The notes under the pieces: generated by a model
The model's input: the letters and a program-made list of their open reading frames with translations, nothing else
What the model was told of the DNA's origin: nothing
The model's database searches: none
Part shown: in pieces, positions 1-64,000 of the stretch
Layout of the letters: every line of letters begins with the position of its first letter
How positions within the stretch are numbered: position 1 is the first letter of the stretch
From: Hymenobacter cheonanensis
Lineage (GTDB): Bacteria; Bacteroidota; Bacteroidia; Cytophagales; Hymenobacteraceae
Direction: 5' to 3'
Assembly: GCF_030581075.1 (NCBI RefSeq)
Contig: NZ_JAUQSW010000004.1
Coordinates: 1 to 64,000, forward strand
DNA: 64,000 bases
Program-made: the position numbers and the translations under genes

Positions 1-90
1 AGCGGCCGTGTCCATAAGGCGAGCGTGCGCGCAGTAGCACGTACTGAGTCAACCTAGGCGGCCGTATGCTGCGCATAATATTTCGTATTA

Positions 91-140
91 AAAGCCTTGG
101 CTAGCAGCATCAATAATGTGCTGTTAGCCAAGGCTTTTTT
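91..140. terminator. Strong bidirectional hairpin terminator
   Basis: Arms at 91-109 and 119-137 (AAAGCCTTGGCTA and its complement, extended by GCAGCA/TGCTG) pair over about 19 bp with a 9-nt loop. A T6 run ends the right arm and an A run starts the left arm, so it can terminate in both directions. It lies downstream of the minus-strand dehydrogenase gene that ends at 232. Nothing else is recognised in 1-231. Confidence 0.8.
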
Positions 141-231
141 ATGGATAAGCAAATAAATTGCAGCTGTAGGCTTTAGTTCTTTCTTCGAATGAGTTGGCGT
201 ATAGCGGGGATACTTCTTCTTTCGCTTTTCT

Positions 232-1461
232 TTATATCAATTGGCGAAGCGCCATTTCGAATGACCTTTGAGCTAAGCCTGTTTGTTCGGGGCTCTGCTG
301 GCGAGTGCACGCTAGGGCTGCTTCGATGACACGCGAGGTGTCGGAGAAGATGGCTTGGTCGGTGATTTCAGCCCCAGTTTCCATGAGGTAGGCGAAAACG
401 CGGGCCATACCACAGTTGGCTATAAAGTCGGGAATGACGGCGCAGTGCGCGTCGGCCCACTCGCCGGTGGGGCCAAAGAAGATGGCCGGGTCGGCGAAGG
501 GTACGTTGGCGCCGCACGAAATAACTTCGAGGCCTGCGCTTACTAGGGCTTCTATCTGTGCCTGGGTCACGAGGCGTGACGCCGCGGCCGGTACAAAAAT
601 CTCGGCTCCGGCTGACCATATTTTCTCGTTGACTTCCGCAAAAGAAAGCAAATCGGGCGCGTGCAGGGCGTTGCCATCGCGACTCAGGAATAACTCGCGT
701 ATTTCTTCCAGCGTCAAGCCCTGGGGGCGGAGCAGGCCGCCAGCGCGGTCGATGATGCCTACGATAAGCGCGCCCTGGCTAGCCAAGTAGTAGGCGGCGG
801 CCGCCCCTACGTTGCCCCAGCCTTGGATGATGACGCGCTTGCCTGCTACCGGCCGGTTGCCCCACAGCGCATAGTAGTGGCGCACGGCCTCGGCCACACC
901 ATAGCCGGTGATGAGGTCGGCTACGGTGTACTTGCGGGCCAGGCTAGGGGTGTAGGCAGCATCTTCGAGAACTTTTACTACGCCTTGGCGGAGTTGGCCC
1001 AGCTTCTGAATTTTTTGAGGCTCGGTGGCGCGATAGTGGCCGTTGACCACGCCTTCCTGCGGGTGCCAGAGGCCGTAATCTTCAGTAAGGGGAATTACTT
1101 CGTGTATCTCATCGACATTGAGGTCTCCGCCAGTGCCGTAGTAGGCTTTCAGCAGCGGAATAACGGCCTTGTACCAGCGTTCCAGTACGCCGCGCTTGCG
1201 GGGGTCTTGCGGGTCGAAGTTGATGCCCGACTTGGCACCGCCGATGGCCGGGCCCGAGACGGTAAATTTCACTTCCATCGTCTTGGCCAGGCTTTCCACC
1301 TCGCGCTTATCGAGGCCCTTGCGCATACGCGTGCCGCCGCCGGCCGCGCCGCCGCGCAGCGAATTGATAACTACCCATCCCTCAGCTTCCGTTTCGGGGT
1401 CTTGCCATTCGAAGACGATTTCGGGGCGCTTCTGCTCGAACTGAGCCAGTAAATCTTTCAT
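232..1461 (-). CDS. Glu/Leu/Phe/Val-type amino acid dehydrogenase
   Basis: An NAD(P)-dependent dehydrogenase that oxidatively deaminates an amino acid to its 2-oxo acid, or runs in reverse. The N-terminal dimerisation/substrate domain carries GGGTRMR (41-47), the substrate-side Lys65, the catalytic Lys of IGGAKSG (K77) and Asp113 in GGDLNVDE. The C-terminal Rossmann domain has GWGNVG (214-219). Length (409 aa) lies between leucine/phenylalanine dehydrogenases (about 360) and hexameric glutamate dehydrogenases (about 420-450). It lies just downstream of hppD and hmgA on the same strand but is separated from hmgA by a terminator-like hairpin. Context makes an aromatic or branched-chain substrate plausible, but the sequence alone does not fix the substrate. 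Confidence 0.9.
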   Translation of the reverse strand: MKDLLAQFEQKRPEIVFEWQDPETEAEGWVVINSLRGGAAGGGTRMRKGLDKREVESLAKTMEVKFTVSGPAIGGAKSGINFDPQDPRKRGVLERWYKAVIPLLKAYYGTGGDLNVDEIHEVIPLTEDYGLWHPQEGVVNGHYRATEPQKIQKLGQLRQGVVKVLEDAAYTPSLARKYTVADLITGYGVAEAVRHYYALWGNRPVAGKRVIIQGWGNVGAAAAYYLASQGALIVGIIDRAGGLLRPQGLTLEEIRELFLSRDGNALHAPDLLSFAEVNEKIWSAGAEIFVPAAASRLVTQAQIEALVSAGLEVISCGANVPFADPAIFFGPTGEWADAHCAVIPDFIANCGMARVFAYLMETGAEITDQAIFSDTSRVIEAALACTRQQSPEQTGLAQRSFEMALRQLI

Positions 1462-1478
1462 GTAATCAGGTGCTTACT

Positions 1479-1510
1479 AAAAAGCGGGCCGGCCTGGCTG
1501 GCCGGCCCGC
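1479..1510 (-). terminator. Intrinsic terminator after hmgA
   Basis: Perfect 11-bp arms GCGGGCCGGCC (1484-1494) and its complement (1500-1510) with a 5-nt loop. On the minus strand the hairpin is followed by T5 (complement of 1479-1483). It would stop hppD-hmgA transcripts before the dehydrogenase gene at 1461. Confidence 0.75.
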
Positions 1511-1552
1511 ACGCTAGGGGTGGGAGCAGAGTGAAGGGTGAGAAAAGTATTC

Positions 1553-2761
1553 TTATTCAGGGCGTTCGAGGCGCTGGTCGTCGGTAGCGGCGGCAGGGCT
1601 AGCTGGTTCCAGCCACGACTTATAGTAGGCGCCATCATCGAGCTTTAAAGCTGCTTCGGTGAGCATGAGCGGGCGAAATGTATCAATCATGACGGCCCAC
1701 TCGTCGGTGCCGGTTTTGCCGATGCTGCGCTCGTAGGCGCCCGGCGCGGGGCCGTGCGGGATGCCGCCGGGGTGCAGCGTGATGTGGCCCTGGGCAATAT
1801 TATTGCGCGACATGAAGTTGCCATCCACGTAATACAGCACCTCGTCGGAGTCGATGTTGGAGTGGTGGTAGGGAGCCGGAATGGCCTGCGGATGATAATC
1901 GAACAGCCGGGGCACGAACGAGCACACGACAAACGCCTTCGTTTCGAACTGCTGGTGCACGGGCGGTGGCTGGTGCACCTTGCCCGTGATGGGCTGAAAA
2001 TCGCGGATATTCATGCCGTAGGGATAGTTGTACCCGTCCCAGCCCACCACGTCGAAGGGGTGGCTAGGGTACACCAACTCGTGCAAGACGCCCTGCTTCT
2101 TGATTTTGACCGTGAAATCGCCCGCCTCGTCGTGCGTTTCCAGCTCGTCGGGCAGCTTGTAGTCGCGCTCCGAGTAGGGCGCGTGCTCCAGCAGCTGGCC
2201 GAAGTGGTTGCGGTAGCGCTTGGGCGTGTAGATGGGATGGAAAGACTCGGTGATAAACAGGCGGTTATCTTCCGTATCGAATTCAATTTGGTAGATAATG
2301 CCGCGCGGCACCAGCAGATAGTCGCCGGGCTCAAAGCGGATGTTGCCGAGCTGCGTGCGCAGCTTGCCTGTGCCCCGGTGGATGAACAGCAACTCATCGG
2401 CATCGGCGTTTTTGTAGAAATACGCCGTGAGCGAATGGCGGGGCGCGGCCAGCACAAGGTGCACGTCGCTGTTTACCAGCACCGGCGTGCGGCTAGCCAG
2501 GTAGTCATCCTGCGGGGGCACCTCGAAGCCTTTGAGAAGCCTGGCCTTGATGCTTTTTTCTACCGCGACTTTGGGCGTAAGGTCGGTTTCACCCAGAATT
2601 TCCTTTACCGTGGTGGGCCGGCGCAGGTGGTACATCAGCGACGACATGCCCTCGAAGCCAATGGTGCCGAACAATTGCTCGTAGTACAGCCCGCCCTCGG
2701 GCTTCTCAAACACCGTGTGGCGCGTGTGCGGCAGCCGGCCGAGCTTGTGGTAAATAGGCAT
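1553..2761 (-). CDS. hmgA: Homogentisate 1,2-dioxygenase
   Basis: A cytosolic non-haem Fe(II) enzyme that opens the ring of homogentisate to maleylacetoacetate, the third step of tyrosine breakdown. The 402-aa cupin protein matches the family from the N-terminal YHKLGRLPHTRHTVF to the C-terminal half. Likely metal ligands lie in PYHHSNIDSDEVLYY (H299/H300 and E307) and HPGGIPHGP (H336). It lies about 100 bp downstream of hppD on the same strand, and its substrate is the HPPD product, so the two probably form one operon. A small palindrome (2812-2851) sits in the gap. Maleylacetoacetate isomerase and fumarylacetoacetase are not in the window. Confidence 0.96.
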   Translation of the reverse strand: MPIYHKLGRLPHTRHTVFEKPEGGLYYEQLFGTIGFEGMSSLMYHLRRPTTVKEILGETDLTPKVAVEKSIKARLLKGFEVPPQDDYLASRTPVLVNSDVHLVLAAPRHSLTAYFYKNADADELLFIHRGTGKLRTQLGNIRFEPGDYLLVPRGIIYQIEFDTEDNRLFITESFHPIYTPKRYRNHFGQLLEHAPYSERDYKLPDELETHDEAGDFTVKIKKQGVLHELVYPSHPFDVVGWDGYNYPYGMNIRDFQPITGKVHQPPPVHQQFETKAFVVCSFVPRLFDYHPQAIPAPYHHSNIDSDEVLYYVDGNFMSRNNIAQGHITLHPGGIPHGPAPGAYERSIGKTGTDEWAVMIDTFRPLMLTEAALKLDDGAYYKSWLEPASPAAATDDQRLERPE

Positions 2762-2811
2762 TGGGCCAGGGTGGGAAAGAGAGTTAGACTAAATGAGACA
2801 GCACCTTAAAA

Positions 2812-2851
2812 ATCGTCTGTCATGCTTCGCAAGCTCAGCATGACAGACGAT
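2812..2851. repeat. REP-like palindrome between hmgA and hppD
   Basis: Perfect 15-bp arms (ATCGTCTGTCATGCT at 2812-2826 and its complement at 2837-2851) around a 10-nt centre. It contains the core CAAGCTCAGCATGAC shared with the longer elements at 8653, 50235 and 57854, so it looks like a short or degenerate member of that family. Confidence 0.7.
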
Positions 2852-2862
2852 GGGAAGATGTT

Positions 2863-3993
2863 CTACAGATTGCCGCGGCGGTCCTGCTCGCGCTCCAGGC
2901 TTTCGAACAGGGCTTTGAAATTGCCGGCGCCGAAGCTTTTGGCGCCCTTGCGCTGAATGATTTCGAAGAATACCGTGGGGCGGTCTTCCACGGGCTTGGT
3001 GAAAATCTGGAGCAGGTAGCCTTCCTCGTCGCGGTCAGCCATAATGCGCAGGCTGCGCAATGCCTCCACGTCTTCGTCGATGTTGCCGACGTGGGCGCGC
3101 AGGTTGTCGTAGTAGGAGTCGGGCGTGTTTAGAAACTCCACGCCGCGGCTCTTTAGCTCGCGCACGGTGCTGATAATGTCGTCGGTAGCCACGGCAATGT
3201 GCTGCACGCCCTCGCCCTCGTAGAAAGTCAGGTACTCCTCAATCTGCGACTTTTTCTTGCCCTCAGCCGGCTCATTGATGGGAAATTTCACGTAGCCGTT
3301 GCCGTTGCTCATCACCTTGCTCATCAGGGCCGAGTACTCGGTGGTAATCTGCTTGTCGTCGAAGCTCAGGATGTTGGCGAAGCCCATCACCTCCTCGTAC
3401 CACTTCACGGTGGGGTTCATGCGGTTCCAGCCCACGTTGCCCACGCAGTGGTCTACGTAGCGCAGGCCGGCCTCGCCAGGGTTGAAATCGGACTTCTGGG
3501 CTACGTAGCCGGGCAAGAAGGCGCCGTGGTAGTTTTTGCGCTCCACAAAGAGGTGCACCGTTTCGCCGTAGGTGTAGATGCCGGCCGTGCGCACCTCGCC
3601 AAACTCATCGGTGAGCACCCTGGGCTCCTGGTAGCTGCGGGCGCCGCGGCTCATGGTTTTTTCGTAGCTCTCGAAGGCATCCTCTACCCACAGGGCCAGG
3701 ATTTTAACGCCATCGCCGTGCTGGCGCACGTGCGCCGAAATCTCGTGGTCGGAGTGCATGGCGGTGGTGAGCACCAGCCGGATTTTGCCCTGCTGCACCA
3801 CGTAGCTGGCGCGGTCGCGCACGCCGGTTTCGGGGCCGGCGTAGGCTACGGTCTGGAAGCCAAAGGCCGCCTTGTAGTAGTAGGCCGCCTGCTTGGCGTT
3901 GCCGACGTAAAATTCCAGGTAATCGGTGCCGAGTAGAGGCAGAAAATCGGTGGTGGCGCGCTGCTGCAGCTCCTGGGCGACGAGGGTTTCCAT
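2863..3993 (-). CDS. hppD: 4-hydroxyphenylpyruvate dioxygenase
   Basis: Converts 4-hydroxyphenylpyruvate to homogentisate using Fe(II) and O2, the second step of tyrosine catabolism. The 376-aa protein has the two-domain vicinal-oxygen-chelate fold. The predicted iron triad is H182 (VDHCVGNV), H265 (VQHIAVAT) and E344 (VFFEIIQRKG), all in the C-terminal domain as expected. The C-terminal FGAGNFKALFESLEREQ is typical. It is followed by hmgA, and a LysR-type gene diverges from its 5' end across a 117-bp region holding two palindromes, so LysR control is likely. Confidence 0.97.
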   Translation of the reverse strand: METLVAQELQQRATTDFLPLLGTDYLEFYVGNAKQAAYYYKAAFGFQTVAYAGPETGVRDRASYVVQQGKIRLVLTTAMHSDHEISAHVRQHGDGVKILALWVEDAFESYEKTMSRGARSYQEPRVLTDEFGEVRTAGIYTYGETVHLFVERKNYHGAFLPGYVAQKSDFNPGEAGLRYVDHCVGNVGWNRMNPTVKWYEEVMGFANILSFDDKQITTEYSALMSKVMSNGNGYVKFPINEPAEGKKKSQIEEYLTFYEGEGVQHIAVATDDIISTVRELKSRGVEFLNTPDSYYDNLRAHVGNIDEDVEALRSLRIMADRDEEGYLLQIFTKPVEDRPTVFFEIIQRKGAKSFGAGNFKALFESLEREQDRRGNL

Positions 3994-4033
3994 ACGGGTG
4001 CGGGGGTGGGATATTACTTAGGTACAACGCAAT

Positions 4034-4099
4034 ACTAACACCCGTTAGTGGAGATGTCCAATATCGGTTTCTTATGGGGCTGATAAGAATTTCTTATGG
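4034..4099. promoter_or_regulatory. Candidate LysR operator sites, hppD/LysR intergenic region
   Basis: Two palindromes lie between the divergent genes. ACTAAC-N4-GTTAGT is at 4034-4049, close to hppD. TTCTTAT-N7-ATAAGAA is at 4069-4089, and the direct repeat TTTCTTATGG occurs at 4068-4077 and 4090-4099, 22 bp (two helical turns) apart. LysR proteins bind interrupted palindromes of T-N11-A type at such positions. Binding is inferred. Confidence 0.5.
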
Positions 4100-4110
4100 A
4101 GATTTGCAGC

Positions 4111-5001
4111 ATGGAACTCCGCCAGTTACGCTATTTTGCCGAGGTGGCTACGGCCCTGCACTACGGCCGGGCGGCCGAGAAGCTGTGCATATCGCAGCCC
4201 GCCCTGAGCCAGCAGATTCAGCTGCTGGAGAGCGAGCTAGGGGTCGAGCTATTCGACCACGGCCAGCGCACGCGCCAGCGCCGGGTAGTGCTTACCGAGG
4301 CCGGGGCCGCCTTTCTGGCCGAGGCCCAGCACTTGCTGCATCTTAGCCGCCAGGCCGTTGAGAACGTGCGCCGCGTGGGCTCGCAGCAGAAAACGGTGGA
4401 GCTAGGCTATTATCAGCTGCTGCGCCCCGACCGGCTGGTGGGCATCGTGCAGCGCTTCAACGAAAGCTTTCCCGACGTGCAGTTTCACTTGCACGAGCTA
4501 GCTACGTTTCGGGCGGTGCAGGAAGCCCTGGTGGCCGGGCGCATCGAGCTAGGGCTCACCATGCTGCCGCTGCTGCACCCCGAGCTGGCGGCCCGGCCCT
4601 TTGGCCAGGGCGGGCTGGCGGTGGCGCTGCCCGCCGCCCACCCACTGGCTAGCCTGCCCGAGGTGCCGCTCGAAGCGCTGGCCCACGAGAAGTGGATTGA
4701 AATCAGCCGGCCGCTGCACCCGGTGTATGAGGAGATTGAGCACCTCTGCCAGCAGGCGGGCTTCAGCCGGCGCGGGGCTATCGTGCAGGAAGTATCGTCG
4801 CTGGAGCTGCTCAGCAACCTGGTGCGGCTAGGGCTGGGCGTGGCCTTCGTGCCCTCGTTCTTCGACCTGAGTGCCGTGCCGGGCGTGGTGGCTAGGCCGC
4901 TGCGCGTGGCCGGGGGCGAAAACGTGCTGCTGACGCAGTGCGTGGCCTACCTGGCCGAGCGGCCGGCCCCGCTGCTGCAAGCGCTAGTGGCGCTGGTGTG
5001 A
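4111..5001 (+). CDS. LysR-family transcriptional regulator
   Basis: A DNA-binding regulator, 296 aa from the chosen start. The N-terminus MELRQLRYFAEVA and the winged helix-turn-helix around residues 18-40 (RAAEKLCISQPALSQQIQ) are canonical. The rest is the periplasmic-binding-protein-like effector domain. An ATG 15 nt upstream is in frame, but MELRQLRYF is where family members usually begin. Divergent orientation from hppD suggests it controls the tyrosine catabolic genes, perhaps with a pathway intermediate as inducer; this is inference. Its 3' end converges on the flavin oxidoreductase gene across a large inverted repeat. Confidence 0.93.
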   Translation: MELRQLRYFAEVATALHYGRAAEKLCISQPALSQQIQLLESELGVELFDHGQRTRQRRVVLTEAGAAFLAEAQHLLHLSRQAVENVRRVGSQQKTVELGYYQLLRPDRLVGIVQRFNESFPDVQFHLHELATFRAVQEALVAGRIELGLTMLPLLHPELAARPFGQGGLAVALPAAHPLASLPEVPLEALAHEKWIEISRPLHPVYEEIEHLCQQAGFSRRGAIVQEVSSLELLSNLVRLGLGVAFVPSFFDLSAVPGVVARPLRVAGGENVLLTQCVAYLAERPAPLLQALVALV

Positions 5002-5010
5002 AGGGAGCTA

Positions 5011-5075
5011 TAAGTTAAAAGCTATGAGTTATAAGTTGACAGTCAGCTGACTTATAACTCATAACTTTCAACTCA
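5011..5075. repeat. AT-rich inverted repeat between convergent genes
   Basis: Imperfect 26-bp arms (5011-5036 and 5050-5075) built from TATGAGTTATAAGT-like words. The right arm contains the stop codon of the oxidoreductase gene at 5068. A related element lies at 32646-32733. It probably acts as a two-way terminator, but the shared sequence points to a dispersed repeat. Confidence 0.65.
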
Positions 5076-6336
5076 TAATTAATTCGGCCACCTGGCGGCC
5101 GGTGCCCAGCGCGGCATTCAGCGAGGGGTAGCTGACCCAGTCGCCGCAGCGGAAAAGCGTATCGCCCAGCCGCAGCTCCTGCTGCGCGGGCTGGCCGGGG
5201 CCGTAAATGGGCAGCGCCTGCTCGATGCGATAGGTGCGCAGGTGGCGCCACATATTGGCCACCGGCCCAAACCAGGCGGCCAGCTCGGCGCGCAGGCGGG
5301 CAGTCAGCGCGTCCTCAGTCAGCCCGTGCTCGCCGTGGGTGCTCACCGATACCAGGCTTTGGCCGGCCGGGGCTAGCGCGGCCCCCGTTTCGGCCGGAAA
5401 AGCCACGTTGTGCACCAGCGCGCCGGGCCGGGCATTGAGGTGCAGTAGGTTGTAGCCGTGGCTGGGGGCGGCGCCGGCCGTGGCAAAGTAGGTGCAGGTA
5501 GTGAGCCGGGCCACCGGCCTGGCGGGGGCGGGCAGGTCGGCCCCGAGCAGGCGGGCGGCGGCGGGGCCCTCGGTGGCCAGCACCACGGCGGCCGCCGCTA
5601 GGGCTTCGCCGCTGGCAAGGTGCACGAGGCGGCCGCCTTCGGCCACGGCTGCCACGGGCGTGTTGAGGCGGATAGTGCCCGCGGGCAGGCGGCTGGCCAG
5701 CTGCTCGGGCAGCTGCTGCATGCCTAGCGCGGGCACCGTAGCCGCGCCCTGCGCGAATTGCTGAAACACAAACTCGAAAAAATTGCTGGCCGTGCCCAGT
5801 TCGCGGTCGAGGTACACGCCCCCGAAGAAAGGCCGGAAGAAATTAGTGATAATCTGCTCGCTCCAGCCAAAGCTGCGCAGGTACGCGAGGGTAGTGGTGC
5901 CGGGCCGGGCCAGCAGCTGCTCGGGAGCGCGGCCGGCCAGCTGCGCCACCAGCTTGCCCAGCAGCAGCTTGTCTTTGGTAGTGCCGATGGGCGAGGCTAG
6001 CGCGGCAAACGCCATCAGGGGCGCGTGGAGCGGGTTTTCGAGCGTAGTCTCCTGCCCGTTGGCCAGGCGCACCACGGCCCCCGAGCGAAACGACTTGAGG
6101 TTCAGGGCACCGTAGTCGAACATGCGCCGGGCCTCGGGGTAGTTATTTAAGAGAATCTGAAAGCCCCGGTCGAGCCGGAAGCCGTCGGGCGTGAGGTCGG
6201 TGCGCACGCGGCCCCCCACGGCATCGGCAGCTTCGAGCAGCAGCACGGGGCGGCCGGCGCGGTGCAGCCAGGTGGCGCAGGCCAGCCCGGCCATGCCCGC
6301 GCCGATGATGATGATAGGGTCAGTAGAACTAGCCAT
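5068..6336 (-). CDS. FAD-dependent oxidoreductase (amine oxidase/phytoene desaturase-like)
   Basis: A flavoprotein of the NAD(P)/FAD amine-oxidase superfamily, 422 aa. The dinucleotide-binding motif IIIIGAGMAGLACATWL is at residues 8-24, followed by LLLEAADAVGGRVRTD. The C-terminal GDWVSYPSLNAALGTGRQVA is the second FAD-contacting segment seen in protoporphyrinogen oxidase- and phytoene desaturase-like enzymes. Start set at MASSTDP; an in-frame ATG 18 nt upstream would add MLLLFF. Substrate unknown. The minus-strand haem lipoprotein gene lies 76 bp upstream and could be co-transcribed. Confidence 0.88.
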   Translation of the reverse strand: MASSTDPIIIIGAGMAGLACATWLHRAGRPVLLLEAADAVGGRVRTDLTPDGFRLDRGFQILLNNYPEARRMFDYGALNLKSFRSGAVVRLANGQETTLENPLHAPLMAFAALASPIGTTKDKLLLGKLVAQLAGRAPEQLLARPGTTTLAYLRSFGWSEQIITNFFRPFFGGVYLDRELGTASNFFEFVFQQFAQGAATVPALGMQQLPEQLASRLPAGTIRLNTPVAAVAEGGRLVHLASGEALAAAAVVLATEGPAAARLLGADLPAPARPVARLTTCTYFATAGAAPSHGYNLLHLNARPGALVHNVAFPAETGAALAPAGQSLVSVSTHGEHGLTEDALTARLRAELAAWFGPVANMWRHLRTYRIEQALPIYGPGQPAQQELRLGDTLFRCGDWVSYPSLNAALGTGRQVAELIMS

Positions 6337-6411
6337 AAAAAATAATAGAAGCAAGCAGGAAAGAAGGCTGTACGGGCAAAGGGCCCTGGCTGACTCAAAA
6401 AGCGGACCCCG

Positions 6412-7101
6412 CTAAAACAGCTTCGGCATCTTGTGCTCTTTCCATTTCTTGCGGGTTTTCATGGTGTAAAACTCGGCCACGCCGCTGCGCTCCAGCGTGA
6501 GCTGCCAGGCCCCAAGCACCTGGCCCTGCTGCCGGCCCACGGCGTGCAGGCCCGGGTGCTGCTGCCGAAGCAGTTGCGCCTCGGCAGCCGTCAGGTCGCG
6601 GCCCGGCTGGCCGTGGCAGCGCAGGCACAGGCTGTGGGCCAGGGTAATCGGGCGCTGGTAATAAAACGTGTCGGCGGCCGGCCGGCCAATGAGGCGCATG
6701 GTATCGGGCCGCAGGCCGGCGGCGGCCACGGCGGCCGGCGTGGCGCTGGCCGGGGCCGGCTGCCACTCGGCCCGGCGCAGATTGGCGTGCCACTTGCGGG
6801 CCATCGAATCGACCGGCGGGTAGCGCTGGGGCCGGCAAAAAGTGGCGGCCTGGGCCAGGCTGCCCTTGGCTAGCTCGCGGGCCAGGGTGCGGCGCAGCAG
6901 CGTGTCGGCGTAGGCCGTGAGCGAGTCGCCGGCCCAGCGTGTGGCCTGTAGCAGGTCGGCAGGCATAATGCGCTTGACTTCCCAATTGGCGGTTTCCTCG
7001 GCTATCTGCTTGGTGCCGGGCAGGTGCTTCACCTGGTCGGGCCGGCAGGCGGCTAGCGCAAGCAGGGCCGGGAACATGAACTTGACTTTCGACAAAACCA
7101 T
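6412..7101 (-). CDS. c-type haem lipoprotein, DUF3365/Tll0287-like
   Basis: A 229-aa exported protein with a short hydrophobic N-terminus and a lipobox-like LALAAC (C19), so probably anchored in a membrane facing the periplasm. A single haem c attachment motif CLRCH occupies 159-163, after a helical region (40-110) and followed by GQPGRDLT. This order fits the Tll0287-like haem domain, whose members are proposed redox or gas sensors or electron carriers. No partner kinase is adjacent. A start at M9 is equally possible. Function is not established. Confidence 0.75.
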   Translation of the reverse strand: MVLSKVKFMFPALLALAACRPDQVKHLPGTKQIAEETANWEVKRIMPADLLQATRWAGDSLTAYADTLLRRTLARELAKGSLAQAATFCRPQRYPPVDSMARKWHANLRRAEWQPAPASATPAAVAAAGLRPDTMRLIGRPAADTFYYQRPITLAHSLCLRCHGQPGRDLTAAEAQLLRQQHPGLHAVGRQQGQVLGAWQLTLERSGVAEFYTMKTRKKWKEHKMPKLF

Positions 7102-7135
7102 ACTGCGGCAACTGCTAAGGCGGGGCGAAAGTTAC

Positions 7136-7264
7136 CACGACCGATTGAAGGGTTGCCACGACTGAAATGGTCGTAGCAACCCTTCAATCGGTCGTGGCAA
7201 CCCTTCAATCGGTCGTGGCAACCCTTAAATCGGTCGTGGCAACCCTTAAATCGGTCGTGGCAAC
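7136..7264. repeat. 21-bp tandem repeat with an inverted copy
   Basis: Four head-to-tail copies of a 21-bp unit (GCAACCCTTCAATCGGTCGT plus G) cover 7176-7259 with a 5-nt partial fifth. The last two copies read CTTAAATC instead of CTTCAATC. A complementary copy stands at 7136-7156, so it can fold with any direct unit. There are no spacers, so it is not a CRISPR. It lies between thrC and the haem lipoprotein gene. Confidence 0.9.
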
Positions 7265-7336
7265 GCCGGTTTCAATCATTGGTACGGCCTAAGCCAGCCT
7301 TATAAGCAGCGGCCAGGGCGCTGCGCCGGGTGGCCG

Positions 7337-8629
7337 CTACTTCAGCAGCCAGGCGCGCAGCGCCTCGTAGCCGGGGGCCAGGGGCACGCTCCGTTTAGGC
7401 TTTTCGAGCAGGTAGTGCAAAGCCGCCGGCAGCTCAATTTTGCGCCCGATGAGCGGCTCAACCACCTCCGGAAATTTCACCGGGTGCGCCGTGGCCAGCA
7501 AAAAGCCAGCGGCCGCCGGGTATTCGGCCAGGTATTGTTCGAGGGCAAAAAAGGCCACCGCGCCGTGCGGGTCGAGCAGGTAGCCGCGCCCGGCCGCCAC
7601 CCGCTCAATGGTAGCGCTGGTGTCGGCGTCGCTCACGGTGTAGCCGCTCAGCAGCTGGCTGATGGTGGCGTGCTCGTGCCGGAACAGCTCCAGAATGCGC
7701 ACGAAGTTGCTGGGGTGGCCCACATCCATCGCGTTAGAGATGGTCGGCACGGCCGTTTTGGGCGCAAAAACGGCCGTGCGCAGGTACTCAGCCCCGGCAT
7801 CGTTGGCATTGCAGGCCGCAATAAAGTGGCCCACCGGCAGCCCCGAGGCATGGGCCAGCAGCCCGGCGCAGAGGTTGCCGAAATTGCCGCTCGGCACCGC
7901 GATAACCGGCGGCGCGGCCGGCGCCCACTGTTGCAGGGCAAACAGGTAATAGAGCTGCTGCGGCAGCCAGCGCGCCACGTTAATGCTGTTGGCCGAGGTG
8001 AGCGTGCGGCGGCTAGCCAGCTCCTCATCCAGAAAGGCCTGTTTCACGAGGCGCTGGCAATCGTCGAAATTGCCGCTAACCTCCAGCGCGGTAATATTTT
8101 GCCCAAGCGTGGTGAGCTGCAATTCCTGCAAGGGGCTCACCTTGCCCGAGGGGTAGAGGATAACCACCTCCACGCCCGGCACGCCCAAAAAGCCGTGCGC
8201 CACGGCCCCGCCCGTGTCGCCGGAGGTAGCTACCAGCACCGTTACCGGCTTGGTTTCGCCCCGCGAGAAGTAGCCCAGGCAGCGGCTCATAAACCGCGCG
8301 CCCACGTCCTTGAAGGCTAGCGTGGGCCCATGAAACAGCTCCAGCGCGCCAATGCGCCCGGTGATGGGCACCAGCGGAAACGGAAAATCAACCGTCTCGG
8401 CGCAGATGCGGCGCAGGTCGGCTTCCGGAATGGTATCGCCCACGTAGGGCTGCATCACGGTATAGGCAATGTCGGCCCGGGAGAGGCTAGCCAGGTTTTG
8501 TAGAAAATCGGCCGAAAACTGCGGAATGGTTTCGGGGAAGTACAGGCCGCCGTCGGGCGCCTGCCCGGCAATGGTGGCCGTGCGAAAATCGACGGGTGGC
8601 GACTGGCGGTTGAGGCTGTAATACTGCAT
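7337..8629 (-). CDS. thrC: Threonine synthase
   Basis: A PLP enzyme that converts O-phosphohomoserine to threonine, the last pathway step. The 430-aa protein has the N-terminal Y-S-x-N-R start, the PLP lysine in GPTLAFKDVG (K107), and SGDTGGAVAHGF contacting the cofactor phosphate. IAVPSGNFGNLCAG follows in the middle. It is the third gene after thrA and thrB on the minus strand, separated from thrB by an inverted repeat element (8653-8750) that may lower its expression relative to thrA and thrB. Confidence 0.97.
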   Translation of the reverse strand: MQYYSLNRQSPPVDFRTATIAGQAPDGGLYFPETIPQFSADFLQNLASLSRADIAYTVMQPYVGDTIPEADLRRICAETVDFPFPLVPITGRIGALELFHGPTLAFKDVGARFMSRCLGYFSRGETKPVTVLVATSGDTGGAVAHGFLGVPGVEVVILYPSGKVSPLQELQLTTLGQNITALEVSGNFDDCQRLVKQAFLDEELASRRTLTSANSINVARWLPQQLYYLFALQQWAPAAPPVIAVPSGNFGNLCAGLLAHASGLPVGHFIAACNANDAGAEYLRTAVFAPKTAVPTISNAMDVGHPSNFVRILELFRHEHATISQLLSGYTVSDADTSATIERVAAGRGYLLDPHGAVAFFALEQYLAEYPAAAGFLLATAHPVKFPEVVEPLIGRKIELPAALHYLLEKPKRSVPLAPGYEALRAWLLK

Positions 8630-8652
8630 ACTACTTAAGGGCTAACGCACAC

Positions 8653-8750
8653 TCGTCATGCTGAGCTTGCCGAAGCATCCTGGCAGGGAACGCTAGGGCA
8701 CTATCGCGCATCCAACCAGGCAAGATGCTTCGGCAAGCTCAGCATGACGA
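8653..8750. repeat. REP-like inverted repeat (family A) between thrB and thrC
   Basis: 27-bp arms at 8653-8679 and 8724-8750, beginning TCGTCATGCTGAGCTTGCCG and its complement, enclose a 44-nt centre. The same arms recur at 50235 and 57854 with unrelated centres. No ORF is inside. In RNA it would form a long stem between the thrB and thrC coding regions. Confidence 0.9.
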
Positions 8751-8766
8751 ACGCTACAAGAAGAAA

Positions 8767-9705
8767 TTAATTGACCTCTACCACCCGGGCGCCCTGGCTG
8801 GCAATGGGCCCCACGTGCAGGTGAAAGTCGATGCCCATTTTGCGGTACACGCTGCCCAGCGCCCCGGCGGCGGCGTGGGCGGTGGCCTCGTCTTTATTGA
8901 GCATAAAAATGGACGGCCCCGAGCCCGAGATGCCGCCGCCCAGCGCGCCGGCCGCCAGGGCCAGCCGCTTGGCATCGCCCAGGCCGGGGATGAGCGCGGC
9001 GCGGGCCGGCTCCACAATGTAGTCTTCGAGGGCGCGGGCAATCAGCTCGTTATCGTGGGTGAGGAAGCCGGCCACCAGGCCGCCCACGTTGGCCCACTGC
9101 CGCACGGCCAGGGCTAGCGGCACCGAGGTGGGCAGCACGGCGCGGGCCTCCTTGGTTTTTACCTCAAACTGCGGGTGCACCACGGCCACCCACAGCGGCG
9201 GGGCGGGCAGGGCCAGCACATCGAGGGCCGGCGCCACGGCCCGCACTAGCGTGAAGCCCCCGCAAATGGCCGGGGCAATGTTGTCGGCGTGGCGCACGCC
9301 CGAGGCTACGGCCTCACCGTGCATAGCAATGTCAATCAGTTCTTTGTGGCTAAATATATTGCCGAGCAGCGCATTGGCCGCCACCACCGCGCCCGCCGCG
9401 CTGGCCGCGCTGCTGCCAATGCCGCTGCCCGGCCGGATGCCCTTGGTAATCTCGACCTCGAAGCCCAGCGGCTCGGGCACGGCGCGCAGCAGGGCCAGCA
9501 GCGCCGCCCCGGCCACGTTGCGGTTGGGGTCGGTGGGCAGGTCGTAGTCGTCGAGATGCCGGATAACGAGGCCCGGCTGCTCGCGGCGCGTGAGGCGCAC
9601 GGTGTCGTAGGGGGCGGTGAGGCACAGGCCCAGCACATCGAAGCCGCAGCCGACGTTGGCAATGGTGGCCGGCGCGTGGACGGTGACGGAGGAGGGGAGG
9701 GGCAT
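8767..9705 (-). CDS. thrB: Homoserine kinase
   Basis: A GHMP-family kinase that phosphorylates homoserine with ATP, giving the substrate of threonine synthase. From MPLPSSVTV the protein is 312 aa. Recognisable are HAPATIANVGCGFDVLG (10-26) and the ATP-binding glycine-rich PGSGIGSSAASAAG (92-105), plus the C-terminal GGGISGSGPSIFML. An in-frame ATG 15 nt upstream exists, but the chosen one matches family N-termini. Between thrA and thrB lies a hairpin-rich element (9711-9835). Confidence 0.96.
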   Translation of the reverse strand: MPLPSSVTVHAPATIANVGCGFDVLGLCLTAPYDTVRLTRREQPGLVIRHLDDYDLPTDPNRNVAGAALLALLRAVPEPLGFEVEITKGIRPGSGIGSSAASAAGAVVAANALLGNIFSHKELIDIAMHGEAVASGVRHADNIAPAICGGFTLVRAVAPALDVLALPAPPLWVAVVHPQFEVKTKEARAVLPTSVPLALAVRQWANVGGLVAGFLTHDNELIARALEDYIVEPARAALIPGLGDAKRLALAAGALGGGISGSGPSIFMLNKDEATAHAAAGALGSVYRKMGIDFHLHVGPIASQGARVVEVN

Positions 9706-9710
9706 AAGGA

Positions 9711-9835
9711 GTAGCCCCACCGCCCCAGTTTCCTCCCCTGCGGGGGAGGAAACTGGGGCGGTATCGGGCAGCTATAATGAATTTTAGTCGACTGGCTCCC
9801 CTCCCCGCAGGGGAGGGGCCGGGGGTGGGGCTACT
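9711..9835. repeat. Compound G/C hairpin element between thrA and thrB
   Basis: An inner perfect hairpin has 19-bp arms (9720-9738 and 9743-9761) with a 4-nt loop. A second hairpin, CCCCTCCCC-GCA-GGGGAGGGG, follows near 9798-9818. Outer ends GTAGCCCCACC (9711) and GGTGGGGCTAC (9825) are complementary, so the element is a nested palindrome that reaches the thrA stop codon. It looks like a mobile palindromic repeat, not a simple terminator, because no T-run follows. Confidence 0.8.
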
Positions 9836-12284
9836 ACAGCCGCGCGGCGCGGATGATATCGGCAAACACGCCGCTCGCCGTGACCTCGGCGCCGGCGCCG
9901 GCGCCCTTCACCACCAGCGGCTGCTCGGGGTAGCGGTCGGTGTAGAAGAGCACCAGGTTATCCTTGCCGCGCAGCTCGTAGAGGTCGTGGCCGGGCGCAA
10001 TCTGCTGCAAGCCCACGGCAGCCTGGCCATCGGCATACTGGGCCACAAACTTGAGGCGCTTGCCCTGGCCGGCCGCCGCGTCGAAGAGGGCGCGGAAGTG
10101 CGGCTCGTGCACGGCCAGCTGCTCGTAGAAGGCGGCCACGTCGCCATCGAGGCAGCTGGCGGGCAGGAAGCTCTCGTTGGCCACGTCGCTCATTTCGAGC
10201 GGCTGGCCGGCCTCGCGGGCCAGAATGAGAATTTTGCGGGCCACGTCCGAGCCATTGAGGTCGAGGCGTGGGTCGGGCTCGGTGTAGCCCTCCTCCTGCG
10301 CTTGCCGCACCACCTCGGCAAAGGGCCGGGAGCCGTCGTAGTTGTTGAACACGAAGTTGAGCGTGCCCGAGAGCACGGCCTGCATCCGGCGCACCACGTC
10401 GCCGCTGCGCGTGAGGTCGCCGAGCGTGCCGATGACGGGCAGCGCCGCACCCACGTTGGTTTCAAACAGGTACTTCGTATTGAAATCGCGGGCTAGCTGC
10501 TTGAGCTGGCGGTAGCTGGCGTAGGTGCCCGAGGCGGCAATCTTGTTGCAGGCCACCACAGCCACGCTCTTGGCCAGCAGCGGGGCGTACTGGCCGGCGG
10601 CGGCCGGGTTGGCCGTCACGTCCACGAAGATAGAATTGCGCAGGTTCTTGCTGATAATGAGCTGGGTCAGCTCTTCCAGCGAGAGCCTGGGCGCCTTATC
10701 CAAATCCTCGGGCCAGGTGCGCAGGTCGAGGCCGCCCTCATCGCTCACCAGGCAGTGGCGGCTGTTGGCAATGGCCACCACGCGCAGGTCGAGGCCGAGC
10801 TTGTCGCGCAGATACGGCTGCTGCCGGGCTAGCTGGCCCAGCAGCTTGCCGCCCACGTTGCCAGGGCCCAGAATGAATAAGTTGACCTGCTTATAGGTGG
10901 CCTCAAAAAACTCCTCGTGCAGCACGTTGATGGCCTTGCGCACATCATCGGCCTGAATAACGGTCGAGATATTGCGCTCGCTGGCCCCCTGCGCAATGGC
11001 CCGGATATTCACCCCGTTGTGCCCCAGCGCGCTAAACAAGCGCCCGCTGATGCCGGGGTGGTTGCGCATGTTGTCGCCCACCAGCGCCACGATGGCTAGC
11101 CCCGTTTCGGGCCGCAGGGGCTCCAGGCGGCCGGCCGCTATTTCGGCGGCAAACTCCTCATTTACTACCTCTTGCGCGGCGGGCACGTCGCCCTCGCTCA
11201 CGCCCACGCAGATGGAATGCTCGGAAGAGCTTTGGGTGATGAGCACCACGTTGATGCGGGCCCTGGCCAGCGCCGCAAACAGCCGCGCCGAAAAGCCCGG
11301 CACGCCCACCATGCCGCTGCCCTCCAGGTTCAGCAAGGCCAGGTGGCCGATGCTCGACAGCCCGCGCACCACGCCCAGGCTGGGCGGCGGGGCCACCTCC
11401 ACCAGCGTGCCGTAATCGGCGGGCGCAAAGGTGTTTTTAATCCACATCGGGATGCCGCGCCGGCGCACCGGCTGCACCGTGGGCGCGTACAGCACCTTGG
11501 CCCCGAAGTGCGACAGCTCCATAGCTTCCTCGTAGCTGATGCGCGCAATGGGCCTGGCCGAGCGCACCAGGCGCGGGTCGGCGGTGAGCATGCCGCTCAC
11601 GTCGGTCCAGATTTCGAGCTTCTCGGCCCCTAGCGCGGCGGCCAGGATGGCGGCCGTGTAGTCGGAGCCGCCGCGGCCCAGCGTGGTGGTGTGGCCCGCG
11701 GCATCGGCGGCGATAAAGCCGGGCGCTACCCACAGGCTGGCCTTGCTTTCCTGCTGAAAGGAAGCAACTTGGCGCTGGGTAATTTCCTCCTCGACCTGCG
11801 CCGTGCCGAAGCGCGAGTTGGTGCGAATGAGCTGGCGGCTATCGGCCCAGGTGGCGGCAATGCCGCGCGCCTGAAAGGCCGCCGCCACGAGGCGCGACGA
11901 CAGCAGCTCGCCGTAGCTCATCAGCCGGTCCAGGGTGCGCGGCGAGAGTTCGCCCAGCGCGAAAATGCCGTCGGCCAGCAGGGCCAGCTCGGTAAACTGG
12001 GCCGTGAGCCAGGGCTGAATTTCGGCCTGCGCCCCGAAGTCGGGCAGCAGGCTTTCGGCGGCGGTGAGGTGGCGGGCTTCGAGCTGGCGCAGGGTCTGGC
12101 GGAAGGTGTCGTCGCCGGCGGCGGCAGCGCGGCCCGCGCCAATGAGGGCGTCGGTGGTGCCGCCCAGGGCCGATACAACCAGGGCCACTGGGCCGTGGGC
12201 CAGCGCGCTCGTCACGATGGCAATTACTTTCCCGATATTCTCGGCAGAGGCCACCGACGTGCCCCCAAACTTCAAAACTTGCAT
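9834..12284 (-). CDS. thrA: Bifunctional aspartokinase/homoserine dehydrogenase
   Basis: Fusion of the first and third enzymes of threonine/methionine synthesis, 816 aa as in E. coli ThrA/MetL. The N-terminal kinase starts MQVLKFGGTSVASAENI and has GRGGSDYTAAILAAAL near residue 210. Two ACT-type regulatory segments lie in about 310-460. The dehydrogenase Rossmann motif LGPGNVGGKLLG is near residue 470, and EEGYTEPDPRLDLNGSD is the substrate region. ACT domains imply allosteric feedback, usually by threonine. First gene of the thrABC cluster. A different gene, prfA, diverges from its 5' end. Confidence 0.97.
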   Translation of the reverse strand: MQVLKFGGTSVASAENIGKVIAIVTSALAHGPVALVVSALGGTTDALIGAGRAAAAGDDTFRQTLRQLEARHLTAAESLLPDFGAQAEIQPWLTAQFTELALLADGIFALGELSPRTLDRLMSYGELLSSRLVAAAFQARGIAATWADSRQLIRTNSRFGTAQVEEEITQRQVASFQQESKASLWVAPGFIAADAAGHTTTLGRGGSDYTAAILAAALGAEKLEIWTDVSGMLTADPRLVRSARPIARISYEEAMELSHFGAKVLYAPTVQPVRRRGIPMWIKNTFAPADYGTLVEVAPPPSLGVVRGLSSIGHLALLNLEGSGMVGVPGFSARLFAALARARINVVLITQSSSEHSICVGVSEGDVPAAQEVVNEEFAAEIAAGRLEPLRPETGLAIVALVGDNMRNHPGISGRLFSALGHNGVNIRAIAQGASERNISTVIQADDVRKAINVLHEEFFEATYKQVNLFILGPGNVGGKLLGQLARQQPYLRDKLGLDLRVVAIANSRHCLVSDEGGLDLRTWPEDLDKAPRLSLEELTQLIISKNLRNSIFVDVTANPAAAGQYAPLLAKSVAVVACNKIAASGTYASYRQLKQLARDFNTKYLFETNVGAALPVIGTLGDLTRSGDVVRRMQAVLSGTLNFVFNNYDGSRPFAEVVRQAQEEGYTEPDPRLDLNGSDVARKILILAREAGQPLEMSDVANESFLPASCLDGDVAAFYEQLAVHEPHFRALFDAAAGQGKRLKFVAQYADGQAAVGLQQIAPGHDLYELRGKDNLVLFYTDRYPEQPLVVKGAGAGAEVTASGVFADIIRAARL

Positions 12285-12425
12285 ACTAAACAGGTGTCGA
12301 ATGCTTGGCCAGCCCTGGCTGGCCGCGCAGTAGGAAAGGGCCTGGCGAGGGTGGGAAGGACGACCCCAGGCAGCGTGAAGAAGTGACGCGGAACGCCGAC
12401 CGCAAAGGACGTTGTTACTCAGCCG

Positions 12426-12433
12426 TATCTTTG
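12426..12433 (+). promoter_or_regulatory. Promoter -7 box for prfA
   Basis: TATCTTTG matches the Bacteroidota -7 consensus TAnnTTTG exactly and stands 31 nt before the prfA ATG. No convincing -33 TTG at the usual spacing was seen. Confidence 0.6.
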
Positions 12434-12464
12434 CAAACTACTGACTATTTTTTCCGACCACAAA

Positions 12465-13535
12465 ATGCTGGATAAACTCGAAGCCATCCGCGAGCGCTAC
12501 GACAACGTGAACCACGAGCTGATGCAGCCCGAGGTGATGAGCGACATGAAGCGCTTCAAGTCCCTTAACAAGGAGTATAAAGAACTAGGTAAAATTGTGA
12601 CTGCGTACCGCGCTTACCAGCAGGTGCTCAGTAATATAGAGGGTGCCCGCCAGGTTGTTTCGACCGAAAAGGACGAGGACTTCCGCGAGATGGCCAAGGC
12701 CGAGCTTGACGAGCTGCTGCCCGAAGCCGACCGCATGGAAGTGGCCATCAAGGAATTATTAATTCCGAAGGACCCCAACGATTCCAAGGACGTCATTATG
12801 GAAATCCGGGCCGGCGCGGGCGGCGACGAAGCCTCGCTCTTTGCCGGCGACTTGCAGCGCATGTACCTGCGCTTTGCCGAAAAGCAGGGCTGGAAAATGG
12901 AACTCGTGGATGCCATGGAAGGCACCGCCGGCGGCTATAAGGAAATTGTGCTGGCCGTGAAAGGCGAAGACGTGTACGGCAAGCTCAAGTTTGAATCGGG
13001 CGTGCACCGCGTGCAGCGCGTGCCGGCCACCGAAACCCAGGGCCGCATCCACACCTCGGTGGCGAGCATCGTGGTAATGCCCGAGGCGGAGGAATTTGAT
13101 ATAGAGCTGGATATGAATGACATCCGCAAGGACCTGTTTATGTCCTCCGGCCCCGGCGGGCAGTCGGTAAACACGACGTACTCGGCCGTGCGCCTCACTC
13201 ACTTGCCCACCGGCATCGTGGCCCAGTGCCAGGACCAGAAATCGCAGCTCAAAAACTTCGACAAGGCGCTGCAAGTGCTGCGCTCGCGCATCTTCGAGAT
13301 TGAGCTAGCCAAGAAGAATGAGGCTGAGGGTGCCATCCGCAAGGGCATGATTGGCAGCGGCGACCGCTCCGATAAAATCCGCACCTACAACTACCCCCAG
13401 GGCCGCGTGACCGACCACCGCATCGGCTACACCGTGTATAACCTGCCCAACGTGATGGACGGCAACATCGACGACTTTGTGGAACAGCTGCGCCTGGCCG
13501 AAAGCGCCGAGCGCCTGAAAGTGGGTGCCGAGTAA
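12465..13535 (+). CDS. prfA: Peptide chain release factor 1
   Basis: Ends translation at UAA and UAG by triggering hydrolysis of peptidyl-tRNA on the ribosome. The 356-aa length is standard. The tripeptide PAT (187-189, in [14 protein letters not shown]) is the stop-codon-reading motif that separates RF1 from RF2. GGQ (231-233, in [12 protein letters not shown]) is the catalytic loop, whose Gln is methylated by PrmC. A TATCTTTG box precedes it, and it is followed at once by a 35-bp inverted repeat with a T5 tail that can serve as terminator. Confidence 0.98.
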
Positions 13536-13542
13536 AACCCGT

Positions 13543-13665
13543 AAAAACCGTCGGTCATTGCGAGCGCAGCGAAGCAATCGCACCCGGACGAGGCCCGCGC
13601 CGGTCGTTCGCCCAGCATGTTTTAATGCGGTTGCTTCGCTGCGCTCGCAATGACCGACGGTTTTT
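13543..13665. repeat. REP-like inverted repeat (family B) after prfA
   Basis: Perfect 35-bp arms at 13543-13577 and 13631-13665, containing GTCATTGCGAGCGCAGCGAA, surround a 53-nt GC-rich centre. The right arm ends in TTTTT, so transcripts of prfA may end here. The arm sequence differs from family A. From memory, similar palindromes occur in unrelated phyla. Confidence 0.88.
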
Positions 13666-13680
13666 CAGCGTTATCCTATC

Positions 13681-15231
13681 GTGCTTAAAATTCGCTACTT
13701 ACTGCCCGTCTTATTGCTTTGCAGCGCCATTTGCAGCCTGACTATGTCCGGCTGCAAGCCGCGCGAGGAAGAGCTGCAAACCACGGGTGGGCTAGCCTTC
13801 TCGGCCGATACGGTGAAGTTTGACACGGTCTTTACCACGCTACGTACCGTTACGAAGCGGCTATGGGTGTATAACCGCAACCCCCGGGCGGTGAGCGTGG
13901 ACCTAGTGAGCCTCGACAACCCGGCCACCTCGCCCTACACGCTCATCATCAACGGCGACCTGAAGCAGACGGCTAATAATCTCTACATCAGGGGCAATGA
14001 CAGCTTGCTCATCTTGGTGAGGGCGCAGCTCAAAGACAACGGCCAGAACGGCGCCGCCAAGGCCCTGGTGGTGCAGGAAAACCTGAATTTTCGCACCAAC
14101 GGCCAGGACCAGCACGTGCTGCTGCGCTCGTTTGGGCAGAATATCTACCTGCATACTAACGTGCAGCTGCCCTGCAACGCCGTGTGGACCAGCGACCGGC
14201 CGCACGTGCTCTACGGCTCGGTGGTGGTGGGCGCGGGCTGCACGCTGCGCATCAAGCCCGGCGCGCGCATCTACGCCCACGCCGGGGCCGCGCTCATTGT
14301 GCAAGGCACGCTGCTCGTGAACGACCCTAGCGACTACGCCCCCGGCGCCGGCGCTACCGATACGGTGAAGGCGACTAATGCCAACATTGTGCGCTTCGTG
14401 GGCGACCGCAGCGGCGAGGCGCAGTACACCACCGCGCCGGGGCAGTGGACGGGCATTGTGCTGGCCGCGGGCAGCCAGGGCAACGTTATCCGCTACGCCC
14501 AAATTCAGAACGCGACCATCGGTGTGCTGCTGTATAACCCCGACAATAAGGTGCAGCCCAGCATTGATATTCAGAATACGGTTATTCGTTACATCTCGGG
14601 CAACGACGTGAGCTTTGCCGGCGCGGCCAGCAGCCTGGGCACCGGGGCCGGTGTATTCAACATTCAGGGCAAGGTGACGGCCACGAACACGCTGTTCAGC
14701 GACTGCTACGAGTACGCGGTGCTGGGCCTGGGTGGCAGCACGGCGCTGAATTTCTGCACCGTGGCCAATTTCCCGGCCACGGGCGGCGTGCGCAAAACCC
14801 AGTCGCTCACCTTCACCGACGTCGTCACCAACTCGGCGGGCGCGGCCACCACGCAGTCGCCGGTGGTCAGCATTCAAAACTCCGTAGCGTGGGGTGCCAT
14901 TGAGGACGAGCTGTACCTGGAGCGCTACGACAATTACAAAGCCAGCGTCAGCATTCGCAACTCGGTGCTCAAAACGCAGCTCTACGCCGCCGAGGCCGAC
15001 GTGGCCGGCAAGCCCGGCCTCAATAACCCCGCCTACGCCAACCTAGTCAATAAAGACCCGCTGTTTGTGCGGCCGCTAGGGGGCAGCTTCGGCGACTATC
15101 GCCTGGGCAGCACCTCGCCGGCCTACAAGCACGCCAGCCCGGTGGGCACCGTGCCCGACCGCGACCTGCTGAACCTGCCGCGCACGCGGGCCACGCCCAG
15201 CCTCGGCGCCTACGAAAGCACGAAGAAGTAG
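13681..15231 (+). CDS. Lipoprotein with right-handed beta-helix
   Basis: A 516-aa exported protein of unknown role. A hydrophobic signal (LLPVLLLCSAICSL) leads to a lipobox-like MSGC (about C21), so the GTG at 13681 is preferred; the next ATG would remove the signal. From about residue 160 come repeated short beta-strand segments with patterns such as GNVIRYAQIQNATIGVLL and IQNSVAWG, typical of parallel beta-helix repeat proteins. The C-terminal DYRLGSTSPAYKHASP and TPSLGAYE match the end of choice-of-anchor Q-type beta-helix proteins. Probably a cell-surface lipoprotein; ligand unknown. Confidence 0.78.
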   Translation: MLKIRYLLPVLLLCSAICSLTMSGCKPREEELQTTGGLAFSADTVKFDTVFTTLRTVTKRLWVYNRNPRAVSVDLVSLDNPATSPYTLIINGDLKQTANNLYIRGNDSLLILVRAQLKDNGQNGAAKALVVQENLNFRTNGQDQHVLLRSFGQNIYLHTNVQLPCNAVWTSDRPHVLYGSVVVGAGCTLRIKPGARIYAHAGAALIVQGTLLVNDPSDYAPGAGATDTVKATNANIVRFVGDRSGEAQYTTAPGQWTGIVLAAGSQGNVIRYAQIQNATIGVLLYNPDNKVQPSIDIQNTVIRYISGNDVSFAGAASSLGTGAGVFNIQGKVTATNTLFSDCYEYAVLGLGGSTALNFCTVANFPATGGVRKTQSLTFTDVVTNSAGAATTQSPVVSIQNSVAWGAIEDELYLERYDNYKASVSIRNSVLKTQLYAAEADVAGKPGLNNPAYANLVNKDPLFVRPLGGSFGDYRLGSTSPAYKHASPVGTVPDRDLLNLPRTRATPSLGAYESTKK

Positions 15232-15273
15232 CGCGCCAGCCCCCCGGCGGGCGCGGGTTTCCGTATCACCCTC

Positions 15274-15696
15274 ATGCGCTTCATTCAAAAACGCCTGCGC
15301 CTGCCGGCCGTGGCCGAGGGCTTTCACCTCATCACCGATTTGCTGCTGAGCGAGTTGCCCGAGCTGGAAACCCTGCGCGTGGGCACTGCCAATTTCTACC
15401 TTCAGCACACCTCGGCCAGCCTCTTCATCACCGAAAACGCTGACCCCACCGTGCGGCGCGATTTTCAGGAATACTTCCGGCGGCTGGCACCTGATAATGC
15501 GCCCTACTTTCAGCACACGCTGGAAGGCCCCGATGACATGACGGCTCATCTGAAAGCGGCTATGTTGGGCACGTCGGTAACGGTGCCCATTGCCGATGGC
15601 CGCCTGCTGCTAGGCACCTGGCAGGGCCTGTGCCTGGGCGAGCACCGCCGCCACGGCGGCCGCCGCTGGGTGGTAGCCACCCTCCTGGGCGAGTAG
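15274..15696 (+). CDS. yjbQ: YjbQ-family protein (UPF0047)
   Basis: A small 140-aa protein of the YjbQ/UPF0047 family, which has weak thiamine-phosphate synthase activity in some members but no settled physiological role. Diagnostic segments are LQHTSASLFITENADP (about 47-62), the conserved GPDDMTAHLKAAMLG (about 88-102) and the C-terminal GTWQGLCLGEHR. Three conserved His (HTS, AHL, EHR) form the probable metal/active site. It follows the beta-helix lipoprotein by 42 bp on the same strand; no functional link is apparent. Confidence 0.92.
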   Translation: MRFIQKRLRLPAVAEGFHLITDLLLSELPELETLRVGTANFYLQHTSASLFITENADPTVRRDFQEYFRRLAPDNAPYFQHTLEGPDDMTAHLKAAMLGTSVTVPIADGRLLLGTWQGLCLGEHRRHGGRRWVVATLLGE

Positions 15697-15718
15697 CGCG
15701 CAAGCAAAGCATTGCGGG

Positions 15719-16315
15719 CTACAGCACCCGCGCCGCCGTGTTATAGCGCAGCGTATCGAAGAGCACCAGCTTTTGCACGCCGCTCACCCGGTACTGGCTG
15801 AGGCGGCCATTGCGCAGGCTCAGCTGCAAGGTCTTTTGCCCGAAAAACAGCGTGTTATCCTGGCGTAGCGTAGCGGCTACTTCCTGCGGCTGGCTGGCCG
15901 GTCCCGTCACGTCGAGGCGCAGCACGGGCGCGTTGTCGTGGCCCGGCCGCAGCCGGTAGGTGTGGCGCACGGCCCCGCCCGGCAGGCTGGCCGAGTCTAC
16001 GGCGTAGGCCCCGCGCAGCGCCGCCTTATTAATGTCGGCCTGGTAAAAAATCTGCAGCTCGTCGGCCCATTTTACCTGCGGCACCCGCACGGTTTCGGGG
16101 GCGTTGCCGCGCAGGCTCACGCGCTTTTCCACGCTGGGGTGGCTGGCCACAAGCTGGCGCACCTGCGCATCGAGCAGGCCCCGCACGTCGAAGTACGCGC
16201 CGGTGGCATGCGGCGCGCCCGGCGCAGCTGGGTCGGGGCCGGCTGTGCCCTGGCCGCAGCCCGCCAGGGCCAGCAGCGTGCCAGCGGCAGCGTAAAAAGC
16301 TAGTCTACAACTCAT
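15719..16315 (-). CDS. Hypothetical lipoprotein
   Basis: A 198-aa protein from the chosen start MSCRLAF. The signal FYAAAGTLLALAGC ends in a lipobox, C20, which decides the start against an ATG 78 nt upstream that would bury the signal. The remainder is a soluble periplasmic or surface domain with no recognised motif, rich in beta-strand-like segments (AVRHTYRLRPG, KTLQLSLRNGRLSQYRVSG). It is encoded after gpmI on the same strand but behind a terminator, so probably separately expressed. Confidence 0.7.
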   Translation of the reverse strand: MSCRLAFYAAAGTLLALAGCGQGTAGPDPAAPGAPHATGAYFDVRGLLDAQVRQLVASHPSVEKRVSLRGNAPETVRVPQVKWADELQIFYQADINKAALRGAYAVDSASLPGGAVRHTYRLRPGHDNAPVLRLDVTGPASQPQEVAATLRQDNTLFFGQKTLQLSLRNGRLSQYRVSGVQKLVLFDTLRYNTAARVL

Positions 16316-16318
16316 AGC

Positions 16319-16358
16319 AAAAACAATGTCCCGCCCGGCACTTGCACTGGGCGGGACA
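16319..16358 (-). terminator. Intrinsic terminator after gpmI
   Basis: Arms TGTCCCGCCC (16327-16336) and its complement (16349-16358) with a 12-nt loop. Read on the minus strand the stem is followed by ATTGTTTTT, so it suits gpmI transcripts. Confidence 0.7.
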
Positions 16359-16402
16359 CTGCGACAAAAGAAAAAAGCGGCCTTTTTGTTCACGCCAGCG
16401 GG

Positions 16403-17929
16403 CTAGGGGCGCAGCAGGCTCTGGCCGGTCATTTCGGCGGGCTGCGGCACGCCCATCAGCGCCAGCACGGTGGGGGCAATGTCACCGAGCTTGCCAGCGG
16501 CCAGGCTGCCGTGGTAATTATTATCGGCTAAAATGCAGGGCACCAGGTTGGTAGTGTGGGCCGTATTGGGCGAGCCATCGGCATTGCGCATAAACTCGGC
16601 ATTGCCGTGGTCGGCAATCACGATGGTGGCGTAGCCGGCCGCCAGGGCAGCTTCCACCACGTCGCGGGCGCAGGCATCGGCCGTTTCCACGGCCTTTACC
16701 ACGGCCTCAAACACGCCGGTGTGGCCCACCATATCAGGGTTGGCGAAGTTGACGACGACAAAATCGGCCGAGTTGGCCTGCAGCTCTGGCACCAGGGCAT
16801 CACGCAGCTCGTAGGCGCTCATTTCGGGGGCCAGGTCGTAGGTGGCTACCTTCGGCGAGGCCCGCATAATGCGCGTTTCACCGTCAAATTCTTTTTCGCG
16901 GCCACCCGAAAAGAAAAACGTCACGTGCGGATATTTTTCCGTCTCGGCCATGCGAATCTGCGTTTTGCCGTGCGCAGCCAGCACCTGCCCTAGCGTATTG
17001 TCGAGGTTGTCCTTCTCAAAAATCGGCGTCACGCCCACAAACGTCTCATCGTACGTTGTCATGGTGAGGTAGCGCAAGTTGAGGCGGTGCATCTGGTAGG
17101 CGTTGAAATCCTGCTGCGTGAGCGCTTCCGTGATTTCGCGGCCCCGGTCGGTGCGGAAGTTGAAGCACAATACCACGTCGCCCTCCTGAATGGTGGCCAG
17201 CGGCTGCCCGTCGGCGCCCACCTTCACAATGGGCTTCAGAAACTCATCCGTTACGCCATCCTTGTACTGTTCCTGTATGCTTTGAATCAGGTTTTGTGAA
17301 GGCGTGCCCACGCCGTTCACGAGCAGGTCGTAGGCGATTTTAACGCGCTCCCAGCGCTGGTCGCGGTCCATGGCGTAGTAGCGGCCCACAATGGAGGCGA
17401 TTTTAGCCCCCGTGCGCTCGTTGTACTGCTCCAACTCGTTCACGAAGTGCACGCCGCTCTTGGGGTCGGTGTCGCGCCCATCGGTAAAAGCGTGCACGAA
17501 TACTTTGTGCACATCGGCCTCGTGGGCAATGGTGCACAGCGCTTTTACGTGGTCGATGTGCGAGTGCACCCCGCCATCCGACAGCAGGCCAATAAGATGG
17601 AAAGCTTTATTGTTGAGCTTGGCATATTCCAGGGCGTCTTTCAGCGCCGGCACCTGGCCTAGCTTGCGCTCCCGGATGGCCTTGGCAATGCGTACCAATT
17701 CCTGGTCGACCACCCGGCCCGCGCCGATGTTCATGTGGCCTACTTCCGAGTTGCCCATCTGGCCTTCGGGCAGCCCCACGGCCTCGCCCGAAGCCTGCAA
17801 CGTGCTGTGCGGAAAGCGCTTAAGCAGGCTGTTGAAATACGGCGTCTGCGCTTTGTCAACGGCCGAAGCCTCCACATTCGGGGCGATGCCCCACCCATCC
17901 AGAATAACTAAAAGGACCTGCTTGTTCAT
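16403..17929 (-). CDS. gpmI: 2,3-bisphosphoglycerate-independent phosphoglycerate mutase
   Basis: Interconverts 3- and 2-phosphoglycerate in glycolysis using two Mn(II) ions. The 508-aa protein shows the alkaline-phosphatase-like metal motif VILDGWGIAP (D11) and the phospho-serine loop MGNSEVGHMNIGAG (S61). HAFTDGRDTDP lies in the phosphotransferase insert, and the C-terminal IVIADHGNAEFM supplies further metal ligands. Complete and ordinary. A separate transcript unit with a terminator downstream. Confidence 0.98.
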   Translation of the reverse strand: MNKQVLLVILDGWGIAPNVEASAVDKAQTPYFNSLLKRFPHSTLQASGEAVGLPEGQMGNSEVGHMNIGAGRVVDQELVRIAKAIRERKLGQVPALKDALEYAKLNNKAFHLIGLLSDGGVHSHIDHVKALCTIAHEADVHKVFVHAFTDGRDTDPKSGVHFVNELEQYNERTGAKIASIVGRYYAMDRDQRWERVKIAYDLLVNGVGTPSQNLIQSIQEQYKDGVTDEFLKPIVKVGADGQPLATIQEGDVVLCFNFRTDRGREITEALTQQDFNAYQMHRLNLRYLTMTTYDETFVGVTPIFEKDNLDNTLGQVLAAHGKTQIRMAETEKYPHVTFFFSGGREKEFDGETRIMRASPKVATYDLAPEMSAYELRDALVPELQANSADFVVVNFANPDMVGHTGVFEAVVKAVETADACARDVVEAALAAGYATIVIADHGNAEFMRNADGSPNTAHTTNLVPCILADNNYHGSLAAGKLGDIAPTVLALMGVPQPAEMTGQSLLRP

Positions 17930-18088
17930 GGCTGCAAAAGTACGCCCCGCACCCTAAAGCGCCTGCACCCCGTACTAGCCCCCGGCCGGCTGACAAGTCT
18001 TCAGAATAGCTTCAAAATGTCAACGGCTGGCATAGTTTTAGCTTAACCCCTTTCAAGCGTTTTCGACCTGCTCGCGAGGCTTCTTTTT

Positions 18089-18493
18089 ATGAATCTATTT
18101 TTTACTCGATTTTTAGTATTTGGCTGGCTTTTATTGGCGGTAGCTGTGAGCGGCCGGGCCCAGGGGGCCGACCAGCTGTCGGCCGTGCGCTCGGCCATTG
18201 CCAGTGGCTCTTCGCGCGGGCTGGCGCAGTTTCTGGCGCCTTCGGTCGAGGTAGGGTTCGATGGCGACAAGCAGAGCTACAACGCTACCCAAACCGAGCT
18301 GGTGATGAAAAATTTCTTCGCCAAAAACCCGCCCGCCAGCTTCGATATCGTGCACCAAGGGGCTAGCAATGAAGGTATTCCCTACGCTATCGGCCACTAC
18401 GTGGGCCGCAACGGCAACTACCAGGTGTTTATTAAGCTCAAGCCCAAGCAGGCAACGCCAACCATCGACACGCTCGATTTTACCAAAGAATAA
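18089..18493 (+). CDS. DUF4783 secreted protein
   Basis: A 134-aa protein with a cleavable signal (FGWLLLAVAVSGRAQG) and a small alpha+beta fold resembling the NTF2/DUF4783 family common in Bacteroidota. The pattern AIASGSSRGLAQFLAPSVEV then ATQTELVMKNFFAKNPP is typical. Function unknown. It is followed by a terminator and nadC; conserved proximity to nadC occurs in this phylum as far as I recall, but no biochemical link is shown. Confidence 0.82.
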   Translation: MNLFFTRFLVFGWLLLAVAVSGRAQGADQLSAVRSAIASGSSRGLAQFLAPSVEVGFDGDKQSYNATQTELVMKNFFAKNPPASFDIVHQGASNEGIPYAIGHYVGRNGNYQVFIKLKPKQATPTIDTLDFTKE

Positions 18494-18512
18494 CCGGCCC
18501 TGTGCCCCTGAA

Positions 18513-18543
18513 GCCCGGCAGCCCACCCGCTGCCGGGTTTTTT
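18513..18543 (+). terminator. Intrinsic terminator after DUF4783 gene
   Basis: Arms CCCGGCAG (18513-18520) and CTGCCGGG (18530-18537) followed by a T6 run. Confidence 0.8.
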
Positions 18544-18562
18544 ATGCGCCCGCCAGCCGCCG

Positions 18563-18570
18563 TACCTTTG
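18563..18570 (+). promoter_or_regulatory. Promoter -7 box for nadC
   Basis: TACCTTTG fits TAnnTTTG and ends only 4 nt before the GTG start. A transcript starting about 7 nt downstream of the box would have little or no leader. Confidence 0.5.
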
Positions 18571-18574
18571 CCGG

Positions 18575-19441
18575 GTGTCAGCCTATCCCGCCCCCTACCT
18601 CACGCCCGCCGCGCTCACTACGTTCATTCAAACGGCCCTGGCCGAAGACGTTGGCGACGGTGACCACTCGGCCCTGGCTGCCATTCCGGCCGAGGCCCGC
18701 AACCGCGCCAAGCTATTGGTAAAAGCCGAGGGCGTGCTGGCCGGTGTGCAGCTGGCCGAACTGATTTTCAAGCAGGTAGACCCGGCGCTTGTGCTTAGCG
18801 TGCAGCTCGAAGATGGGGCCAGGGTGAAGCACGGCGACGTAGCCTTCACGGTAGAAGGCCCGGCGCGCAGCATCCTCACCGCCGAGCGCCTGGTACTCAA
18901 CTGCATGCAGCGCATGAGCGGCATTGCCACTTACACGGCGCACCTCACCACGCTGCTGGCCGGCACCAAGGCCCGCCTGCTCGACACCCGCAAGACGACG
19001 CCCAACTTCCGCCTCTGCGAAAAATGGGCCGTGCTCATCGGCGGCGGCGTCAACCACCGCTACGGGCTCTTCGACATGATAATGCTGAAAGACAACCACG
19101 TAGACTATGCCGGTGGTGTAGCAGCGGCTATTGCGGCCACCCACGACTACCTGCGCCGCACCGGCCGCCAGCTGCCCATCGTACTCGAAACCCGCACCCT
19201 GGCCGAGGTGCAGCAGGCCCTGGACGCGGGCGGCGTCGACCGCATCATGCTCGACAACATGCCCCCCGCCCAGCTGCGCGAGGCCGTGGCCCTGGTGGCC
19301 GGCCGCGTGCCCTTGGAGGCCAGCGGCGGTATTACGGAGCAAACCATTGGCGAGGTGGCGGCCACGGGTGTCGACTATATCTCGGTGGGGGCACTTACGC
19401 ATTCGGCCAATATCTTGGATTTGAGCTTGAAAGCGTATTGA
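18575..19441 (+). CDS. nadC: Nicotinate-nucleotide pyrophosphorylase (carboxylating)
   Basis: Makes nicotinate mononucleotide from quinolinate and PRPP in de novo NAD synthesis. The 288-aa protein has AEDVGDGDHSALA near the N-terminus, LNCMQRMSGIAT, TRKTTPNFRLCEKWAV, the phosphate-binding HRYGLFDMIMLKDNH, and C-terminal LEASGGITEQTIGEVAATGVDYISVG. The start is GTG at 18575; no in-frame ATG fits family length. The very close promoter-like box suggests a near-leaderless message. Confidence 0.96.
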   Translation: MSAYPAPYLTPAALTTFIQTALAEDVGDGDHSALAAIPAEARNRAKLLVKAEGVLAGVQLAELIFKQVDPALVLSVQLEDGARVKHGDVAFTVEGPARSILTAERLVLNCMQRMSGIATYTAHLTTLLAGTKARLLDTRKTTPNFRLCEKWAVLIGGGVNHRYGLFDMIMLKDNHVDYAGGVAAAIAATHDYLRRTGRQLPIVLETRTLAEVQQALDAGGVDRIMLDNMPPAQLREAVALVAGRVPLEASGGITEQTIGEVAATGVDYISVGALTHSANILDLSLKAY

Positions 19442-19442
19442 T

Positions 19443-19515
19443 TGTCGTGGTTATTTTGCTGATAATTAATAGGTAGCGACTGATAACTGACAAGTAACAA
19501 CTGATAATTAATCAC
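19443..19515. repeat. AT-rich spacer with repeated TGATAATTAAT
   Basis: The word TGATAATTAAT occurs at about 19460 and 19501, with a related TGATAACTGACAAG between. It resembles the AT-rich repeat words seen near 5030 and 32660. No stem long enough for a terminator was found. Confidence 0.4.
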
Positions 19516-19519
19516 TACT

Positions 19520-20140
19520 ATGAACCAACCCAACCAACGGGGCAGTGGCGGCGGCTACCGCCAGCAGCAGGCCCCGCAGTCGCTGCCCGGCACCATCAAA
19601 ACCAAAAAATACCAGTTCGACCCCAACACCTACACCCGCATTGCGATGGGCGAGGTGTGGCGCAAGGAGTGGTGGTATGCCCTCATTCCGTTTGCGGTGG
19701 GCGTGCTGCCGGCGGCCATCTGGCACTCGTGGTGGTGGCTGCTGCTAGGGGTGGCCCTGGCAGCGGTATTCGTGCTCATTCGCTCGTCGCTCGTCACGGG
19801 CGTAACGCAGATGGAGCAGAGCAAGCCTTTGTTTGAGCGCATGAACTACGAGGCCGATTCGCGCCAGCTCATCATGCGCCAGACCGAGCAGCGGGCCATG
19901 GCCCTGCCCTGGGACCAGATTGGGCGCGTGCGCCGCGAGCCCGATGCCTACCTGCTGTACCTCAAGCCAGGTGCGCCGCCCGCCGAGCTAGCCCCCTGGC
20001 GCCGCTGGGTGGCCAGCACGTTTGATGTGCCGGTGTTTCTACATTTGCCCCTGCGCTTGTTTAATAACGACAACGACCGCAAGCTTTTTGAGGCCCTGCT
20101 GCGCCGCAAAGGCCTGCTGCCCGATGCCCCCGCCGCCTAG
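19520..20140 (+). CDS. YcxB-like membrane protein
   Basis: A 206-aa protein with a Gly/Gln-rich N-terminus (1-25). Two adjacent transmembrane helices follow at about 55-90 (ALIPFAVGVLPAAIW, WWWLLLGVALAAVFVLI), then a cytosolic C-terminal domain with YEADSRQLIMRQTEQRAMALPWDQIGRVRREPDAYLLYL. This pattern resembles the YcxB-like domain. Function unknown. Complete with no sign of damage. Transcribed in the same direction as nadC. Confidence 0.65.
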   Translation: MNQPNQRGSGGGYRQQQAPQSLPGTIKTKKYQFDPNTYTRIAMGEVWRKEWWYALIPFAVGVLPAAIWHSWWWLLLGVALAAVFVLIRSSLVTGVTQMEQSKPLFERMNYEADSRQLIMRQTEQRAMALPWDQIGRVRREPDAYLLYLKPGAPPAELAPWRRWVASTFDVPVFLHLPLRLFNNDNDRKLFEALLRRKGLLPDAPAA

Positions 20141-20208
20141 CCCGGGCCGTATAGCGCCTGGTTTTCTCGTCTTTCTATTTAGTTTTCCGCAAGGAATTTT
20201 TGACCCGT

Positions 20209-20586
20209 ATGAAAAAGCTGCTTTCCTACCTGGCTCCGGCCGCCGTAGTGCTGCTCGCCTCGTGCAGCAGTGAACCGTCTGACTGGCGCCCCGACAAAAA
20301 GGTGTCGCTCGACATGATTGAGCCCGGCACCCGCCCCAGCGACAATTTCGACCAGGGTACGCCCGCGGCCCCTAGCCAGGAGAAGGGCGGCGCCATCAGC
20401 CGGCCCGTTAACTCGGGCGCCGTACTCGACCGCCGCGCTGCCCCCTCGGCCAGCGCCGTAATGACGGCCGACACGCAGGAAGGCACTGCCGAGAAGCCCG
20501 GCAGCAGCGCCAAGCCGAAAAAGAGCACCGGCGACTCGGCCACCCCCGACACGGCCCAGGGCCAGGCCGGCGCTCGCCGTCAATAA
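20209..20586 (+). CDS. Small hypothetical lipoprotein
   Basis: 125 aa from MKKLLSYL. The signal LAPAAVVLLASC ends in a lipobox (C17). The mature part is low-complexity, Pro/Ser/Ala-rich and probably disordered, ending GQAGARRQ. An in-frame TTG 9 nt upstream is a less likely start. No function can be assigned. A long palindrome 53 nt downstream can act as its terminator. Confidence 0.65.
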   Translation: MKKLLSYLAPAAVVLLASCSSEPSDWRPDKKVSLDMIEPGTRPSDNFDQGTPAAPSQEKGGAISRPVNSGAVLDRRAAPSASAVMTADTQEGTAEKPGSSAKPKKSTGDSATPDTAQGQAGARRQ

Positions 20587-20639
20587 GTTAGGCTAAGTAT
20601 TCGGGCGCTTTGGGCGTATTGCCCAAAAGCTTATTTCTG

Positions 20640-20690
20640 AAACTTGCAGCAATGTTGCGATATTAATCGCAACATTGCTGCAAGTTTTTC
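20640..20690. promoter_or_regulatory. Long palindrome before the ZIP transporter gene
   Basis: A 22-bp perfect inverted repeat (arms 20640-20661 and 20666-20687; core TGTTGCGATATTAATCGCAA) is followed by a short T-run, 15 nt before the transporter ATG. It may be the terminator of the lipoprotein gene, or an operator for a Fur/Zur-type metal regulator, or both. The AT-rich symmetric centre favours at least partial protein-binding use. Unproven. Confidence 0.55.
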
Positions 20691-20704
20691 TGTTTGCTAC
20701 CTCT

Positions 20705-21448
20705 ATGTGGATTGCGATAGTTCTGTTGGCAGTGTCGGTGCTGGGTGCGGGGGTTTTGGTGAGCAAAGTGCCCGCGGCGCGCGCCGGGCAATGGCTGAAA
20801 CCGTTGCTGGCTTTTAGCGGCGCCTATTTGTTTGCCCTCACTATCACGCACATTTTGCCCGAGGCGCTAACGCTGCTGCCGGCCACGCCGCAGCGCGTGG
20901 GCTACTGGGTGCTGGCGGGTTTTTTTGGCCAGCTGCTGCTGGAAGTGCTGTCGCAGGGCATCGAGCACGGCCACGTGCACGCACCGGCTGCTGCCGAGCA
21001 GGGGCGGGTGCCGCTGCTACTGGTAGCCGCCCTGGTGGTACACTCGCTGCTGGAAGGCAGCATCTTGGTGCGCGGGGCGGGCAGCGGCGAGGTAAGCCAG
21101 CATTTTTATGCGTTGGTACTAGGGGTAGCGCTGCACCACGTGCCGGCGGCCGTGGCGCTGGCCACGCTGCTGCGGCTGCGGCTAGGCTCGTTTGGGCGGG
21201 TGTGGCCCTGGCTGCTGGTATTTGCGCTGGCGTCGCCGGCCGGGCTGGTTTTCAGCAATTACCTGGTGCTGGAGCAGCTGCTGGGCCCGGCCGTGTACGC
21301 CGCGCTGCTCGGCTTCGTGGCCGGTACGTTTCTGCACGTGTCTACCACTATTCTCTTCGAAACCAGTCCCGAGCATCGGCTAAACTGGCCTAAGCTAGGG
21401 GCCACGCTGGGCGGCCTGCTGCTGGCGCTGGCCGTGAGTGCGGTGTAG
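20705..21448 (+). CDS. ZIP-family divalent metal transporter
   Basis: An inner-membrane metal ion permease, 247 aa from MWIAIVLLAV, with about eight hydrophobic helices. The loop after helix 3 is short and His-bearing (GIEHGHVHAPAA). The paired helices that hold the metal site read VVHSLLEGSIL and LGVALHHVPAAVALA, so the usual H-N-x-P-E-G motif is changed to H-S-x-x-E-G but keeps His and Glu. Likely substrate is zinc or another divalent ion. The palindrome directly upstream suggests metal-dependent control. Confidence 0.85.
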   Translation: MWIAIVLLAVSVLGAGVLVSKVPAARAGQWLKPLLAFSGAYLFALTITHILPEALTLLPATPQRVGYWVLAGFFGQLLLEVLSQGIEHGHVHAPAAAEQGRVPLLLVAALVVHSLLEGSILVRGAGSGEVSQHFYALVLGVALHHVPAAVALATLLRLRLGSFGRVWPWLLVFALASPAGLVFSNYLVLEQLLGPAVYAALLGFVAGTFLHVSTTILFETSPEHRLNWPKLGATLGGLLLALAVSAV

Positions 21449-21565
21449 CCTGGCAACTGCACCGCCGCGGTAGTTTTGCCAGCCAAGTGCGCAACTGCAA
21501 AGAATACGAAACCATAGTAGCTCTACTAGCCCTCTTTCGGCACTGAAGGCCAGCGGTGCTGGCGG

Positions 21566-21892
21566 CTACGATTCCAGCACGGGCCCGGTACCGCGCAGAA
21601 AATTTTCGAGTTGGCGGGCGCGGGCCGTTTCGCGGGCCAGCGCGGCTTGCAGGCCTAGCAGACGCTGGCGCATCAGCAGCACCAAGTCGATGGCCTCGGG
21701 GGCCAGGCCCAGGCCGTGATGCAGGCGCGCCAGGCGGGGCAGCAATTCGTCGGGCTCCTCTACTTCAATGGTTTCGGGGGCGGGGGCGGAGCGTAGCAGG
21801 CCAAGCTCCACAAACTGGCGAAGCTCGGCCTGGCCCAGGCCGTAGCGCGCGTCGCATTCCTGAAAAGTGAGCACTAAAACACGGGTTTCCAT
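21566..21892 (-). CDS. cbpM: Chaperone modulator CbpM
   Basis: A 108-aa MerR-like helical protein that in E. coli binds the J-domain of CbpA and inhibits its co-chaperone and DNA-binding roles. Recognised by size, the N-terminal TFQECDARYGLGQAELRQFVELGLL and the central acidic-then-helical pattern, and above all by lying directly downstream of the cbpA-type gene on the same strand with a 52-bp gap. The pair is almost certainly one operon. Confidence 0.85.
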   Translation of the reverse strand: METRVLVLTFQECDARYGLGQAELRQFVELGLLRSAPAPETIEVEEPDELLPRLARLHHGLGLAPEAIDLVLLMRQRLLGLQAALARETARARQLENFLRGTGPVLES

Positions 21893-21944
21893 AGGGCGGA
21901 AGTACTTATAGCAATTGATTGGTTACGACTGGCTTAGGTTTAAC

Positions 21945-22892
21945 TCACTCTTCGCCGCGCAGCTTGGCCAGCTGTTGCAGTAGGGCGCGCTCCTCGTCGG
22001 TGAGGTTAGTGGGCAGCTGCACATTCAGCCGCAGGTAGAGGTCGCCGTGCTGCCCTTCTTTGCGATACACCGGGAAGCCCTTGCCGCGCAGGCGCAGGCG
22101 GCTGCCGTTGGCCGTTTCGGGCTTAATCTTGATTTTGACCGGGCCGCCGAGCGTGTCCACGGTTTGCTCGCCGCCGAGCAGGGCCCGGTACAGCGGCACG
22201 GGCACATCCTGGGTCAGGTCGTCGCCGGTGCGGGCGTAGCGGGCATCGGGCAAAATGCGCAGCGTAATAAGCAGCGAGCCGTTAGGCCCGCCGTTGCGGC
22301 CGGGGCCGCCCTGGTCGCGCAGCCGGATGGTCTGGCCATCGGCCACACCCGGATGAATGGTGAGGCGCAGGTTTTTGCCATTCACCGTGATGGTGCGCGG
22401 GCCGCCCTGGTAGGCTTCCTGCAAGGTCAGCTCCAGCTCGGCCTGGTAGTCCTGGCCCGCGCCGGGCCGGCTGCTGCGCCCGCCGCCCGCGCCGCCCATA
22501 CCCCCGAAGAGCGAGCTGAAAAAATCGGAAAAGTCCTCGCCCTCGCCCCCAAACTGCCCGCCGCCAAAACCACCGAAGCCGCCTGTACCGCCGCCTTGGG
22601 CATACTGGCTCCAGTCGAAGCCGCCCCCGCCAGCGCCCTGGCCGCGCCCGCCGCCCGCCTGCTGGTAGCGCTGGTAGTCGGCGCCTAGCTGGTCGTACTT
22701 CTGCCGCTTGTCAGGGTCCGAGAGCACCTCGTTGGCCTCGTTTACCTCCTTGAATTTTTGCTCGGCCGTGGCGTCGTTGGGGTTCACGTCGGGGTGGTAC
22801 TGCCGGGCCAGCTTGCGGTACGCCTTTTTAATCTGCTCGGTCGTGGCCGTCTTCTCCACGCCCAGGGTTTTGTAATAGTCTTTGTAGTCCAT
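21945..22892 (-). CDS. cbpA: CbpA-type DnaJ co-chaperone
   Basis: A 315-aa class B J-protein that stimulates DnaK ATPase. The J-domain spans 1-70 with the HPD motif (YHPDVNPND). A Gly/Phe-rich linker (about 78-145) follows, without the Cys-rich zinc domain of DnaJ. The C-terminal substrate-binding beta domains include [19 protein letters not shown] and [17 protein letters not shown]. The neighbouring cbpM gene supports the CbpA assignment over DnaJ. Confidence 0.93.
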
Positions 22893-22969
22893 TGTGCAAA
22901 AAAAGCCTACCGGGCAACAAGGCGCCGCTCGGGGCGTTTATTGAACGCGGAAAAGCCCGTCGCGTTGAG

Positions 22970-23001
22970 TTGGCAGAAGCGCACGGGCGGGTGTAAATTT
23001 G
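22970..23001 (+). promoter_or_regulatory. Candidate promoter for the gene at 23154
   Basis: TTGG at 22970-22973 and TAAATTTG at 22994-23001 are 20 nt apart, matching the Bacteroidota -33/-7 arrangement. The leader to the ATG would be about 145 nt. The remaining sequence between 22893 and 23153 shows nothing else. Confidence 0.5.
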
Positions 23002-23153
23002 TATTTTACATATACATCCGGCTTTATTAGCGCCCTGTAAAATTAGGCCTGTCGAACGCATGGCGGCGGGTTTAAGAGCACTTCTGGCACGGTTTTGTGG
23101 TTTTTGCCCGCGTTAGTTTGTCTTATCGTAGTTCTACTTTCTCTTTACAATTA

Positions 23154-23744
23154 ATGAAACTAGTTATTCCCACTCTGCTGCTCGGCGGCGCGTTGCTGCT
23201 AGCCCACGGCAGCCAGGCTCAAACCCAACCCGCCCCGGCGGCCACCCCGGGCACTACTCAGCCCACGCCGGCCACCGCTACCCAGCCCGCCGCCGCCCGC
23301 CGGGTGCTGGCGCCACGCCGCGTAGTAGCCCCGCGCCGCGCCGGGGCCGCTGCCCCCACCCGGGCCAAAACCAACGGCGTGATGGCCAAGGATGGCCTGA
23401 CCATGCAAAACGGCCGCGTTATCCTGACCGAGCTTGGCCTGACGGCGCCCATCGAGCAGGATAAGCGCTTGCTCAATGGCACGCTCATTACCACTAAAGG
23501 CCAGGTTACCAGCATCGAAGGGGCTACCACGCAAATGGCCGAGGGCGACTACGTATCGCTCACGGGCCGCCTCACCAGCAAGCGCGAGATGGTAGAAGCC
23601 GACAGCGTGCGCAAGCTCGTGGCCTACGACCTCAAGCACCCCGGCAAGCGCAAAGAGCTGGAAAAGGCCCGCGATAAGGCCGAAAAAGAGCGCGAAAAAG
23701 CCGAAAAGGAAGCTGCCAAAGCCAAGGCGAAAGCCGGCCGCTAG
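23154..23744 (+). CDS. Secreted protein with DUF6799-like domain
   Basis: 196 aa from MKLVIPTLLL. A signal peptide (LLLGGALLLAHGSQA) leads to a Pro/Thr/Ala-rich stretch to about residue 55 and an Arg-Arg-Val repeat. A domain of about 70 residues reads NGVMAKDGLTMQNGRVILTE through GTLITTKGQVTSIEGATTQMAEGDYVSLTG, resembling the DUF6799 repeats of cytophagal exported proteins. The C-terminus is a highly charged Lys/Glu/Ala helix (EKAREKAEKE-type). Role unknown. Confidence 0.65.
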   Translation: MKLVIPTLLLGGALLLAHGSQAQTQPAPAATPGTTQPTPATATQPAAARRVLAPRRVVAPRRAGAAAPTRAKTNGVMAKDGLTMQNGRVILTELGLTAPIEQDKRLLNGTLITTKGQVTSIEGATTQMAEGDYVSLTGRLTSKREMVEADSVRKLVAYDLKHPGKRKELEKARDKAEKEREKAEKEAAKAKAKAGR

Positions 23745-23777
23745 CCTCCTTAGCCGGCGCCAGGCCTTGGCCAGGGC

Positions 23778-23978
23778 CTAGCGCCAGGGCTGGGTAAAGC
23801 TCACGAGCACGGCCAGGCCGGCGGCATCATCGCGGGCCTCCACCACTTCGTCGATGACGAACTGAATTTCGGCTTCGGTCCAGTCCTCGTCTTCGGCGGC
23901 GCGCACAAAGCTGTCGAGGGCCGAAAAGCGGTTGGCACCGGCGGGCGGCGTCCAGGTTAGCTGCTTGCGGATATTCAT
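23778..23978 (-). CDS. Small hypothetical protein
   Basis: A 66-aa acidic soluble protein, MNIRKQLTWTPPAG... with a helical part rich in Asp and Glu (VRAAEDEDWTEAEIQFVIDEVV). No signal or family recognised. It reads as a real protein because of amphipathic composition and a free-standing position between convergent genes, with a hairpin on its upstream side. Confidence 0.5.
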   Translation of the reverse strand: MNIRKQLTWTPPAGANRFSALDSFVRAAEDEDWTEAEIQFVIDEVVEARDDAAGLAVLVSFTQPWR

Positions 23979-23996
23979 GGCGTAAAAATGGTACTT

Positions 23997-24030
23997 AGCG
24001 GCCCCTGCTACGCAGCAGGGGCCGCTTTTT
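23997..24030. terminator. Hairpin between rlpA and small ORF
   Basis: Perfect 13-bp arms AGCGGCCCCTGCT (23997-24009) and its complement (24014-24026), 4-nt loop. T5 follows on the plus strand only, though the nearest plus-strand gene ended at 23744. On the minus strand it follows rlpA without a T-run. Confidence 0.55.
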
Positions 24031-24044
24031 GTTGAAAAAACGGG

Positions 24045-24455
24045 CTAGCGGCCGGTATGGGCCACCGGGCCCATGTGCAGCACTTTGATTTGCATGGGGG
24101 CCACGCCCGCGTCGATAATGTCGAGCTTGCGGGCGGCGCGCTTCGATACGTCTACGATGCGGCCTTTGGCGTGGGGGCCGCGGTCGTTCACTACTACCTT
24201 CACCGAGTGGCCGTTGCGGGTGTTGGTGACTTTAAGCTTGGTGCCGAAGGGCAGCGTGTTGTGGGCCGCCGTGAGCTGGCCGGGGCGGTAGGGCGCGCCG
24301 CTGGCCGTGGCCCGGCCATCAAACTTATCGGCGTAGTACGAGCCCTGGCCCGATTGGGTAAACGCCGATTTGCTACTGCCGCAAGCGGAAAGTGCTAAAG
24401 CTAACAGGCTGATGAAAAGTGCAGTAAGCGAGTGCTTGGAAAGAAAGTAGTGCAT
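24045..24455 (-). CDS. rlpA: RlpA-like septal ring lipoprotein
   Basis: A 136-aa envelope lipoprotein with signal LTALFISLLALALSAC (lipobox cysteine about residue 25) and a double-psi beta-barrel domain. The domain shows QGSYYADKFDGRATASG, the conserved AAHNTLPFGTKLKVTNTRNG and VVVNDRGPHAKGRIVDVSKRAARKLDI, where the conserved Asp (ND) is catalytic in lytic transglycosylase members. No SPOR domain is present, so this is the short form. The adjacent plus-strand Met/Lys-repeat gene starts 97 bp from its 5' end. Confidence 0.93.
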   Translation of the reverse strand: MHYFLSKHSLTALFISLLALALSACGSSKSAFTQSGQGSYYADKFDGRATASGAPYRPGQLTAAHNTLPFGTKLKVTNTRNGHSVKVVVNDRGPHAKGRIVDVSKRAARKLDIIDAGVAPMQIKVLHMGPVAHTGR

Positions 24456-24551
24456 AATTCAGGTATTCACAGGGTCTTCACGCGCGATGCCGGAATAAAC
24501 GTCCATCTTTCGGCCGAAATTATTCTTTTCACCCTTTTCGTACCCCTTTTT

Positions 24552-24779
24552 ATGAAGAATACGCTGAAACTCGTAGCTGGTCTGGCCCTGTCGGGCTTGT
24601 TTCTCACCGCTCACGCCCAAACTTCCCCGCCGATGCAGGAAGGCAAAATGGCCGACGGCAAGATGATGGACGGTAAAATGAAGGGTGGTAAGATGAAAAG
24701 CGGCAAAATGCACAAGGAGAAGATGGGCAAGATGCAGAAAGACAAGATGGACGGCGAGAAGATGAAGACCAAGATGTAG
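24552..24779 (+). CDS. Secreted Met/Lys-rich GKM-repeat peptide
   Basis: A 75-aa protein with a clear signal peptide (LKLVAGLALSGLFLTAHA) followed by about 50 residues made almost only of Met, Lys, Gly, Asp and Glu in the pattern D/G-G-K-M. Examples are GKMADGKMMDGKMKGGKMK. No fold is expected. Methionine-rich exported repeats can bind Cu(I) or scavenge oxidants, but this is only a hypothesis. It converges on the lysozyme gene with an 8-bp gap. Confidence 0.65.
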   Translation: MKNTLKLVAGLALSGLFLTAHAQTSPPMQEGKMADGKMMDGKMKGGKMKSGKMHKEKMGKMQKDKMDGEKMKTKM

Positions 24780-24787
24780 GTCTTAGG

Positions 24788-25708
24788 CTAGCGCCGCACT
24801 ACTTCGGCCTCCCCGGCTGGCAGCTTACCCAGGCCGCCGGCCGGGGAGGCTTTTTTGGGCGCAACGGCGGGCTGGGGCGCCACGCGCAAAGCCTGCAACG
24901 CCGCGTAGCTGCCCTGAAAAACGTTGAAATCGACGGCACCCCGGATGCCCGGCACGTAGGCCTCGTCGGAGTGCTGCCAGATAATCCAGCGCTCGGCGGG
25001 CAGGGCGGGGCGCGCCACCTCGTAGTGGGCCAGCCACAGCGGGTAGTCGTCGAAGTGCCCGGCCAAGTAATGGCGGTAAAACGTGTAGTTGGAGTACAGA
25101 ATGGGCTTGACGCCGTAATGCGCCTCCACGGCCCCTAGCCAGGCGCGCACTGCACGGCGCATTTCGGCCACATCGTGAAAGCGCGGGGCCTCCACGTCGA
25201 GCACCGGCGGCAGGTCGCCGGGCCGGATGGGCACGGTGCGGATAAAGAGGCTAGCCTGCTCCTGGCCCGCCCGGTTGGGCTGAAAGTAGTGGTAGGCCCC
25301 ACTGAGAATGCCGGCCGCCCGCGCCTCGCGCCAGTTGCGCCGAAAGCGCGCATCGCGCAGCGTGGCACCCTCGCTCGCCTTGATAAAGGCAAAGCGCACG
25401 TGCTGGCGCGCCACCTCCGGCCAGTCGATGCGGCCCTGGTAGGCCGATACGTCGATGCCGTGCACCGAGTAGCCGGCCAGCAGCGGCGTGCTTTCGCGGC
25501 CCGTAAGGTAGCGCGTGGTGAGCGTGGCCCAGGTGCGCCGGGCGTAGCGATTGAGCTGGCGCTGGTGGCGCAGGTAGTAGGTGCCCCCGCCCAGCAGCCC
25601 TAGCAGCAGCCCGGCCAGCACCCAGCGCCGCCAGCGCCCGCGCCGGGGGGCGGGCTGCGGCGCGGCCGTTGGGGCAGCAAGTAGGGGCGGAGCGGAAGGG
25701 GGTGGCAT
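24788..25708 (-). CDS. GH25 family lysozyme
   Basis: A peptidoglycan muramidase, 306 aa from MPPPSAPP. A Pro-rich N-terminus and one membrane anchor (WVLAGLLLGLLGGGTYYL, about 32-49) precede the catalytic TIM-barrel domain. Family motifs are HGIDVSAYQGRIDWPEVA (catalytic Asp), FAFIKASEGATLRD, GAYHYFQP, and DLPPVLDVEAP with the acidic pair of the active site. The C-terminal ERWIIWQHSDEAYVPGI is also typical. It probably acts in the periplasm, anchored to the inner membrane. Confidence 0.94.
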   Translation of the reverse strand: MPPPSAPPLLAAPTAAPQPAPRRGRWRRWVLAGLLLGLLGGGTYYLRHQRQLNRYARRTWATLTTRYLTGRESTPLLAGYSVHGIDVSAYQGRIDWPEVARQHVRFAFIKASEGATLRDARFRRNWREARAAGILSGAYHYFQPNRAGQEQASLFIRTVPIRPGDLPPVLDVEAPRFHDVAEMRRAVRAWLGAVEAHYGVKPILYSNYTFYRHYLAGHFDDYPLWLAHYEVARPALPAERWIIWQHSDEAYVPGIRGAVDFNVFQGSYAALQALRVAPQPAVAPKKASPAGGLGKLPAGEAEVVRR

Positions 25709-25823
25709 AGGCAGCAAGCCAAAAATAACGCACGGCTGCCCGCCCCGCGTATGCCGGGCGCGGCCGTAGCTTGCACTGGTAAAGCCGCCCGGCCCTTTTC
25801 CGGTTCCTTTCCTCCGCTTGCTT

Positions 25824-26084
25824 ATGCCCGATGCCCGCGACGCTAATGGTCACTTAATCCGCGAATTACACGGCGTGACGCTGGCCCAGATTCTCGACTA
25901 CCTGGTGGCGCACTACGGGTTTGCCGGTCTCGACGAGCGCATCCGCCTCAACTGTTTTGCCGTTGACCCGAGCGTAAAATCGAGCCTAACCTTTCTGCGG
26001 CGCACCGCCTGGGCCCGCGCCAAGGTCGAGGACCTGTACGTGCGCCTGCGCACCGCCCAGGTGCTAGGCCGGCCCTTGCCGTAA
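25824..26084 (+). CDS. VF530-family DNA-binding protein
   Basis: An 86-aa protein of the VF530/DUF2132 family. The sequence [19 protein letters not shown], then [33 protein letters not shown], matches the family from end to end. Members are small helical proteins annotated as DNA-binding from structure. The role in the cell is unknown. Start taken at MPDARD, 6 nt after another possible start. Confidence 0.92.
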
Positions 26085-26115
26085 GGATTTTCCTGTATTT
26101 GCTAGTAGAAATGAG

Positions 26116-26439
26116 ATGGCTGAGCTGCGCGAAAAATCGGGACCGCTAGCCCTGCTGGCGGGGCTGGCCTGCTTTGTGGCCTTCGAGGTAGCGGCTTATC
26201 AGCTGCTGCGGTTTGCTACCTCGGGCCTGGGCGAGGCCAATCAATACCAACCCGAAAACACCATCGTCAGCAACTGGGTCAAGACGGTGACCTTTCTGGT
26301 GCTGCACCTGGCGCTGGTGCTGGCGGCCGTGCTGGTGCTCAGCAACAAGCTGCCGCGCCGCTACCGGGGCCAGTTGGTGGGCTGGCTTTTGCTGAGCTTG
26401 CTGGTGGGGTTTGGGCTGCTTATCCCGCTGTTTTCCTAA
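26116..26439 (+). CDS. Small three-helix membrane protein
   Basis: A 107-aa integral membrane protein of unknown function. Three hydrophobic segments are visible: LALLAGLACFVAFEVAAYQLL (first part, about 11-31), VTFLVLHLALVLAAVLVL (about 58-75) and LVGWLLLSLLVGFGLLIPL (about 87-105). A polar loop holds SGLGEANQYQPENTIVSNW. It follows the VF530 gene by 32 bp, so they may be co-transcribed. Confidence 0.65.
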   Translation: MAELREKSGPLALLAGLACFVAFEVAAYQLLRFATSGLGEANQYQPENTIVSNWVKTVTFLVLHLALVLAAVLVLSNKLPRRYRGQLVGWLLLSLLVGFGLLIPLFS

Positions 26440-26512
26440 AAAGACGGATTTCAGAAGAGCCTGCCAGCATCTGCGCAATCCGTTTCATCCGTTCAATCCG
26501 CGGTTAAATAAC

Positions 26513-26614
26513 AAAGCCACTGCTCATCGCAGTGGCTCTCAAGAGGATGAAACCATTGGGCCGGTCGGTCCCGGCGTTATCGCGGAGAAGAAAGTGGCCG
26601 GTCGGTCCCGGCCG
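26513..26614. terminator. Terminator hairpin plus duplicated 17-mer
   Basis: AGCCACTG-N7-CAGTGGCT at about 26515-26537 forms a hairpin after the membrane protein gene. Downstream the 17-mer GGCCGGTCGGTCCCGGC occurs twice (26559-26575 and 26597-26613), each nearly self-complementary. A further hairpin, GCCGGGCAG/CTGCCCGGC, spans the stop codon of hsp20 at 26634. Confidence 0.6.
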
Positions 26615-26633
26615 TATCAACGGGCCGGGCAGC

Positions 26634-27023
26634 CTAGCTGCCCGGCTGAATGTCAATCTCGCGGGGCTGGCTGGCCTCCGCATCGCGGAACGGAATGGCC
26701 ACGCGCAGCTCACCCTTGTCGTGGGTAGCGTTGATGCTCGTCAGGTCGAGGTTTCGGGGCAGGTCGAGCGTTTGCACGAAGAGCGGCGCGGCCAACTGGT
26801 CCTCGGGCGTGTGGCGAAACTCGCCATATACCGTGAGCTTGGTGTCTTTCAGCACCACGTGAAAGCTCTCGGCCGGCACGCTGGGCATGGCCACGTGCAG
26901 CACCACGCCTTTAGGGCGCTTATTAACGTGCAGCTTGGGCTGCGCCACGCCGCCGCCGATGGTGTTCAGCAGGTCGAGCTGGGGAGCGATAGTACGGATA
27001 AATTCGCGGCTGATAAGTTTCAT
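26634..27023 (-). CDS. Hsp20/alpha-crystallin small heat shock protein
   Basis: A 129-aa ATP-independent holdase from the start MKLISREFIRTIAPQLD. The alpha-crystallin beta-sandwich covers about 35-125 with VVLHVAMPSVPAESFHVVLKDTKLTVYGEF and the conserved late strand KGELRVAIPFRD. An upstream in-frame ATG would add 25 residues that look like a non-coding extension. A palindrome overlaps its stop codon. Confidence 0.88.
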   Translation of the reverse strand: MKLISREFIRTIAPQLDLLNTIGGGVAQPKLHVNKRPKGVVLHVAMPSVPAESFHVVLKDTKLTVYGEFRHTPEDQLAAPLFVQTLDLPRNLDLTSINATHDKGELRVAIPFRDAEASQPREIDIQPGS

Positions 27024-27098
27024 AACGGAGGGCCTGAATAGGTGGCTTCGGGTCTGTTTAATCAAACCTCGTACCAGCTTCCACAAGGTGGTGGGCAA

Positions 27099-27132
27099 AC
27101 CATTTTTCAGCCGTTATGGCCGAAAAATGGTT
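27099..27132. terminator. Hairpin downstream of the Omp85 gene
   Basis: Arms AACCATTTTTC (about 27101-27111) and GAAAAATGGTT with CAGCC/GGCCG extension. It lies between the Omp85 gene (ends 27216, minus strand) and hsp20, and would terminate the former. Confidence 0.6.
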
Positions 27133-27215
27133 GCTAGCCGGCCCAGAATGCGCCACCCTGGCCCCAAAGCCGCCGAAGTGGCAGGCTTTAATGAGTGTTT
27201 CAGGCCACAGCTGCG

Positions 27216-29117
27216 CTAAAACCGGCTCGTCAGGCCGAAGTGAATTTTGGAATTAGACAGCGAAAAGCCGGTGTTCAGAAACTCCGACCGCCCCACCGAA
27301 TACACGAATTGAAACAAGCCCGCCGCCGTGCGAAAGCTCAGGCCGGCCCCTAGCCCGGTGGGCGAGTCGAGGGCGTGGGTACTAAGCTGGGTAGTGGTGA
27401 ACTGGTAGGCTTGCAGCAAGGCCTGGTCGGCGAAGATAAATACGTAGCCCTCGGGGCCGGTAAACTGCCGCAGCTCGACCGTGCCTACGCCGTAGGCATT
27501 GGTATAAAACTGGTTTTCCTGAAAGCCCCGCAGCGAGTTGAGGCCCCCTAGCCGAAACAGGTCGTTGAGAAAAAACTGCTGGTTGAACAGCCCCTCGCCT
27601 CGCGCCCGCACCAGCAGCACGCCCTGCCGGCCCAGCGCCCAGTAGCGCTCGGCCCGCCCGCTGAAGCTGTACTGCGTAGAGCGCAGCGCCACGCCATCGT
27701 ATAAGTTTTCCCGAATAGCGGCGTTGCGCCGAATGGTTTTGGTGCCCACGCCGCCCTGCGCGCTCACAAACAGCCCCCGGTGCGGAAAATACAAGTCGTC
27801 GAGGCTGGCCCGCGAGTAGCCCAGGCCGTAGGAGTTGTACTCCGAATCGAGGTAGTTGGGCAGGGTGCCGAGCTGGGCGTAGGCCGCGCTGTCGAGCAGC
27901 AGGCGCGAGCTGCGCTGCTCGGCAAAAAACGTGAGCCGCCCGGCCCGCGCCGTGGGGTAGCTCACCTGCACCCGCGGCCGGATGGTGAGGAAGTTATCGG
28001 TTTGCTTGTAGAGGTTAAACGTGGCGCCAACCTCCAGCGGCGTGCCGAAGATATTGGGGTGCAGGTAGCTGGCATCGAGCAGCTGCGAGGTGGCGTCGGT
28101 TTTGCGCCACTGCAGGCCCACCTGCTTGCCACCGCCGCGCAGGTTGCGCAGGTTGATGGTGACATCGCCCGTAAACTGCACGCCGCTAGCCCCGTTGCTA
28201 TTGGGCAGGAGGCCCACAATGGCGTCGAACTGGTTGGAGGGGCGCTCATCAAGCAGCAAATACACCCTGGCGCGGCTCTTGGCAAAGCGTACCTCGGGCT
28301 CGGCGCGCAGGCGCACGTAGGGCAGCTGGCGCAGCAGGGCGCTGGCGGCGTCTACGCGCTGCTGGCTGTAGGGCTGGCCGGGCGTAAGCTGCAGGTATTT
28401 AGTGAGAAAGCGCTTCTTGGTTTTGCTGGTGCCCACTATTTGCAGCGAATCGAAGTACACGGCCGGGCCGCGCTTGAGCACCACCCGGCCCGCAATGTCG
28501 CGCCCGCTCAGGCGCAGCGAGTCGATGCCGACCGTGGCAAACGGGTAGCCCTGGTTTTCGGCCTCCGTAAGCACGCGCTCCTGCAGGGCGGCCCAGTCGG
28601 CGGGGTGCCAGGGCGTGCGCCGGAAAAACTTCTCGCGGTAGCCGGCGCGGGTCAGCAGGCCATCGCCGAGGTTGCCATTGTGCAGGTACGCCCACCGAAA
28701 CTGCTCGCCCACGTAGAGGCGCACGCGCACCGTGTCGCGGCCCCAGTGCAGCTCATCGGCCGAGGCCGTGAGGTAGGCATCGGCCTGCAGGGCTAGCACC
28801 AGCTCGCGCACGGTGCGCAGGGCCGTGAGCGAATCGGACACGGTGGCGCGCGGGTGCAGGCGGCGCACCAGCGCCCGCGCGGCCGGCTCCACCTCAAATT
28901 TCAGTACCCGAACCCGGCTTAGCTGGCGCTGGCCCGTGCCCGCTATGGTGGCCGGCGCGGGGCTAGCCCGGGGCGGTAGGGGCGGGGAGGCCAGGCCCGG
29001 CGCGTTGGGCACGGCCACGCCCGGCCCGGCGTCGGGCGTTTGGGCGCGCAGCGGCCCGGCGCCCAGCAGCAGGGCTAGCCAGTAGCTCCAGTAAAAGAAA
29101 GTAGCGAGTCGGGCCAT
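27216..29117 (-). CDS. Omp85-family outer membrane protein (BamA/TamA-like)
   Basis: A 633-aa outer membrane beta-barrel. A signal peptide (FYWSYWLALLLGAGPLRA) is followed by a Pro-rich linker, then POTRA-like domains up to about residue 280 (KKRFLTKYLQLTPGQPYSQQRVDAASALLRQLPYV is a typical POTRA). A 16-strand-type barrel closes the protein, ending in aromatic LGLTSRF. The segment GLNSLRGFQENQFY carries the Arg-Gly-Phe of the L6 lid loop of this superfamily. Length is short for BamA (usually five POTRAs), so TamA-like or another Omp85 subtype is more likely. Substrate unknown. Confidence 0.88.
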   Translation of the reverse strand: MARLATFFYWSYWLALLLGAGPLRAQTPDAGPGVAVPNAPGLASPPLPPRASPAPATIAGTGQRQLSRVRVLKFEVEPAARALVRRLHPRATVSDSLTALRTVRELVLALQADAYLTASADELHWGRDTVRVRLYVGEQFRWAYLHNGNLGDGLLTRAGYREKFFRRTPWHPADWAALQERVLTEAENQGYPFATVGIDSLRLSGRDIAGRVVLKRGPAVYFDSLQIVGTSKTKKRFLTKYLQLTPGQPYSQQRVDAASALLRQLPYVRLRAEPEVRFAKSRARVYLLLDERPSNQFDAIVGLLPNSNGASGVQFTGDVTINLRNLRGGGKQVGLQWRKTDATSQLLDASYLHPNIFGTPLEVGATFNLYKQTDNFLTIRPRVQVSYPTARAGRLTFFAEQRSSRLLLDSAAYAQLGTLPNYLDSEYNSYGLGYSRASLDDLYFPHRGLFVSAQGGVGTKTIRRNAAIRENLYDGVALRSTQYSFSGRAERYWALGRQGVLLVRARGEGLFNQQFFLNDLFRLGGLNSLRGFQENQFYTNAYGVGTVELRQFTGPEGYVFIFADQALLQAYQFTTTQLSTHALDSPTGLGAGLSFRTAAGLFQFVYSVGRSEFLNTGFSLSNSKIHFGLTSRF

Positions 29118-29241
29118 CGTCGGGAAAGCAAACGCGCCGGGCGGTTTTTAATTTCAGGCGCCCGATTTTTGTTGAATCCTGGGCGGGCGGTGGCTGTTAC
29201 GAACCCTACGCGCCCGCAAAAATCGCGCTTTCCACCTGCTC

Positions 29242-30396
29242 ATGCCCGGCCTCTACCTCCACATTCCGTTCTGCAAGCAGGCCTGCCACTACTGCGACTT
29301 TCATTTTAGCACTTCCATGGGGCTGAAAGGGCAGTTTGTGGAGGCCTTGGTGAAGGAAATGGCGTTGCGCCAGCACTACCTGCCCGACCCAGCCGCGCCG
29401 CTCGAAACCATTTACTTCGGCGGCGGCACGCCCTCCTTGCTCACGAGTGCCGAGCTGGCCCGCATTTTTGAGGCCATTTACGCGCACTTCCCGGTGTTGC
29501 CGCAGGCCGAAATCACGCTCGAAGCCAACCCCGACGACCTCAGCCCCGCCAAGCTGGCCGAGCTGGCGGCCTCGCCCGTCAACCGCCTCAGTATTGGGTT
29601 GCAGAGCTTTCACGAGCCGCACCTGCGCCTGATGAACCGCGCCCACTCGGCCCAGGAATCGGGGCAGGCGGTGCGGGCCGCGCAGGCCGCCGGCTTCGAG
29701 AATATCTCGGTCGACCTTATCTACGGCGTGCCGGCCCCTAGCCACGACATCTGGCAGGAGGACCTGGCCCGGCTGTTTGAGCTAAGTGTACCGCACGTGT
29801 CGGCCTACGCGCTCACCATCGAACCCGATACGGCGTTTGGCCGCCGCCTGCAAAAAGGCACCTTCGTGGTCCCGCCCGACGAGTTTGTGGCCACGCAGTT
29901 TGAGCTGCTGCTAGGCCAGCTGCGGGCCAACGGCTACGAGCAGTACGAAATCAGCAACTTTTGCCAGCCCGGCCGCGAAAGCCGGCACAACGCCAACTAC
30001 TGGCGCGGCGTGCCCTACCTGGGCCTGGGGCCTAGCGCGCACTCCTTTGATGGGCGCAGCCGCCAATACGCGGTGGCCAACAACCCGCAGTACGTGGCCG
30101 CCGTGCTCGAACGCGGCGAGGTGCCGGCTACCGTGGAGCAGCTCTCGCCCCTTGACCAGGCCAACGAATACCTGCTTACCACGCTGCGCACCAGCCGGGG
30201 CTGCGACCTGGCGCACCTGCGCGATGCGCTGGGCCTCAACCTGCTAGCTAACCGGGCCGAGTACCTGGCTAGCCTCACCGCCCAGGGCATGGCCACGCTG
30301 GAGGGCCACGTGCTGCGCCTCACCGACGCCGGCAAGCTACTAGCCGACCACATTACCCTGGAGCTGTTTGCCGACGCGCCGGCCGCTGCGGTGTAG
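29242..30396 (+). CDS. hemW: Radical SAM haem chaperone HemW
   Basis: Inserts haem into respiratory enzymes; long misannotated as oxygen-independent coproporphyrinogen oxidase. The 384-aa protein has the radical SAM cluster C11-x3-C15-x2-C18 (PFCKQACHYCDF), GGGTPSLL, and LSIGLQSFHEPHL. It carries the HemW-specific HNxxYW motif (RHNANYWRGVPYLGLGPSAHSF), which true HemN lacks. Complete. Upstream it diverges from the Omp85 gene. Confidence 0.94.
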   Translation: MPGLYLHIPFCKQACHYCDFHFSTSMGLKGQFVEALVKEMALRQHYLPDPAAPLETIYFGGGTPSLLTSAELARIFEAIYAHFPVLPQAEITLEANPDDLSPAKLAELAASPVNRLSIGLQSFHEPHLRLMNRAHSAQESGQAVRAAQAAGFENISVDLIYGVPAPSHDIWQEDLARLFELSVPHVSAYALTIEPDTAFGRRLQKGTFVVPPDEFVATQFELLLGQLRANGYEQYEISNFCQPGRESRHNANYWRGVPYLGLGPSAHSFDGRSRQYAVANNPQYVAAVLERGEVPATVEQLSPLDQANEYLLTTLRTSRGCDLAHLRDALGLNLLANRAEYLASLTAQGMATLEGHVLRLTDAGKLLADHITLELFADAPAAAV

Positions 30397-30458
30397 CTTG
30401 CGGCGGCGGCCGGGCGGGCCGCCGGTTTCCTTCGTCCCACCTTTCCCCCCGCGCAGCC

Positions 30459-30875
30459 GTGAAGCTTTTGAGCGATGCCCTGGTCAGCAACGACGACTTT
30501 TTTGTGGAGCAAGTCCAGCTCACGGCCATCGTCTTCGACAATACCGACGACGTAACCATCTGGGCCACTACGTTTCGCGACGACGACGACCACTTCTTTC
30601 ACCTCGGCCTGCCCTTCCAGGCCCTCGATACGCTGCTGCGCGTGGCCGGCGACCGCGCCGAAACTCTGGCCGAAGAAGTAGCCGATGCCCTCGCCACCAC
30701 CGAGCAATGGCCCTGCCTGCTCGAATACACGAGTGAAGAGCGCCCGCCCGTGGCCCTGCCCGGTGTGGCCCTCAAGCTGGCCGTCACCTTCCCCGCCGAT
30801 GTGGAGGAAGCCGACGACCCGCAGCCGCACAACATCTTCTACCTCGAAGGCATCTACGCCCGGCTAGCCCCCTGA
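30459..30875 (+). CDS. Hypothetical acidic protein
   Basis: A 138-aa soluble acidic protein starting with GTG (MKLLSDALVSNDDFFV...). It has alternating beta-strand-like segments with clusters of Asp (TTFRDDDDHFFHLGLPFQALD) and a C-terminal YLEGIYARLAP. No family recognised. It lies between hemW (63 bp upstream) and a hydrolase gene (8 bp downstream), so it is probably translated from the same message as the hydrolase. Confidence 0.65.
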   Translation: MKLLSDALVSNDDFFVEQVQLTAIVFDNTDDVTIWATTFRDDDDHFFHLGLPFQALDTLLRVAGDRAETLAEEVADALATTEQWPCLLEYTSEERPPVALPGVALKLAVTFPADVEEADDPQPHNIFYLEGIYARLAP

Positions 30876-30882
30876 GTGCGGA

Positions 30883-31551
30883 ATGGAGGCGCCAATTTGG
30901 TATCTGATTCCCGGTTTGGGCGCCGATGAGCGGGTTTTTCGCCGCCTGCGGCTAATGGGTACGGTGCACGTGCTGCGCTGGCTGGCCCCGCAGTCGCCCA
31001 CCGAGCCCCTGGCCCACTACGCCGCCCGCCTGGCCACCGCCGTGCCCGCCGATGTGCCCTGCTGGCTGGTGGGCGTATCGTTTGGCGGGCTGTTGGCGCA
31101 GGAAATGGGGCGGCTGCGGCCGTTGGCGCGGGTGGTGCTCATTTCGAGCCTCGGCAGCCCGCTCGATTTGCCGCCTGCGCTGCGGCTGGCGGGCGCTACG
31201 GGGGTGCATCGCTTAGTACCCTTTGGCCTGCTGAAGTGGATGCCCCGGCTGGCCCAGTGGTTTTTTGGGGTGCGGGGCGGCACCGAATACCGCCTGCTGC
31301 GCCAGATACTCGCCGATACCGACCCCGCATTTGCCCGCTGGGCCACGGCGCAGTTGCTGGCCTGGTGCGGGCCGGGGCTGCCCGGCACGGTGCGCCTGCA
31401 CGGCACCCGCGACCGCCTGCTGCCGGCCGGCACGGCCCGCATCGACTTTTTGGTGCCCGGCGCTGGGCATTTCCTCATCGTAAGCCACGCGGCCCAGGTA
31501 AGCCAGCTCCTTAATGAGCTGGCCGCCGCCGCGGGCTCATCCAGAAATTAA
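30883..31551 (+). CDS. Alpha/beta hydrolase
   Basis: A 222-aa serine hydrolase-fold protein. The N-terminal strand WYLIPGLGADERVF supplies the oxyanion loop. The nucleophile elbow is GVSFGGLL (Ser at about residue 66). The late RLHGTRDRLLP contains the acidic residue, and VPGAGHFLIVSHA supplies the histidine of the triad. A cap region near 100-150 is short. The substrate is unknown. It starts 8 bp after the preceding hypothetical gene. Confidence 0.85.
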   Translation: MEAPIWYLIPGLGADERVFRRLRLMGTVHVLRWLAPQSPTEPLAHYAARLATAVPADVPCWLVGVSFGGLLAQEMGRLRPLARVVLISSLGSPLDLPPALRLAGATGVHRLVPFGLLKWMPRLAQWFFGVRGGTEYRLLRQILADTDPAFARWATAQLLAWCGPGLPGTVRLHGTRDRLLPAGTARIDFLVPGAGHFLIVSHAAQVSQLLNELAAAAGSSRN

Positions 31552-31626
31552 GCGGCTGGCCAGGCGGTTTTTCGCCACGCAGCCAGTATCTTAGAGCTGG
31601 TTTTCGGTGATTAATCTATTTTGCTT

Positions 31627-32292
31627 ATGGCTTATCAGTACCTTTTAAAAAGTATGCTGCTGAGTGCCGGCCTGCTGGCGGCGGGGGCCACCCACGCCCA
31701 GCAGCTAGCCCCCGACTCAGTGCCGCGCGCCCACTCGCTGTTGCTCAAGGCCGGCCTGCGCCTCACGCACCTGCGCTACGCGCACGATAGCAAGTCGTGG
31801 CAGTTCCTGGTGCCGCTCTCGCTCGGGGCCGAGTACCGGGTGGCATCCCGCCTCAGCTTCTATACCCAGCTCGAAACCGATGTGCAGGCCAGCTTCACTG
31901 CCGGCCGCCGCCGGGCTACCCAAACCAACGCCTTTACCGCCGCCAGCGCCGCGCTAGGGGTGCGCTACTACTACGGCCGGGCCCAGCGGGCAGTGCCCAC
32001 TTTCGGCCGCTACCTGGCCCTGGAGGGCAGCGCCGACTGGGAGCAGCTAACCGGGGCTAGCCTCGTAACTACCAGCGGCAGCGGCCGGCGGCGCACCACG
32101 CCCGCCGTGCTCACACCGGGGGTGTATGCGCTGTGGGGCGTGCAGCACCAACTGCGCCGCCACGCCTACTACGACATCAGCGCGGGCGGCGGGCTGCTGG
32201 CGCCGGCCTACTACAACTTTGAGCGGCCCAGCACCGCCAGCCGCTGGAACGTGGGTGGGCAGGCCACCATCCGCTTCTACTTCGGGCTATAG
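31627..32292 (+). CDS. Outer membrane beta-barrel-like protein
   Basis: 221 aa from MAYQYLLKS. A signal peptide (SMLLSAGLLAAGATHA) is followed by alternating amphipathic strands of outer membrane barrel character (LGAEYRVASRLSFYTQLET, AALGVRYYYG, ALWGVQHQLRRHAYYDISA). It ends in WNVGGQATIRFYFGL, with aromatic residues at the C-terminus as in Bam-assembled proteins. Function unknown. A TTG 6 nt upstream is less likely as start. A strong terminator follows. Confidence 0.7.
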   Translation: MAYQYLLKSMLLSAGLLAAGATHAQQLAPDSVPRAHSLLLKAGLRLTHLRYAHDSKSWQFLVPLSLGAEYRVASRLSFYTQLETDVQASFTAGRRRATQTNAFTAASAALGVRYYYGRAQRAVPTFGRYLALEGSADWEQLTGASLVTTSGSGRRRTTPAVLTPGVYALWGVQHQLRRHAYYDISAGGGLLAPAYYNFERPSTASRWNVGGQATIRFYFGL

Positions 32293-32311
32293 GGCTAGCC
32301 GGCGCCAACGC

Positions 32312-32345
32312 AAAAAGGGCTGCCCCGGTAGGAGCAGCCCTTTTG
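32312..32345. terminator. Bidirectional terminator between convergent genes
   Basis: 11-bp arms AAAAGGGCTGC (32313-32323) and its complement (32334-32344), with A5 before and T4 after. It serves the barrel gene (plus) and rpmA (minus). Confidence 0.85.
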
Positions 32346-32362
32346 TAGGAGCAAAGCAGCAA

Positions 32363-32638
32363 TTAAGCAGCGGCTACTTCAGATGCCACCGGCACTACCG
32401 ATACGAACGAACGCTCATCGCGGCCTTTCTTAAACTGCACCGTGCCATCAACCAGCGCAAACAGCGTGTGGTCTTTGCCGATGCCCACGTTGGTGCCAGG
32501 GTGGTGCTTGGTGCCGCGCTGACGCACGATGATATTGCCAGCGATGAGCGACTGACCGCCGAAGATTTTCACGCCGAGGCGCTTGCTATGCGATTCACGG
32601 CCGTTGTTTGACGAGCCTACGCCTTTTTTGTGTGCCAT
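32363..32638 (-). CDS. rpmA: 50S ribosomal protein L27
   Basis: A 91-aa protein of the large ribosomal subunit whose N-terminal tail reaches the peptidyl transferase centre. [24 protein letters not shown] and [28 protein letters not shown] are diagnostic. The N-terminus begins directly at MAHKKG, with no cleavable extension of the Firmicutes type. Downstream of rplU on the same strand, as usual, though separated by a 99-bp AT-rich inverted repeat. Confidence 0.98.
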
Positions 32639-32645
32639 GGGATAG

Positions 32646-32733
32646 TTATGAGTTAAAAGTTATGAGTTATGAGTCTTCAGTCAGAGCCTGAGCAGCGCTA
32701 GCCAACTCATCGCTCACAACTTTTAACTCATAC
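32646..32733. repeat. AT-rich inverted repeat between rpmA and rplU
   Basis: Left part 32646-32674 and right part about 32704-32733 are built from TATGAGTTAAAAGTTATGAG-like words and their complement. Shares these words with 5011-5075, so it belongs to the same dispersed family. Here it sits inside a normally tight ribosomal operon. Confidence 0.7.
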
Positions 32734-32737
32734 CTAA

Positions 32738-33043
32738 TTAACCAATGCTGTTAATCATTACTTTGGTGAACTGCTGGCGGTGGCCATTCAGTTTCTTGTA
32801 GCCCTTGCGGCGCTTCTTCTTGAACACCAAGACTTTGTCGCCCTGCACGTGGGCTACAATGGTGCCTTTTACTGCCACATTCAGCTCGGGCGTGCCGATG
32901 CTGAGCGTACCGTTGTCATCGGTCAGTAGGGCGTTGCCCAGCTCTACCGAGTCACCGATATTACCGGCCAGACGCTGGGCGTAAACAAATTTATTAGCCT
33001 CAACCTTAGTCTGTTGGCCGGCGATATTAACAATGGCGTACAT
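32738..33043 (-). CDS. rplU: 50S ribosomal protein L21
   Basis: A 101-aa 23S rRNA-binding protein of the large subunit. MYAIVNIAGQQTKVEANKFVYAQRL and VLVFKKKRRKGYKKLNGHRQQFTKV are standard. First gene of the rplU-rpmA unit; its promoter must lie in the region from 33044 towards nrdB. Confidence 0.98.
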   Translation of the reverse strand: MYAIVNIAGQQTKVEANKFVYAQRLAGNIGDSVELGNALLTDDNGTLSIGTPELNVAVKGTIVAHVQGDKVLVFKKKRRKGYKKLNGHRQQFTKVMINSIG

Positions 33044-33222
33044 CTTATTTCCGCTGGAGGTTTCTCAAAAGGGAACGCAAAAGTACGGCACCTTTTCGGT
33101 AAAACCAAACCTAAGTGGTTAATCTTCATTCATTCGGCCAAAATGCGCCGGGTTCAAGCACATTTTTTGCCGTAGCGGCTAAGTGGCTGAAAGCAAGAAA
33201 GTGGCTTGCGTGCGCCGGTTTT

Positions 33223-33262
33223 TGTGGACAACTGGCGTTATCCACAAAGAAAATGTGGATAA
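33223..33262. promoter_or_regulatory. Cluster of three DnaA-box-like sites
   Basis: TGTGGACAA (33223-33231), TTATCCACA (33238-33246) and TGTGGATAA (33254-33262) lie 15-16 bp apart. The second and third match the consensus TTATCCACA exactly (the third on the opposite strand); the first differs by one base. They sit in the 436-bp gap between rplU and nrdB, about 220 bp before the nrdB ATG. Possible roles are DnaA control of nrdB or part of a replication origin. The rest of 33044-33479 shows only a promoter box at 33380. Confidence 0.7.
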
Positions 33263-33379
33263 GTCGCTATAAGTCCGGTGCTTCCCCGCTTGCGCTTCAT
33301 GTGCTACTCAGAGTAAGCCGGGCCGCCTGCAAAAAGTAGCCATTGATAAACGCAGGTACCGGCTAGGGGGGTGCGCGGC

Positions 33380-33387
33380 TATCTTTG
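33380..33387 (+). promoter_or_regulatory. Promoter -7 box for nrdB
   Basis: TATCTTTG is an exact TAnnTTTG match, 93 nt before the nrdB ATG. No clear -33 element and no NrdR-box pair were seen. Confidence 0.5.
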
Positions 33388-33479
33388 AAGACCGGCCGGG
33401 CCGGGGCCGAACAACGCCGCGCCAGTTCGGTTAGCCCGGTAGTTTGCTACTTCGTCAACCCCGAAACCCGTTACGTTTT

Positions 33480-34439
33480 ATGGAGCCCTTACTCGCCGAA
33501 AACCCCAACCGTTTCGTCCTCTTTCCCATTCAAAACCCGCAGGTGTGGGAGTTTTACAAGAAGGCGGAAGCCTCGTTCTGGACGGCCGAGGAAATTGACC
33601 TCTCGCAGGACCAGAAAGACTGGAACGGCCTGAACGACAACGAGCGCCATTTCATCAAGCACGTGCTGGCGTTCTTCGCGGCTAGCGACGGCATCGTGAA
33701 TGAGAACCTGGCCATCAACTTCATGCAGGAAGTGCAGATGCCCGAGGCGCGCTGCTTCTACGGCTTCCAGATTATGATGGAAAACATTCACAGCGAAACC
33801 TATTCGCTGCTGATTGATACCTACATCAAAGACCCCAAGGAAAAGGATTACCTCTTCAACGCCCTCGAAACAGTGCCCGCCGTGCAGCGCAAGGGCCAGT
33901 GGGCGCTGACGTGGATTAACTCCGAGAATTTTGCCGAGCGCCTCATTGCGTTTGCGGCCGTGGAGGGCATCTTTTTCTCGGGCTCGTTCTGCTCGATTTT
34001 CTGGCTGAAGAAGCGCGGCCTCATGCCCGGCCTCACGTTCTCGAACGAGCTGATTTCGCGCGATGAGGGGCTGCACTGCGATTTTGCCTGCCTGCTCTAC
34101 AGCTACCTCGAAAACAAGCTGCCCGAGGAGCGCGTGCAAGCCATTATCCGCGATGCGGTGACGATTGAGCAGGAGTTTGTGACCGATGCGCTGCCCGTGA
34201 GCCTCATCGGCATGAATGCCCGCACCATGAGCCAGTACATCGAGTTTGTGGCCGACCGCCTGCTGGTGTCGCTAGGGTGCAGCAAGATTTACAACGCCAG
34301 CAACCCCTTCGATTTCATGGAAATGATTTCGGTGCAGGGCAAAACCAACTTCTTCGAGAAGCGCGTGGCCGAGTACCAGAAAGCCGGTGTGATGACCGAG
34401 CGCGCCGACAATATGTTCTCGCTCGACGAGGATTTTTAG
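33480..34439 (+). CDS. nrdB: Ribonucleotide reductase class Ia small subunit
   Basis: Holds the di-iron/tyrosyl radical that starts ribonucleotide reduction. 319 aa from [12 protein letters not shown]. The ligands fit the eukaryote-like R2 pattern: D70, E101 and H104 ([11 protein letters not shown]), radical Tyr108, then E-x2-H in the second half ([14 protein letters not shown]). The C-terminal tail FSLDEDF is the peptide that docks on NrdA. nrdA follows 560 bp downstream behind a terminator, so the two are not tightly co-transcribed. A DnaA-box cluster is upstream. Confidence 0.97.
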
Positions 34440-34456
34440 GCGCGCGCCAACGTAGT

Positions 34457-34494
34457 AAAAAGCCCTGACTTTCTCTTCGAAGTCAGGGCTTTTT
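34457..34494 (+). terminator. Intrinsic terminator after nrdB
   Basis: Perfect 14-bp arms AAAAAGCCCTGACT (34457-34470) and its complement (34481-34494) with a 10-nt loop and terminal T-run. Confidence 0.88.
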
Positions 34495-34523
34495 GGTGGG
34501 TCGCAGCAGGTCGCCCGCGGGTA

Positions 34524-34766
34524 GTGGGCAGCATCTCAATTGCTCCCGTTACTAGTACTGCCGCCTCCTGGCCTCGGCCGGGGCAGGTTGCCCCTAGCTG
34601 CAACCCCTGTGCTTTTTGCCGCCGCTGGCTGGTGATGAACGGCAAACAGGTTGTTAAACGCTGCCCGTGCAAGGCGTTTGGGCCGCCCGTGCCCGTCGTG
34701 GCGCTGGTGGCTGGGGCGGGGCTGGCGGTGGCTGGCTACTGCTGGTACTATAGCCGCCGAAAGTAG
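34524..34766 (+). CDS. Possible small Cys-rich membrane protein
   Basis: An 80-aa reading frame from GTG in the 560-bp nrdB-nrdA gap. It has the cysteine pairs CNPCAFC and KRCPC flanking a basic stretch, then one hydrophobic helix VVALVAGAGLAVAGYCWYY and a basic end. The zinc-ribbon-plus-anchor order makes it credible, but the first 25 residues look random and the true start could be internal. Antisense frames over the same bases are open too, so coding status is uncertain. Confidence 0.3.
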   Translation: MGSISIAPVTSTAASWPRPGQVAPSCNPCAFCRRWLVMNGKQVVKRCPCKAFGPPVPVVALVAGAGLAVAGYCWYYSRRK

Positions 34767-34813
34767 GCCAAAAGCCACTGGATATACACAATAAAAACCT
34801 AATTCTCGCGTCA

Positions 34814-34850
34814 GCCGCCCAGCCGTTTTTTCAAAAAATGGCCGGGCGGC
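34814..34850. terminator. Long hairpin upstream of nrdA
   Basis: 18-bp arms (GCCGCCCAGCCGTTTTTT at 34814-34831, complement to 34850) with two mismatches and a 1-nt centre. A6 and T6 meet at the loop, so the loop-proximal pairs are weak. Bases 34851-34998 hold nothing else recognised apart from the nrdA leader. Confidence 0.5.
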
Positions 34851-34998
34851 CTCATTTTCAGGCTGTGCGGACCGATTCTAAATATTTCTCTTGGCAACCC
34901 CAAACATGGGAACTAATTTCCGGCTTTAAAGCACCGCAGCTTCGCACTAGAGGCTAGCCAGATTAGTAGTTATCGCCCACCTTAGCGCTTCCCATAAC

Positions 34999-37374
34999 AT
35001 GCTCGTAATCAAACGCGATGGCCGCCGTGAGTCGGTCAAGTTCGATAAAGTAACCGCCCGCATTGAGAAACTTTGCTACGGGCTTAATCAAAATTTCGTG
35101 TCGCCCATCGAGGTGGCCAAGAAGGTCATCGACGGCATCTACGATGGCGTGACGACCGTCGAACTCGACAACCTGGCGGCGGAGACGGCCGCTTCGCTGA
35201 CCACCCGGCACCCGGACTACGCCATCCTGGCGGCCCGCATCGCGGTGAGCAACCTGCACAAGGTGACCTCGAAGTCGTTTTCGAGCACCATGAAGCGGCT
35301 GTATACCTACGAGGACCCCAAGAATGGCGACAACGCCTCGCTGATTGCCAAGGACGTGTGGGAGGTGATTCACAAGCACGCGCACACCCTGGACTCGGCC
35401 ATTATCTACGACCGCGATTACAACTACGACTTCTTCGGCTTCAAGACCCTGGAGCGCTCGTACTTGCTGCGCCTTGATGGCAAGGTGGTGGAGCGGCCCC
35501 AGCACATGCTGATGCGCGTGTCGGTGGGCATTCACAAGGACGACATCGACTCGGCCATCAAGACCTACAACATGATGAGCGAGCGCTGGATGACCCACGC
35601 TACGCCGACCTTGTTCAACGCCGGCACGCCCAAGCCGCAGATGTCGTCGTGCTTCCTGCTCACGGTGAAGGACGACTCGATTGAGGGCATCTACGAGACG
35701 CTGAAGGACTGCGCGCTGATTTCGCAGAGCGCAGGCGGCATCGGGCTGGCCGTGCACAACGTGCGCGCCACGGGCTCCTACATTAAGGGCACCAACGGCA
35801 ACTCCAACGGCTTGGTGCCGATGCTGAAGGTGTTCAACGATACGGCCCGCTACGTGGACCAGGGCGGCGGCAAGCGCAAGGGTGCGTTCGCCATTTACCT
35901 GGAGCCCTGGCACGCCGACATTTTCGAATTCCTGGACTTGAAGAAGAACCACGGTAAGGAAGAAATGCGCGCCCGCGACTTGTTTTACGCCCTCTGGACG
36001 CCCGACTTGTTTATGAAGCGCGTGGAAGCCAACGGCGACTGGACGCTGATGTGCCCCCACGAGTGCCCCGGCCTCGACACCACCTGGGGCCCCGAGTTTG
36101 AGAAGCTCTACACCAAGTACGAGCGCGAGGGCCGCGGCCGCAAGACCATCAAGGCGCAGGAGCTGTGGTTCCACATTCTGGAAAGCCAGACCGAGACGGG
36201 CACGCCCTACATGCTCTTCAAGGACGCCGCCAACGGCAAGAGCAACCAGCAGAACCTCGGCACCATTAAGTCGAGCAACCTCTGCACCGAGATTATGGAG
36301 TACACCGACAAGGACGAGATTGCGGTGTGCAACCTTGCCTCGCTGGCGCTGCCCCGCTACCTCGTGGAAGATGCCCAGGGCAACCTGACCTTCGACCATA
36401 AGACGCTCTACGACATCACGTACCAGACTACCTTGAACCTCAACAAGGTAATCGACGTGAACTACTACCCGGTGCCCGAAACCGAGCGCTCCAACTTCCG
36501 CCACCGCCCCATCGGGCTGGGCGTGCAGGGCCTGGCCGACACGTTTATTGCCCTGCGCATGCCCTTCGAAAGCGACGAAGCCAAGGGCCTGAACGAGGAC
36601 ATTTTCGAGACGATTTACTTCGCCGCCATGACGGCCTCGAAGGACCTCGCCATGAAGGACGGGGCCTACGAAACCTTCCCCGGCTCGCCGCTTTCCAAAG
36701 GAATCTTCCAGTTCGATATGTGGGGCGTGACGCCCAAATCGGGCCGCTGGGACTGGGACACCCTGCGCGGCCAGGTAGTGGAGCACGGCGTGCGCAACTC
36801 GCTGCTGGTGGCGCCCATGCCCACCGCCAGCACCGCCCAGATTCTGGGCAATAACGAGTCGTTTGAGCCCTACACCAGCAACATTTATGTGCGGCGCGTG
36901 CTCAGCGGCGAGTTTATGGTGGTGAACAAGCACCTGCTGAAGGACCTGGTGAAGCTGGGCCTCTGGAACGAGCAGATGAAGCAGGACATCATCGCGGCCA
37001 ACGGCTCGGTGCAGGGCATTGCCCGCGTGCCGCAGCACATCAAGGACCTGTACAAGACGGTGTGGGAGATTTCGCAGCGCACCATCATCGACATGGCCGC
37101 CGACCGGGGTGCCTACATCTGCCAGAGCCAGAGCCTGAACCTGCACGTGCAGAACCCCAACTTCGGCAAGCTCACCAGCATGCACTTCCACAGCTGGAAG
37201 CGCGGCCTCAAAACCGGCATGTACTACCTGCGCACCAAAGCCGCCGCCGACGCCATCAAGTTCACGGTGGAAAAGCAAGCCGCCGAAACCCTGGAGCCCA
37301 TGTACGCCCAGAACCAAAGCGACATGGCCTGCTCGCTCGATAACCCGGACGCCTGCGAGGCCTGCGGTTCGTAA
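34999..37374 (+). CDS. nrdA: Ribonucleotide reductase class Ia large subunit
   Basis: Catalytic and allosteric subunit making dNDPs from NDPs. The 791-aa protein begins with an ATP-cone ([29 protein letters not shown]), the overall activity switch. Active-site features include [45 protein letters not shown] and [19 protein letters not shown]. The redox-active C-terminal pair is CEAC, near the end (DACEACGS). Eukaryote-like subtype, matching NrdB. A terminator and then the AT-rich RT insert follow directly. Confidence 0.98.
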
Positions 37375-37404
37375 GAAGTTTTAGGCAAAAATAAATCTAA
37401 AATA

Positions 37405-37436
37405 AAAGGAGGGGGTATTTGCTCCCTCCTTTTTTT
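37405..37436 (+). terminator. Terminator after nrdA, abutting the RT start
   Basis: AAAGGAGGG (about 37405-37413) pairs with CCCTCCTTT (about 37424-37433), followed by more T. It ends 5 nt before the RT ATG. Its left arm contains AGGAGG, a perfect Shine-Dalgarno word that the stem would hide, though 29 nt from the ATG is too far for normal use. Confidence 0.75.
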
Positions 37437-37441
37437 AATAT

Positions 37442-38386
37442 ATGCCAGCTATAACGCCTGATTTGAAAAGAGTTTGTAGCCTTTCTAATCTTAGAAAGGC
37501 TTGGAATCGTATTAATAGTTCTCGTAAATACGATTATAAGAACTATTTCAGGCATTTATACAAATCTTATGAGATTTCACTAGAAGATAATCTTAGGAGT
37601 ATTAGGGAGAGACTCAAAAGTGGTACTTACAAACCAAGTCATGCTGTTAAAATATATCTTCCTAAAAAGTCTGGATTACTTAGGGTATTTAGTTTGTTAT
37701 CAGTTGAAGACCAAATAGTATATCAAGCTTTTGGTAATATTGTGGCTGAGAACCTTAGTTCGAAAGCTCGTGCGCACTATAATTCGAATAATTTTGGTCA
37801 TCATTTTGCAGGTGTTCACTCAGAGTTTTTTTTCAAACCTTGGGAAATAGGTTATAATAAATTCAAAAGCGAATTTAAAAAATCATTTCGTGCAGGGCTT
37901 ATATACACAGCTACATTCGATTATACAGCGTTTTATGATACAGTGGACCACAGCGTCCTTTCTCATTTGCTAGAGGATTTAAGATTTACTCCTGAGTTTT
38001 GTCAGAATATCATAGAATATTTGAAATATTGGACTTGTACAGAGCCATGTGAGGCTAAATACCATAGTCACGGGATACCTCAAGGACCTCTTACGTCAGG
38101 AATCTTCGGTGAGGTTATGTTGACCTATGTCGATACTACATTTTGCAAAGGGCCACAACCGTATCGTTACATGAGATATGTTGATGATATAAGAATTTTA
38201 TCTGTGGACGAGCTGGGTGTAAAAAAAGCAGTTATGCGGTTAGATATATTAAGTAAGCGAATAGGCCTTTTCCCTCAAGCAAGTAAACTCAGTTTACATA
38301 AGATTACTGATATTGATTCTGAGCTTAAAAACGTTAGTAATATTGGCGAGCTAAACGTAATAAAGGAAAAAATATTAGCTACCTGA
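37442..38386 (+). CDS. Reverse transcriptase (Abi/DRT-like), N-terminal reading frame
   Basis: A 314-aa RNA-directed DNA polymerase domain. The N-terminus LKRVCSLSNLRKAWNRIN resembles bacterial RT leaders. Fingers: KIYLPKKSGLLRVFSLLSVEDQIVYQAFGNIVA (parts of 70-102). Motif A: TATFDYTAFYDTVDHSVL with D160. Motif B: HGIPQGPLTSGIFGEVML (210-227). Motif C: YVDD (246-249, MRYVDDIRIL), both aspartates intact. A motif D-like part is RLDILSKRIGLF. No maturase/X domain or HNH of group II introns is seen, and no room exists upstream for a retron msr-msd. The frame ends at TGA 38384-38386, but the protein evidently continues in the next frame (see the frameshift site), making it the front part of an AbiA-like protein. 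Confidence 0.9.
   Translation: MPAITPDLKRVCSLSNLRKAWNRINSSRKYDYKNYFRHLYKSYEISLEDNLRSIRERLKSGTYKPSHAVKIYLPKKSGLLRVFSLLSVEDQIVYQAFGNIVAENLSSKARAHYNSNNFGHHFAGVHSEFFFKPWEIGYNKFKSEFKKSFRAGLIYTATFDYTAFYDTVDHSVLSHLLEDLRFTPEFCQNIIEYLKYWTCTEPCEAKYHSHGIPQGPLTSGIFGEVMLTYVDTTFCKGPQPYRYMRYVDDIRILSVDELGVKKAVMRLDILSKRIGLFPQASKLSLHKITDIDSELKNVSNIGELNVIKEKILAT
38365..38373 (+). other. A6 run: probable -1 frameshift site in the RT gene
   Basis: GGAAAAAAT: six A at 38367-38372. In the RT frame the codons are GAA AAA ATA and a stop comes four codons later. A -1 shift on AAA, or one additional A, gives E-K-N-I-S-Y-L-N-D-I-R-K and joins without loss to the downstream frame. That frame is open from 38341 (a TAA stands at 38338), so the crossover must lie in 38341-38383. 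It may be a real mutation, a base-calling error in a homopolymer, or programmed slippage. Confidence 0.75.
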
Positions 38387-38445
38387 ATGATATTAGGAAA
38401 ATAATAAAAGATGGGAAGGTTCTTGATGAAACTTCATTCAAGTAC

Positions 38446-39594
38446 ATGTTAGCTCGCGTTCCTAATGAAACTAGGTTGGAGAAGAAGTGTGTTGAAGTTC
38501 TTCTTAATCAGCCTAATTTATGTGATTCAGTTGTCAGGTATCTGGCTAATAGGGACTTTTTAAATGATTCAATAGCTGACCTTATATTAAAGTTTATCTC
38601 GGAAACAAATTTATACGAAGAAGTTACTGCAAAATGTTTGCAATTAGCTTTGAATAGAATAAAGTCGGTAGAATTAAAAAATGCATTCAGTGAATTTTGT
38701 CTGGAATCGTTAAGGAGAAATGAAATAAGTTCCCTAAATCTTAAAGCTCAGATTTATGCCTGGGTACTCAAAACGGTTGCACTGAAATTTAATGATTTAG
38801 AAAGTATTTTAGTATCTGAGGAAAGTTGGGTCATTCATAATATTATCAATGAAATTGATTTATCTCTTTATGGAAAGCCTTCGTACGCCTCGATTATTAA
38901 TAATCTGCTTACGCATAAAAATTCTGATGTTCAAGCTTATGCCTCGTATCTCGCAATAGAAGCTGAAATAGATGTAACGGCTAATACTAGTAATATTGGA
39001 CTTTTAGCTAAAGCATCTTTACGAAAAGCTGGAAAAATATCTGGCAGCATTGCAAGAGCAAGTACAATATCAGAATCCCTATCATATATCGTTGGTCTAA
39101 GCTTGTCTGAGTGTAATTGGAAAAAGTTCTTTGGTGTAAATCACAGCAAGGTTGAGCACCAGATACTGATGTGTAAGTCATACATAAGGAGTAATCCGAC
39201 TGCATTTATAAATCAATTAGATTCATTTAATGAATTAGTTCTGAACTCATTATTTCCTCTAGACCAAAGACTTGGAAATTATCAACTCGGAGGTATTGGA
39301 GGATTTGTGAATACTCCTACTTGTTCTTTAGCAAAAAATCACCCTGATATTTATAAGATGTGTGAAGGCGTGCATTTATTAAGGAAAGAATCAGAGCTTT
39401 CTCATCCTATAGTGAGAAAAAGTACAAAAGACAGGACAGCTTTGCGCTTTACTAGGACTATAGCATTTTCCGAAGTCAAAAAGTTGAAGCCAGTGATGCA
39501 AGCGGCTGCTATAGCAATTGTAGATTTTGTTTTCCAAAACACAAATAGTCTTAAAGTAACAAAAGGCGGTGTGATTAGTGAACTCAAGAATTGA
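38446..39594 (+). CDS. C-terminal part of the RT protein: helical domain with HEPN-like motif
   Basis: 382 aa from the first ATG, but the frame is open from 38341 and the extra upstream residues (NISYLNDIRKIIKDGKVLDE) read as protein, so this is the continuation of the RT, not an independent gene. It is almost wholly helical with HEAT-like stretches (SDVQAYASYLAIEAEIDV at 160-177). Near the end is R313-x6-H320 (LLRKESELSHPIVRK), which fits the R-x4-6-H signature of HEPN ribonucleases. RT plus helical repeats plus terminal HEPN is the layout of lactococcal AbiA. Same low GC as the RT. An independent start at 38446 remains possible. HEPN identity is tentative. Confidence 0.7.
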   Translation: MLARVPNETRLEKKCVEVLLNQPNLCDSVVRYLANRDFLNDSIADLILKFISETNLYEEVTAKCLQLALNRIKSVELKNAFSEFCLESLRRNEISSLNLKAQIYAWVLKTVALKFNDLESILVSEESWVIHNIINEIDLSLYGKPSYASIINNLLTHKNSDVQAYASYLAIEAEIDVTANTSNIGLLAKASLRKAGKISGSIARASTISESLSYIVGLSLSECNWKKFFGVNHSKVEHQILMCKSYIRSNPTAFINQLDSFNELVLNSLFPLDQRLGNYQLGGIGGFVNTPTCSLAKNHPDIYKMCEGVHLLRKESELSHPIVRKSTKDRTALRFTRTIAFSEVKKLKPVMQAAAIAIVDFVFQNTNSLKVTKGGVISELKN

Positions 39595-39630
39595 CTGTAT
39601 TTTTTCATCTTCGTGTATAATTATGGTTTC

Positions 39631-39670
39631 CCCAGCCGCTGCCGCCCCCGGTAGCGGCTGTCGTGTTTTT
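39631..39670 (+). repeat. Shared hairpin, copy 1
   Basis: Arms AGCCGCTGCC and GGTAGCGGCT with one G-T pair, loop GCCCCC, then GTCGTG and T5. It begins 37 nt after the RT C-terminal stop codon and marks the right edge of the AT-rich insert. Probably an intrinsic terminator. Four near-identical copies follow within 3.4 kb. Bases 39671-39793 hold no other recognised feature. Confidence 0.85.
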
Positions 39671-39793
39671 GGGGGGAGCGGGCGGGACGCACTTGGTACC
39701 TTAGTCGCATGGAAACGCCAGCTTCGGCGGCGAGGGGGGGCGTAGCTTGCGGGATAACTGACTGGAATTTGCGCTTATCAAACCTTACGTCTT

Positions 39794-40207
39794 ATGAAGC
39801 TTCTGATACTTGGAATCATTTTTCTTCTAATCTCCTCAAGCAGCGATAGCCGGGCGCAAGGCCAGTCGGTCCGGCTCGTTCGGGTAGAACGCGAATACTT
39901 GAGGGACTTGGACGACGGGAAAGAGTGCGTCCCGATAGAAATAGGCCGAAAGAAGGGCGAACAACTGGATTTGGTATTGCCTCCTTTGTATCGAAACTCA
40001 GTTTCTATTTGGGACGAAGAGAACTGGCGTAAGTTTTTCAAGCGTGATAACCCTTATCAGCCAATTCAGCGAACCGGAAGCGGCGAGAACGACGAGAGAA
40101 AGGAAATTGTCTTGCACTTGAGCAAGCTGAAAGACGGGACTTATTACGTTTGGCTTGTTGGCGACTCTGTAGGGGGAACTTTTCAAATTCACTTAAAGAC
40201 AGAGTAG
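39794..40207 (+). CDS. Hypothetical exported protein
   Basis: 137 aa. A signal peptide (LLILGIIFLLISSSSDSRA) is followed by a domain with many charged residues and a C-terminal strand pattern LSKLKDGTYYVWLVGDSVGGTFQIHLKT resembling a small beta-sandwich. No family recognised. Base composition is intermediate, clearly less GC-rich than the core genome. It stands alone between hairpin copies 1 and 2, the latter 14 nt after its stop. Confidence 0.65.
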   Translation: MKLLILGIIFLLISSSSDSRAQGQSVRLVRVEREYLRDLDDGKECVPIEIGRKKGEQLDLVLPPLYRNSVSIWDEENWRKFFKRDNPYQPIQRTGSGENDERKEIVLHLSKLKDGTYYVWLVGDSVGGTFQIHLKTE

Positions 40208-40221
40208 TATCCTTGACTTCA

Positions 40222-40261
40222 CCCAGCCGCAGCCGCCCCCGGTAGCGGCTGCCGTGTTTTT
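40222..40261 (+). repeat. Shared hairpin, copy 2
   Basis: AGCCGCAGCC / GGTAGCGGCT with one A-A mismatch and one G-T pair, loop GCCCCC, then GCCGTG and T5. Starts 14 nt after the preceding gene. Confidence 0.85.
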
Positions 40262-40285
40262 GGAGGCTAGCGCTATTTTTAGAGC

Positions 40286-40738
40286 ATGGATAATTTCTCA
40301 CCATCAACAGTGCAGTACTTGACTGAAGCGGGGTGGTATGCTGGCCGCAAAGTCTCGCTTGTCAAGTATCGAGCTTACTTAGAAGGCGAAGGATATACTT
40401 GGTTTTCAAAGGCAGCAGAGTTTTTGGAGGAGTTTGGGAACTTGCTAATAAAATTTAGAAGAGCATCTGGTGAAATAAATACGCTGGACTTTGATGCCTG
40501 CGAGGCTAGCGCTAGCTTCGATTCATACTGGGTAAGAGAAAATTATTCTAAACGCCTAGGGCGCTCACAGTTTTGTGTGATTGGGCAAGCCTATGGCAGC
40601 CATCTGCTGCTCTTTATGGATGACGAAGGCAAGGTGTACGGAGGCTTTGATGAATTCCTATGCCTAGTAGATGTTAGCGGAGAAGAGGCTATTGAGGTTA
40701 TCTGCTCCAACCGTTCTATAATAGAGATTCCAGAATAG
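40286..40738 (+). CDS. SUKH-3-like immunity protein
   Basis: A 150-aa cytosolic protein resembling the SUKH-3 group. These are immunity proteins of polymorphic toxin systems that neutralise a cognate nuclease or other toxin. Matching segments are AAEFLEEFGNLLIKFRRASGE, FDSYWVRENYSKRLGRSQFCVIGQAYG and LLLFMDDEGKVYGGFDEFL. No toxin gene is adjacent, so it is an orphan, useful against toxins of competing strains or retained from a decayed locus. Lower GC than the core. Flanked by hairpin copies 2 and 3, the latter 3 nt after its stop. Confidence 0.72.
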   Translation: MDNFSPSTVQYLTEAGWYAGRKVSLVKYRAYLEGEGYTWFSKAAEFLEEFGNLLIKFRRASGEINTLDFDACEASASFDSYWVRENYSKRLGRSQFCVIGQAYGSHLLLFMDDEGKVYGGFDEFLCLVDVSGEEAIEVICSNRSIIEIPE

Positions 40739-40741
40739 CCC

Positions 40742-40780
40742 CCCAGCCGCTGCCGCCCCGGTAGCGGCTGCCGTGTTTTT
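40742..40780 (+). repeat. Shared hairpin, copy 3
   Basis: AGCCGCTGCC / GGTAGCGGCT with loop GCCCC, then GCCGTG and T5. Immediately after the SUKH-3-like gene. Confidence 0.85.
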
Positions 40781-40787
40781 GAGGGAG

Positions 40788-40992
40788 TCCGGTAGGGCAG
40801 GGGGGCCGACGCCCGGCCTTAGCGGACGTCCGGTAGGGCGGCGAACCGGGCGCGCGGGCTTACCGGACGTCCGGTGGGGCCGGGGGTGCGGCGCGGGGCC
40901 TTACCGGACTTCCGGAAGGGCGGCGGCCCTGGCTACCGGGCCTGCCGGACGTCCGGCCGGGCGGGCGGCCGGGCGCGCCGGCCTACCGGAGG
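40788..40992. repeat. Five-unit 41-bp GC-rich tandem repeat
   Basis: Five exact 41-bp periods start at 40788, 40829, 40870, 40911 and 40952. Each starts TCCGG-NN-GGG and ends with a variant of TACCGGACG, so every junction forms a small palindrome ACCGGACG-TCCGGT. The middles are diverged but keep length. 41 is not a multiple of 3, and the overlapping ORF is Gly/Arg/Pro low-complexity, so this is not coding. The remainder of the 40739-41102 gap (40993-41102) shows only a TATCTTAC promoter-like word near 41070. Confidence 0.88.
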
Positions 40993-41102
40993 GCGGCGGG
41001 GGCAAGGTGAGCCATTGCCCGGGGTAGCGGCCTTGCGGCCAGCGCCACTACCTGGCGGCAAGCATTATCTTACGGGCGTATTCACGTATTCCCACATTCC
41101 TC

Positions 41103-41810
41103 ATGGCTACTGCCGACCAACCCACCCCCACTACCCCCGCCCCCGGCGCGGCCCCCGTGCGCCACAAAGACAACCTGCCCAAGGGGCAGCTCGAGCTAGC
41201 CACCCTGGGCGTGGCCGCCGCCACCGCCTGGCAAGCCTCGCCGCTCGGCGACCTGCTCTATAAAAAGAAGGCCGATTTTGCGGCGCAGGCCGCCGCCTAC
41301 CACGCCAGCATCGGCACCGCCGATACCGCCGACGATGGCATCAGCCCGGCCGCGCAGCGCCTTAAGGCTCTCGACAAGCAGGTGGCCAAAAACCTGGGCT
41401 TCGTGAAAGGCTACCTGGCCGAAGACCACGACGGCGAGGGCGACGAAGCCTTCTACGGCGAGTTTGGCATCGTGCGCGAGGGCAAAAACTGGCAGCTGCC
41501 CACCGCCCGCCCCGCCCGCGCCCAGGCCCTGGCCAAGCTGGTGGCCGCCCTGGCCGCCCACGGCTACGGCCCCCGCAAGTTCGGCACCGCCTTTTGGCAG
41601 CCCCTGGCCACCGAATACGCCCAGCTAGCCCAGGCCAGCGGCACCCAGCGCGGCGCGGCCTCGGCCGCCGTGGGCGCCAAAAATGCCCTCGAAGCGCCCC
41701 TGCGCACGGTACTGCGCTCGCTGGTGCTGCTCATCGGCGCGCACTACCCCGACGAGGATGCCCGCCGGGGCACCCTGCGCGCCTTCGGCTTCCGGAAGGA
41801 AAGCTACTAG
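41103..41810 (+). CDS. Hypothetical protein, Ala-rich
   Basis: A 235-aa soluble protein with no signal. Pro/Thr/Ala-rich start (1-20), helical middle (LELATLGVAAATAWQAS, ALDKQVAKNLGFVKGYLAED) and a conserved-looking C-terminus (LRTVLRSLVLLIGAHYPDEDARRGTLRAFGFRKESY). High GC and core-like codon use, unlike the units before it. No family recognised. A small gene follows 33 bp downstream with no hairpin between them, so the two may form one unit. Confidence 0.65.
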   Translation: MATADQPTPTTPAPGAAPVRHKDNLPKGQLELATLGVAAATAWQASPLGDLLYKKKADFAAQAAAYHASIGTADTADDGISPAAQRLKALDKQVAKNLGFVKGYLAEDHDGEGDEAFYGEFGIVREGKNWQLPTARPARAQALAKLVAALAAHGYGPRKFGTAFWQPLATEYAQLAQASGTQRGAASAAVGAKNALEAPLRTVLRSLVLLIGAHYPDEDARRGTLRAFGFRKESY

Positions 41811-41843
41811 CCTCCCGCCTCCACCATCCTTGTAGTTAACCTC

Positions 41844-42098
41844 ATGCAACACCGCGAACGTTACGAACAGTACTTAGCCACTCGCCCCTTGGGAGTGAAA
41901 ACCATTTCTAGCTACCGCGCCAGAATCGGGAAGGTAGAAAAGGCGCTGGGCGGCGAAGTAGACACCCTGCTACTCGCTGGGTTAAGCCAGCTGCTGGACA
42001 AAATCCAAAGCAGCAACCCGCACTTTGCGGGCGTGTCTGCCCGGCAGCTCGCCAACCTGCGCACGGCGGTGCGCCGCTATGCCGAAGCGCTAGCCTGA
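41844..42098 (+). CDS. Small protein resembling a core-binding (SAM-like) domain fragment
   Basis: 84 aa: MQHRERYEQYLATRPLG then VKTISSYRARIGKVEKALGG, four predicted helices. The opening pattern, Y-x2-Y-L then V-K-T-I-x-S-Y, resembles the N-terminal DNA-contacting domain of tyrosine recombinases or the leader of some restriction-like proteins. The catalytic part is absent, so it is either a remnant or a small protein in its own right. Function unknown. Hairpin copy 4 follows 20 nt after the stop. Confidence 0.55.
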   Translation: MQHRERYEQYLATRPLGVKTISSYRARIGKVEKALGGEVDTLLLAGLSQLLDKIQSSNPHFAGVSARQLANLRTAVRRYAEALA

Positions 42099-42118
42099 AC
42101 TCCGACGCAACTCAGCCA

Positions 42119-42156
42119 CCCAGCCGCTGCCGCCCCGGTAGCGGCTGGCGTGTTTT
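42119..42156 (+). repeat. Shared hairpin, copy 4
   Basis: AGCCGCTGCC / GGTAGCGGCT with loop GCCCC, then GGCGTG and T4. The sequence after it (AAGCGGGCGGGGC) resembles that after copy 1 (GAGCGGGCGGGAC), so similarity extends beyond the stem. Confidence 0.85.
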
Positions 42157-42225
42157 GGAGGGGCAAGCGGGCGGGGCGGTATGTTTACCTGGTCAAAACA
42201 ACTAAACCAATAGCTGCCTCCTGGC

Positions 42226-42996
42226 ATGGGGAAGAAAATACTCGCAGTGCTGCTTCTATGGGCCGCTACGCTGCCTACTAGCTGCGCGCAGACTAAAACG
42301 GCAGGCGCTCCGGAAACCAAGAAAATCAGCGCTGCCCTAAAAGAGTTGCTACCCGCTGGTGCGCTGCAAGTAGCCGCCATGGATAGCGTTGTGATGAACC
42401 CACGGCTGGCAGTGCTGCTGGCAAAATTTCAGGAAGGAATCCGCGCCAATCCGCAGTACATAATTGAGATGCAGAACAAGGCCGCTACACGAAAGCCCGG
42501 CCCGATGCCTTATGATAAACGCTCAGGCATGAGCGAACCCGAGTTTCGGGAGTTAGAAACGCTCATGGAGAAGCGGGAGATAAAGGTGGCGCCTTCTTAT
42601 ACTGGCACCTTACAGGTGGAGTACACTGCCAATACTATTCATTTCAACGGAACAGGCCGCTTAAGCATGCTGAATGAGGTATGGCTAGACCTGGACAAGA
42701 ACGAGGCCCATTTTTTAAGCTACATCTTGCCCTACAAGAAGCTGGTAACCGTGAGCGACGCCAAAAATGCTTACGATAGCGCGTGGACGGCTTACGAATG
42801 GGAGTTGAGCGAGCCTGCCGACGAGAGCTTTGAAAGCATGAGCCTGGAGAAGTTGCGGGCAATGCATTTGCTGCAGGTGCAGTTTGAGATAGGTACCCTG
42901 GCCACAACGGGTAAAACACTACTCAAGCTCAAAGCTCGGGAAATCGACAAAGGCAAAAAGAAGTACGCTGTTGATACGCCGTTTTTTGTGCAATAG
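42226..42996 (+). CDS. Hypothetical lipoprotein
   Basis: 256 aa. The signal LAVLLLWAATLPTSC has a lipobox-like end at C20. The mature part is mixed alpha/beta with QVEYTANTIHFNGTGRLSMLNEVWLDLDKNEAHF and a helical segment rich in Glu (EWELSEPADESFESMSLEKL). No family recognised. GC is lower than in the neighbouring core. It occupies the space between hairpin copies 4 and 5 alone. Confidence 0.65.
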   Translation: MGKKILAVLLLWAATLPTSCAQTKTAGAPETKKISAALKELLPAGALQVAAMDSVVMNPRLAVLLAKFQEGIRANPQYIIEMQNKAATRKPGPMPYDKRSGMSEPEFRELETLMEKREIKVAPSYTGTLQVEYTANTIHFNGTGRLSMLNEVWLDLDKNEAHFLSYILPYKKLVTVSDAKNAYDSAWTAYEWELSEPADESFESMSLEKLRAMHLLQVQFEIGTLATTGKTLLKLKAREIDKGKKKYAVDTPFFVQ

Positions 42997-43016
42997 GCTT
43001 GTTTTTCAATTTAACT

Positions 43017-43052
43017 CCGGCCGCTGCCGCCCCCGGTAGCGGCTGGCTTGGT
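43017..43052 (+). repeat. Shared hairpin, copy 5 (degenerate tail)
   Basis: GGCCGCTGCC / GGTAGCGGCT with loop GCCCCC, then GGCTTGGTT: the T-run is broken, so termination would be weak. Last copy and right limit of the array, 20 nt after the preceding stop. Confidence 0.8.
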
Positions 43053-43101
43053 TGAGAGGCTAGCGCGGGCAAACCCCCTTCTTAGCCGGCGGCTCGCGCA
43101 G

Positions 43102-43109
43102 TAGCTTTG
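43102..43109 (+). promoter_or_regulatory. Promoter -7 box for the Crp-type gene
   Basis: TAGCTTTG is an exact TAnnTTTG match, 26 nt before the ATG at 43135. Confidence 0.55.
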
Positions 43110-43134
43110 GCGCCTGGTTTAGCGCTGCCTGCCC

Positions 43135-43719
43135 ATGCATCCGTTGTTTGCTTACCTGCGCCGCTTCGTGCCCGCCCTCACCGAGGCCGAGTGGCAGCTA
43201 CTGGCCGGGGCCGTGCGGCCCTGCCACCTGGCGCGCGGCCAGCACTTTGTGCAGGCCGGCGGCTACCGGCCCGAAATAGCCCTGCTGCTCCAGGGCACCT
43301 GCCGCCTGTACTACCTGCGGCCGAATGGCGAGGAGCGCACCACGTACTTCTTCTTCGAAAACCACCTGCTGGCCGACTACCCGAGCTGCCTGGCGGGCCA
43401 GCCGAGCCAGCTTAATATTCAGGCCCTGACCGAGGCGGACCTGGTGGTGTTCGACTACGCGGTGCTGCGGCAGCTCTACGACGAGTGCCCGGCCTACGAG
43501 CGGTTTGGGCGCGTGCTGGCCGAGTTTCACCTGCTGGGCACCGATGCCCGCCTCACCGAGCAGCTCATTCTCTCGCCCGAGGAGCGCTACCGGGCGCTGC
43601 TGGCCAGCGGCAAAACCAAGATTCTGGAGCGCATTCCGCAGCACCTGGTGGCCAATTACCTCGGCGTCACGCCGGTGTCGCTCAGCCGCATTCGGGCGCG
43701 GGTGGCGCGGGGGCGCTAG
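43135..43719 (+). CDS. Crp/Fnr-family transcriptional regulator
   Basis: 194 aa. The N-terminal cyclic-nucleotide-binding-like beta-roll (about 20-115) has EIALLLQGTCRLYYLRPNGEERTTYFFFENHLLADYPS, without the full phosphate-binding R-S-A cassette, so cAMP binding is unlikely. The C-terminal winged helix (about 150-190) contains RIPQHLVANYLGVTPVSLSRIRAR. This short subtype is common in Bacteroidota, and targets are often neighbouring genes. No cysteines for an Fnr-type cluster. Regulon unknown. Confidence 0.9.
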   Translation: MHPLFAYLRRFVPALTEAEWQLLAGAVRPCHLARGQHFVQAGGYRPEIALLLQGTCRLYYLRPNGEERTTYFFFENHLLADYPSCLAGQPSQLNIQALTEADLVVFDYAVLRQLYDECPAYERFGRVLAEFHLLGTDARLTEQLILSPEERYRALLASGKTKILERIPQHLVANYLGVTPVSLSRIRARVARGR

Positions 43720-43823
43720 GGGCGGGGCGCTGAATTTTCTTAGCTTTTGTTATCGTTGGGGGGCTAGCGGCAGGCGGAATTTTGGGTATTGATTTTCACC
43801 ATTCAAAACCCCCGCCTGCTCCC

Positions 43824-44204
43824 ATGAAATCGCTGCTGAAAACCGAAGAATTGGCCCAACTGCTGCTGGCCGCGTTTGTGTTCGCCCACCTGCCTTATGC
43901 CTGGTGGGTACTGCCCGCCACTTTCCTGCTGCCCGACCTGAGCATGCTGGGCTACCTGGCCGGCCCGCGCGTGGGCGCCGCCAGCTACAACCTGGTGCAC
44001 CACAAGGCCCTGGCCATTGCCGTGGGCCTAGCGGGGTGGGTGCTAGGGCAGCCCCTGCTGGTGCTGGCCGGCACGGTGCTGCTGTTTCACAGCGCCTTCG
44101 ACCGGCTGCTGGGCTACGGCCTCAAATACGCCACCGGCTTTCAGGATACGCACCTGGGCCGGGCGGGCAAAATGACCCAGGTGCGCACCCTGGAAGCCGC
44201 CTAG
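43824..44204 (+). CDS. DUF4260 membrane protein
   Basis: 126 aa from MKSLLKTEELAQ. Three to four membrane helices with the family motifs FLLPDLSMLGYLAGPRVGA, YNLVHHKALAIAVGL and LFHSAFDRLLGYGLKYATGF, ending FQDTHLGRAG. The His pair and the conserved Asp residues suggest a metal or active site, but no function is known. An upstream in-frame ATG would add 14 residues that do not fit the family. Confidence 0.88.
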   Translation: MKSLLKTEELAQLLLAAFVFAHLPYAWWVLPATFLLPDLSMLGYLAGPRVGAASYNLVHHKALAIAVGLAGWVLGQPLLVLAGTVLLFHSAFDRLLGYGLKYATGFQDTHLGRAGKMTQVRTLEAA

Positions 44205-44376
44205 AGTTGAGCGGGAGGCCGGAGCAGGTGGGGCCGGCAGCCTTCGCAACCCGTGGCGCTGGTAGGTGGGCCGCTACGCTGCGGGGGCGCCCTTACCGGG
44301 CATCAGCCCCTGGCTGCCGCGCAGGTGGCGGGCATAGCGGCGGGGCTAGCGGGCAAAGGCGTACTTTTAGCGCCTG

Positions 44377-44919
44377 ATGCCAGCCCTTAATTCCCAGCGC
44401 GGTGTGCCCTCGGCGGCGGTGGTGGCCTGCTACAACGCGGTGCCCAGCGTGCTGTGGTCGGGGCTGGCGCTGGGGCCGCTGGCGGTGTGCTGCTACCACT
44501 ACGTGGTGCAGCCGTGGCTGTGGGGGTTTTTGGCCGTGAGCTTGTCGGCTTATGCGTGGCCGGCGGCATGGCTGCGGCGCCTGCAGCTAGCCCCCCGCGC
44601 GCAGGTATACCGCCGGCTGGGGGTGCCGGGGCTGGGTTACTTCACGCAGCAAGGAGCCCTGGTGAACAGGCTGTTGCGGCGGCGGTATCCGAACTATCGA
44701 GGGCTGGTGGGGCGGCGGGCCGTGGCCAGGCTGCTCAGCACCACCTACCAGCAAGAGCGGTTTCACTGGGCCGGGCTGCTATTTTTTCTCGGGGTGAGTA
44801 TTTACGTTGGGGCGGCGGGCCAGCTAGGGTGGGCGCTCGGCCTAACGGTGCTCAACGTGGGCTACAACCTGTATCCTATCTGGCTGCAGCAGTACCTGCG
44901 CATCCGGCTGGGGCACTAG
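44377..44919 (+). CDS. Membrane protein, CrtO acyltransferase-like
   Basis: 180 aa with four hydrophobic segments (VVACYNAVPSVLWSGLALG, WLWGFLAVSLSAYAWPAAWL, HWAGLLFFLGVSIYVGAAG, LGWALGLTVLNVGYNLYP). The C-terminal NVGYNLYPIWLQQYLRIRL resembles the end of glycosyl-4,4'-diaponeurosporenoate acyltransferases (CrtO) and related membrane proteins, as does YRRLGVPGLGYF in the middle. The role could be carotenoid tailoring, but no carotenoid genes are nearby. A tentative call. Confidence 0.6.
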   Translation: MPALNSQRGVPSAAVVACYNAVPSVLWSGLALGPLAVCCYHYVVQPWLWGFLAVSLSAYAWPAAWLRRLQLAPRAQVYRRLGVPGLGYFTQQGALVNRLLRRRYPNYRGLVGRRAVARLLSTTYQQERFHWAGLLFFLGVSIYVGAAGQLGWALGLTVLNVGYNLYPIWLQQYLRIRLGH

Positions 44920-44930
44920 GCGGCATGGCA

Positions 44931-44964
44931 AAAAGCCCCCGCAGCAACTGCTGCGAGGGCTTTG
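44931..44964. terminator. Bidirectional terminator between convergent genes
   Basis: AAAAGCCC-CCGCAGCA and TGCTGCG-AGGGCTTT pair over about 15 bp with one mismatch, around 44931-44963. Serves the membrane protein gene (plus) and the SDR gene (minus). Confidence 0.7.
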
Positions 44965-44988
44965 GTAACTAGTGGCTGGGTAGCGGCC

Positions 44989-45873
44989 CTAGCCAGCGAA
45001 ATAGTCGCCCTGCTCCAAGTCGGCCAGCAGGCCGGGGTGGGTGGGGTGCCAGCCCAGCCACTGCTGCGTGAGCGCGCTCGACCCCGCCATGTCGAGGGCG
45101 GCGAAGCGGGCCATCCAGCCGAAGTGCTCGGCGGCTTCCTCGGGCGATTTCGACACCACCGGCACGTGCAGGTGCCGGCCGATGACGGCGGCCAGGTCGC
45201 GAAAGGCAATGCCCTCGTCGGCCACGCCGTGGTAGCGCGCGCCAGCCGTGCCCTGCTCCAGCGCCAGCCGAAACAGGTGGGCCGCATCGAGGCGGTGCAC
45301 GGCCGGCCAGCGGTTGAGGCCCTCGCCAATGTAGGCCGCCGCGCCTTTCTGGCGGGCCACCTGAATAAGGTAGGGCACGAAGCCGTGGTCGCCCTTATCG
45401 TGCACCGACGCGGCTAGCCGCACCACGGAGGCCCGCACGCCCTGCGGCACCAAGGCCAGCGCCGCCTGCTCGGAAATGCGCCCCACGCCGGCAGTCGGCA
45501 CGTCTTCTTCGGTGGCCGGGCGGCCGGCGGGCAGGCCAGCCAGGCCCGACGTGACGACGAGCGGCCGGCCCGAGCCCGCCAGCACGCTGCCCATCGCCTC
45601 GATGGCTTGCTGGTCGGTGGCGGCGGCCTGCTGATACTGCGAGAAATCGTGTATAAAAGCCAGGTGAATAACGCCATCGGCGGCGGCGGCCCCGCGCTTC
45701 AGGCTGTCGAGGTCCTGAAGGTCGCCCCGCAGCACCTCGGCCCCAGCCGCCGTGAGGGCCTGCGCCGAGGCGTCGGAGCGCGCCAGGCCCAGCACCTGGT
45801 GGCCGGCTTGCAGCAGTTCGGGCACCACGGCCGAGCCCACGAAGCCCGATGCGCCGGTTACAAAAACTTTCAT
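44989..45873 (-). CDS. NAD(P)-dependent epimerase/SDR-family oxidoreductase
   Basis: A 294-aa atypical/extended short-chain dehydrogenase. The N-terminal Rossmann motif is VFVTGASGFVGSAVVPELL (G-x2-G-x2-G), followed by GLARSDAS and GDLQDLDSL. The usual catalytic Y-x3-K is not evident in the position of classical SDRs, as in atypical SDRs. Substrate unknown. It diverges from a carboxymuconolactone-decarboxylase-like gene over a 250-bp region in which no clear operator was found. Confidence 0.88.
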   Translation of the reverse strand: MKVFVTGASGFVGSAVVPELLQAGHQVLGLARSDASAQALTAAGAEVLRGDLQDLDSLKRGAAAADGVIHLAFIHDFSQYQQAAATDQQAIEAMGSVLAGSGRPLVVTSGLAGLPAGRPATEEDVPTAGVGRISEQAALALVPQGVRASVVRLAASVHDKGDHGFVPYLIQVARQKGAAAYIGEGLNRWPAVHRLDAAHLFRLALEQGTAGARYHGVADEGIAFRDLAAVIGRHLHVPVVSKSPEEAAEHFGWMARFAALDMAGSSALTQQWLGWHPTHPGLLADLEQGDYFAG

Positions 45874-46123
45874 AGGAGGGTAGGTTTAAAGAGGGTGTAG
45901 TTCCGGGTCAAAGGTCTGGCGGCGGGGGGCGCCCGGCACTGCGCGCAGCAAACCAATTGCTGTAAAAATCAAACAGCTGCCGCCTGCAAGTTGCTAGGCC
46001 CCGCGCCCAGCGGCGGCCCAGTGGCCCGCTGCCAGGGCCTCGTAGCGGGCTTGCTTGGCCGCCAGGGGCCGCCGGTACGTATGCTGCCTGGTTCTTTTTC
46101 AGCGCACGTAGTTCAAACAACTC

Positions 46124-46723
46124 ATGGCAAATTTTGCAGACAACCTCGGCGGGCGGCTAGCCCTGCTTGAGCCGGCTACCCTCGACTCAGACCAAAAAAA
46201 GCTCTACGACCAGCTGCAGGATACGATGGTGACCTGGGCCGAGAAATCAGGCTTCCAGGCCGATACCTACGACGACCGGCTCATTGGCCCCTTCAACGCC
46301 ATGCTGCGCAGCCCGCTCATCAGCAAGGCCCTAATGGGCGTGACCTCAGTCGAGGGCAAGGAAACCTCGCTGAGCGAGAAGGTGCGGCAGGTGGTGATTC
46401 TGACCGTGGGCGCGGCCTGGCAGGCCGCCTATGAGCTGTATGCCCATACGGCCGTGGCCAGAAAGGCGGGGTTCGACGAGGCTACCGTGCAGGCGCTGGC
46501 CGCTGGCCAAAAGCCAGCTAGCCTCTCGCCCGAAGAAAGCGTGGCCTACGACTTCACCCAGCGCCTCACCACCCGGCACCAGATAGATACCGAGCTGTAT
46601 GAGCAAGCCATCGTGACATTTGGCGAAAAAGGCGTGGTAGATATGATTTATCTGGCCGGCCAGTACATGACTATCAGCGGCTTACTTAATACGTTTGCCG
46701 TGCCCGCGCCGCCGGCGCAGTAA
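46124..46723 (+). CDS. Carboxymuconolactone decarboxylase-like protein
   Basis: A 199-aa helical protein of the AhpD/CMD superfamily. The core has LSEKVRQVVILTVGAAWQAAYELYAHTAVARKAGFDEATVQALAAGQ, with Glu and His in the usual helix. The C-terminal half ends VVDMIYLAGQYMTISGLLNTFAVP. There is no C-x2-C, so no AhpD-like peroxidase activity is expected. In many genomes such proteins act on small aromatic or lactone substrates, but nothing here defines which. Confidence 0.85.
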   Translation: MANFADNLGGRLALLEPATLDSDQKKLYDQLQDTMVTWAEKSGFQADTYDDRLIGPFNAMLRSPLISKALMGVTSVEGKETSLSEKVRQVVILTVGAAWQAAYELYAHTAVARKAGFDEATVQALAAGQKPASLSPEESVAYDFTQRLTTRHQIDTELYEQAIVTFGEKGVVDMIYLAGQYMTISGLLNTFAVPAPPAQ

Positions 46724-46741
46724 GTTGCGTATAGCCCCGTT

Positions 46742-47311
46742 ATGATTCCGCTCATCACCCAAACGCCGCGCCTGCTCATCCTGGCCGCCAGCCGCGCCCT
46801 GCTCACGGCCGAGCTGCACAAGCCGCAATACTTCCCCACGCTGCTAGGGGCCGCCTTGCCCACCGACTGGCCGCCCGGCGAGTACGACCGCGAGGCGATG
46901 GAATATTTTCTCGAAAAGCTGACGGCCGGCGGCCGCGACGCAGCCGGCTGGTACAACTGGTATGCCCTGCGCAAGGCCGAGGGCGACACGCCCCGCACGC
47001 TGGTAGGCACCGGCGGCTTCACGGGCCCGCCCGATGCGGCCGGCACCGTGGAGCTGGGCTACTCCATTGCGGCCGACTGGCGCGGCCAGGGCCTGGGCAC
47101 CGAGCTGGTGGCCGGGCTGGTGCAGCAGGCCGCTACCACCGGCATGGTGCGCCGCCTGGTGGCCCACACCCCGCCCGAAAACCTGCTGTCGCAGCGCGTG
47201 CTGCTGGCCAACGGCTTTGCCTCGGTGGGCACCGACGTGAACGGGCAGCTGCGCTTTGAGCGCGCCGTGGAGCCCGCCGCCGACCCAAAGCTGCAAAGCC
47301 CCGGGCAGTAA
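46742..47311 (+). CDS. GNAT-family N-acetyltransferase
   Basis: 189 aa. RimJ/RimL-like layout: TPRLLILAASRALL at the N-terminus, LVGTGGFTGPPDAAGTVELGYSIAADWRGQGLGTELVAGLV with the acetyl-CoA pyrophosphate loop (R-G-Q-G-L-G), then AHTPPENLLSQRVLLANGFASVG. The acceptor could be a protein N-terminus or a small molecule. It lies 18 bp after the preceding gene and is probably co-transcribed with it. Confidence 0.88.
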   Translation: MIPLITQTPRLLILAASRALLTAELHKPQYFPTLLGAALPTDWPPGEYDREAMEYFLEKLTAGGRDAAGWYNWYALRKAEGDTPRTLVGTGGFTGPPDAAGTVELGYSIAADWRGQGLGTELVAGLVQQAATTGMVRRLVAHTPPENLLSQRVLLANGFASVGTDVNGQLRFERAVEPAADPKLQSPGQ

Positions 47312-47334
47312 GCTCTCCGAATAGCCTAGCCACT

Positions 47335-47372
47335 AAAAAAGCCCGGCTCACTTGCGTGAGCCGGGCTTTTTT
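47335..47372. terminator. Bidirectional terminator
   Basis: Perfect 16-bp arms AAAAAAGCCCGGCTCA (47335-47350) and its complement (47357-47372) with a 6-nt loop. Confidence 0.9.
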
Positions 47373-47388
47373 AGCCAAGACGCAGTCG

Positions 47389-47511
47389 TTATTTCTTCTG
47401 GGTCTTCACGTTTTTGCCGGAGGGCTTGTCCTTGATGGTCGTCTGGTTGGCATCCTCCTTTTTCTTGGTTTCGGGGTCGGTGTGGCTGGGGGTTTTTACG
47501 GTGGTGGCCAT
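47389..47511 (-). CDS. Small hydrophilic hypothetical protein
   Basis: A 40-aa Lys/Thr-rich peptide, MATTVKTPSHTDPETKKKED and so on, ending VKTQKK. Likely unstructured. The open frame extends 26 codons upstream, but that part is unlike protein. Support is limited to a plausible start, a bidirectional terminator right after the stop, and position 43 bp after the catalase-like gene on the same strand. Confidence 0.45.
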   Translation of the reverse strand: MATTVKTPSHTDPETKKKEDANQTTIKDKPSGKNVKTQKK

Positions 47512-47554
47512 GCTGGTGGGGTTGGGGAAAAGGAGTGTTGCGCCTTGTACGCAG

Positions 47555-48676
47555 TTAGTCGGGCAGCTGGCTGATATCGGTGGGCTCAACGCGGGGCGTG
47601 GCGTTCGTCAGGTGCCGGTACTTGGCGCTCGATTCATAGGCTTTGATGCGCACCCGGTTGATGGAGCCCAGCGGCCGGTGCTCGGGCAGGCAGTGGAAGG
47701 GGTTGAACGAGAGCACATCGTCGGCGTACACGCGGCGGGCGGGGCTGAAGGCATCCTGGGCGGGCAGCACAATTTTGCCCAGCACCTGGTAGGGGCTCTG
47801 GTCCTGGGGCCAGTCGATGCTGGCATCCTCCACGGGCATGGTTTTGAGGTCGGTGCAGAGCTGGGCGCGCAGCTCGTACTCGGCGCCCTGGTTTTTAAAG
47901 AAATCGACCACCATATCGCGGTAGGCGCCGGGTTCGCTCACGTCCATCTCCTTGCCGGCCAGGGCCTTTAGGTTGTCGGAAAGCGGGGCTACGCCAATTT
48001 TGGCCACGTAGTCGCCGTAGCGAACGGCGCCCAGCGTGGTGTAGGTTTCGCCCAGCATGTGGTTGTTGGGGTGGGCCTGCACCACCATATTCACCTCTTT
48101 TTTGGGGCCGCCTACGTCTTCCAGCAGCTCCAGCGCCTTGTCGGCCAGCACGCCCACTTTGTTGATGGCAGTTTGCAGAATTTCGGGGCCGTGGGCCAGC
48201 TTCTCGATGCGCAATTGCATATCGTGGTAGCTTTTCACGTCGCCGGTCGGGATGATGGTATCGTTCACCATCAAAAAGTCCTGGGTTACGGCATCAGCTT
48301 CGGCGGCCAGAAATTTCTGGCCCGGCACCCCGATTATTTTCAAGGCAAAGCCCTTCACGGCTGGCTGGCTGTCGGGCTCGATGGCCCCCGGCGACGTCGA
48401 GAGCCGGATAATAACCGGGTAAGTTTTAGCCTCCTTAAACAGGCCCTGCGCCAGGTGCTCGGGCAGGTTGGGAGAGATGTGCAGCTCGCCGCGCAGGATG
48501 CCGTGGCTCTTGGCATGGGCATCGCGGATGGCGTGGCGGTTTTTCTCGAACATCAGGCGCGCCACCCGGGCCATCGAGGCCACAGTTTCGTCGCCGAGCT
48601 GCTCTTCGTTGGGTTGAATTTCTTCGACGCCGTCGGCAAAGCGCACGTAGGAGGTAGAAGCGGGGGGAGTGGCCAT
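47555..48676 (-). CDS. Catalase-like family protein
   Basis: A 373-aa member of the catalase-related family of shorter proteins (y4iL-like). The N-terminal KSHGILRGELHI corresponds to the distal-His segment of catalases. FLMVNDTIIPTG, PNNHMLGETYTTLGAVRYGDYVAKI and the C-terminal FNPFHCLPEHRPLGSINRVR continue the family pattern. The proximal haem-Tyr motif of true catalases (R-x-F-x-Y-x-D-T) was not found, so hydrogen peroxide dismutation should not be assumed. Haem binding is possible. No signal peptide. Confidence 0.8.
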   Translation of the reverse strand: MATPPASTSYVRFADGVEEIQPNEEQLGDETVASMARVARLMFEKNRHAIRDAHAKSHGILRGELHISPNLPEHLAQGLFKEAKTYPVIIRLSTSPGAIEPDSQPAVKGFALKIIGVPGQKFLAAEADAVTQDFLMVNDTIIPTGDVKSYHDMQLRIEKLAHGPEILQTAINKVGVLADKALELLEDVGGPKKEVNMVVQAHPNNHMLGETYTTLGAVRYGDYVAKIGVAPLSDNLKALAGKEMDVSEPGAYRDMVVDFFKNQGAEYELRAQLCTDLKTMPVEDASIDWPQDQSPYQVLGKIVLPAQDAFSPARRVYADDVLSFNPFHCLPEHRPLGSINRVRIKAYESSAKYRHLTNATPRVEPTDISQLPD

Positions 48677-48814
48677 GTAAGGAAAAAGGGGCTAGGGGTA
48701 GGTTTATTCGATACGACGGACTGCTGCGTAGGTTACTTAGTGGGCTTTAAAAGAACAGGTTAGCTAAGCACTTTCGCATTGTATCTTGTTGAAAATCTGA
48801 TTTTTTCCTGTGCT

Positions 48815-50203
48815 ATGTCTTATCGCCATACTATCGGCTCCCGCACCTACCAGTTTGCCGATTTAAAAACGCTACTGGCCCGCGCCACCCCGCTACGGGC
48901 CGGCGACTCGCTAGCCGGCGTGGCCGCCGCCACCTACGAGGAGCGCGTGGCCGCCCAGTACGCCCTGGCCGATGTGCCGCTGCGCCGGTTTCTGAGCGAA
49001 ACCTTCGTGCCCTACGAGCAGGACGAGGTGACGCGCCTCATTATTGACACGCACGACGCGGCGGCCTTCGCGCCGCTGGCGCACTTCACGGTGGGCGAAC
49101 TGCGCGACTGGCTCGTTTCGGACCTGGCCGATGCCGCCGCCCTGGCCGCGCTGGCGCCCGGCCTCACGCCCGAGATGGTGGCCGCCGTGAGCAAGCTGCT
49201 GCGCAACCAGGAGCTGATTGGCGTGGCCCGGCGCGTAGAGGTTGTTACAAGGTTTCGCAACACGCTGGGGCTGCGCGGGCACCTGGCCACCCGCTTGCAG
49301 CCCAACCACCCCACCGACGACCTGCGCGGCATCGCCGCCAGCCTCGTCGATGGCCTGCTCTACGGCAGCGGCGACGCCGTGCTGGGCATCAACCCCGCCA
49401 CCGATAACCCCCGGCAGGTCGGCGACCTGCTGCGGATGCTGGATGGCGTGCGCCAGCAATATACCATCCCGACGCAAAGCTGCGTGCTGTGCCACGTCAC
49501 GACTACGCTGGAGCTGATAAAGCAGGGCGCGCCGGTCGATATCGCGTTTCAGTCCATTGCCGGCACCGAGGCGGCTAATAAGAGCTTTGGCATCAGCCTC
49601 AGCCTGTTGCAGGAGGCCCAAGCGGCTACGCTAGCCCTCGGCCGCGGCACCTTGGGCGATAACGCCATGTACTTCGAAACCGGCCAGGGTAGTGCCCTTT
49701 CGGCCAATGCCCACCACGGCCTCGACCAGCAAACCTGCGAGGCGCGGGCCTACGCCGTGGCCCGGCGCTACCGGCCGCTGCTCGTCAATTCGGTGGTCGG
49801 CTTCATCGGCCCCGAGTACTTATATGATGGCAAGCAGATTATCCGCGCCGCGCTGGAGGACCACTTTTGCGGTAAGCTGCTAGGCCTGCCCATGGGCGTA
49901 GACGTGTGCTACACCAACCACGCCGAGGCCGACCAGGACGACATGGACACGCTGCTGACGCTGCTGGGCGTGGCGGGCTGCAACTTCATCATGGGCATTC
50001 CGGGGGCCGATGATATTATGCTGGGCTACCAGTCCACGTCCTTTCACGATGCGCTGTACCTGCGCCAGGTGCTGGGCCTGAAACCAGCGCCCGAGTTTGC
50101 GGCCTGGCTAGCCCAGCAAGGCATTTTTGACGAGTACGGCCGGCAACTGCCAGCCAAGGCGGCGCGGCTGTTAGGGCAGCTGCCGGCCGCGCTGCGGGCT
50201 TAG
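48815..50203 (+). CDS. eutB: Ethanolamine ammonia-lyase large subunit
   Basis: The AdoCbl-dependent subunit that splits ethanolamine into acetaldehyde and ammonia. 462 aa from MSYRHTIGSRTYQF. Family features include DEVTRLIIDTHD, VDGLLYGSGDAVLGINPATDNP, the Glu-rich active-site strand MYFETGQGSALSANAHHG and HAEADQDDMDTLLTLLGVAG, then MGIPGADDIMLGYQSTSFHD. Start chosen to match family N-termini. A TATCTTGT promoter-like word is 26 nt upstream; no cobalamin riboswitch was recognised. eutC follows after an inverted repeat element. Confidence 0.96.
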   Translation: MSYRHTIGSRTYQFADLKTLLARATPLRAGDSLAGVAAATYEERVAAQYALADVPLRRFLSETFVPYEQDEVTRLIIDTHDAAAFAPLAHFTVGELRDWLVSDLADAAALAALAPGLTPEMVAAVSKLLRNQELIGVARRVEVVTRFRNTLGLRGHLATRLQPNHPTDDLRGIAASLVDGLLYGSGDAVLGINPATDNPRQVGDLLRMLDGVRQQYTIPTQSCVLCHVTTTLELIKQGAPVDIAFQSIAGTEAANKSFGISLSLLQEAQAATLALGRGTLGDNAMYFETGQGSALSANAHHGLDQQTCEARAYAVARRYRPLLVNSVVGFIGPEYLYDGKQIIRAALEDHFCGKLLGLPMGVDVCYTNHAEADQDDMDTLLTLLGVAGCNFIMGIPGADDIMLGYQSTSFHDALYLRQVLGLKPAPEFAAWLAQQGIFDEYGRQLPAKAARLLGQLPAALRA

Positions 50204-50234
50204 ATTTAGATGAGTAGTTGAGTTTAAACCCAGC

Positions 50235-50318
50235 CGTCATGCTGAGTTTGCCGAAGCATCTTACCCGGACGACACCCAGACGGTACGGTCGAGATGCTTC
50301 GGCAAGCTCAGCATGACG
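50235..50318. repeat. REP-like inverted repeat (family A) between eutB and eutC
   Basis: Arms at 50235-50260 and 50293-50318 (CGTCATGCTGAGTTTGCCG and complement, one mismatch) with a centre unrelated to the other copies. It interrupts the eutB-eutC gap. Confidence 0.9.
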
Positions 50319-50366
50319 ACCAGGGTTCTCCGAGTTAAAAAATAGACAGCACTAAACCTCTCCGCT

Positions 50367-51167
50367 ATGGGTGACCTGCCCGCCCCCGCCTCGCCCGCGC
50401 CCGACCCGTGGGCCGGCCTGCGCGCCTTCACGGACGCCCGCATTGCGCTGGGGCGCACGGGCACCAGCGTGCCCTTGCATGAGGCGCTGGCCTTCCGGCT
50501 AGCCCACGCCCACGCCCGCGATGCCGTGTATTCGGAACTGGATGCCAGTAAGCTGCTGGCCGATTTACCCGAATTGGGCCTGCCCGTTGTGCAAGTGCAA
50601 AGCCAGGCGGCCACACGCCCGCAGTATTTGCAGCGCCCCGACCTGGGCCGGCAGCTGGCCGAGGCCGCCCGCGCCGAGCTAGCGGGGCTGGCCGCCGGCG
50701 AGTGCGACGTGGCCCTGGTACTGGCCGATGGCTTGTCGGCCACCGCCATTAACACACACGCGCCGCCGCTGCTGCGCCGGCTGGTGCCCGCCCTGCAAGC
50801 AGCCGGCTTGCGGCTAGCCCCGCTGGTGCTGGCCGAGCAGGCCCGCGTGGCGCTCGGCGATGAGGTGGGCCAGCTGCTGCGCGCCCGGCTGGTGCTGGTG
50901 CTCATTGGCGAGCGGCCGGGGCTGAGCGCGCCCGATAGCCTGGGCGCCTACTTCACCCACGGCCCCCGGCCCGGCCTCACCGATGAGGCCCGCAACTGCG
51001 TGTCCAACATCCGGCCCGCCGGCCTGGGCTACGAGGCGGCTTCGGACAAACTGTTTTTTCTGCTTGGCGAAGCCCTGCGGCGTCAGCTCTCAGGTGTGGG
51101 GCTGAAGGATGAGTCGGGCCGGCTGGCGGAGGAAAATAGTGGGGGAGAGGCTGGTTGGCCCGGCTAG
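50367..51167 (+). CDS. eutC: Ethanolamine ammonia-lyase small subunit
   Basis: Partner of EutB that closes the cobalamin-binding interface. 266 aa with LRAFTDARIALGRTGTSVPLHEALAFRLAHAHARDAVY near the start and VALVLADGLSATAINTHA in the middle. LVLIGERPGLSAPDSLGAYFTHGPRPGLTDEARNCVSNIRPAGL and the terminal YEAASDKLFFLLGEALRRQLSGVGLK complete the family pattern. Somewhat shorter N-terminus than enterobacterial EutC, which is usual outside microcompartment systems. Confidence 0.95.
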   Translation: MGDLPAPASPAPDPWAGLRAFTDARIALGRTGTSVPLHEALAFRLAHAHARDAVYSELDASKLLADLPELGLPVVQVQSQAATRPQYLQRPDLGRQLAEAARAELAGLAAGECDVALVLADGLSATAINTHAPPLLRRLVPALQAAGLRLAPLVLAEQARVALGDEVGQLLRARLVLVLIGERPGLSAPDSLGAYFTHGPRPGLTDEARNCVSNIRPAGLGYEAASDKLFFLLGEALRRQLSGVGLKDESGRLAEENSGGEAGWPG

Positions 51168-51353
51168 CGGCAAATGCCCCGCTAGGTTGCATTAACCGCT
51201 TGGAAGCTGTCATTTCGCGAAAAGGCAGAGAACAGCTGACAGCTTTTGTGCTGCGCTAATCACTTGAAAAGCAAGACGTAAATCAGATTAATTGGGCCAC
51301 TTATCGGCGCAAAGCTGGGCGTTGCCGTTACGGGCGTGTTTAGCACTTGCACC

Positions 51354-53516
51354 ATGCCGGTTTCCACCTCTTTTTCGACCGACACTCGCCCGGCTACTGG
51401 CTGGCGCGGCGGGCGTGGGTGGCGCTGGGCAGGGGCAAGTATGCTGGCGCTAGGCCTGGTGCTGGCAGTAGCGCTGGCGCAGCTCGACCCCTGGCTGCGC
51501 CGCGAGCTGGAGCAGCAGGCTAGTCGCCAAAGCCACGGGGCCTACGAGCTGCGCATTGGGGCACTGCGCACGCAGCTGTGGCGCCGAAGCCTGGAAATGA
51601 GCCAGGTGCAGCTACGTGATAACCCGCAGTGGCGGGGCCCGTGGCCGGCCGCGCTGCCCCACCTGGGCCTGGCCGTGGGCACTGTGCGGCTCAGCGGGCT
51701 AGGGGTGCTGGCGCTGCTGCGCGGCGGGGAAGTGCCCCTCGATAGCCTGACGCTGAATGATGTCGGGCTGAGCTTGCCGGCTGGCCTGCCCGCTGATTTT
51801 TTTACGAAAAGCCCGCCACTGTACCGGCAGCTGCCCCGGCGCGTAGCGGGCCTGCGGCTAGGCCTACTGGCGCTGCGCCGGGTGCGCGCCCGCTACGCCG
51901 ACGGCCCCGCCACGCTGGTCGCCATTACCCGCGCCGACCTGCTGGCCCACGACGTGCTGCTAAGTGCCGCCGGCGCGGCTGATACTACGCGCACCGCCTA
52001 CGCTGCCAGTCTGGCTAGCCAGGTGCGCGGCGTGGCGGTGCGCGCCCGGGGCTGCGTAGGCCAACTAGCGCAGGCTCAATTTGCCGGCAGCCGGCTAGGG
52101 CTCGATTCGCTGCGGGTGCTCACGGCGGGTGCGGCGCCCACGCATATCTGGCTGCCGCGCCTGCGCCTGGCGGGCTGGCACCCGGCGGCTGCGCAGCATC
52201 AGCGCCGCTTTCGGGCCGACTCACTCACCCTCGATAAGCTACTAGTGCAGGGCCCGCCGCCCACCGCGCCGGCCCAGCCACTGCCCGCGCTGCTGGCGCC
52301 CTACCTGCGCCGCGTCGACCTGGCCAGCCTGCGCGTGCGGCACGCCGAAATTCAAACCACGAGCGGCGCGCTGCGGCCGATTATTCAGAATATTAACTTG
52401 GAAGGCAGGCAATTGGAGATAAGCGCCGCCGCCGCCCGCGACCCGCACCGCGTGGCCTACGCCCGGGCCTGGCTAGCCAGTACGGGGCGCATCAGGGCTG
52501 AGTACGATGCGCCGTTTTTCCACCTGGCCGCGGCCGGGCTGCGCCTCGATACCCGGCGCCAGACGGCGAGCCTGCTGGGGCTAGCCATTCAGCCCACGTT
52601 TTCGGCTGCTGAGCAGGACCGCCGTAAGGGCGAGCAATCGGTGCACCTGGCCGTGCGGCTGCCGGCGCTGCGGCTGCTAGGGCTCGATTTTGGCCAGTTG
52701 GCGCGGCGCGGCGAGCTGCTGGCCCGCACGCTGGTGGCCGAGCGGCCCACCATCGAAATCGCCAGCGACGGCCGGGCACCGCTGCCCAGCCGGCCGTCCA
52801 TCTTCACGCCGCTGGCCGTGCGCAAAGTACCGCTGCTGGTGAGTGTGCAGCAGGTGCGCGTGGTGCAGGCCAACGTGAGCCTGCCCTACCGCAGCCCGCG
52901 CAGCCCCATCGTGGGCCACATTACGCTCGCTGGCCTTAGCGGCTCGCTGCACAACCTCAGCAACGACCCGCGCCGCATGACGGCCGCCCACCCGCTCACC
53001 GGCCAGGCCACGGCCCGGCTGCAAGGCCAGTGCCCCTTGGCTCTGCAGCTGCGCATTCCGCTGCTCGACCCGCTGGGGCGGCACCAGGTATCGGGCACGT
53101 TTGGGGCGGCGCCCTTCGCCATTCTTAACCCCATGATTGGCCCCACGCGGCTGTTCGAGTTTAGCAGCGGCCAGCTGCACACCATGCGCTTTGCCCTGCG
53201 CGCCGACTTGCAGCAGGCCGACGGCACCATGTGGGCCGAGTATTCGGGCCTGAAATTGAAGCTGTTGAAAAGCAAGGACGGGGGGTTGAAAACCAACTTG
53301 CTGACGAAAATTGAAACGGGCGCCGCCAACGCCTTATTCATTCGCAACAACAACCCGCGCGCCGATGGCCGGCTAGCCCCCGGCCGCCTGCGCAGCCGCC
53401 GCGACCTGCGTTTCGCGGTGTTCGTGCTCTGGCGGCAAGCCCTCGTAAGCGGCCTGCTCAACAGCGCCGGCGTGCCCCAGCCACTCGCCCAAAAGCTGAG
53501 CGAAGGTAAAAACTAG
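51354..53516 (+). CDS. Large membrane-anchored protein, AsmA/DUF748-like
   Basis: 720 aa from MPVSTSFSTDT. One N-terminal membrane helix (GASMLALGLVLAVALAQLD, about 28-46) and then a long periplasmic part of repeated beta-strand segments with a lipid-transfer-like look (YELRIGALRTQLWRRSLEMSQVQL, GLSGSLHNLSNDPRRMT, LRIPLLDPLGRHQVSGTFG). This fits the AsmA-like or DUF748 group, but no motif proves it. It sits between eutC and the ethanolamine permease, with no evident link to ethanolamine. The region 51168-51353 contains no recognised element. Confidence 0.6.
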   Translation: MPVSTSFSTDTRPATGWRGGRGWRWAGASMLALGLVLAVALAQLDPWLRRELEQQASRQSHGAYELRIGALRTQLWRRSLEMSQVQLRDNPQWRGPWPAALPHLGLAVGTVRLSGLGVLALLRGGEVPLDSLTLNDVGLSLPAGLPADFFTKSPPLYRQLPRRVAGLRLGLLALRRVRARYADGPATLVAITRADLLAHDVLLSAAGAADTTRTAYAASLASQVRGVAVRARGCVGQLAQAQFAGSRLGLDSLRVLTAGAAPTHIWLPRLRLAGWHPAAAQHQRRFRADSLTLDKLLVQGPPPTAPAQPLPALLAPYLRRVDLASLRVRHAEIQTTSGALRPIIQNINLEGRQLEISAAAARDPHRVAYARAWLASTGRIRAEYDAPFFHLAAAGLRLDTRRQTASLLGLAIQPTFSAAEQDRRKGEQSVHLAVRLPALRLLGLDFGQLARRGELLARTLVAERPTIEIASDGRAPLPSRPSIFTPLAVRKVPLLVSVQQVRVVQANVSLPYRSPRSPIVGHITLAGLSGSLHNLSNDPRRMTAAHPLTGQATARLQGQCPLALQLRIPLLDPLGRHQVSGTFGAAPFAILNPMIGPTRLFEFSSGQLHTMRFALRADLQQADGTMWAEYSGLKLKLLKSKDGGLKTNLLTKIETGAANALFIRNNNPRADGRLAPGRLRSRRDLRFAVFVLWRQALVSGLLNSAGVPQPLAQKLSEGKN

Positions 53517-53592
53517 CGTAGCGTGCAGCGCCGGCTTCGGGCGCGAGCGCGGCGAGCATCTCACGGTCGGCGCATCTGGTTGCGCTTGCTCG

Positions 53593-54900
53593 CTAGGCGC
53601 GGGCTTGGCGCTGGCGCTGCGCGCTGCTGGCCGCTAGCACCAGCGCCAGGCCCGCTGCGAAAGCCAGGCTCAGCCCCGGATTATAATAGACAATGGTACT
53701 CAAGCTCAGCAGCGTAAGCGCCAGCGCTACGAGCGGCACCAGTGGGTAGCCCGGCACCCGAAACGGCCGCGCCAGCCCCGGCTCGCGGCGGCGCAGGGCA
53801 AACAAGCTCAGCAGGCTGAGGGCGTATAGCACCACGGCCCCCAGCACGGCCAGGGTAATTACCTGGTCGGTAGTGCCCGTGATGATGGCTAGTCCGCCCA
53901 CCCCGGCGCCCGCCACCAGCGCCCAGTGCGGCGCGCCCCGGCCATTGAGGCGGGCTAGCGCGGCGGGCAGGTAGCCGGCCCGCGCCAGCGCAAATAGCTG
54001 CCGCGAATACCCGATGATAGTGCCGTGAAACGAGGCCACCAGCCCAAACAGCCCGATGCTGGCGAAGACCTTGGTCCAGGGGCTGGCCGGGCCCAGCACC
54101 CGGCGCAGGGCCTCGGGCAGCGGGTAGTCGAGGTGGGTGAGGGAGCGCCAGTCGGTGGCGCCCCCCGTGAGCACCATCACGCCCAGGGCCAGCACCAGCA
54201 GCGTGCCCAGCCCGTAGCCGTAGCCCCGCGGAATAGTGCGCCGGGGCTCTTTTACTTCCTCGGCCACCAGGGCTACGCCCTCAATGGCCAGGTAAAACCA
54301 GATGGCAAACGGCAGCGCCGCCAGCACGCCCGCCGCCCGCACCGGCACCGGGTGGGCCAGAAAAGTAGCCACCCGAAAGTGCGGCGCCAGCAAGCCCATA
54401 AACACCAGCAGCTCGGCCACGGCCAGGATGGTTACCACCAGGGCGAAATTAGCTGATTCCTTAATGCCCAGCAGATTAAGCAGCGTGAACACTGCGTAAC
54501 AGCCCAGCGCTGTGCCCTGCACCGGCAGCGCCGGCCACAAAAAATGCGCGTAGCTGCCCAGCGCAAACGCAATGGCCGGCGGCGTCAGTAAAAACTCGAC
54601 CAGCGTGGCGTAGCCAGCCGCTAGCCCGCCCAGCGGCCCAAAGGCCCGCGAGGCGTAGGCAAACGGCCCGCCCGCCTGCGGAATGGCCGTGGTCAGCTCC
54701 GTAAAGCTGAGCACGAACGTGACGTAGAGCACCGTCACGAGCAGCGTGGCCACCAGAAAGCCCACCGGCCCGGCCGCCGCCCAGCCGTAATTCCAGCCAA
54801 AGTACTCGCCCGAAATAACCAGTCCCACGGCAATGGCCCAGAGCTGCCAGGGGCCTAGCGTGGGCGTGAGGGTGGCGGGCGAAGCAGTGGGGGTGTGCAT
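53593..54900 (-). CDS. Ethanolamine permease-like APC transporter
   Basis: A 435-aa inner-membrane transporter of the amino acid/polyamine/organocation superfamily with about twelve helices. From MHTPTASPATLTPTLGPWQLWAIAVGLVISGEYFGWNYGW it follows the ethanolamine permease (Eat) subtype. Conserved FTELTTAIPQAGGPFAYASRAFGPLGG, EGVALVAEEVKEPRRTIPRGYG and FHGTIIGYSRQLFALAR support this. Encoded convergently about 2.4 kb from eutC, so it likely supplies the substrate of EutBC. An in-frame ATG 54 nt upstream is less likely as start. Confidence 0.88.
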   Translation of the reverse strand: MHTPTASPATLTPTLGPWQLWAIAVGLVISGEYFGWNYGWAAAGPVGFLVATLLVTVLYVTFVLSFTELTTAIPQAGGPFAYASRAFGPLGGLAAGYATLVEFLLTPPAIAFALGSYAHFLWPALPVQGTALGCYAVFTLLNLLGIKESANFALVVTILAVAELLVFMGLLAPHFRVATFLAHPVPVRAAGVLAALPFAIWFYLAIEGVALVAEEVKEPRRTIPRGYGYGLGTLLVLALGVMVLTGGATDWRSLTHLDYPLPEALRRVLGPASPWTKVFASIGLFGLVASFHGTIIGYSRQLFALARAGYLPAALARLNGRGAPHWALVAGAGVGGLAIITGTTDQVITLAVLGAVVLYALSLLSLFALRRREPGLARPFRVPGYPLVPLVALALTLLSLSTIVYYNPGLSLAFAAGLALVLAASSAQRQRQARA

Positions 54901-54960
54901 GGGGCCGGGGCGTGGGTAGGCCCTCAAGATAAGCGACTTGAGGCCGCCCGGCACCCGGCG

Positions 54961-56289
54961 CTAGGCCAGCCGGGGCAGCACGTCGCGGGCGCGGGCCTGC
55001 ACCTGGTCGCGGTCGTAGGCGGCGGGCAGGGCCCGGGCAGCGGCCTCGGCCACGCGGGTGGCGTGGGCGCGCAGCACCGCCCGGCGAGCCGGCACCCGGG
55101 TGCGGCTGGCGGCCGTGTCCAGGGCCGTGAGCAGGCGCAGGTACACGGCCGGGTCGCCCTCGCCGGCGGTCAGAATCTGGTCGAAGGCGGTGTTGACGAG
55201 CACCTCAAACGAGGGCTGCCGGGTGATAACGCGCACCGGGCCGCCGTCGTCGGTGCGCAGCGGGTCGGCAAAGCGGCGGCCCGCCAGGCTGGCCACCAGC
55301 GCGCCCAGGTAGTCGATGCACATCACGGCCGTGGACGTATCGTTGATGCCCGGCGACAGCGCCTTGAGGGCAATATCGACGAGCTGGCGCACGCCAAAGC
55401 CGGCGTCTTGCTCGGTGGTGCGCTGGCGGCCGATGCTGAACTGCGCATTCAGCTCGGTGCACAGCTCGTCGGTGAGCGCGAAGGCCCGGCCGGGCTGGTA
55501 AGAAGCCACTGCGGCCAGCGCCGACCCCTGCGCCACGAAGCTGCCCACGCCGCGCTCCATGCGCACCACGCCGCCCAAGCGGCGCGCCAGGGCTAGCAGT
55601 CCTTCTTCATCAAGAGTTTGCAGGTAGCCGGTGGCGGCCGCCGGCACGGGCACCCAGGTTAGCTCGGCGGCCTTTTCCAGGAGCGCCTGCTGGGCAGGCT
55701 CGGTGGCGGCGGTGCCCAGCTCCTGCGGAAACAGGCGCCGGATGGCCGCCTCCGTTTCGGCGGCCACGCCCCCGATAATTACCCCGGCCTGCATAATGGA
55801 GGCAATGTGGTGGATAAAAAACACCAGCACCCCGATGCTCATAATGGCCAGAACCAGCCCGCCCGTCACGGCCAGCGGCGGAATAAAGCCGCCCTCGTCG
55901 CCGTCGCGAATGGTGCGCAGCACCAGCAGGCAATACACGAAAATGCTCACGAAGGAGCCCAGCACCAGCTGGTTGACGCGGCTGCTCATAAAATTGCGCA
56001 GCACCCGCGACGTGTACTGGCTCGACACCTGCCCCAAGGTACTCAGCGTGAGCGAGAAGCCTAGCGAGGCCACCGTCATCATCGACCCCGCAATAGCCGT
56101 GAGCACGCCCCGCGCCCCCGCCGCGCCGGCCCCAAACAGCAGCGGGTAGTCCTTGACCCAGCCGTGGTCGATGCGCATATCCAGCTTCACCAGGCCGTAG
56201 GCCAGGCCCATGGCCGCGGCCACCATCAGGGCGGGCACAAACCAGAGGCTGTCGTTGATGTCGCGCCACAGCGTGCGTAGTTTATTCAT
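54961..56289 (-). CDS. DUF2254 membrane protein
   Basis: 442 aa with N-terminal helices (SLWFVPALMVAAAMGLAYGL, then about 60-80, 110-125 and 140-160) and a large cytosolic C-terminal part. Family motifs include SMMTVASLGFSLTLSTLGQVSSQYTSRVLRNF and IALKALSPGINDTSTAVMCIDYLGAL. Function unknown; some members are described only as predicted membrane proteins. It ends 60 bp before the permease start on the same strand, so co-transcription is possible. Confidence 0.9.
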   Translation of the reverse strand: MNKLRTLWRDINDSLWFVPALMVAAAMGLAYGLVKLDMRIDHGWVKDYPLLFGAGAAGARGVLTAIAGSMMTVASLGFSLTLSTLGQVSSQYTSRVLRNFMSSRVNQLVLGSFVSIFVYCLLVLRTIRDGDEGGFIPPLAVTGGLVLAIMSIGVLVFFIHHIASIMQAGVIIGGVAAETEAAIRRLFPQELGTAATEPAQQALLEKAAELTWVPVPAAATGYLQTLDEEGLLALARRLGGVVRMERGVGSFVAQGSALAAVASYQPGRAFALTDELCTELNAQFSIGRQRTTEQDAGFGVRQLVDIALKALSPGINDTSTAVMCIDYLGALVASLAGRRFADPLRTDDGGPVRVITRQPSFEVLVNTAFDQILTAGEGDPAVYLRLLTALDTAASRTRVPARRAVLRAHATRVAEAAARALPAAYDRDQVQARARDVLPRLA

Positions 56290-56386
56290 AGCCTGAGCAT
56301 ACTGCCGGGCTAAGGCCGGGGTTGTGGCGGGCGGTTGGCGCAGGCGCGGCTACCTTGCAGGCAGCCCGGTTATCAGGGGCTGTGCC

Positions 56387-57829
56387 ATGAAAAAAAACCT
56401 GCTATTACTCGCCCTGCCGGGGGCCGCGCTGCTGGCTGCCGCTGCCCACCGCCCCGCCGCCCCGGCCGAAACCTACGACCTGGTTATCGACCACGTAAAC
56501 GTGGTGGATGTGGTGAGCGGCCGCCTGCGGCCCGACCAGTCGGTGGCCGTGGCCGGGGGCAAAATCAAGCGGGTGGGGCCCGCCGCCCAGGCCCACTACC
56601 AGGCGCGCCAGAAAATAGACGGCACCGGTCGCTTCCTGCTGCCCGGCCTCTGGGACATGCACGTGCACTTTCGGGGCGGCGACAGCCTGGCGGCGGCCAA
56701 CAAAAAGAGCCTCACCCTGTACCTGGCCCACGGCATTACCACGGTGCGCGACGCGGGCGGCGACCTCACGCCCACCGTGTACCAGTGGCGCCGCGAGGAA
56801 GACGCCGGCACGCTGGCCGGCCCGCGCATCTTCACCTCGGGCCCTAAAATCGATGGCCCCGGCGCCACCTGGCCCGGCTCGCTCGAAGTAACGACGCCCG
56901 CCGAGGTAAGCCGCGCGCTCGACTCGCTGCAAAAGCTGCGGGTCGACTACGTGAAGATTTATGACAGCAAAATCTCGGGCGAGGCCTACCTCGAAACCAT
57001 CAGCCAGGCCGAAAAGCGGGGCCTGAAAACCACCGGCCACATGCCCTACTCCGTGACGCTGGGCGAGGCCGTGACCCGCGGCCTCGACGGCACCGAGCAC
57101 CTCTACTACGTGTTCAAAGCCTGCTCCGGCAAGGAGGATAGCCTCACGGCGCTGGTACGCAACAGCCTGAATACGAGCAAGCCGCTCGGCCTGTTTGCGA
57201 TGCTGCCGGCCGTGTACGACACCTATAGCCCGGCGGCGGCCCAGCGCATTTTCCGGCTCATGGCCAGCCACCACACGTCGGCCACGCCCACCCTGGCCAT
57301 CGGCAAGACCCTAGCCGAGCTGGCCGACAACGACCACGCCCAAGACACCCTGCGCGCCTATATCGACCCCAAAATTCAGCGCACCTACGCCAAGCGGCTG
57401 GCCAGCGCCAAGCAGCAGTCGGCCGCCAGCCGCGCCTTCACCCAAAAGCTCGAAGCCAGGTTTATGGCCCTGGTGCCGCAAATGCAGGCGGCCGGCGTGT
57501 CCCTGCTGGCCGGTTCCGACAGCGGGGCATTCAACTCCTTCACCTACCCCGGTGCCTCGCTGCACGACGAGTTGGAGCTGCTCGTAAAAGCCGGCCTCAC
57601 GCCGCCCCAGGCCCTGCGGGCGGCCACCATCAACGGTGCCACCTGGCTAGGGGCGGCGGGCCGCAGCGGCACCATTGCCGAGGGGAAAGATGCTGACCTG
57701 CTATTGCTGACGGCAAACCCCCTAGCCGACATTACCAACACCCGCAAAATTGCGGCCGTGGTTTCGCGCGGCAAAGTGTACGCGCGCGCCGACCTGGAGA
57801 AGATGCTGGCGGCGATTAAAAACAAGTAA
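56387..57829 (+). CDS. Exported amidohydrolase-family metal-dependent hydrolase
   Basis: 480 aa from MKKNLLLLALPGAALLAAAA, a signal peptide. The metal motif H-x-H occurs in LLPGLWDMHVHFRGGD. KIYDSKISGEAYLETI provides the position of the bridging lysine, GHMPYSVTLGEAV and GTEHLYYVF further histidines, and LLAGSDSGAFNSF the conserved Asp. The C-terminal AEGKDADLLLLTANPLADITNT closes the beta-sandwich domain. Resembles exported imidazolonepropionase/prolidase-like hydrolases; substrate unknown. Confidence 0.88.
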   Translation: MKKNLLLLALPGAALLAAAAHRPAAPAETYDLVIDHVNVVDVVSGRLRPDQSVAVAGGKIKRVGPAAQAHYQARQKIDGTGRFLLPGLWDMHVHFRGGDSLAAANKKSLTLYLAHGITTVRDAGGDLTPTVYQWRREEDAGTLAGPRIFTSGPKIDGPGATWPGSLEVTTPAEVSRALDSLQKLRVDYVKIYDSKISGEAYLETISQAEKRGLKTTGHMPYSVTLGEAVTRGLDGTEHLYYVFKACSGKEDSLTALVRNSLNTSKPLGLFAMLPAVYDTYSPAAAQRIFRLMASHHTSATPTLAIGKTLAELADNDHAQDTLRAYIDPKIQRTYAKRLASAKQQSAASRAFTQKLEARFMALVPQMQAAGVSLLAGSDSGAFNSFTYPGASLHDELELLVKAGLTPPQALRAATINGATWLGAAGRSGTIAEGKDADLLLLTANPLADITNTRKIAAVVSRGKVYARADLEKMLAAIKNK

Positions 57830-57853
57830 GTCAGTGCGTAGGCAACAAAAAAA

Positions 57854-57946
57854 TGTCATGCTGAGCTTGCCGAAGCATCTTGGTCGCGTCGCTAGGATGG
57901 TAATCCAATGGCGCGACCAAGATGCTTCGGCAAGCTCAGCATGACA
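57854..57946. repeat. REP-like inverted repeat (family A), longest copy
   Basis: Perfect 35-bp arms at 57854-57888 and 57912-57946 (TGTCATGCTGAGCTTGCCG outermost) around a 23-nt centre. Lies between the convergent hydrolase and desaturase genes, 24 nt from each stop. Confidence 0.92.
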
Positions 57947-57969
57947 GTGCTAATAGCGTTTTTTGCACC

Positions 57970-59034
57970 CTACGCCCGGCCCATCTGGCGCAAAAAGGCC
58001 ACGTGCGAGGCTACGGCGTAGCGCATTTTGGGGTATTCCTGGTAGGGGAGGTTGAACTCGGCGCAGGTCTCGCGGATAATCTTGCTGAGCTTGGGGTAGT
58101 GCACGTGCGAGATTTTCGGAAACAGGTGGTGTTCGACCTGAAAATTGAGCCCGCCCACGAGCCAGCTGATGAGGCGGCTATCGGTGGCAAAGTTGGCGGT
58201 GGTGCGCAACTGATGAATGGCCCACTCGTCTTCCATCTTGCGGGTGGTTTCGTGGGGCACCGGGAAGGCCGCCTGCTCCACGGTGTGGGCCAGCTGAAAC
58301 ACGATGCTGAGCGTGAAGCCCGCCACCGCGCCGGCCAGCAAAAAGCCCCCCAGCCAGGCACCAAAGCCCACCATGTACACCGGCAGGGCAATGTAGAGGC
58401 CGAGGTTCAGAATTTTAAAACCCCAGAAAATGAGGTGGTCGTTGGTGCTCATCGGCTTGAGGGCCACGCTGCCGATTTTGCGGCTGAAGTACTTCTGATA
58501 GTCGGTGAAAAACACCCAGGAAATGTAGAGCAGGCAGTAGAAGAAGCCGAAATACAGGTGCTGAAAGCGGTGGGCGCGGTGGCGCGGCTGGTCGGGCGTC
58601 ATGCGCATCCAGGGCCGGATGTCGAGGTCGTCGTCGACGCCATCGATGTTGGTGTACATGTGGTGCACGGTGTTGTGCTTGGCATCCCACATGTAGCTGC
58701 TGCCCCCGAATACGTTGAGGGTGAATGCGGCCACCTTGTTCAGCCAGCCATAGCGGCTGAAGCTGCCGTGCGCGCCGTCGTGCATCACGTTGAAGCCGAT
58801 GAGGGCCAGCGTGCCGCCCAGCGCCACGCACTCGGCCAGCGCCCAGGCCGTGGGCGGGGTGAAGAACACCAGGTGCACATACAGGGCAATAAAGGCGCCC
58901 ACCAGCAGCAGGGCCTTGCCTAGCAGGGCGCCGTTGCCGGTCTGGGCCTTGCCCGTAGTGGCGAAATAGTCGGCCGTGCGGCGCTTGAGTTCGGCGTGGA
59001 ACGAGCGCGGGGGCGCGAAGCGGGGAAGCATCAT
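57970..59034 (-). CDS. Membrane fatty acid desaturase, front-end type
   Basis: A 354-aa di-iron acyl desaturase of the inner membrane. Three histidine boxes are present: HDGAH (85-89), HNTVHH (120-125) and QVEHH (in LNFQVEHHLFPKISHVHYPKL). Replacement of the first His of the third box by Gln is typical of front-end (delta-5/6-like) and linoleoyl-CoA desaturases. No cytochrome b5 domain is fused. Four hydrophobic segments lie between the boxes. Start at one of two adjacent ATGs; the upstream extension does not look coding. Confidence 0.93.
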   Translation of the reverse strand: MMLPRFAPPRSFHAELKRRTADYFATTGKAQTGNGALLGKALLLVGAFIALYVHLVFFTPPTAWALAECVALGGTLALIGFNVMHDGAHGSFSRYGWLNKVAAFTLNVFGGSSYMWDAKHNTVHHMYTNIDGVDDDLDIRPWMRMTPDQPRHRAHRFQHLYFGFFYCLLYISWVFFTDYQKYFSRKIGSVALKPMSTNDHLIFWGFKILNLGLYIALPVYMVGFGAWLGGFLLAGAVAGFTLSIVFQLAHTVEQAAFPVPHETTRKMEDEWAIHQLRTTANFATDSRLISWLVGGLNFQVEHHLFPKISHVHYPKLSKIIRETCAEFNLPYQEYPKMRYAVASHVAFLRQMGRA

Positions 59035-59381
59035 GTAAGGAGATGAAAGCCAGCGTAGTGCGCGCAACGAAGCGGGCCGCTGGAGGCGGGGCCGCATCGC
59101 CGGTAGGCAACTACAGCGGGCTTCTGCACCTTGCACAAGCCAAAACGGATTTGGGGCTAGCTACGCAACAACCCTGCCGTTGGACTTGGGCCGCCACGTA
59201 ATCTTCACAAACCTACGCCCCCCCAACGCTACCGCCCGCGCTAACGTGCGCCGCCCGCCCGCAATGCCCGAATGTTGTGCCACCGCCGGCGCGCACCTGG
59301 CCCCGCCAGTGGTGCAGGCAGCCACCAGGCCGCGCGCGCCGTACAAGGCCGATACTTTCTTTCACTCTTTCCCTCCCTGCT
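59035..59381. other. 347-bp divergent intergenic region
   Basis: Lies between the desaturase (minus) and TPM-domain (plus) genes. GC-rich and without a gene, long repeat or exact promoter box that could be supported. It must hold both promoters, but none can be pointed out with confidence. Confidence 0.4.
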
Positions 59382-60674
59382 ATGTATCGCTTTGTGATAA
59401 CGGCCCTGCTCTTTGTTGGGGTTGGGCTAGGCCAAACGGCCGCTGCCCAAACGGCCAGCGACCTGCCCGCCCGCCCGGTACCCTTCACCTTCGTAACCGA
59501 CCAAGGCAACCTGCTGAGCGCCACCGATGCCAAGAAGCTGGAAGGCGGCCTGCGCAGCTACGCCGAAAAAACCGGCACCCAGGTGGTCGTCGTCACGGTG
59601 CCCACGCTGGGCAGCCGCTCGGTGGCCGACTATGGCCGCGCGCTGGGCACCGCCTGGGGCGTGGGCCAGCGCGACAAGAACAACGGCCTCGTGGTGCTCA
59701 TTGGGGCCAAAGAGCATAAGGTGACCATTCAGCCCGGCTCGGGGCTAGCCAGCACGATTACGCCGGCCGTGGTCAGCCGCGTTATCAACCAGGAAATGAC
59801 GCCTTCCTTCAAGCAGGGCAATTACTTTGCGGGCCTGCGCAACGGCCTCAATACTTTGATGGTAACGGCCAACCCGAGTTCAGCCCCCAGCAAGCAAGCG
59901 GCTGGCGCTGTCTCTACAGCCGGCGCCACCGCCGCCGCTACCAGCGGCGAGCTAACCGACAACCCCGGCCGCACGGCCTCGGCCATGCAGTCGCAGATGG
60001 CCGACCCCGCCGGTGCGCAGCAGGATAACGTAGCGGGCGTGCCCGCCGACGCCCCTAGCGGCCCGGGCATGGGTACGCTGCTCATTGGGGCGCTCGTAAT
60101 CGGGGGGATTCTGTGGTTTGTCATCCGGATGTTCCGCAGCCGGAGCGCGGCCCAAAACGGTGGCTCGCCTAACTTCTACCCCAACCAGGGTGGCAACAAC
60201 CGGCCGAACCAAAACCCCGGCCAACCCAACTTTTACCCCAACCAGGGCGGCAACCCCGGCCCGGGCTACGGGGGGGGCTACCCCAACCAGGGCGGCAGCA
60301 CGGGCAGCGGCATGGGCGGCATTCTGGCTACCGGCGCGGCAGCAGCAGCGGGCGCCTACATCGGCAACCGCATGTCGTCGCACGGCGATAACGACTCGGC
60401 CCAGCACCTCAGCAACAACACCGATACGTCGAGCCTGGGCGCCGGGGTGGGCGCCGCCGGGGCGGCCGGCACTGGCGCAGCGGGCGACTACTTTGCGGGG
60501 CGCGGCGGCAACGATAACGCCACCAACGACAGCCCCGACTACTTCTCGGGCAACGACACGGACAACTCGAACGACTACTTCTCGTCCGATAACTCGTCGT
60601 ATGACGATACCTCTTCGGGCGACACCGGCGGCGGCGGCTTCGACAGCACCGACGACAATAGCGGCTCGTGGTAG
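59382..60674 (+). CDS. TPM-domain protein with low-complexity C-terminus
   Basis: 430 aa from MYRFVITALLFVG, a signal peptide ending TAAAQ. The TPM domain (about 30-165) has FVTDQGNLLSATDAKKLEGGLRSY, GTQVVVVTVPTLGSRSVADYG and NNGLVVLIGAKEHKVTIQPG. A membrane helix (GTLLIGALVIGGILWFVI) follows at about 230-247. Then come Asn/Pro/Gly repeats of the form NFYPNQGG and an Asp/Asn/Ser-rich tail ending FDSTDDNSGSW. TPM proteins of this type may assist photosystem or membrane protein repair or act as phosphatases; here the role is unknown. Confidence 0.85.
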   Translation: MYRFVITALLFVGVGLGQTAAAQTASDLPARPVPFTFVTDQGNLLSATDAKKLEGGLRSYAEKTGTQVVVVTVPTLGSRSVADYGRALGTAWGVGQRDKNNGLVVLIGAKEHKVTIQPGSGLASTITPAVVSRVINQEMTPSFKQGNYFAGLRNGLNTLMVTANPSSAPSKQAAGAVSTAGATAAATSGELTDNPGRTASAMQSQMADPAGAQQDNVAGVPADAPSGPGMGTLLIGALVIGGILWFVIRMFRSRSAAQNGGSPNFYPNQGGNNRPNQNPGQPNFYPNQGGNPGPGYGGGYPNQGGSTGSGMGGILATGAAAAAGAYIGNRMSSHGDNDSAQHLSNNTDTSSLGAGVGAAGAAGTGAAGDYFAGRGGNDNATNDSPDYFSGNDTDNSNDYFSSDNSSYDDTSSGDTGGGGFDSTDDNSGSW

Positions 60675-60706
60675 CCTAGTCAGCCTAGTCGCTTCTTAAG
60701 CGCACA

Positions 60707-60738
60707 ACAGCCGTCCGGTTTCGGGCGGCTGTTTTTTT
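60707..60738 (+). terminator. Intrinsic terminator after TPM-domain gene
   Basis: ACAGCCGTCCG (60707-60717) and CGGGCGGCTGT (60722-60732) pair with one G-T, followed by T7. Confidence 0.88.
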
Positions 60739-60826
60739 GGGCCGGCGCGCAGTGGGTTTGCCCTTTACACTTAGTAGTTTGCGGTTCGCCACCAAGTGGT
60801 GCGCTTTCCTCCTAACCTAATCTGCT

Positions 60827-62101
60827 ATGGTAAACAAGCTACTGCTACTGCTGGCCTTATTGCTTGTTACGCTGGGCGCACCAGCGCTGGCGCAGCCCGC
60901 CCCAGATAGCCCGGCCCAAGCGCCGCCCGCCTTCAACGTAGAAGCGGCCACCCGGCACTACCTCGATACGCTCACGCCCGCCCAAAAGGCCCAGTCAGAT
61001 GCCTATTTTGAGGGCGGCTACTGGCTGCAACTCTGGGAGGTGGTGTACGCGCTGGCCGTGGCGGGCGTGTTTCTGGGGCTAGGGCTGGGGCGCCGGCTGC
61101 GAGCATTGGTCGAGCGGCTGCCCCGGCGCTGGCTGCGCACCTGGGCCTACGCGGTGCTCTATCTGCTAGCGTCGTTCGTGCTCACCCTGCCGCTCACGGT
61201 GTACGAGGGCTACGTGCGCGAGCACAGCTACGGCCTCTCCAACCTCACGTTTGGGGCCTGGGCCGGCGAAACGCTGACGAGCCTGGCGCTGACGGTGGTG
61301 TTTGGCAGCCTCACGATTGTGGGGCTGTATGCGGCCATTCGGCGCGGGGGGGCTACCTGGTGGGTGGGGGCCACAGCCATTGCGAGCGTGTTTTTGGTTA
61401 TCGGGGTGGCGGTGGGGCCAGTGTTTATCAGCCCGCTTTTCAATAAGTACACTGCCTTGCCCGCCGGGCCCGTGCGCGACGGCATTTTGTCGATGGCCCG
61501 CGCCAACGGGGTGCCCGCCGACAACGTCTATTATTTCGACGCCTCGAAGCAAAGCAAGCGCATCAGTGCTAACGTGAGCGGCCTGGGCAGCACCATCCGG
61601 GTGTCGCTCAATGATAACCTGCTCAAGCGCTGCACGCCTGCCGAGGTGCAGGCCGTAATGGGCCACGAGCTGGGCCATTACGTGCTCAATCACATTGTTA
61701 AGATGCTGGTTTTCTTTGTAATATTGCTGGCAATCGGCTTCTGGCTGGTCGACCGGGTAGCTAGCCGCCTGCTGGCCCGCTACGGGCCGCGGTGGGGCAT
61801 TGCGGGGCTAGCCGACGTGGCCAGCCTGCCGCTGCTGGTGGCGCTGTTTTCGGTAGCTGGCCTGCTGGCCACGCCCCTCACCAACACCATTGTGCGCACC
61901 AGCGAGCAGGAAGCCGATATGTTTGGCCTGAATGCCGCCCGCCAGCCCGATGGCTTCGCGGCCATCGCCATGAAGCTCTCCGAATACCGCAAAATCGAGC
62001 CCTCGCCCCTCGAAGAAATCATCTTCTTCGACCATCCCAGCGGCCGCACCCGCGTGCAGTCGGCCATGCGCTGGAAAGCCGAGCACCTGGCCGACCACTA
62101 G
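60827..62101 (+). CDS. M48-family metallopeptidase (Ste24/CAAX protease-like)
   Basis: A 424-aa zinc protease of the membrane. A signal-like N-terminus, then about five to six helices and the catalytic HELGH at 280-284 (AVMGHELGHYVLNHI), with the third ligand in TSEQEADMFGLNAA. SANVSGLGSTIRVSLNDNLL precedes the active site as in the Ste24 group. The C-terminal FDHPSGRTRVQSAMRW is conserved. Bacterial members act in membrane protein quality control, not on prenylated proteins. Confidence 0.94.
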   Translation: MVNKLLLLLALLLVTLGAPALAQPAPDSPAQAPPAFNVEAATRHYLDTLTPAQKAQSDAYFEGGYWLQLWEVVYALAVAGVFLGLGLGRRLRALVERLPRRWLRTWAYAVLYLLASFVLTLPLTVYEGYVREHSYGLSNLTFGAWAGETLTSLALTVVFGSLTIVGLYAAIRRGGATWWVGATAIASVFLVIGVAVGPVFISPLFNKYTALPAGPVRDGILSMARANGVPADNVYYFDASKQSKRISANVSGLGSTIRVSLNDNLLKRCTPAEVQAVMGHELGHYVLNHIVKMLVFFVILLAIGFWLVDRVASRLLARYGPRWGIAGLADVASLPLLVALFSVAGLLATPLTNTIVRTSEQEADMFGLNAARQPDGFAAIAMKLSEYRKIEPSPLEEIIFFDHPSGRTRVQSAMRWKAEHLADH

Positions 62102-62144
62102 GCCCGCGTGTTGCGGGTTGCCCGCCTTGGCCGCCCGCACTCAG

Positions 62145-62222
62145 CGCAAACGCAGGGCAGCAATCCCCCCAAAACGATACCCTGGCGAGTCGTTTTGAGG
62201 CGGTTGCTGCCCTGCGTTTGCG
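62145..62222. repeat. Nested inverted repeat after the M48 gene
   Basis: Perfect 19-bp arms CGCAAACGCAGGGCAGCAA (62145-62163) and complement (62204-62222) enclose an inner pair CAAAACGA/TCGTTTTG (62170-62177 and 62190-62197). Not related by sequence to families A or B. Could stop transcripts from both sides, though it lacks a T-run. Confidence 0.8.
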
Positions 62223-62254
62223 ATGATGGATTGCGGGCGGCGCCGGCTAGCTGC

Positions 62255-62509
62255 CTAGCGCTTGGGCATGGTAGCGCGTGGCGGCCCCACCTTGATGACG
62301 CCGCGCCGGGGGTGGGCCTTGGCGTAGCGGCGGTGGTAGCGCCAGCGCCCCAGAATGCCCATGCGGCGCCAGCGCTTGCGGGCGTCTCCCCGGTGCTTGT
62401 AGGAGGCGTAGCGCGGGCGATGGCGGCCGGGGCGCGGGCGCGCTAGCCCGGGGCTGGCATCGGCCACGCTAAGCAGGACGCACAGTAAAAACAGGAAGAG
62501 ACGAAGCAT
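62255..62509 (-). CDS. Small basic exported protein
   Basis: 84 aa: signal peptide LRLFLFLLCVLLSVADA, then a highly basic mature part rich in Arg, His, Tyr and Lys (RPGRHRPRYASYKHRGDARKRW, RWRYHRRYAKAHPRRG). No family recognised. The clear signal peptide argues for a real gene. The 288 bp upstream (62510-62797) hold no other gene; a TATCTTCA word at about 62763-62770 may be the -7 box of the next gene. Confidence 0.55.
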   Translation of the reverse strand: MLRLFLFLLCVLLSVADASPGLARPRPGRHRPRYASYKHRGDARKRWRRMGILGRWRYHRRYAKAHPRRGVIKVGPPRATMPKR

Positions 62510-62797
62510 AAGTGTGGTGAAAAATAGGGCGCATAGCTGCGGTAGCGTTGCTACAACGACTACTGCGGCGCTGGTAATACGCAGGATGTCCGGCCGATGG
62601 CTAAAAGCCGAGAGCTATGCCTGCTGCCCGTGGCCAGAATAGCAGAATTTTGAGTAAGTGCTGCCGCCGCTCCGGTGGTAGGCTGCTTGCTTAATAAAGA
62701 TTTCTCGGAGGCCGGCAGAGCATAAGCAACCTCCTGAGCGTTATGCGCTGCGTTATATCACCGTATCTTCACCCGGCTTTTTAGTAACTGGCTGGCT

Positions 62798-64000
62798 ATG
62801 GATATTTCTACACGTTTAACTGCTTTTCTGAAAGTTGGATTATTTCTACTGTTCGTAGCACGCCTGAGCCCCACGCTGGCGCAGAGCCGCTGGGCCCGGC
62901 AGGCGGGCGCTGGCACCGGCGTAGAGCAGGTCGAAGACCTGGCCCTGGATGGTAGTGGCAACGCGTATGTCGTTGGCTATTTCGGGGGCGAGGCCCGCTT
63001 CGGCACCATTGCCCTGGGTAAGCCGGGGACGGCGATTACGGGCTTTATGGCCAAATACGATGCGCAGGGCAATGTGCTCTGGGCACAGGCCACGCCCGCC
63101 ACGTACCTCGCGGCTGCTACCGATGCCGCCGGCAATGTCTATGTACTGGGCCGCCTCACGGGGAGCGGCACCTTTGGCAGCAGCACGCTCACATCGCCCG
63201 GCAGCCAGGCCATGGTGCTTGTGAAGTACGACCCGCAGGGGCAGGTGCTGTGGGCCCGCCTCGGGGGCAGCCAGCTGGATGCTTATTCCCTGGCGGTCGA
63301 CGCGGCCGCCAACGTGTACGTAGGGGGCGTGTTGAGCGGCACGGCCAACCTGGGCGGCAGCACCAGCCCGATAGTGAGCGAAAGCGCCGGCAACCTGTTC
63401 ATAGCCAAGTACAACAGCCAGGGCGACCCGCAGTGGGCGCAGCGCAGCGGCGGCAAAAACGGCACGTGCAGCGTGAGTGCGCTAGGCCTCGATGCGGCCG
63501 GCAACCTCTACCTGGGTGGGGGCTACAGCGGCACGATAGTGCTGGGCAGCACTACGCTGGCTAGCCCCGTCAACGCCGGCAACCTGTTTATCGCCCGGTG
63601 CAGCAACACGGGCACCTTTGCGTGGGCCCGGAGCGAAGGCGGGTCTTCGTCGGTGGCCGACATTGCCGTCGATGCGCAGGGCAACAGCCTCATTACCGGC
63701 ATGCTGCAAGGTAGCACGGCCACGTTCGGGGCATCCGTATTTCAGGTGGGCGCGGCCGATGGCTACCTGGTAAAGCACGATGCCGATGGCAATATATTGT
63801 GGGCTAGCCAGATAGGCGGCAACAACACTGATTACGGCACCAGCGTGGCCTTCGACCCGGCCGGCAATGCCTACGTGGCGGGCGTATTCAGCTCGGCGCC
63901 CACTACCTGGAGCCCCAGCACCCAGCTACAACCCACGAGCGGCCACAAAAACGTATTTGCCGTCAAGTACGACGCCAGGGGCAAGGTGCTGGCCGCCCAG
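62798..64000 (+). CDS. SBBP beta-propeller repeat protein, 3' end outside window
   Basis: At least 401 codons, open to the right edge. A signal peptide (LKVGLFLLFVARLSPTLA) is followed by repeats of about 50-55 residues of the form D-A-x-G-N-x-Y-V-x-G then F-x-A-K-Y-D-x-x-G-x-V-L-W-A. Clear instances lie near residues 50, 110, 160, 220 and 280. These are SBBP repeats that fold as propeller blades in exported proteins of this phylum, often ending in a type IX secretion sorting domain, which would be beyond the window. Function unknown. Confidence 0.88.
   Translation, partial: MDISTRLTAFLKVGLFLLFVARLSPTLAQSRWARQAGAGTGVEQVEDLALDGSGNAYVVGYFGGEARFGTIALGKPGTAITGFMAKYDAQGNVLWAQATPATYLAAATDAAGNVYVLGRLTGSGTFGSSTLTSPGSQAMVLVKYDPQGQVLWARLGGSQLDAYSLAVDAAANVYVGGVLSGTANLGGSTSPIVSESAGNLFIAKYNSQGDPQWAQRSGGKNGTCSVSALGLDAAGNLYLGGGYSGTIVLGSTTLASPVNAGNLFIARCSNTGTFAWARSEGGSSSVADIAVDAQGNSLITGMLQGSTATFGASVFQVGAADGYLVKHDADGNILWASQIGGNNTDYGTSVAFDPAGNAYVAGVFSSAPTTWSPSTQLQPTSGHKNVFAVKYDARGKVLAAQ

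What the first reader, a model, noticed from the sequence alone, without database searches (positions are those of the whole stretch)
37442..39594. Candidate anti-phage reverse transcriptase with AbiA-like RT-helical-HEPN architecture
Seen: a complete RT palm with YVDD and intact motif A/B, followed in the next frame by a helical region and a terminal R-x6-H motif, all in one AT-rich insert beside a housekeeping gene. Known: AbiA, AbiK and the DRT/UG groups are RTs with helical extensions that block phage, and AbiA ends in a HEPN domain. Inference: this is a foreign phage-defence RT, and its group may be new. It lacks group II intron and retron hallmarks.
Basis: partly seen in the sequence, partly recalled or inferred. 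Interest (0 to 1): 0.85.

Follow-up and report, generated by a model that had tools for sequence, protein, structure and literature searches.

The report
Frameshifted UG19 anti-phage-type reverse transcriptase
A probable virus-defence enzyme (a reverse transcriptase of the known but, as far as I could find, untested UG19 group) sits broken by a one-base frame change just behind an essential gene, at a chromosomal spot where nearly every related bacterium carries a different, often defence-like, gene.

Summary
The RT lies at 37442-38386 (YVDD at 38177-38188); its C-terminal half continues in the next frame (open 38341-39594) and ends in R-x6-H (39382-39405). Both halves match one PADLOC family, RT_UG19 (E 3e-117 and 1.6e-24), so the group is not new. 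Twenty-one relatives from several phyla encode one unbroken protein of about 690 aa, and R-x6-H is invariant in all. A model of one relative (pLDDT 84) shows RT palm, alpha-solenoid and a C-terminal helical bundle with R-x6-H at a helix end. Foldseek matches include AbiA, but no sequence profile recognises HEPN, so HEPN is likely, not shown. The frame steps back one base at or near an A6 run (38367-38372); no full-length relative has this split. 72 of 76 family-invariant residues are kept, suggesting recent breakage, a base-calling error, or less likely frameshifting. The more surprising result is the locus: in 57 genomes of what I take to be Hymenobacter, the DNA behind nrdA is mostly AT-rich first cargo (35 protein clusters in 53 genomes), strongly enriched in defence families against a right-flank control. 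Behind it, about half the genomes carry hairpin-repeat-bounded gene units; some are shared and reordered between genomes.

The parts
34999..37374 (+). nrdA, class I ribonucleotide reductase large subunit; left border of the insert
   Evidence: Pfam PF02867/PF00317/PF03477; similarity between genomes ends at its stop codon
37404..37438 (+). Strong intrinsic-terminator-like hairpin (13-bp stem plus T run) between nrdA and the RT start codon
   Evidence: -23.1 kcal/mol for 37375-37441, z -4.2
37442..38386 (+). UG19 reverse transcriptase, N-terminal half (palm/fingers; YVDD at 38177-38188), ends at an out-of-family stop
   Evidence: PADLOC RT_UG19 3.3e-117; tree with UG19 100/99
38367..38372 (+). 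A6 run at or near which the reading frame steps back by one base
   Evidence: alignment of both halves with 21 unbroken relatives
38341..39594 (+). UG19 C-terminal half in the next frame (open frame; first ATG 38446)
   Evidence: PADLOC RT_UG19 profile 327-561, 1.6e-24
38428..39093 (+). alpha-solenoid (HEAT-like) region
   Evidence: AlphaFold2 on window C-half, pLDDT 87; two relatives hit Pfam HEAT_2, best 2e-4
39118..39543 (+). C-terminal helical bundle, HEPN-like; R at 39382-39384, H at 39403-39405 (R-x6-H)
   Evidence: helices 252-273, 278-299, 327-342, 368-393 of the model; R and H invariant in 21 relatives
39632..39680 (+). hairpin repeat copy 1 (right end of the RT unit)
39794..40207 (+). 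unit 2 ORF, unknown function; unit shared with another genome of the genus (85%)
40223..40271 (+). hairpin repeat copy 2
40286..40738 (+). unit 3 ORF, SUKH-3 immunity protein
   Evidence: Pfam PF14433 2.6e-16
40742..40790 (+). hairpin repeat copy 3
42119..42167 (+). hairpin repeat copy 4
42226..42996 (+). unit 5 ORF, unknown function; unit shared with another genome (82%)
43017..43065 (+). hairpin repeat copy 5, last before DNA conserved in close relatives (Crp/Fnr-family gene 43135-43719)

Best explanation
This is a UG19 gene of the UG/Abi defence-type reverse transcriptases, acquired as the first cargo behind nrdA. Shown: UG19 membership, kept active-site YVDD, RT plus solenoid plus invariant R-x6-H bundle, and a one-base frame break in this genome's sequence. 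Inferred: an intact UG19 protein works like AbiA, AbiK and Abi-P2. It oligomerises through the helical and C-terminal parts and makes protein-primed, template-independent DNA that blocks phage growth. The R-x6-H bundle acts as a dimer or nucleic-acid-binding HEPN domain, possibly an RNase. In this genome the allele is most likely inactive (recent frameshift) unless the break is a base-calling error or a little full-length protein is made by slippage on the A6 run.
For: UG19 hits on both halves. Tree: window RT joins 21 UG19 rows with 100/99 support, on a 2.64-long stem away from the other RTs. R641, H648, D587 and the RT motifs are invariant in the relatives; the window keeps 72 of 76 invariant residues on both sides of the break. 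The relative model (pLDDT 83.9, pTM 0.86) matches DRT4/UG15, DRT9, AbiA 8oz7, Abi-P2 and AbiK by Foldseek. Relatives stand next to type I R-M genes in five loci and Eco57I-type methylases in two. The locus is defence-rich: 64 cargo ORFs hit 191 PADLOC families, 64 right-flank ORFs hit 1. AbiA has a comparable layout, R-x6-H (RNSNPVSH), HEPN-mediated dimers and template-independent synthesis (PMC11077055); class 1 UG/Abi RTs are described as protein-primed and template-free (PMC13275509).
Against: No paper in the held library reports a tested UG19 system (Mestre et al. 2022 was not held). I could not establish which UG/Abi class UG19 belongs to. HEPN is not recognised by Pfam or PDB sequence profiles. 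Sequence profiles of UG19 do not reach AbiA in the PDB, and group II RTs score best. Group II RTs also top the Foldseek list, with low whole-chain TM scores. The gene is split here.
Confidence: 0.62

Rival explanations
1. The split is a sequencing or assembly error in a homopolymer, and the organism carries an ordinary intact UG19 gene of about 717 aa.
For: One frame step exactly at an A6 run, no other lesion, 72/76 invariant residues kept; draft assembly of 22 contigs.
Against: Sequencing platform and read support unknown; another relative, L054, also has an otherwise intact UG19 gene with one in-frame stop before YVDD, so single-lesion UG19 alleles may be real.
Confidence: 0.3
2. The two frames are joined by programmed -1 ribosomal frameshifting on the A6 run (Lys AAA followed by a putatively rare Ile ATA), so both a short RT and the full protein are made.
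For: A slip on AAA at the A6 run would restore the family frame.
Against: No canonical X-XXY-YYZ heptamer in the zero frame (read); the RNA behind it folds no better than shuffles (z -0.12); none of 21 full-length relatives is split.
Confidence: 0.08
3. It is a class-2-like DRT that needs a non-coding RNA or partner gene (as DRT2, DRT3, DRT9).
For: Foldseek matches DRT9 as well as it matches the Abi proteins.
Against: No Rfam match in the window; no partner gene shared by more than 5 of 21 UG19 loci, and the most shared ones are type I R-M. I did not search systematically for conserved non-coding DNA beside UG19.
Confidence: 0.15
4. It is a group II intron or retron RT remnant.
For: Best PDB sequence hits are group II RTs.
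Against: group_II_RT_mat scores 77.6 bits against a cut-off of 300, retron-TIR 12 against 600; no intron or retron RNA in Rfam; UG19 390.9 bits.
Confidence: 0.02

Closest known systems
UG19 group of UG/Abi reverse transcriptases (PADLOC RT_UG19)
   Same: Both halves match the one model; same domain order; R-x6-H and RT motifs shared with 21 relatives
   Different: Frame-broken here; longest end branch among the 22 rows of the UG19 part of the tree; FDY instead of FDL in motif A; a short insertion and a longer C-terminus
AbiA of Lactococcus (PDB 8OZ7)
   Same: RT + helical solenoid + C-terminal bundle with R-x6-H; Foldseek E 8e-7 for a UG19 relative
   Different: No sequence-level link found in the solenoid or bundle; HEPN identity unproven; AbiA is itself a separate group
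Abi-P2, AbiK, DRT4/UG15
   Same: RT followed by helical domain; Foldseek best E about 1e-5 or lower
   Different: [quoted passage not shown] UG19 has an R-x6-H bundle
Core defence hotspots and integron cassette arrays (for the locus)
   Same: One fixed chromosomal spot with exchangeable defence genes; short repeats after the ORFs, same orientation, units reordered between genomes
   Different: No integron integrase over cut-off in 61 genomes; repeat lacks the attC core as judged by eye; anchored at the nrdA stop codon; I found no description in the held library

Membership tests
UG19 (UG/Abi RT) | Match to the UG19 profile over RT and C-terminal parts, clearly above other UG profiles | tested here: met
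   390.9 bits vs 159.4 for UG21, the next best; C-half 84.9 bits, UG19 the only hit
UG19 (UG/Abi RT) | Groups with UG19 proteins in a tree | tested here: met
   100/99 with 21 UG19 rows; comparison set was 14 other RTs, not named UG1-UG28/Abi sequences
UG19 (UG/Abi RT) | Single continuous reading frame | tested here: not met
   Frame changes at or near 38367-38372; 21 full-length relatives unbroken. This bears on whether the allele works, not on descent
UG/Abi defence RT | Protects against phage | not testable with these tools
   No experiment; no tested UG19 found in held papers
UG/Abi defence RT | Catalytic YVDD and motif A aspartate | tested here: met
HEPN domain (AbiA-type) | All-helical bundle with R-x4-6-H at a helix end | tested here: met
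   helices and R340/H347 position in models; invariance
HEPN domain (AbiA-type) | Match to a HEPN profile or solved HEPN structure | tested here: inconclusive
   no Pfam or PDB sequence match; Foldseek full-length matches AbiA, C-half alone matches no HEPN among the rows shown
AbiA | Match to AbiA RT or HEPN_AbiA_CTD models | tested here: not met
   no PF18732 match to the window proteins or C-halves; AbiA not among the PADLOC hits shown
Group II intron RT | Score over TIGR04416 cut-off; intron RNA nearby | tested here: not met
   77.6 vs 300 bits; no Rfam hit
Retron | Retron RT and its non-coding RNA | tested here: not met
   12.2 vs 600 bits for the one retron RT model listed; no Rfam hit
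Integron (for the array) | IntI integrase | tested here: not met
   0 of 61 genomes over TIGR02249 cut-off
Integron (for the array) | attC core sites (RYYYAAC / GTTRRRY) at repeat ends | tested here: inconclusive
   not seen by eye in the repeats listed; no dedicated attC model run

The most novel reading that the evidence does not exclude
The RT is one piece of a genus-wide, nrdA-anchored defence cassette system. The first position behind the nrdA stop codon takes a different, mostly AT-rich gene in most species, often preceded by its own terminator. Behind it, in about half of the genomes, follow repeat-bounded gene units, some of which move between species as whole units and change order without an integron integrase, perhaps by homologous recombination at the hairpin repeats and at an unusually conserved nrdA 3' segment. 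In many of these loci the cargo might be expressed only on read-through of the terminator, which phage antitermination or stress could provide.
Probability: 0.5. Interest if true: 0.72.

Novelty: new member of a known kind. Interest (0 to 1): 0.5.

Why it matters
UG19 is named in classifications but I found no test of it. The invariant R-x6-H bundle makes it a second candidate, besides AbiA, for an RT fused to a HEPN-like domain, so whether that domain is structural or an RNase becomes testable. The locus may matter more: a fixed spot behind an essential gene that holds mostly single defence genes, different in most species, would be a ready source of new compact defence systems and a natural test of how they move without an obvious recombinase.

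Tried and rejected
Search for HEPN by sequence: Pfam on the C-halves and on the last ~140 aa and the PDB with three profiles gave no credible HEPN hit. UG19 on plasmids or phages: only general RT matches below 31% identity among the plasmid rows shown, and at most 33% in the phage rows shown; two UG19 copies in viral contigs. Programmed frameshifting: no downstream structure. Special link between the RT and nrdA: rejected as the main idea because other genomes of the genus carry other cargo at the same place. Integron: no IntI over cut-off. Mestre et al. 2022 could not be read.

Full report
Observation. The window encodes nrdB (33444-34439) and nrdA (34999-37374) followed by an AT-rich block. 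ORF 37442-38386 has RT motif A (FDYTAFYD), motif B (HGIPQGP) and YVDD. The next frame is open from 38341 to 39594 and ends with RKESELSH, an R-x6-H motif.

Identity. Both ORFs match one PADLOC family, RT_UG19: the first over profile positions 3-294 with 390.9 bits (UG21, the next best, 159.4), the second over 327-561 with UG19 as its only hit. A search of the whole genome finds the same pair and nothing else near that score. Group II and retron models in NCBIfam stay far under their cut-offs, and Rfam finds no RNA family in the window. A scan of species genomes fetched 23 loci at 39-47% identity from Verrucomicrobiota, Planctomycetota, Pseudomonadota, Actinomycetota, Acidobacteriota, Bacillota and others, plus three weaker ones. 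In a maximum-likelihood tree the window RT joins 21 of them with 100/99 support, on a long own branch (0.88). The tree did not include named UG or Abi reference sequences. Only one paper in the held library names UG19 among reverse transcriptases, a classification tool; I found no report of a tested UG19 system, and Mestre et al. 2022 was not available.

Frame break. The 21 full-length relatives are single ORFs of about 685-695 codons (three were counted shorter only because of the start codon chosen). Aligned to them, the window protein runs in one frame to ...GELNVIKEK and continues in the other with ISYLNDIRK...; the spacing between conserved blocks is preserved, so this is a one-base frame change at or near the A6 run 38367-38372, without larger loss. 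The window keeps 72 of 76 residues invariant in the relatives, on both sides. A second UG19 locus, L054, has one in-frame stop just before YVDD. Recent inactivation, a base-calling error and frameshifting are the options. The RNA after the run does not fold better than shuffles, and I saw no canonical slippery heptamer in the zero frame, so programmed frameshifting is the least likely.

Domains. AlphaFold2 on the intact relative L037 (21-row alignment) gave pLDDT 83.9 and pTM 0.86: palm and fingers, a solenoid of helix pairs, two long helices (553-575, 579-600), a helix 628-643 that ends with the invariant R641, H648 just after it, and a last helix. The window's own C-half gave the same picture. 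Foldseek of the full model returns group II RTs, DRT4/UG15, DRT9, AbiA (8oz7, E 8e-7), Abi-P2 and AbiK. The C-half alone returns only weak HEAT-like and other helical hits, none at E 0.001 or better. The R-x6-H columns are invariant in all relatives, and AbiA's own HEPN motif is also R-x6-H, RNSNPVSH (PMC11077055). But no HEPN profile or PDB sequence recognises the region. I treat HEPN as likely (about 0.7) and not shown.

How it probably works (inference). AbiA is a dimer held by its HEPN domain, makes untemplated DNA and needs that domain for activity, while the domain itself showed no RNase activity on the RNAs tested (PMC11077055). Class 1 UG/Abi RTs are described as homo-oligomers with template-free, protein-primed synthesis (PMC13275509). 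UG19's layout and absence of a conserved partner gene fit this. Which class UG19 was assigned to I could not read. Neighbours of relatives support a defence role: type I restriction-modification genes in L036, L037, L040, L051 and L052, Eco57I-type methylases in L045 and L046 (in L040, L046 and L052 by similarity to the scanned proteins).

The locus. In the 30 genomes printed, similarity ends at the stop codon. The next 600 bases average 42% GC against 60% in nrdA and 61% in the right flank; 46 of 57 are under 50%. First-position proteins of 53 genomes fall into 35 clusters. Pfam and PADLOC hits among 64 such cargo ORFs include AbiJ/Abi_C, AbiLi, NsnA, AriA, PD-T4-2, pAgo, HEC-01, SIR2, CAP12-TIR, RloB, GmrSD and DUF3800: 191 PADLOC families in all, against 1 for 64 ORFs further right. 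The two ORF sets were not matched for length, and the output does not give the number of cargo ORFs with a hit, so the contrast is of families, not of genes. A terminator-like hairpin was found within 200 bases after the nrdA stop in 39 of 57, against 18 of 208 right-flank windows and 9 of 285 shuffles; in the window it has a 13-bp stem and ends a few bases before the RT start codon. A terminator behind nrdA is expected; that it differs from genome to genome suggests that it comes with the cargo. Nine genomes keep a second copy of the last roughly 35 codons of nrdA 0.6-1.1 kb downstream, and synonymous sites are unusually conserved over about 170 bases of the nrdA 3' part (seven genomes were not scored there).

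Repeats. To the right of the RT a hairpin repeat (core CCAGCCGCTGCCGCCCC(C)GGTAGCGGCTG) occurs five times, after the ORFs and always on the plus strand, and nowhere else in this genome at that threshold. In 61 genomes it is found in 22, nearly always in the DNA behind nrdA; a more sensitive scan finds it in 26 of the 57 flanks. Units between repeats align from repeat to repeat between genomes and change order: a-b-c-d in L093, b-a-c in L094, d also in L090 and L095; window units 2 and 5 recur in L092 and L143. Many units have no counterpart. No integron integrase reaches its cut-off in 61 genomes. Homologous recombination at the repeats is my guess. Literature searches found defence hotspots in other genera but not this one; only open-licence papers were searched.

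Verdict. The RT is a new, frame-broken member of a known group, with an AbiA-like layout worth testing. The hotspot is the part that would surprise a specialist.

Noticed in passing
window 37374 onward; L088-L143: nrdA 3' end is a genus-wide insertion hotspot: mostly AT-rich first cargo behind the stop codon (35 protein clusters in 53 genomes), strongly enriched in defence families.
   Followed up: partly
window 39632-43065; 26 of 57 nrdA flanks: Locus-specific hairpin repeat after ORFs; repeat-bounded units are shared and reordered between genomes, integron-like but without an integron integrase over cut-off.
   Followed up: partly
G034, G043, G052, G024, G012, G050, G047, G045, G031: A second copy of the last roughly 35 codons of nrdA lies 0.6-1.1 kb behind nrdA, as if elements bring their own nrdA 3' end.
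   Followed up: partly
nrdA, about 170 bases up to roughly 75 bases before the stop codon: Synonymous sites unusually conserved across the genus, including codons against the local preference.
   Followed up: partly
window 37404-37438: Strong terminator directly before the RT start codon; the same order (terminator, then cargo start) is frequent in other genomes. Expression by read-through is possible.
   Followed up: partly
window 40788-41012: 41-base tandem repeat block, GC-rich, inside unit 4.
   Followed up: no
L054: UG19 gene with one in-frame stop just before the YVDD motif.
   Followed up: no
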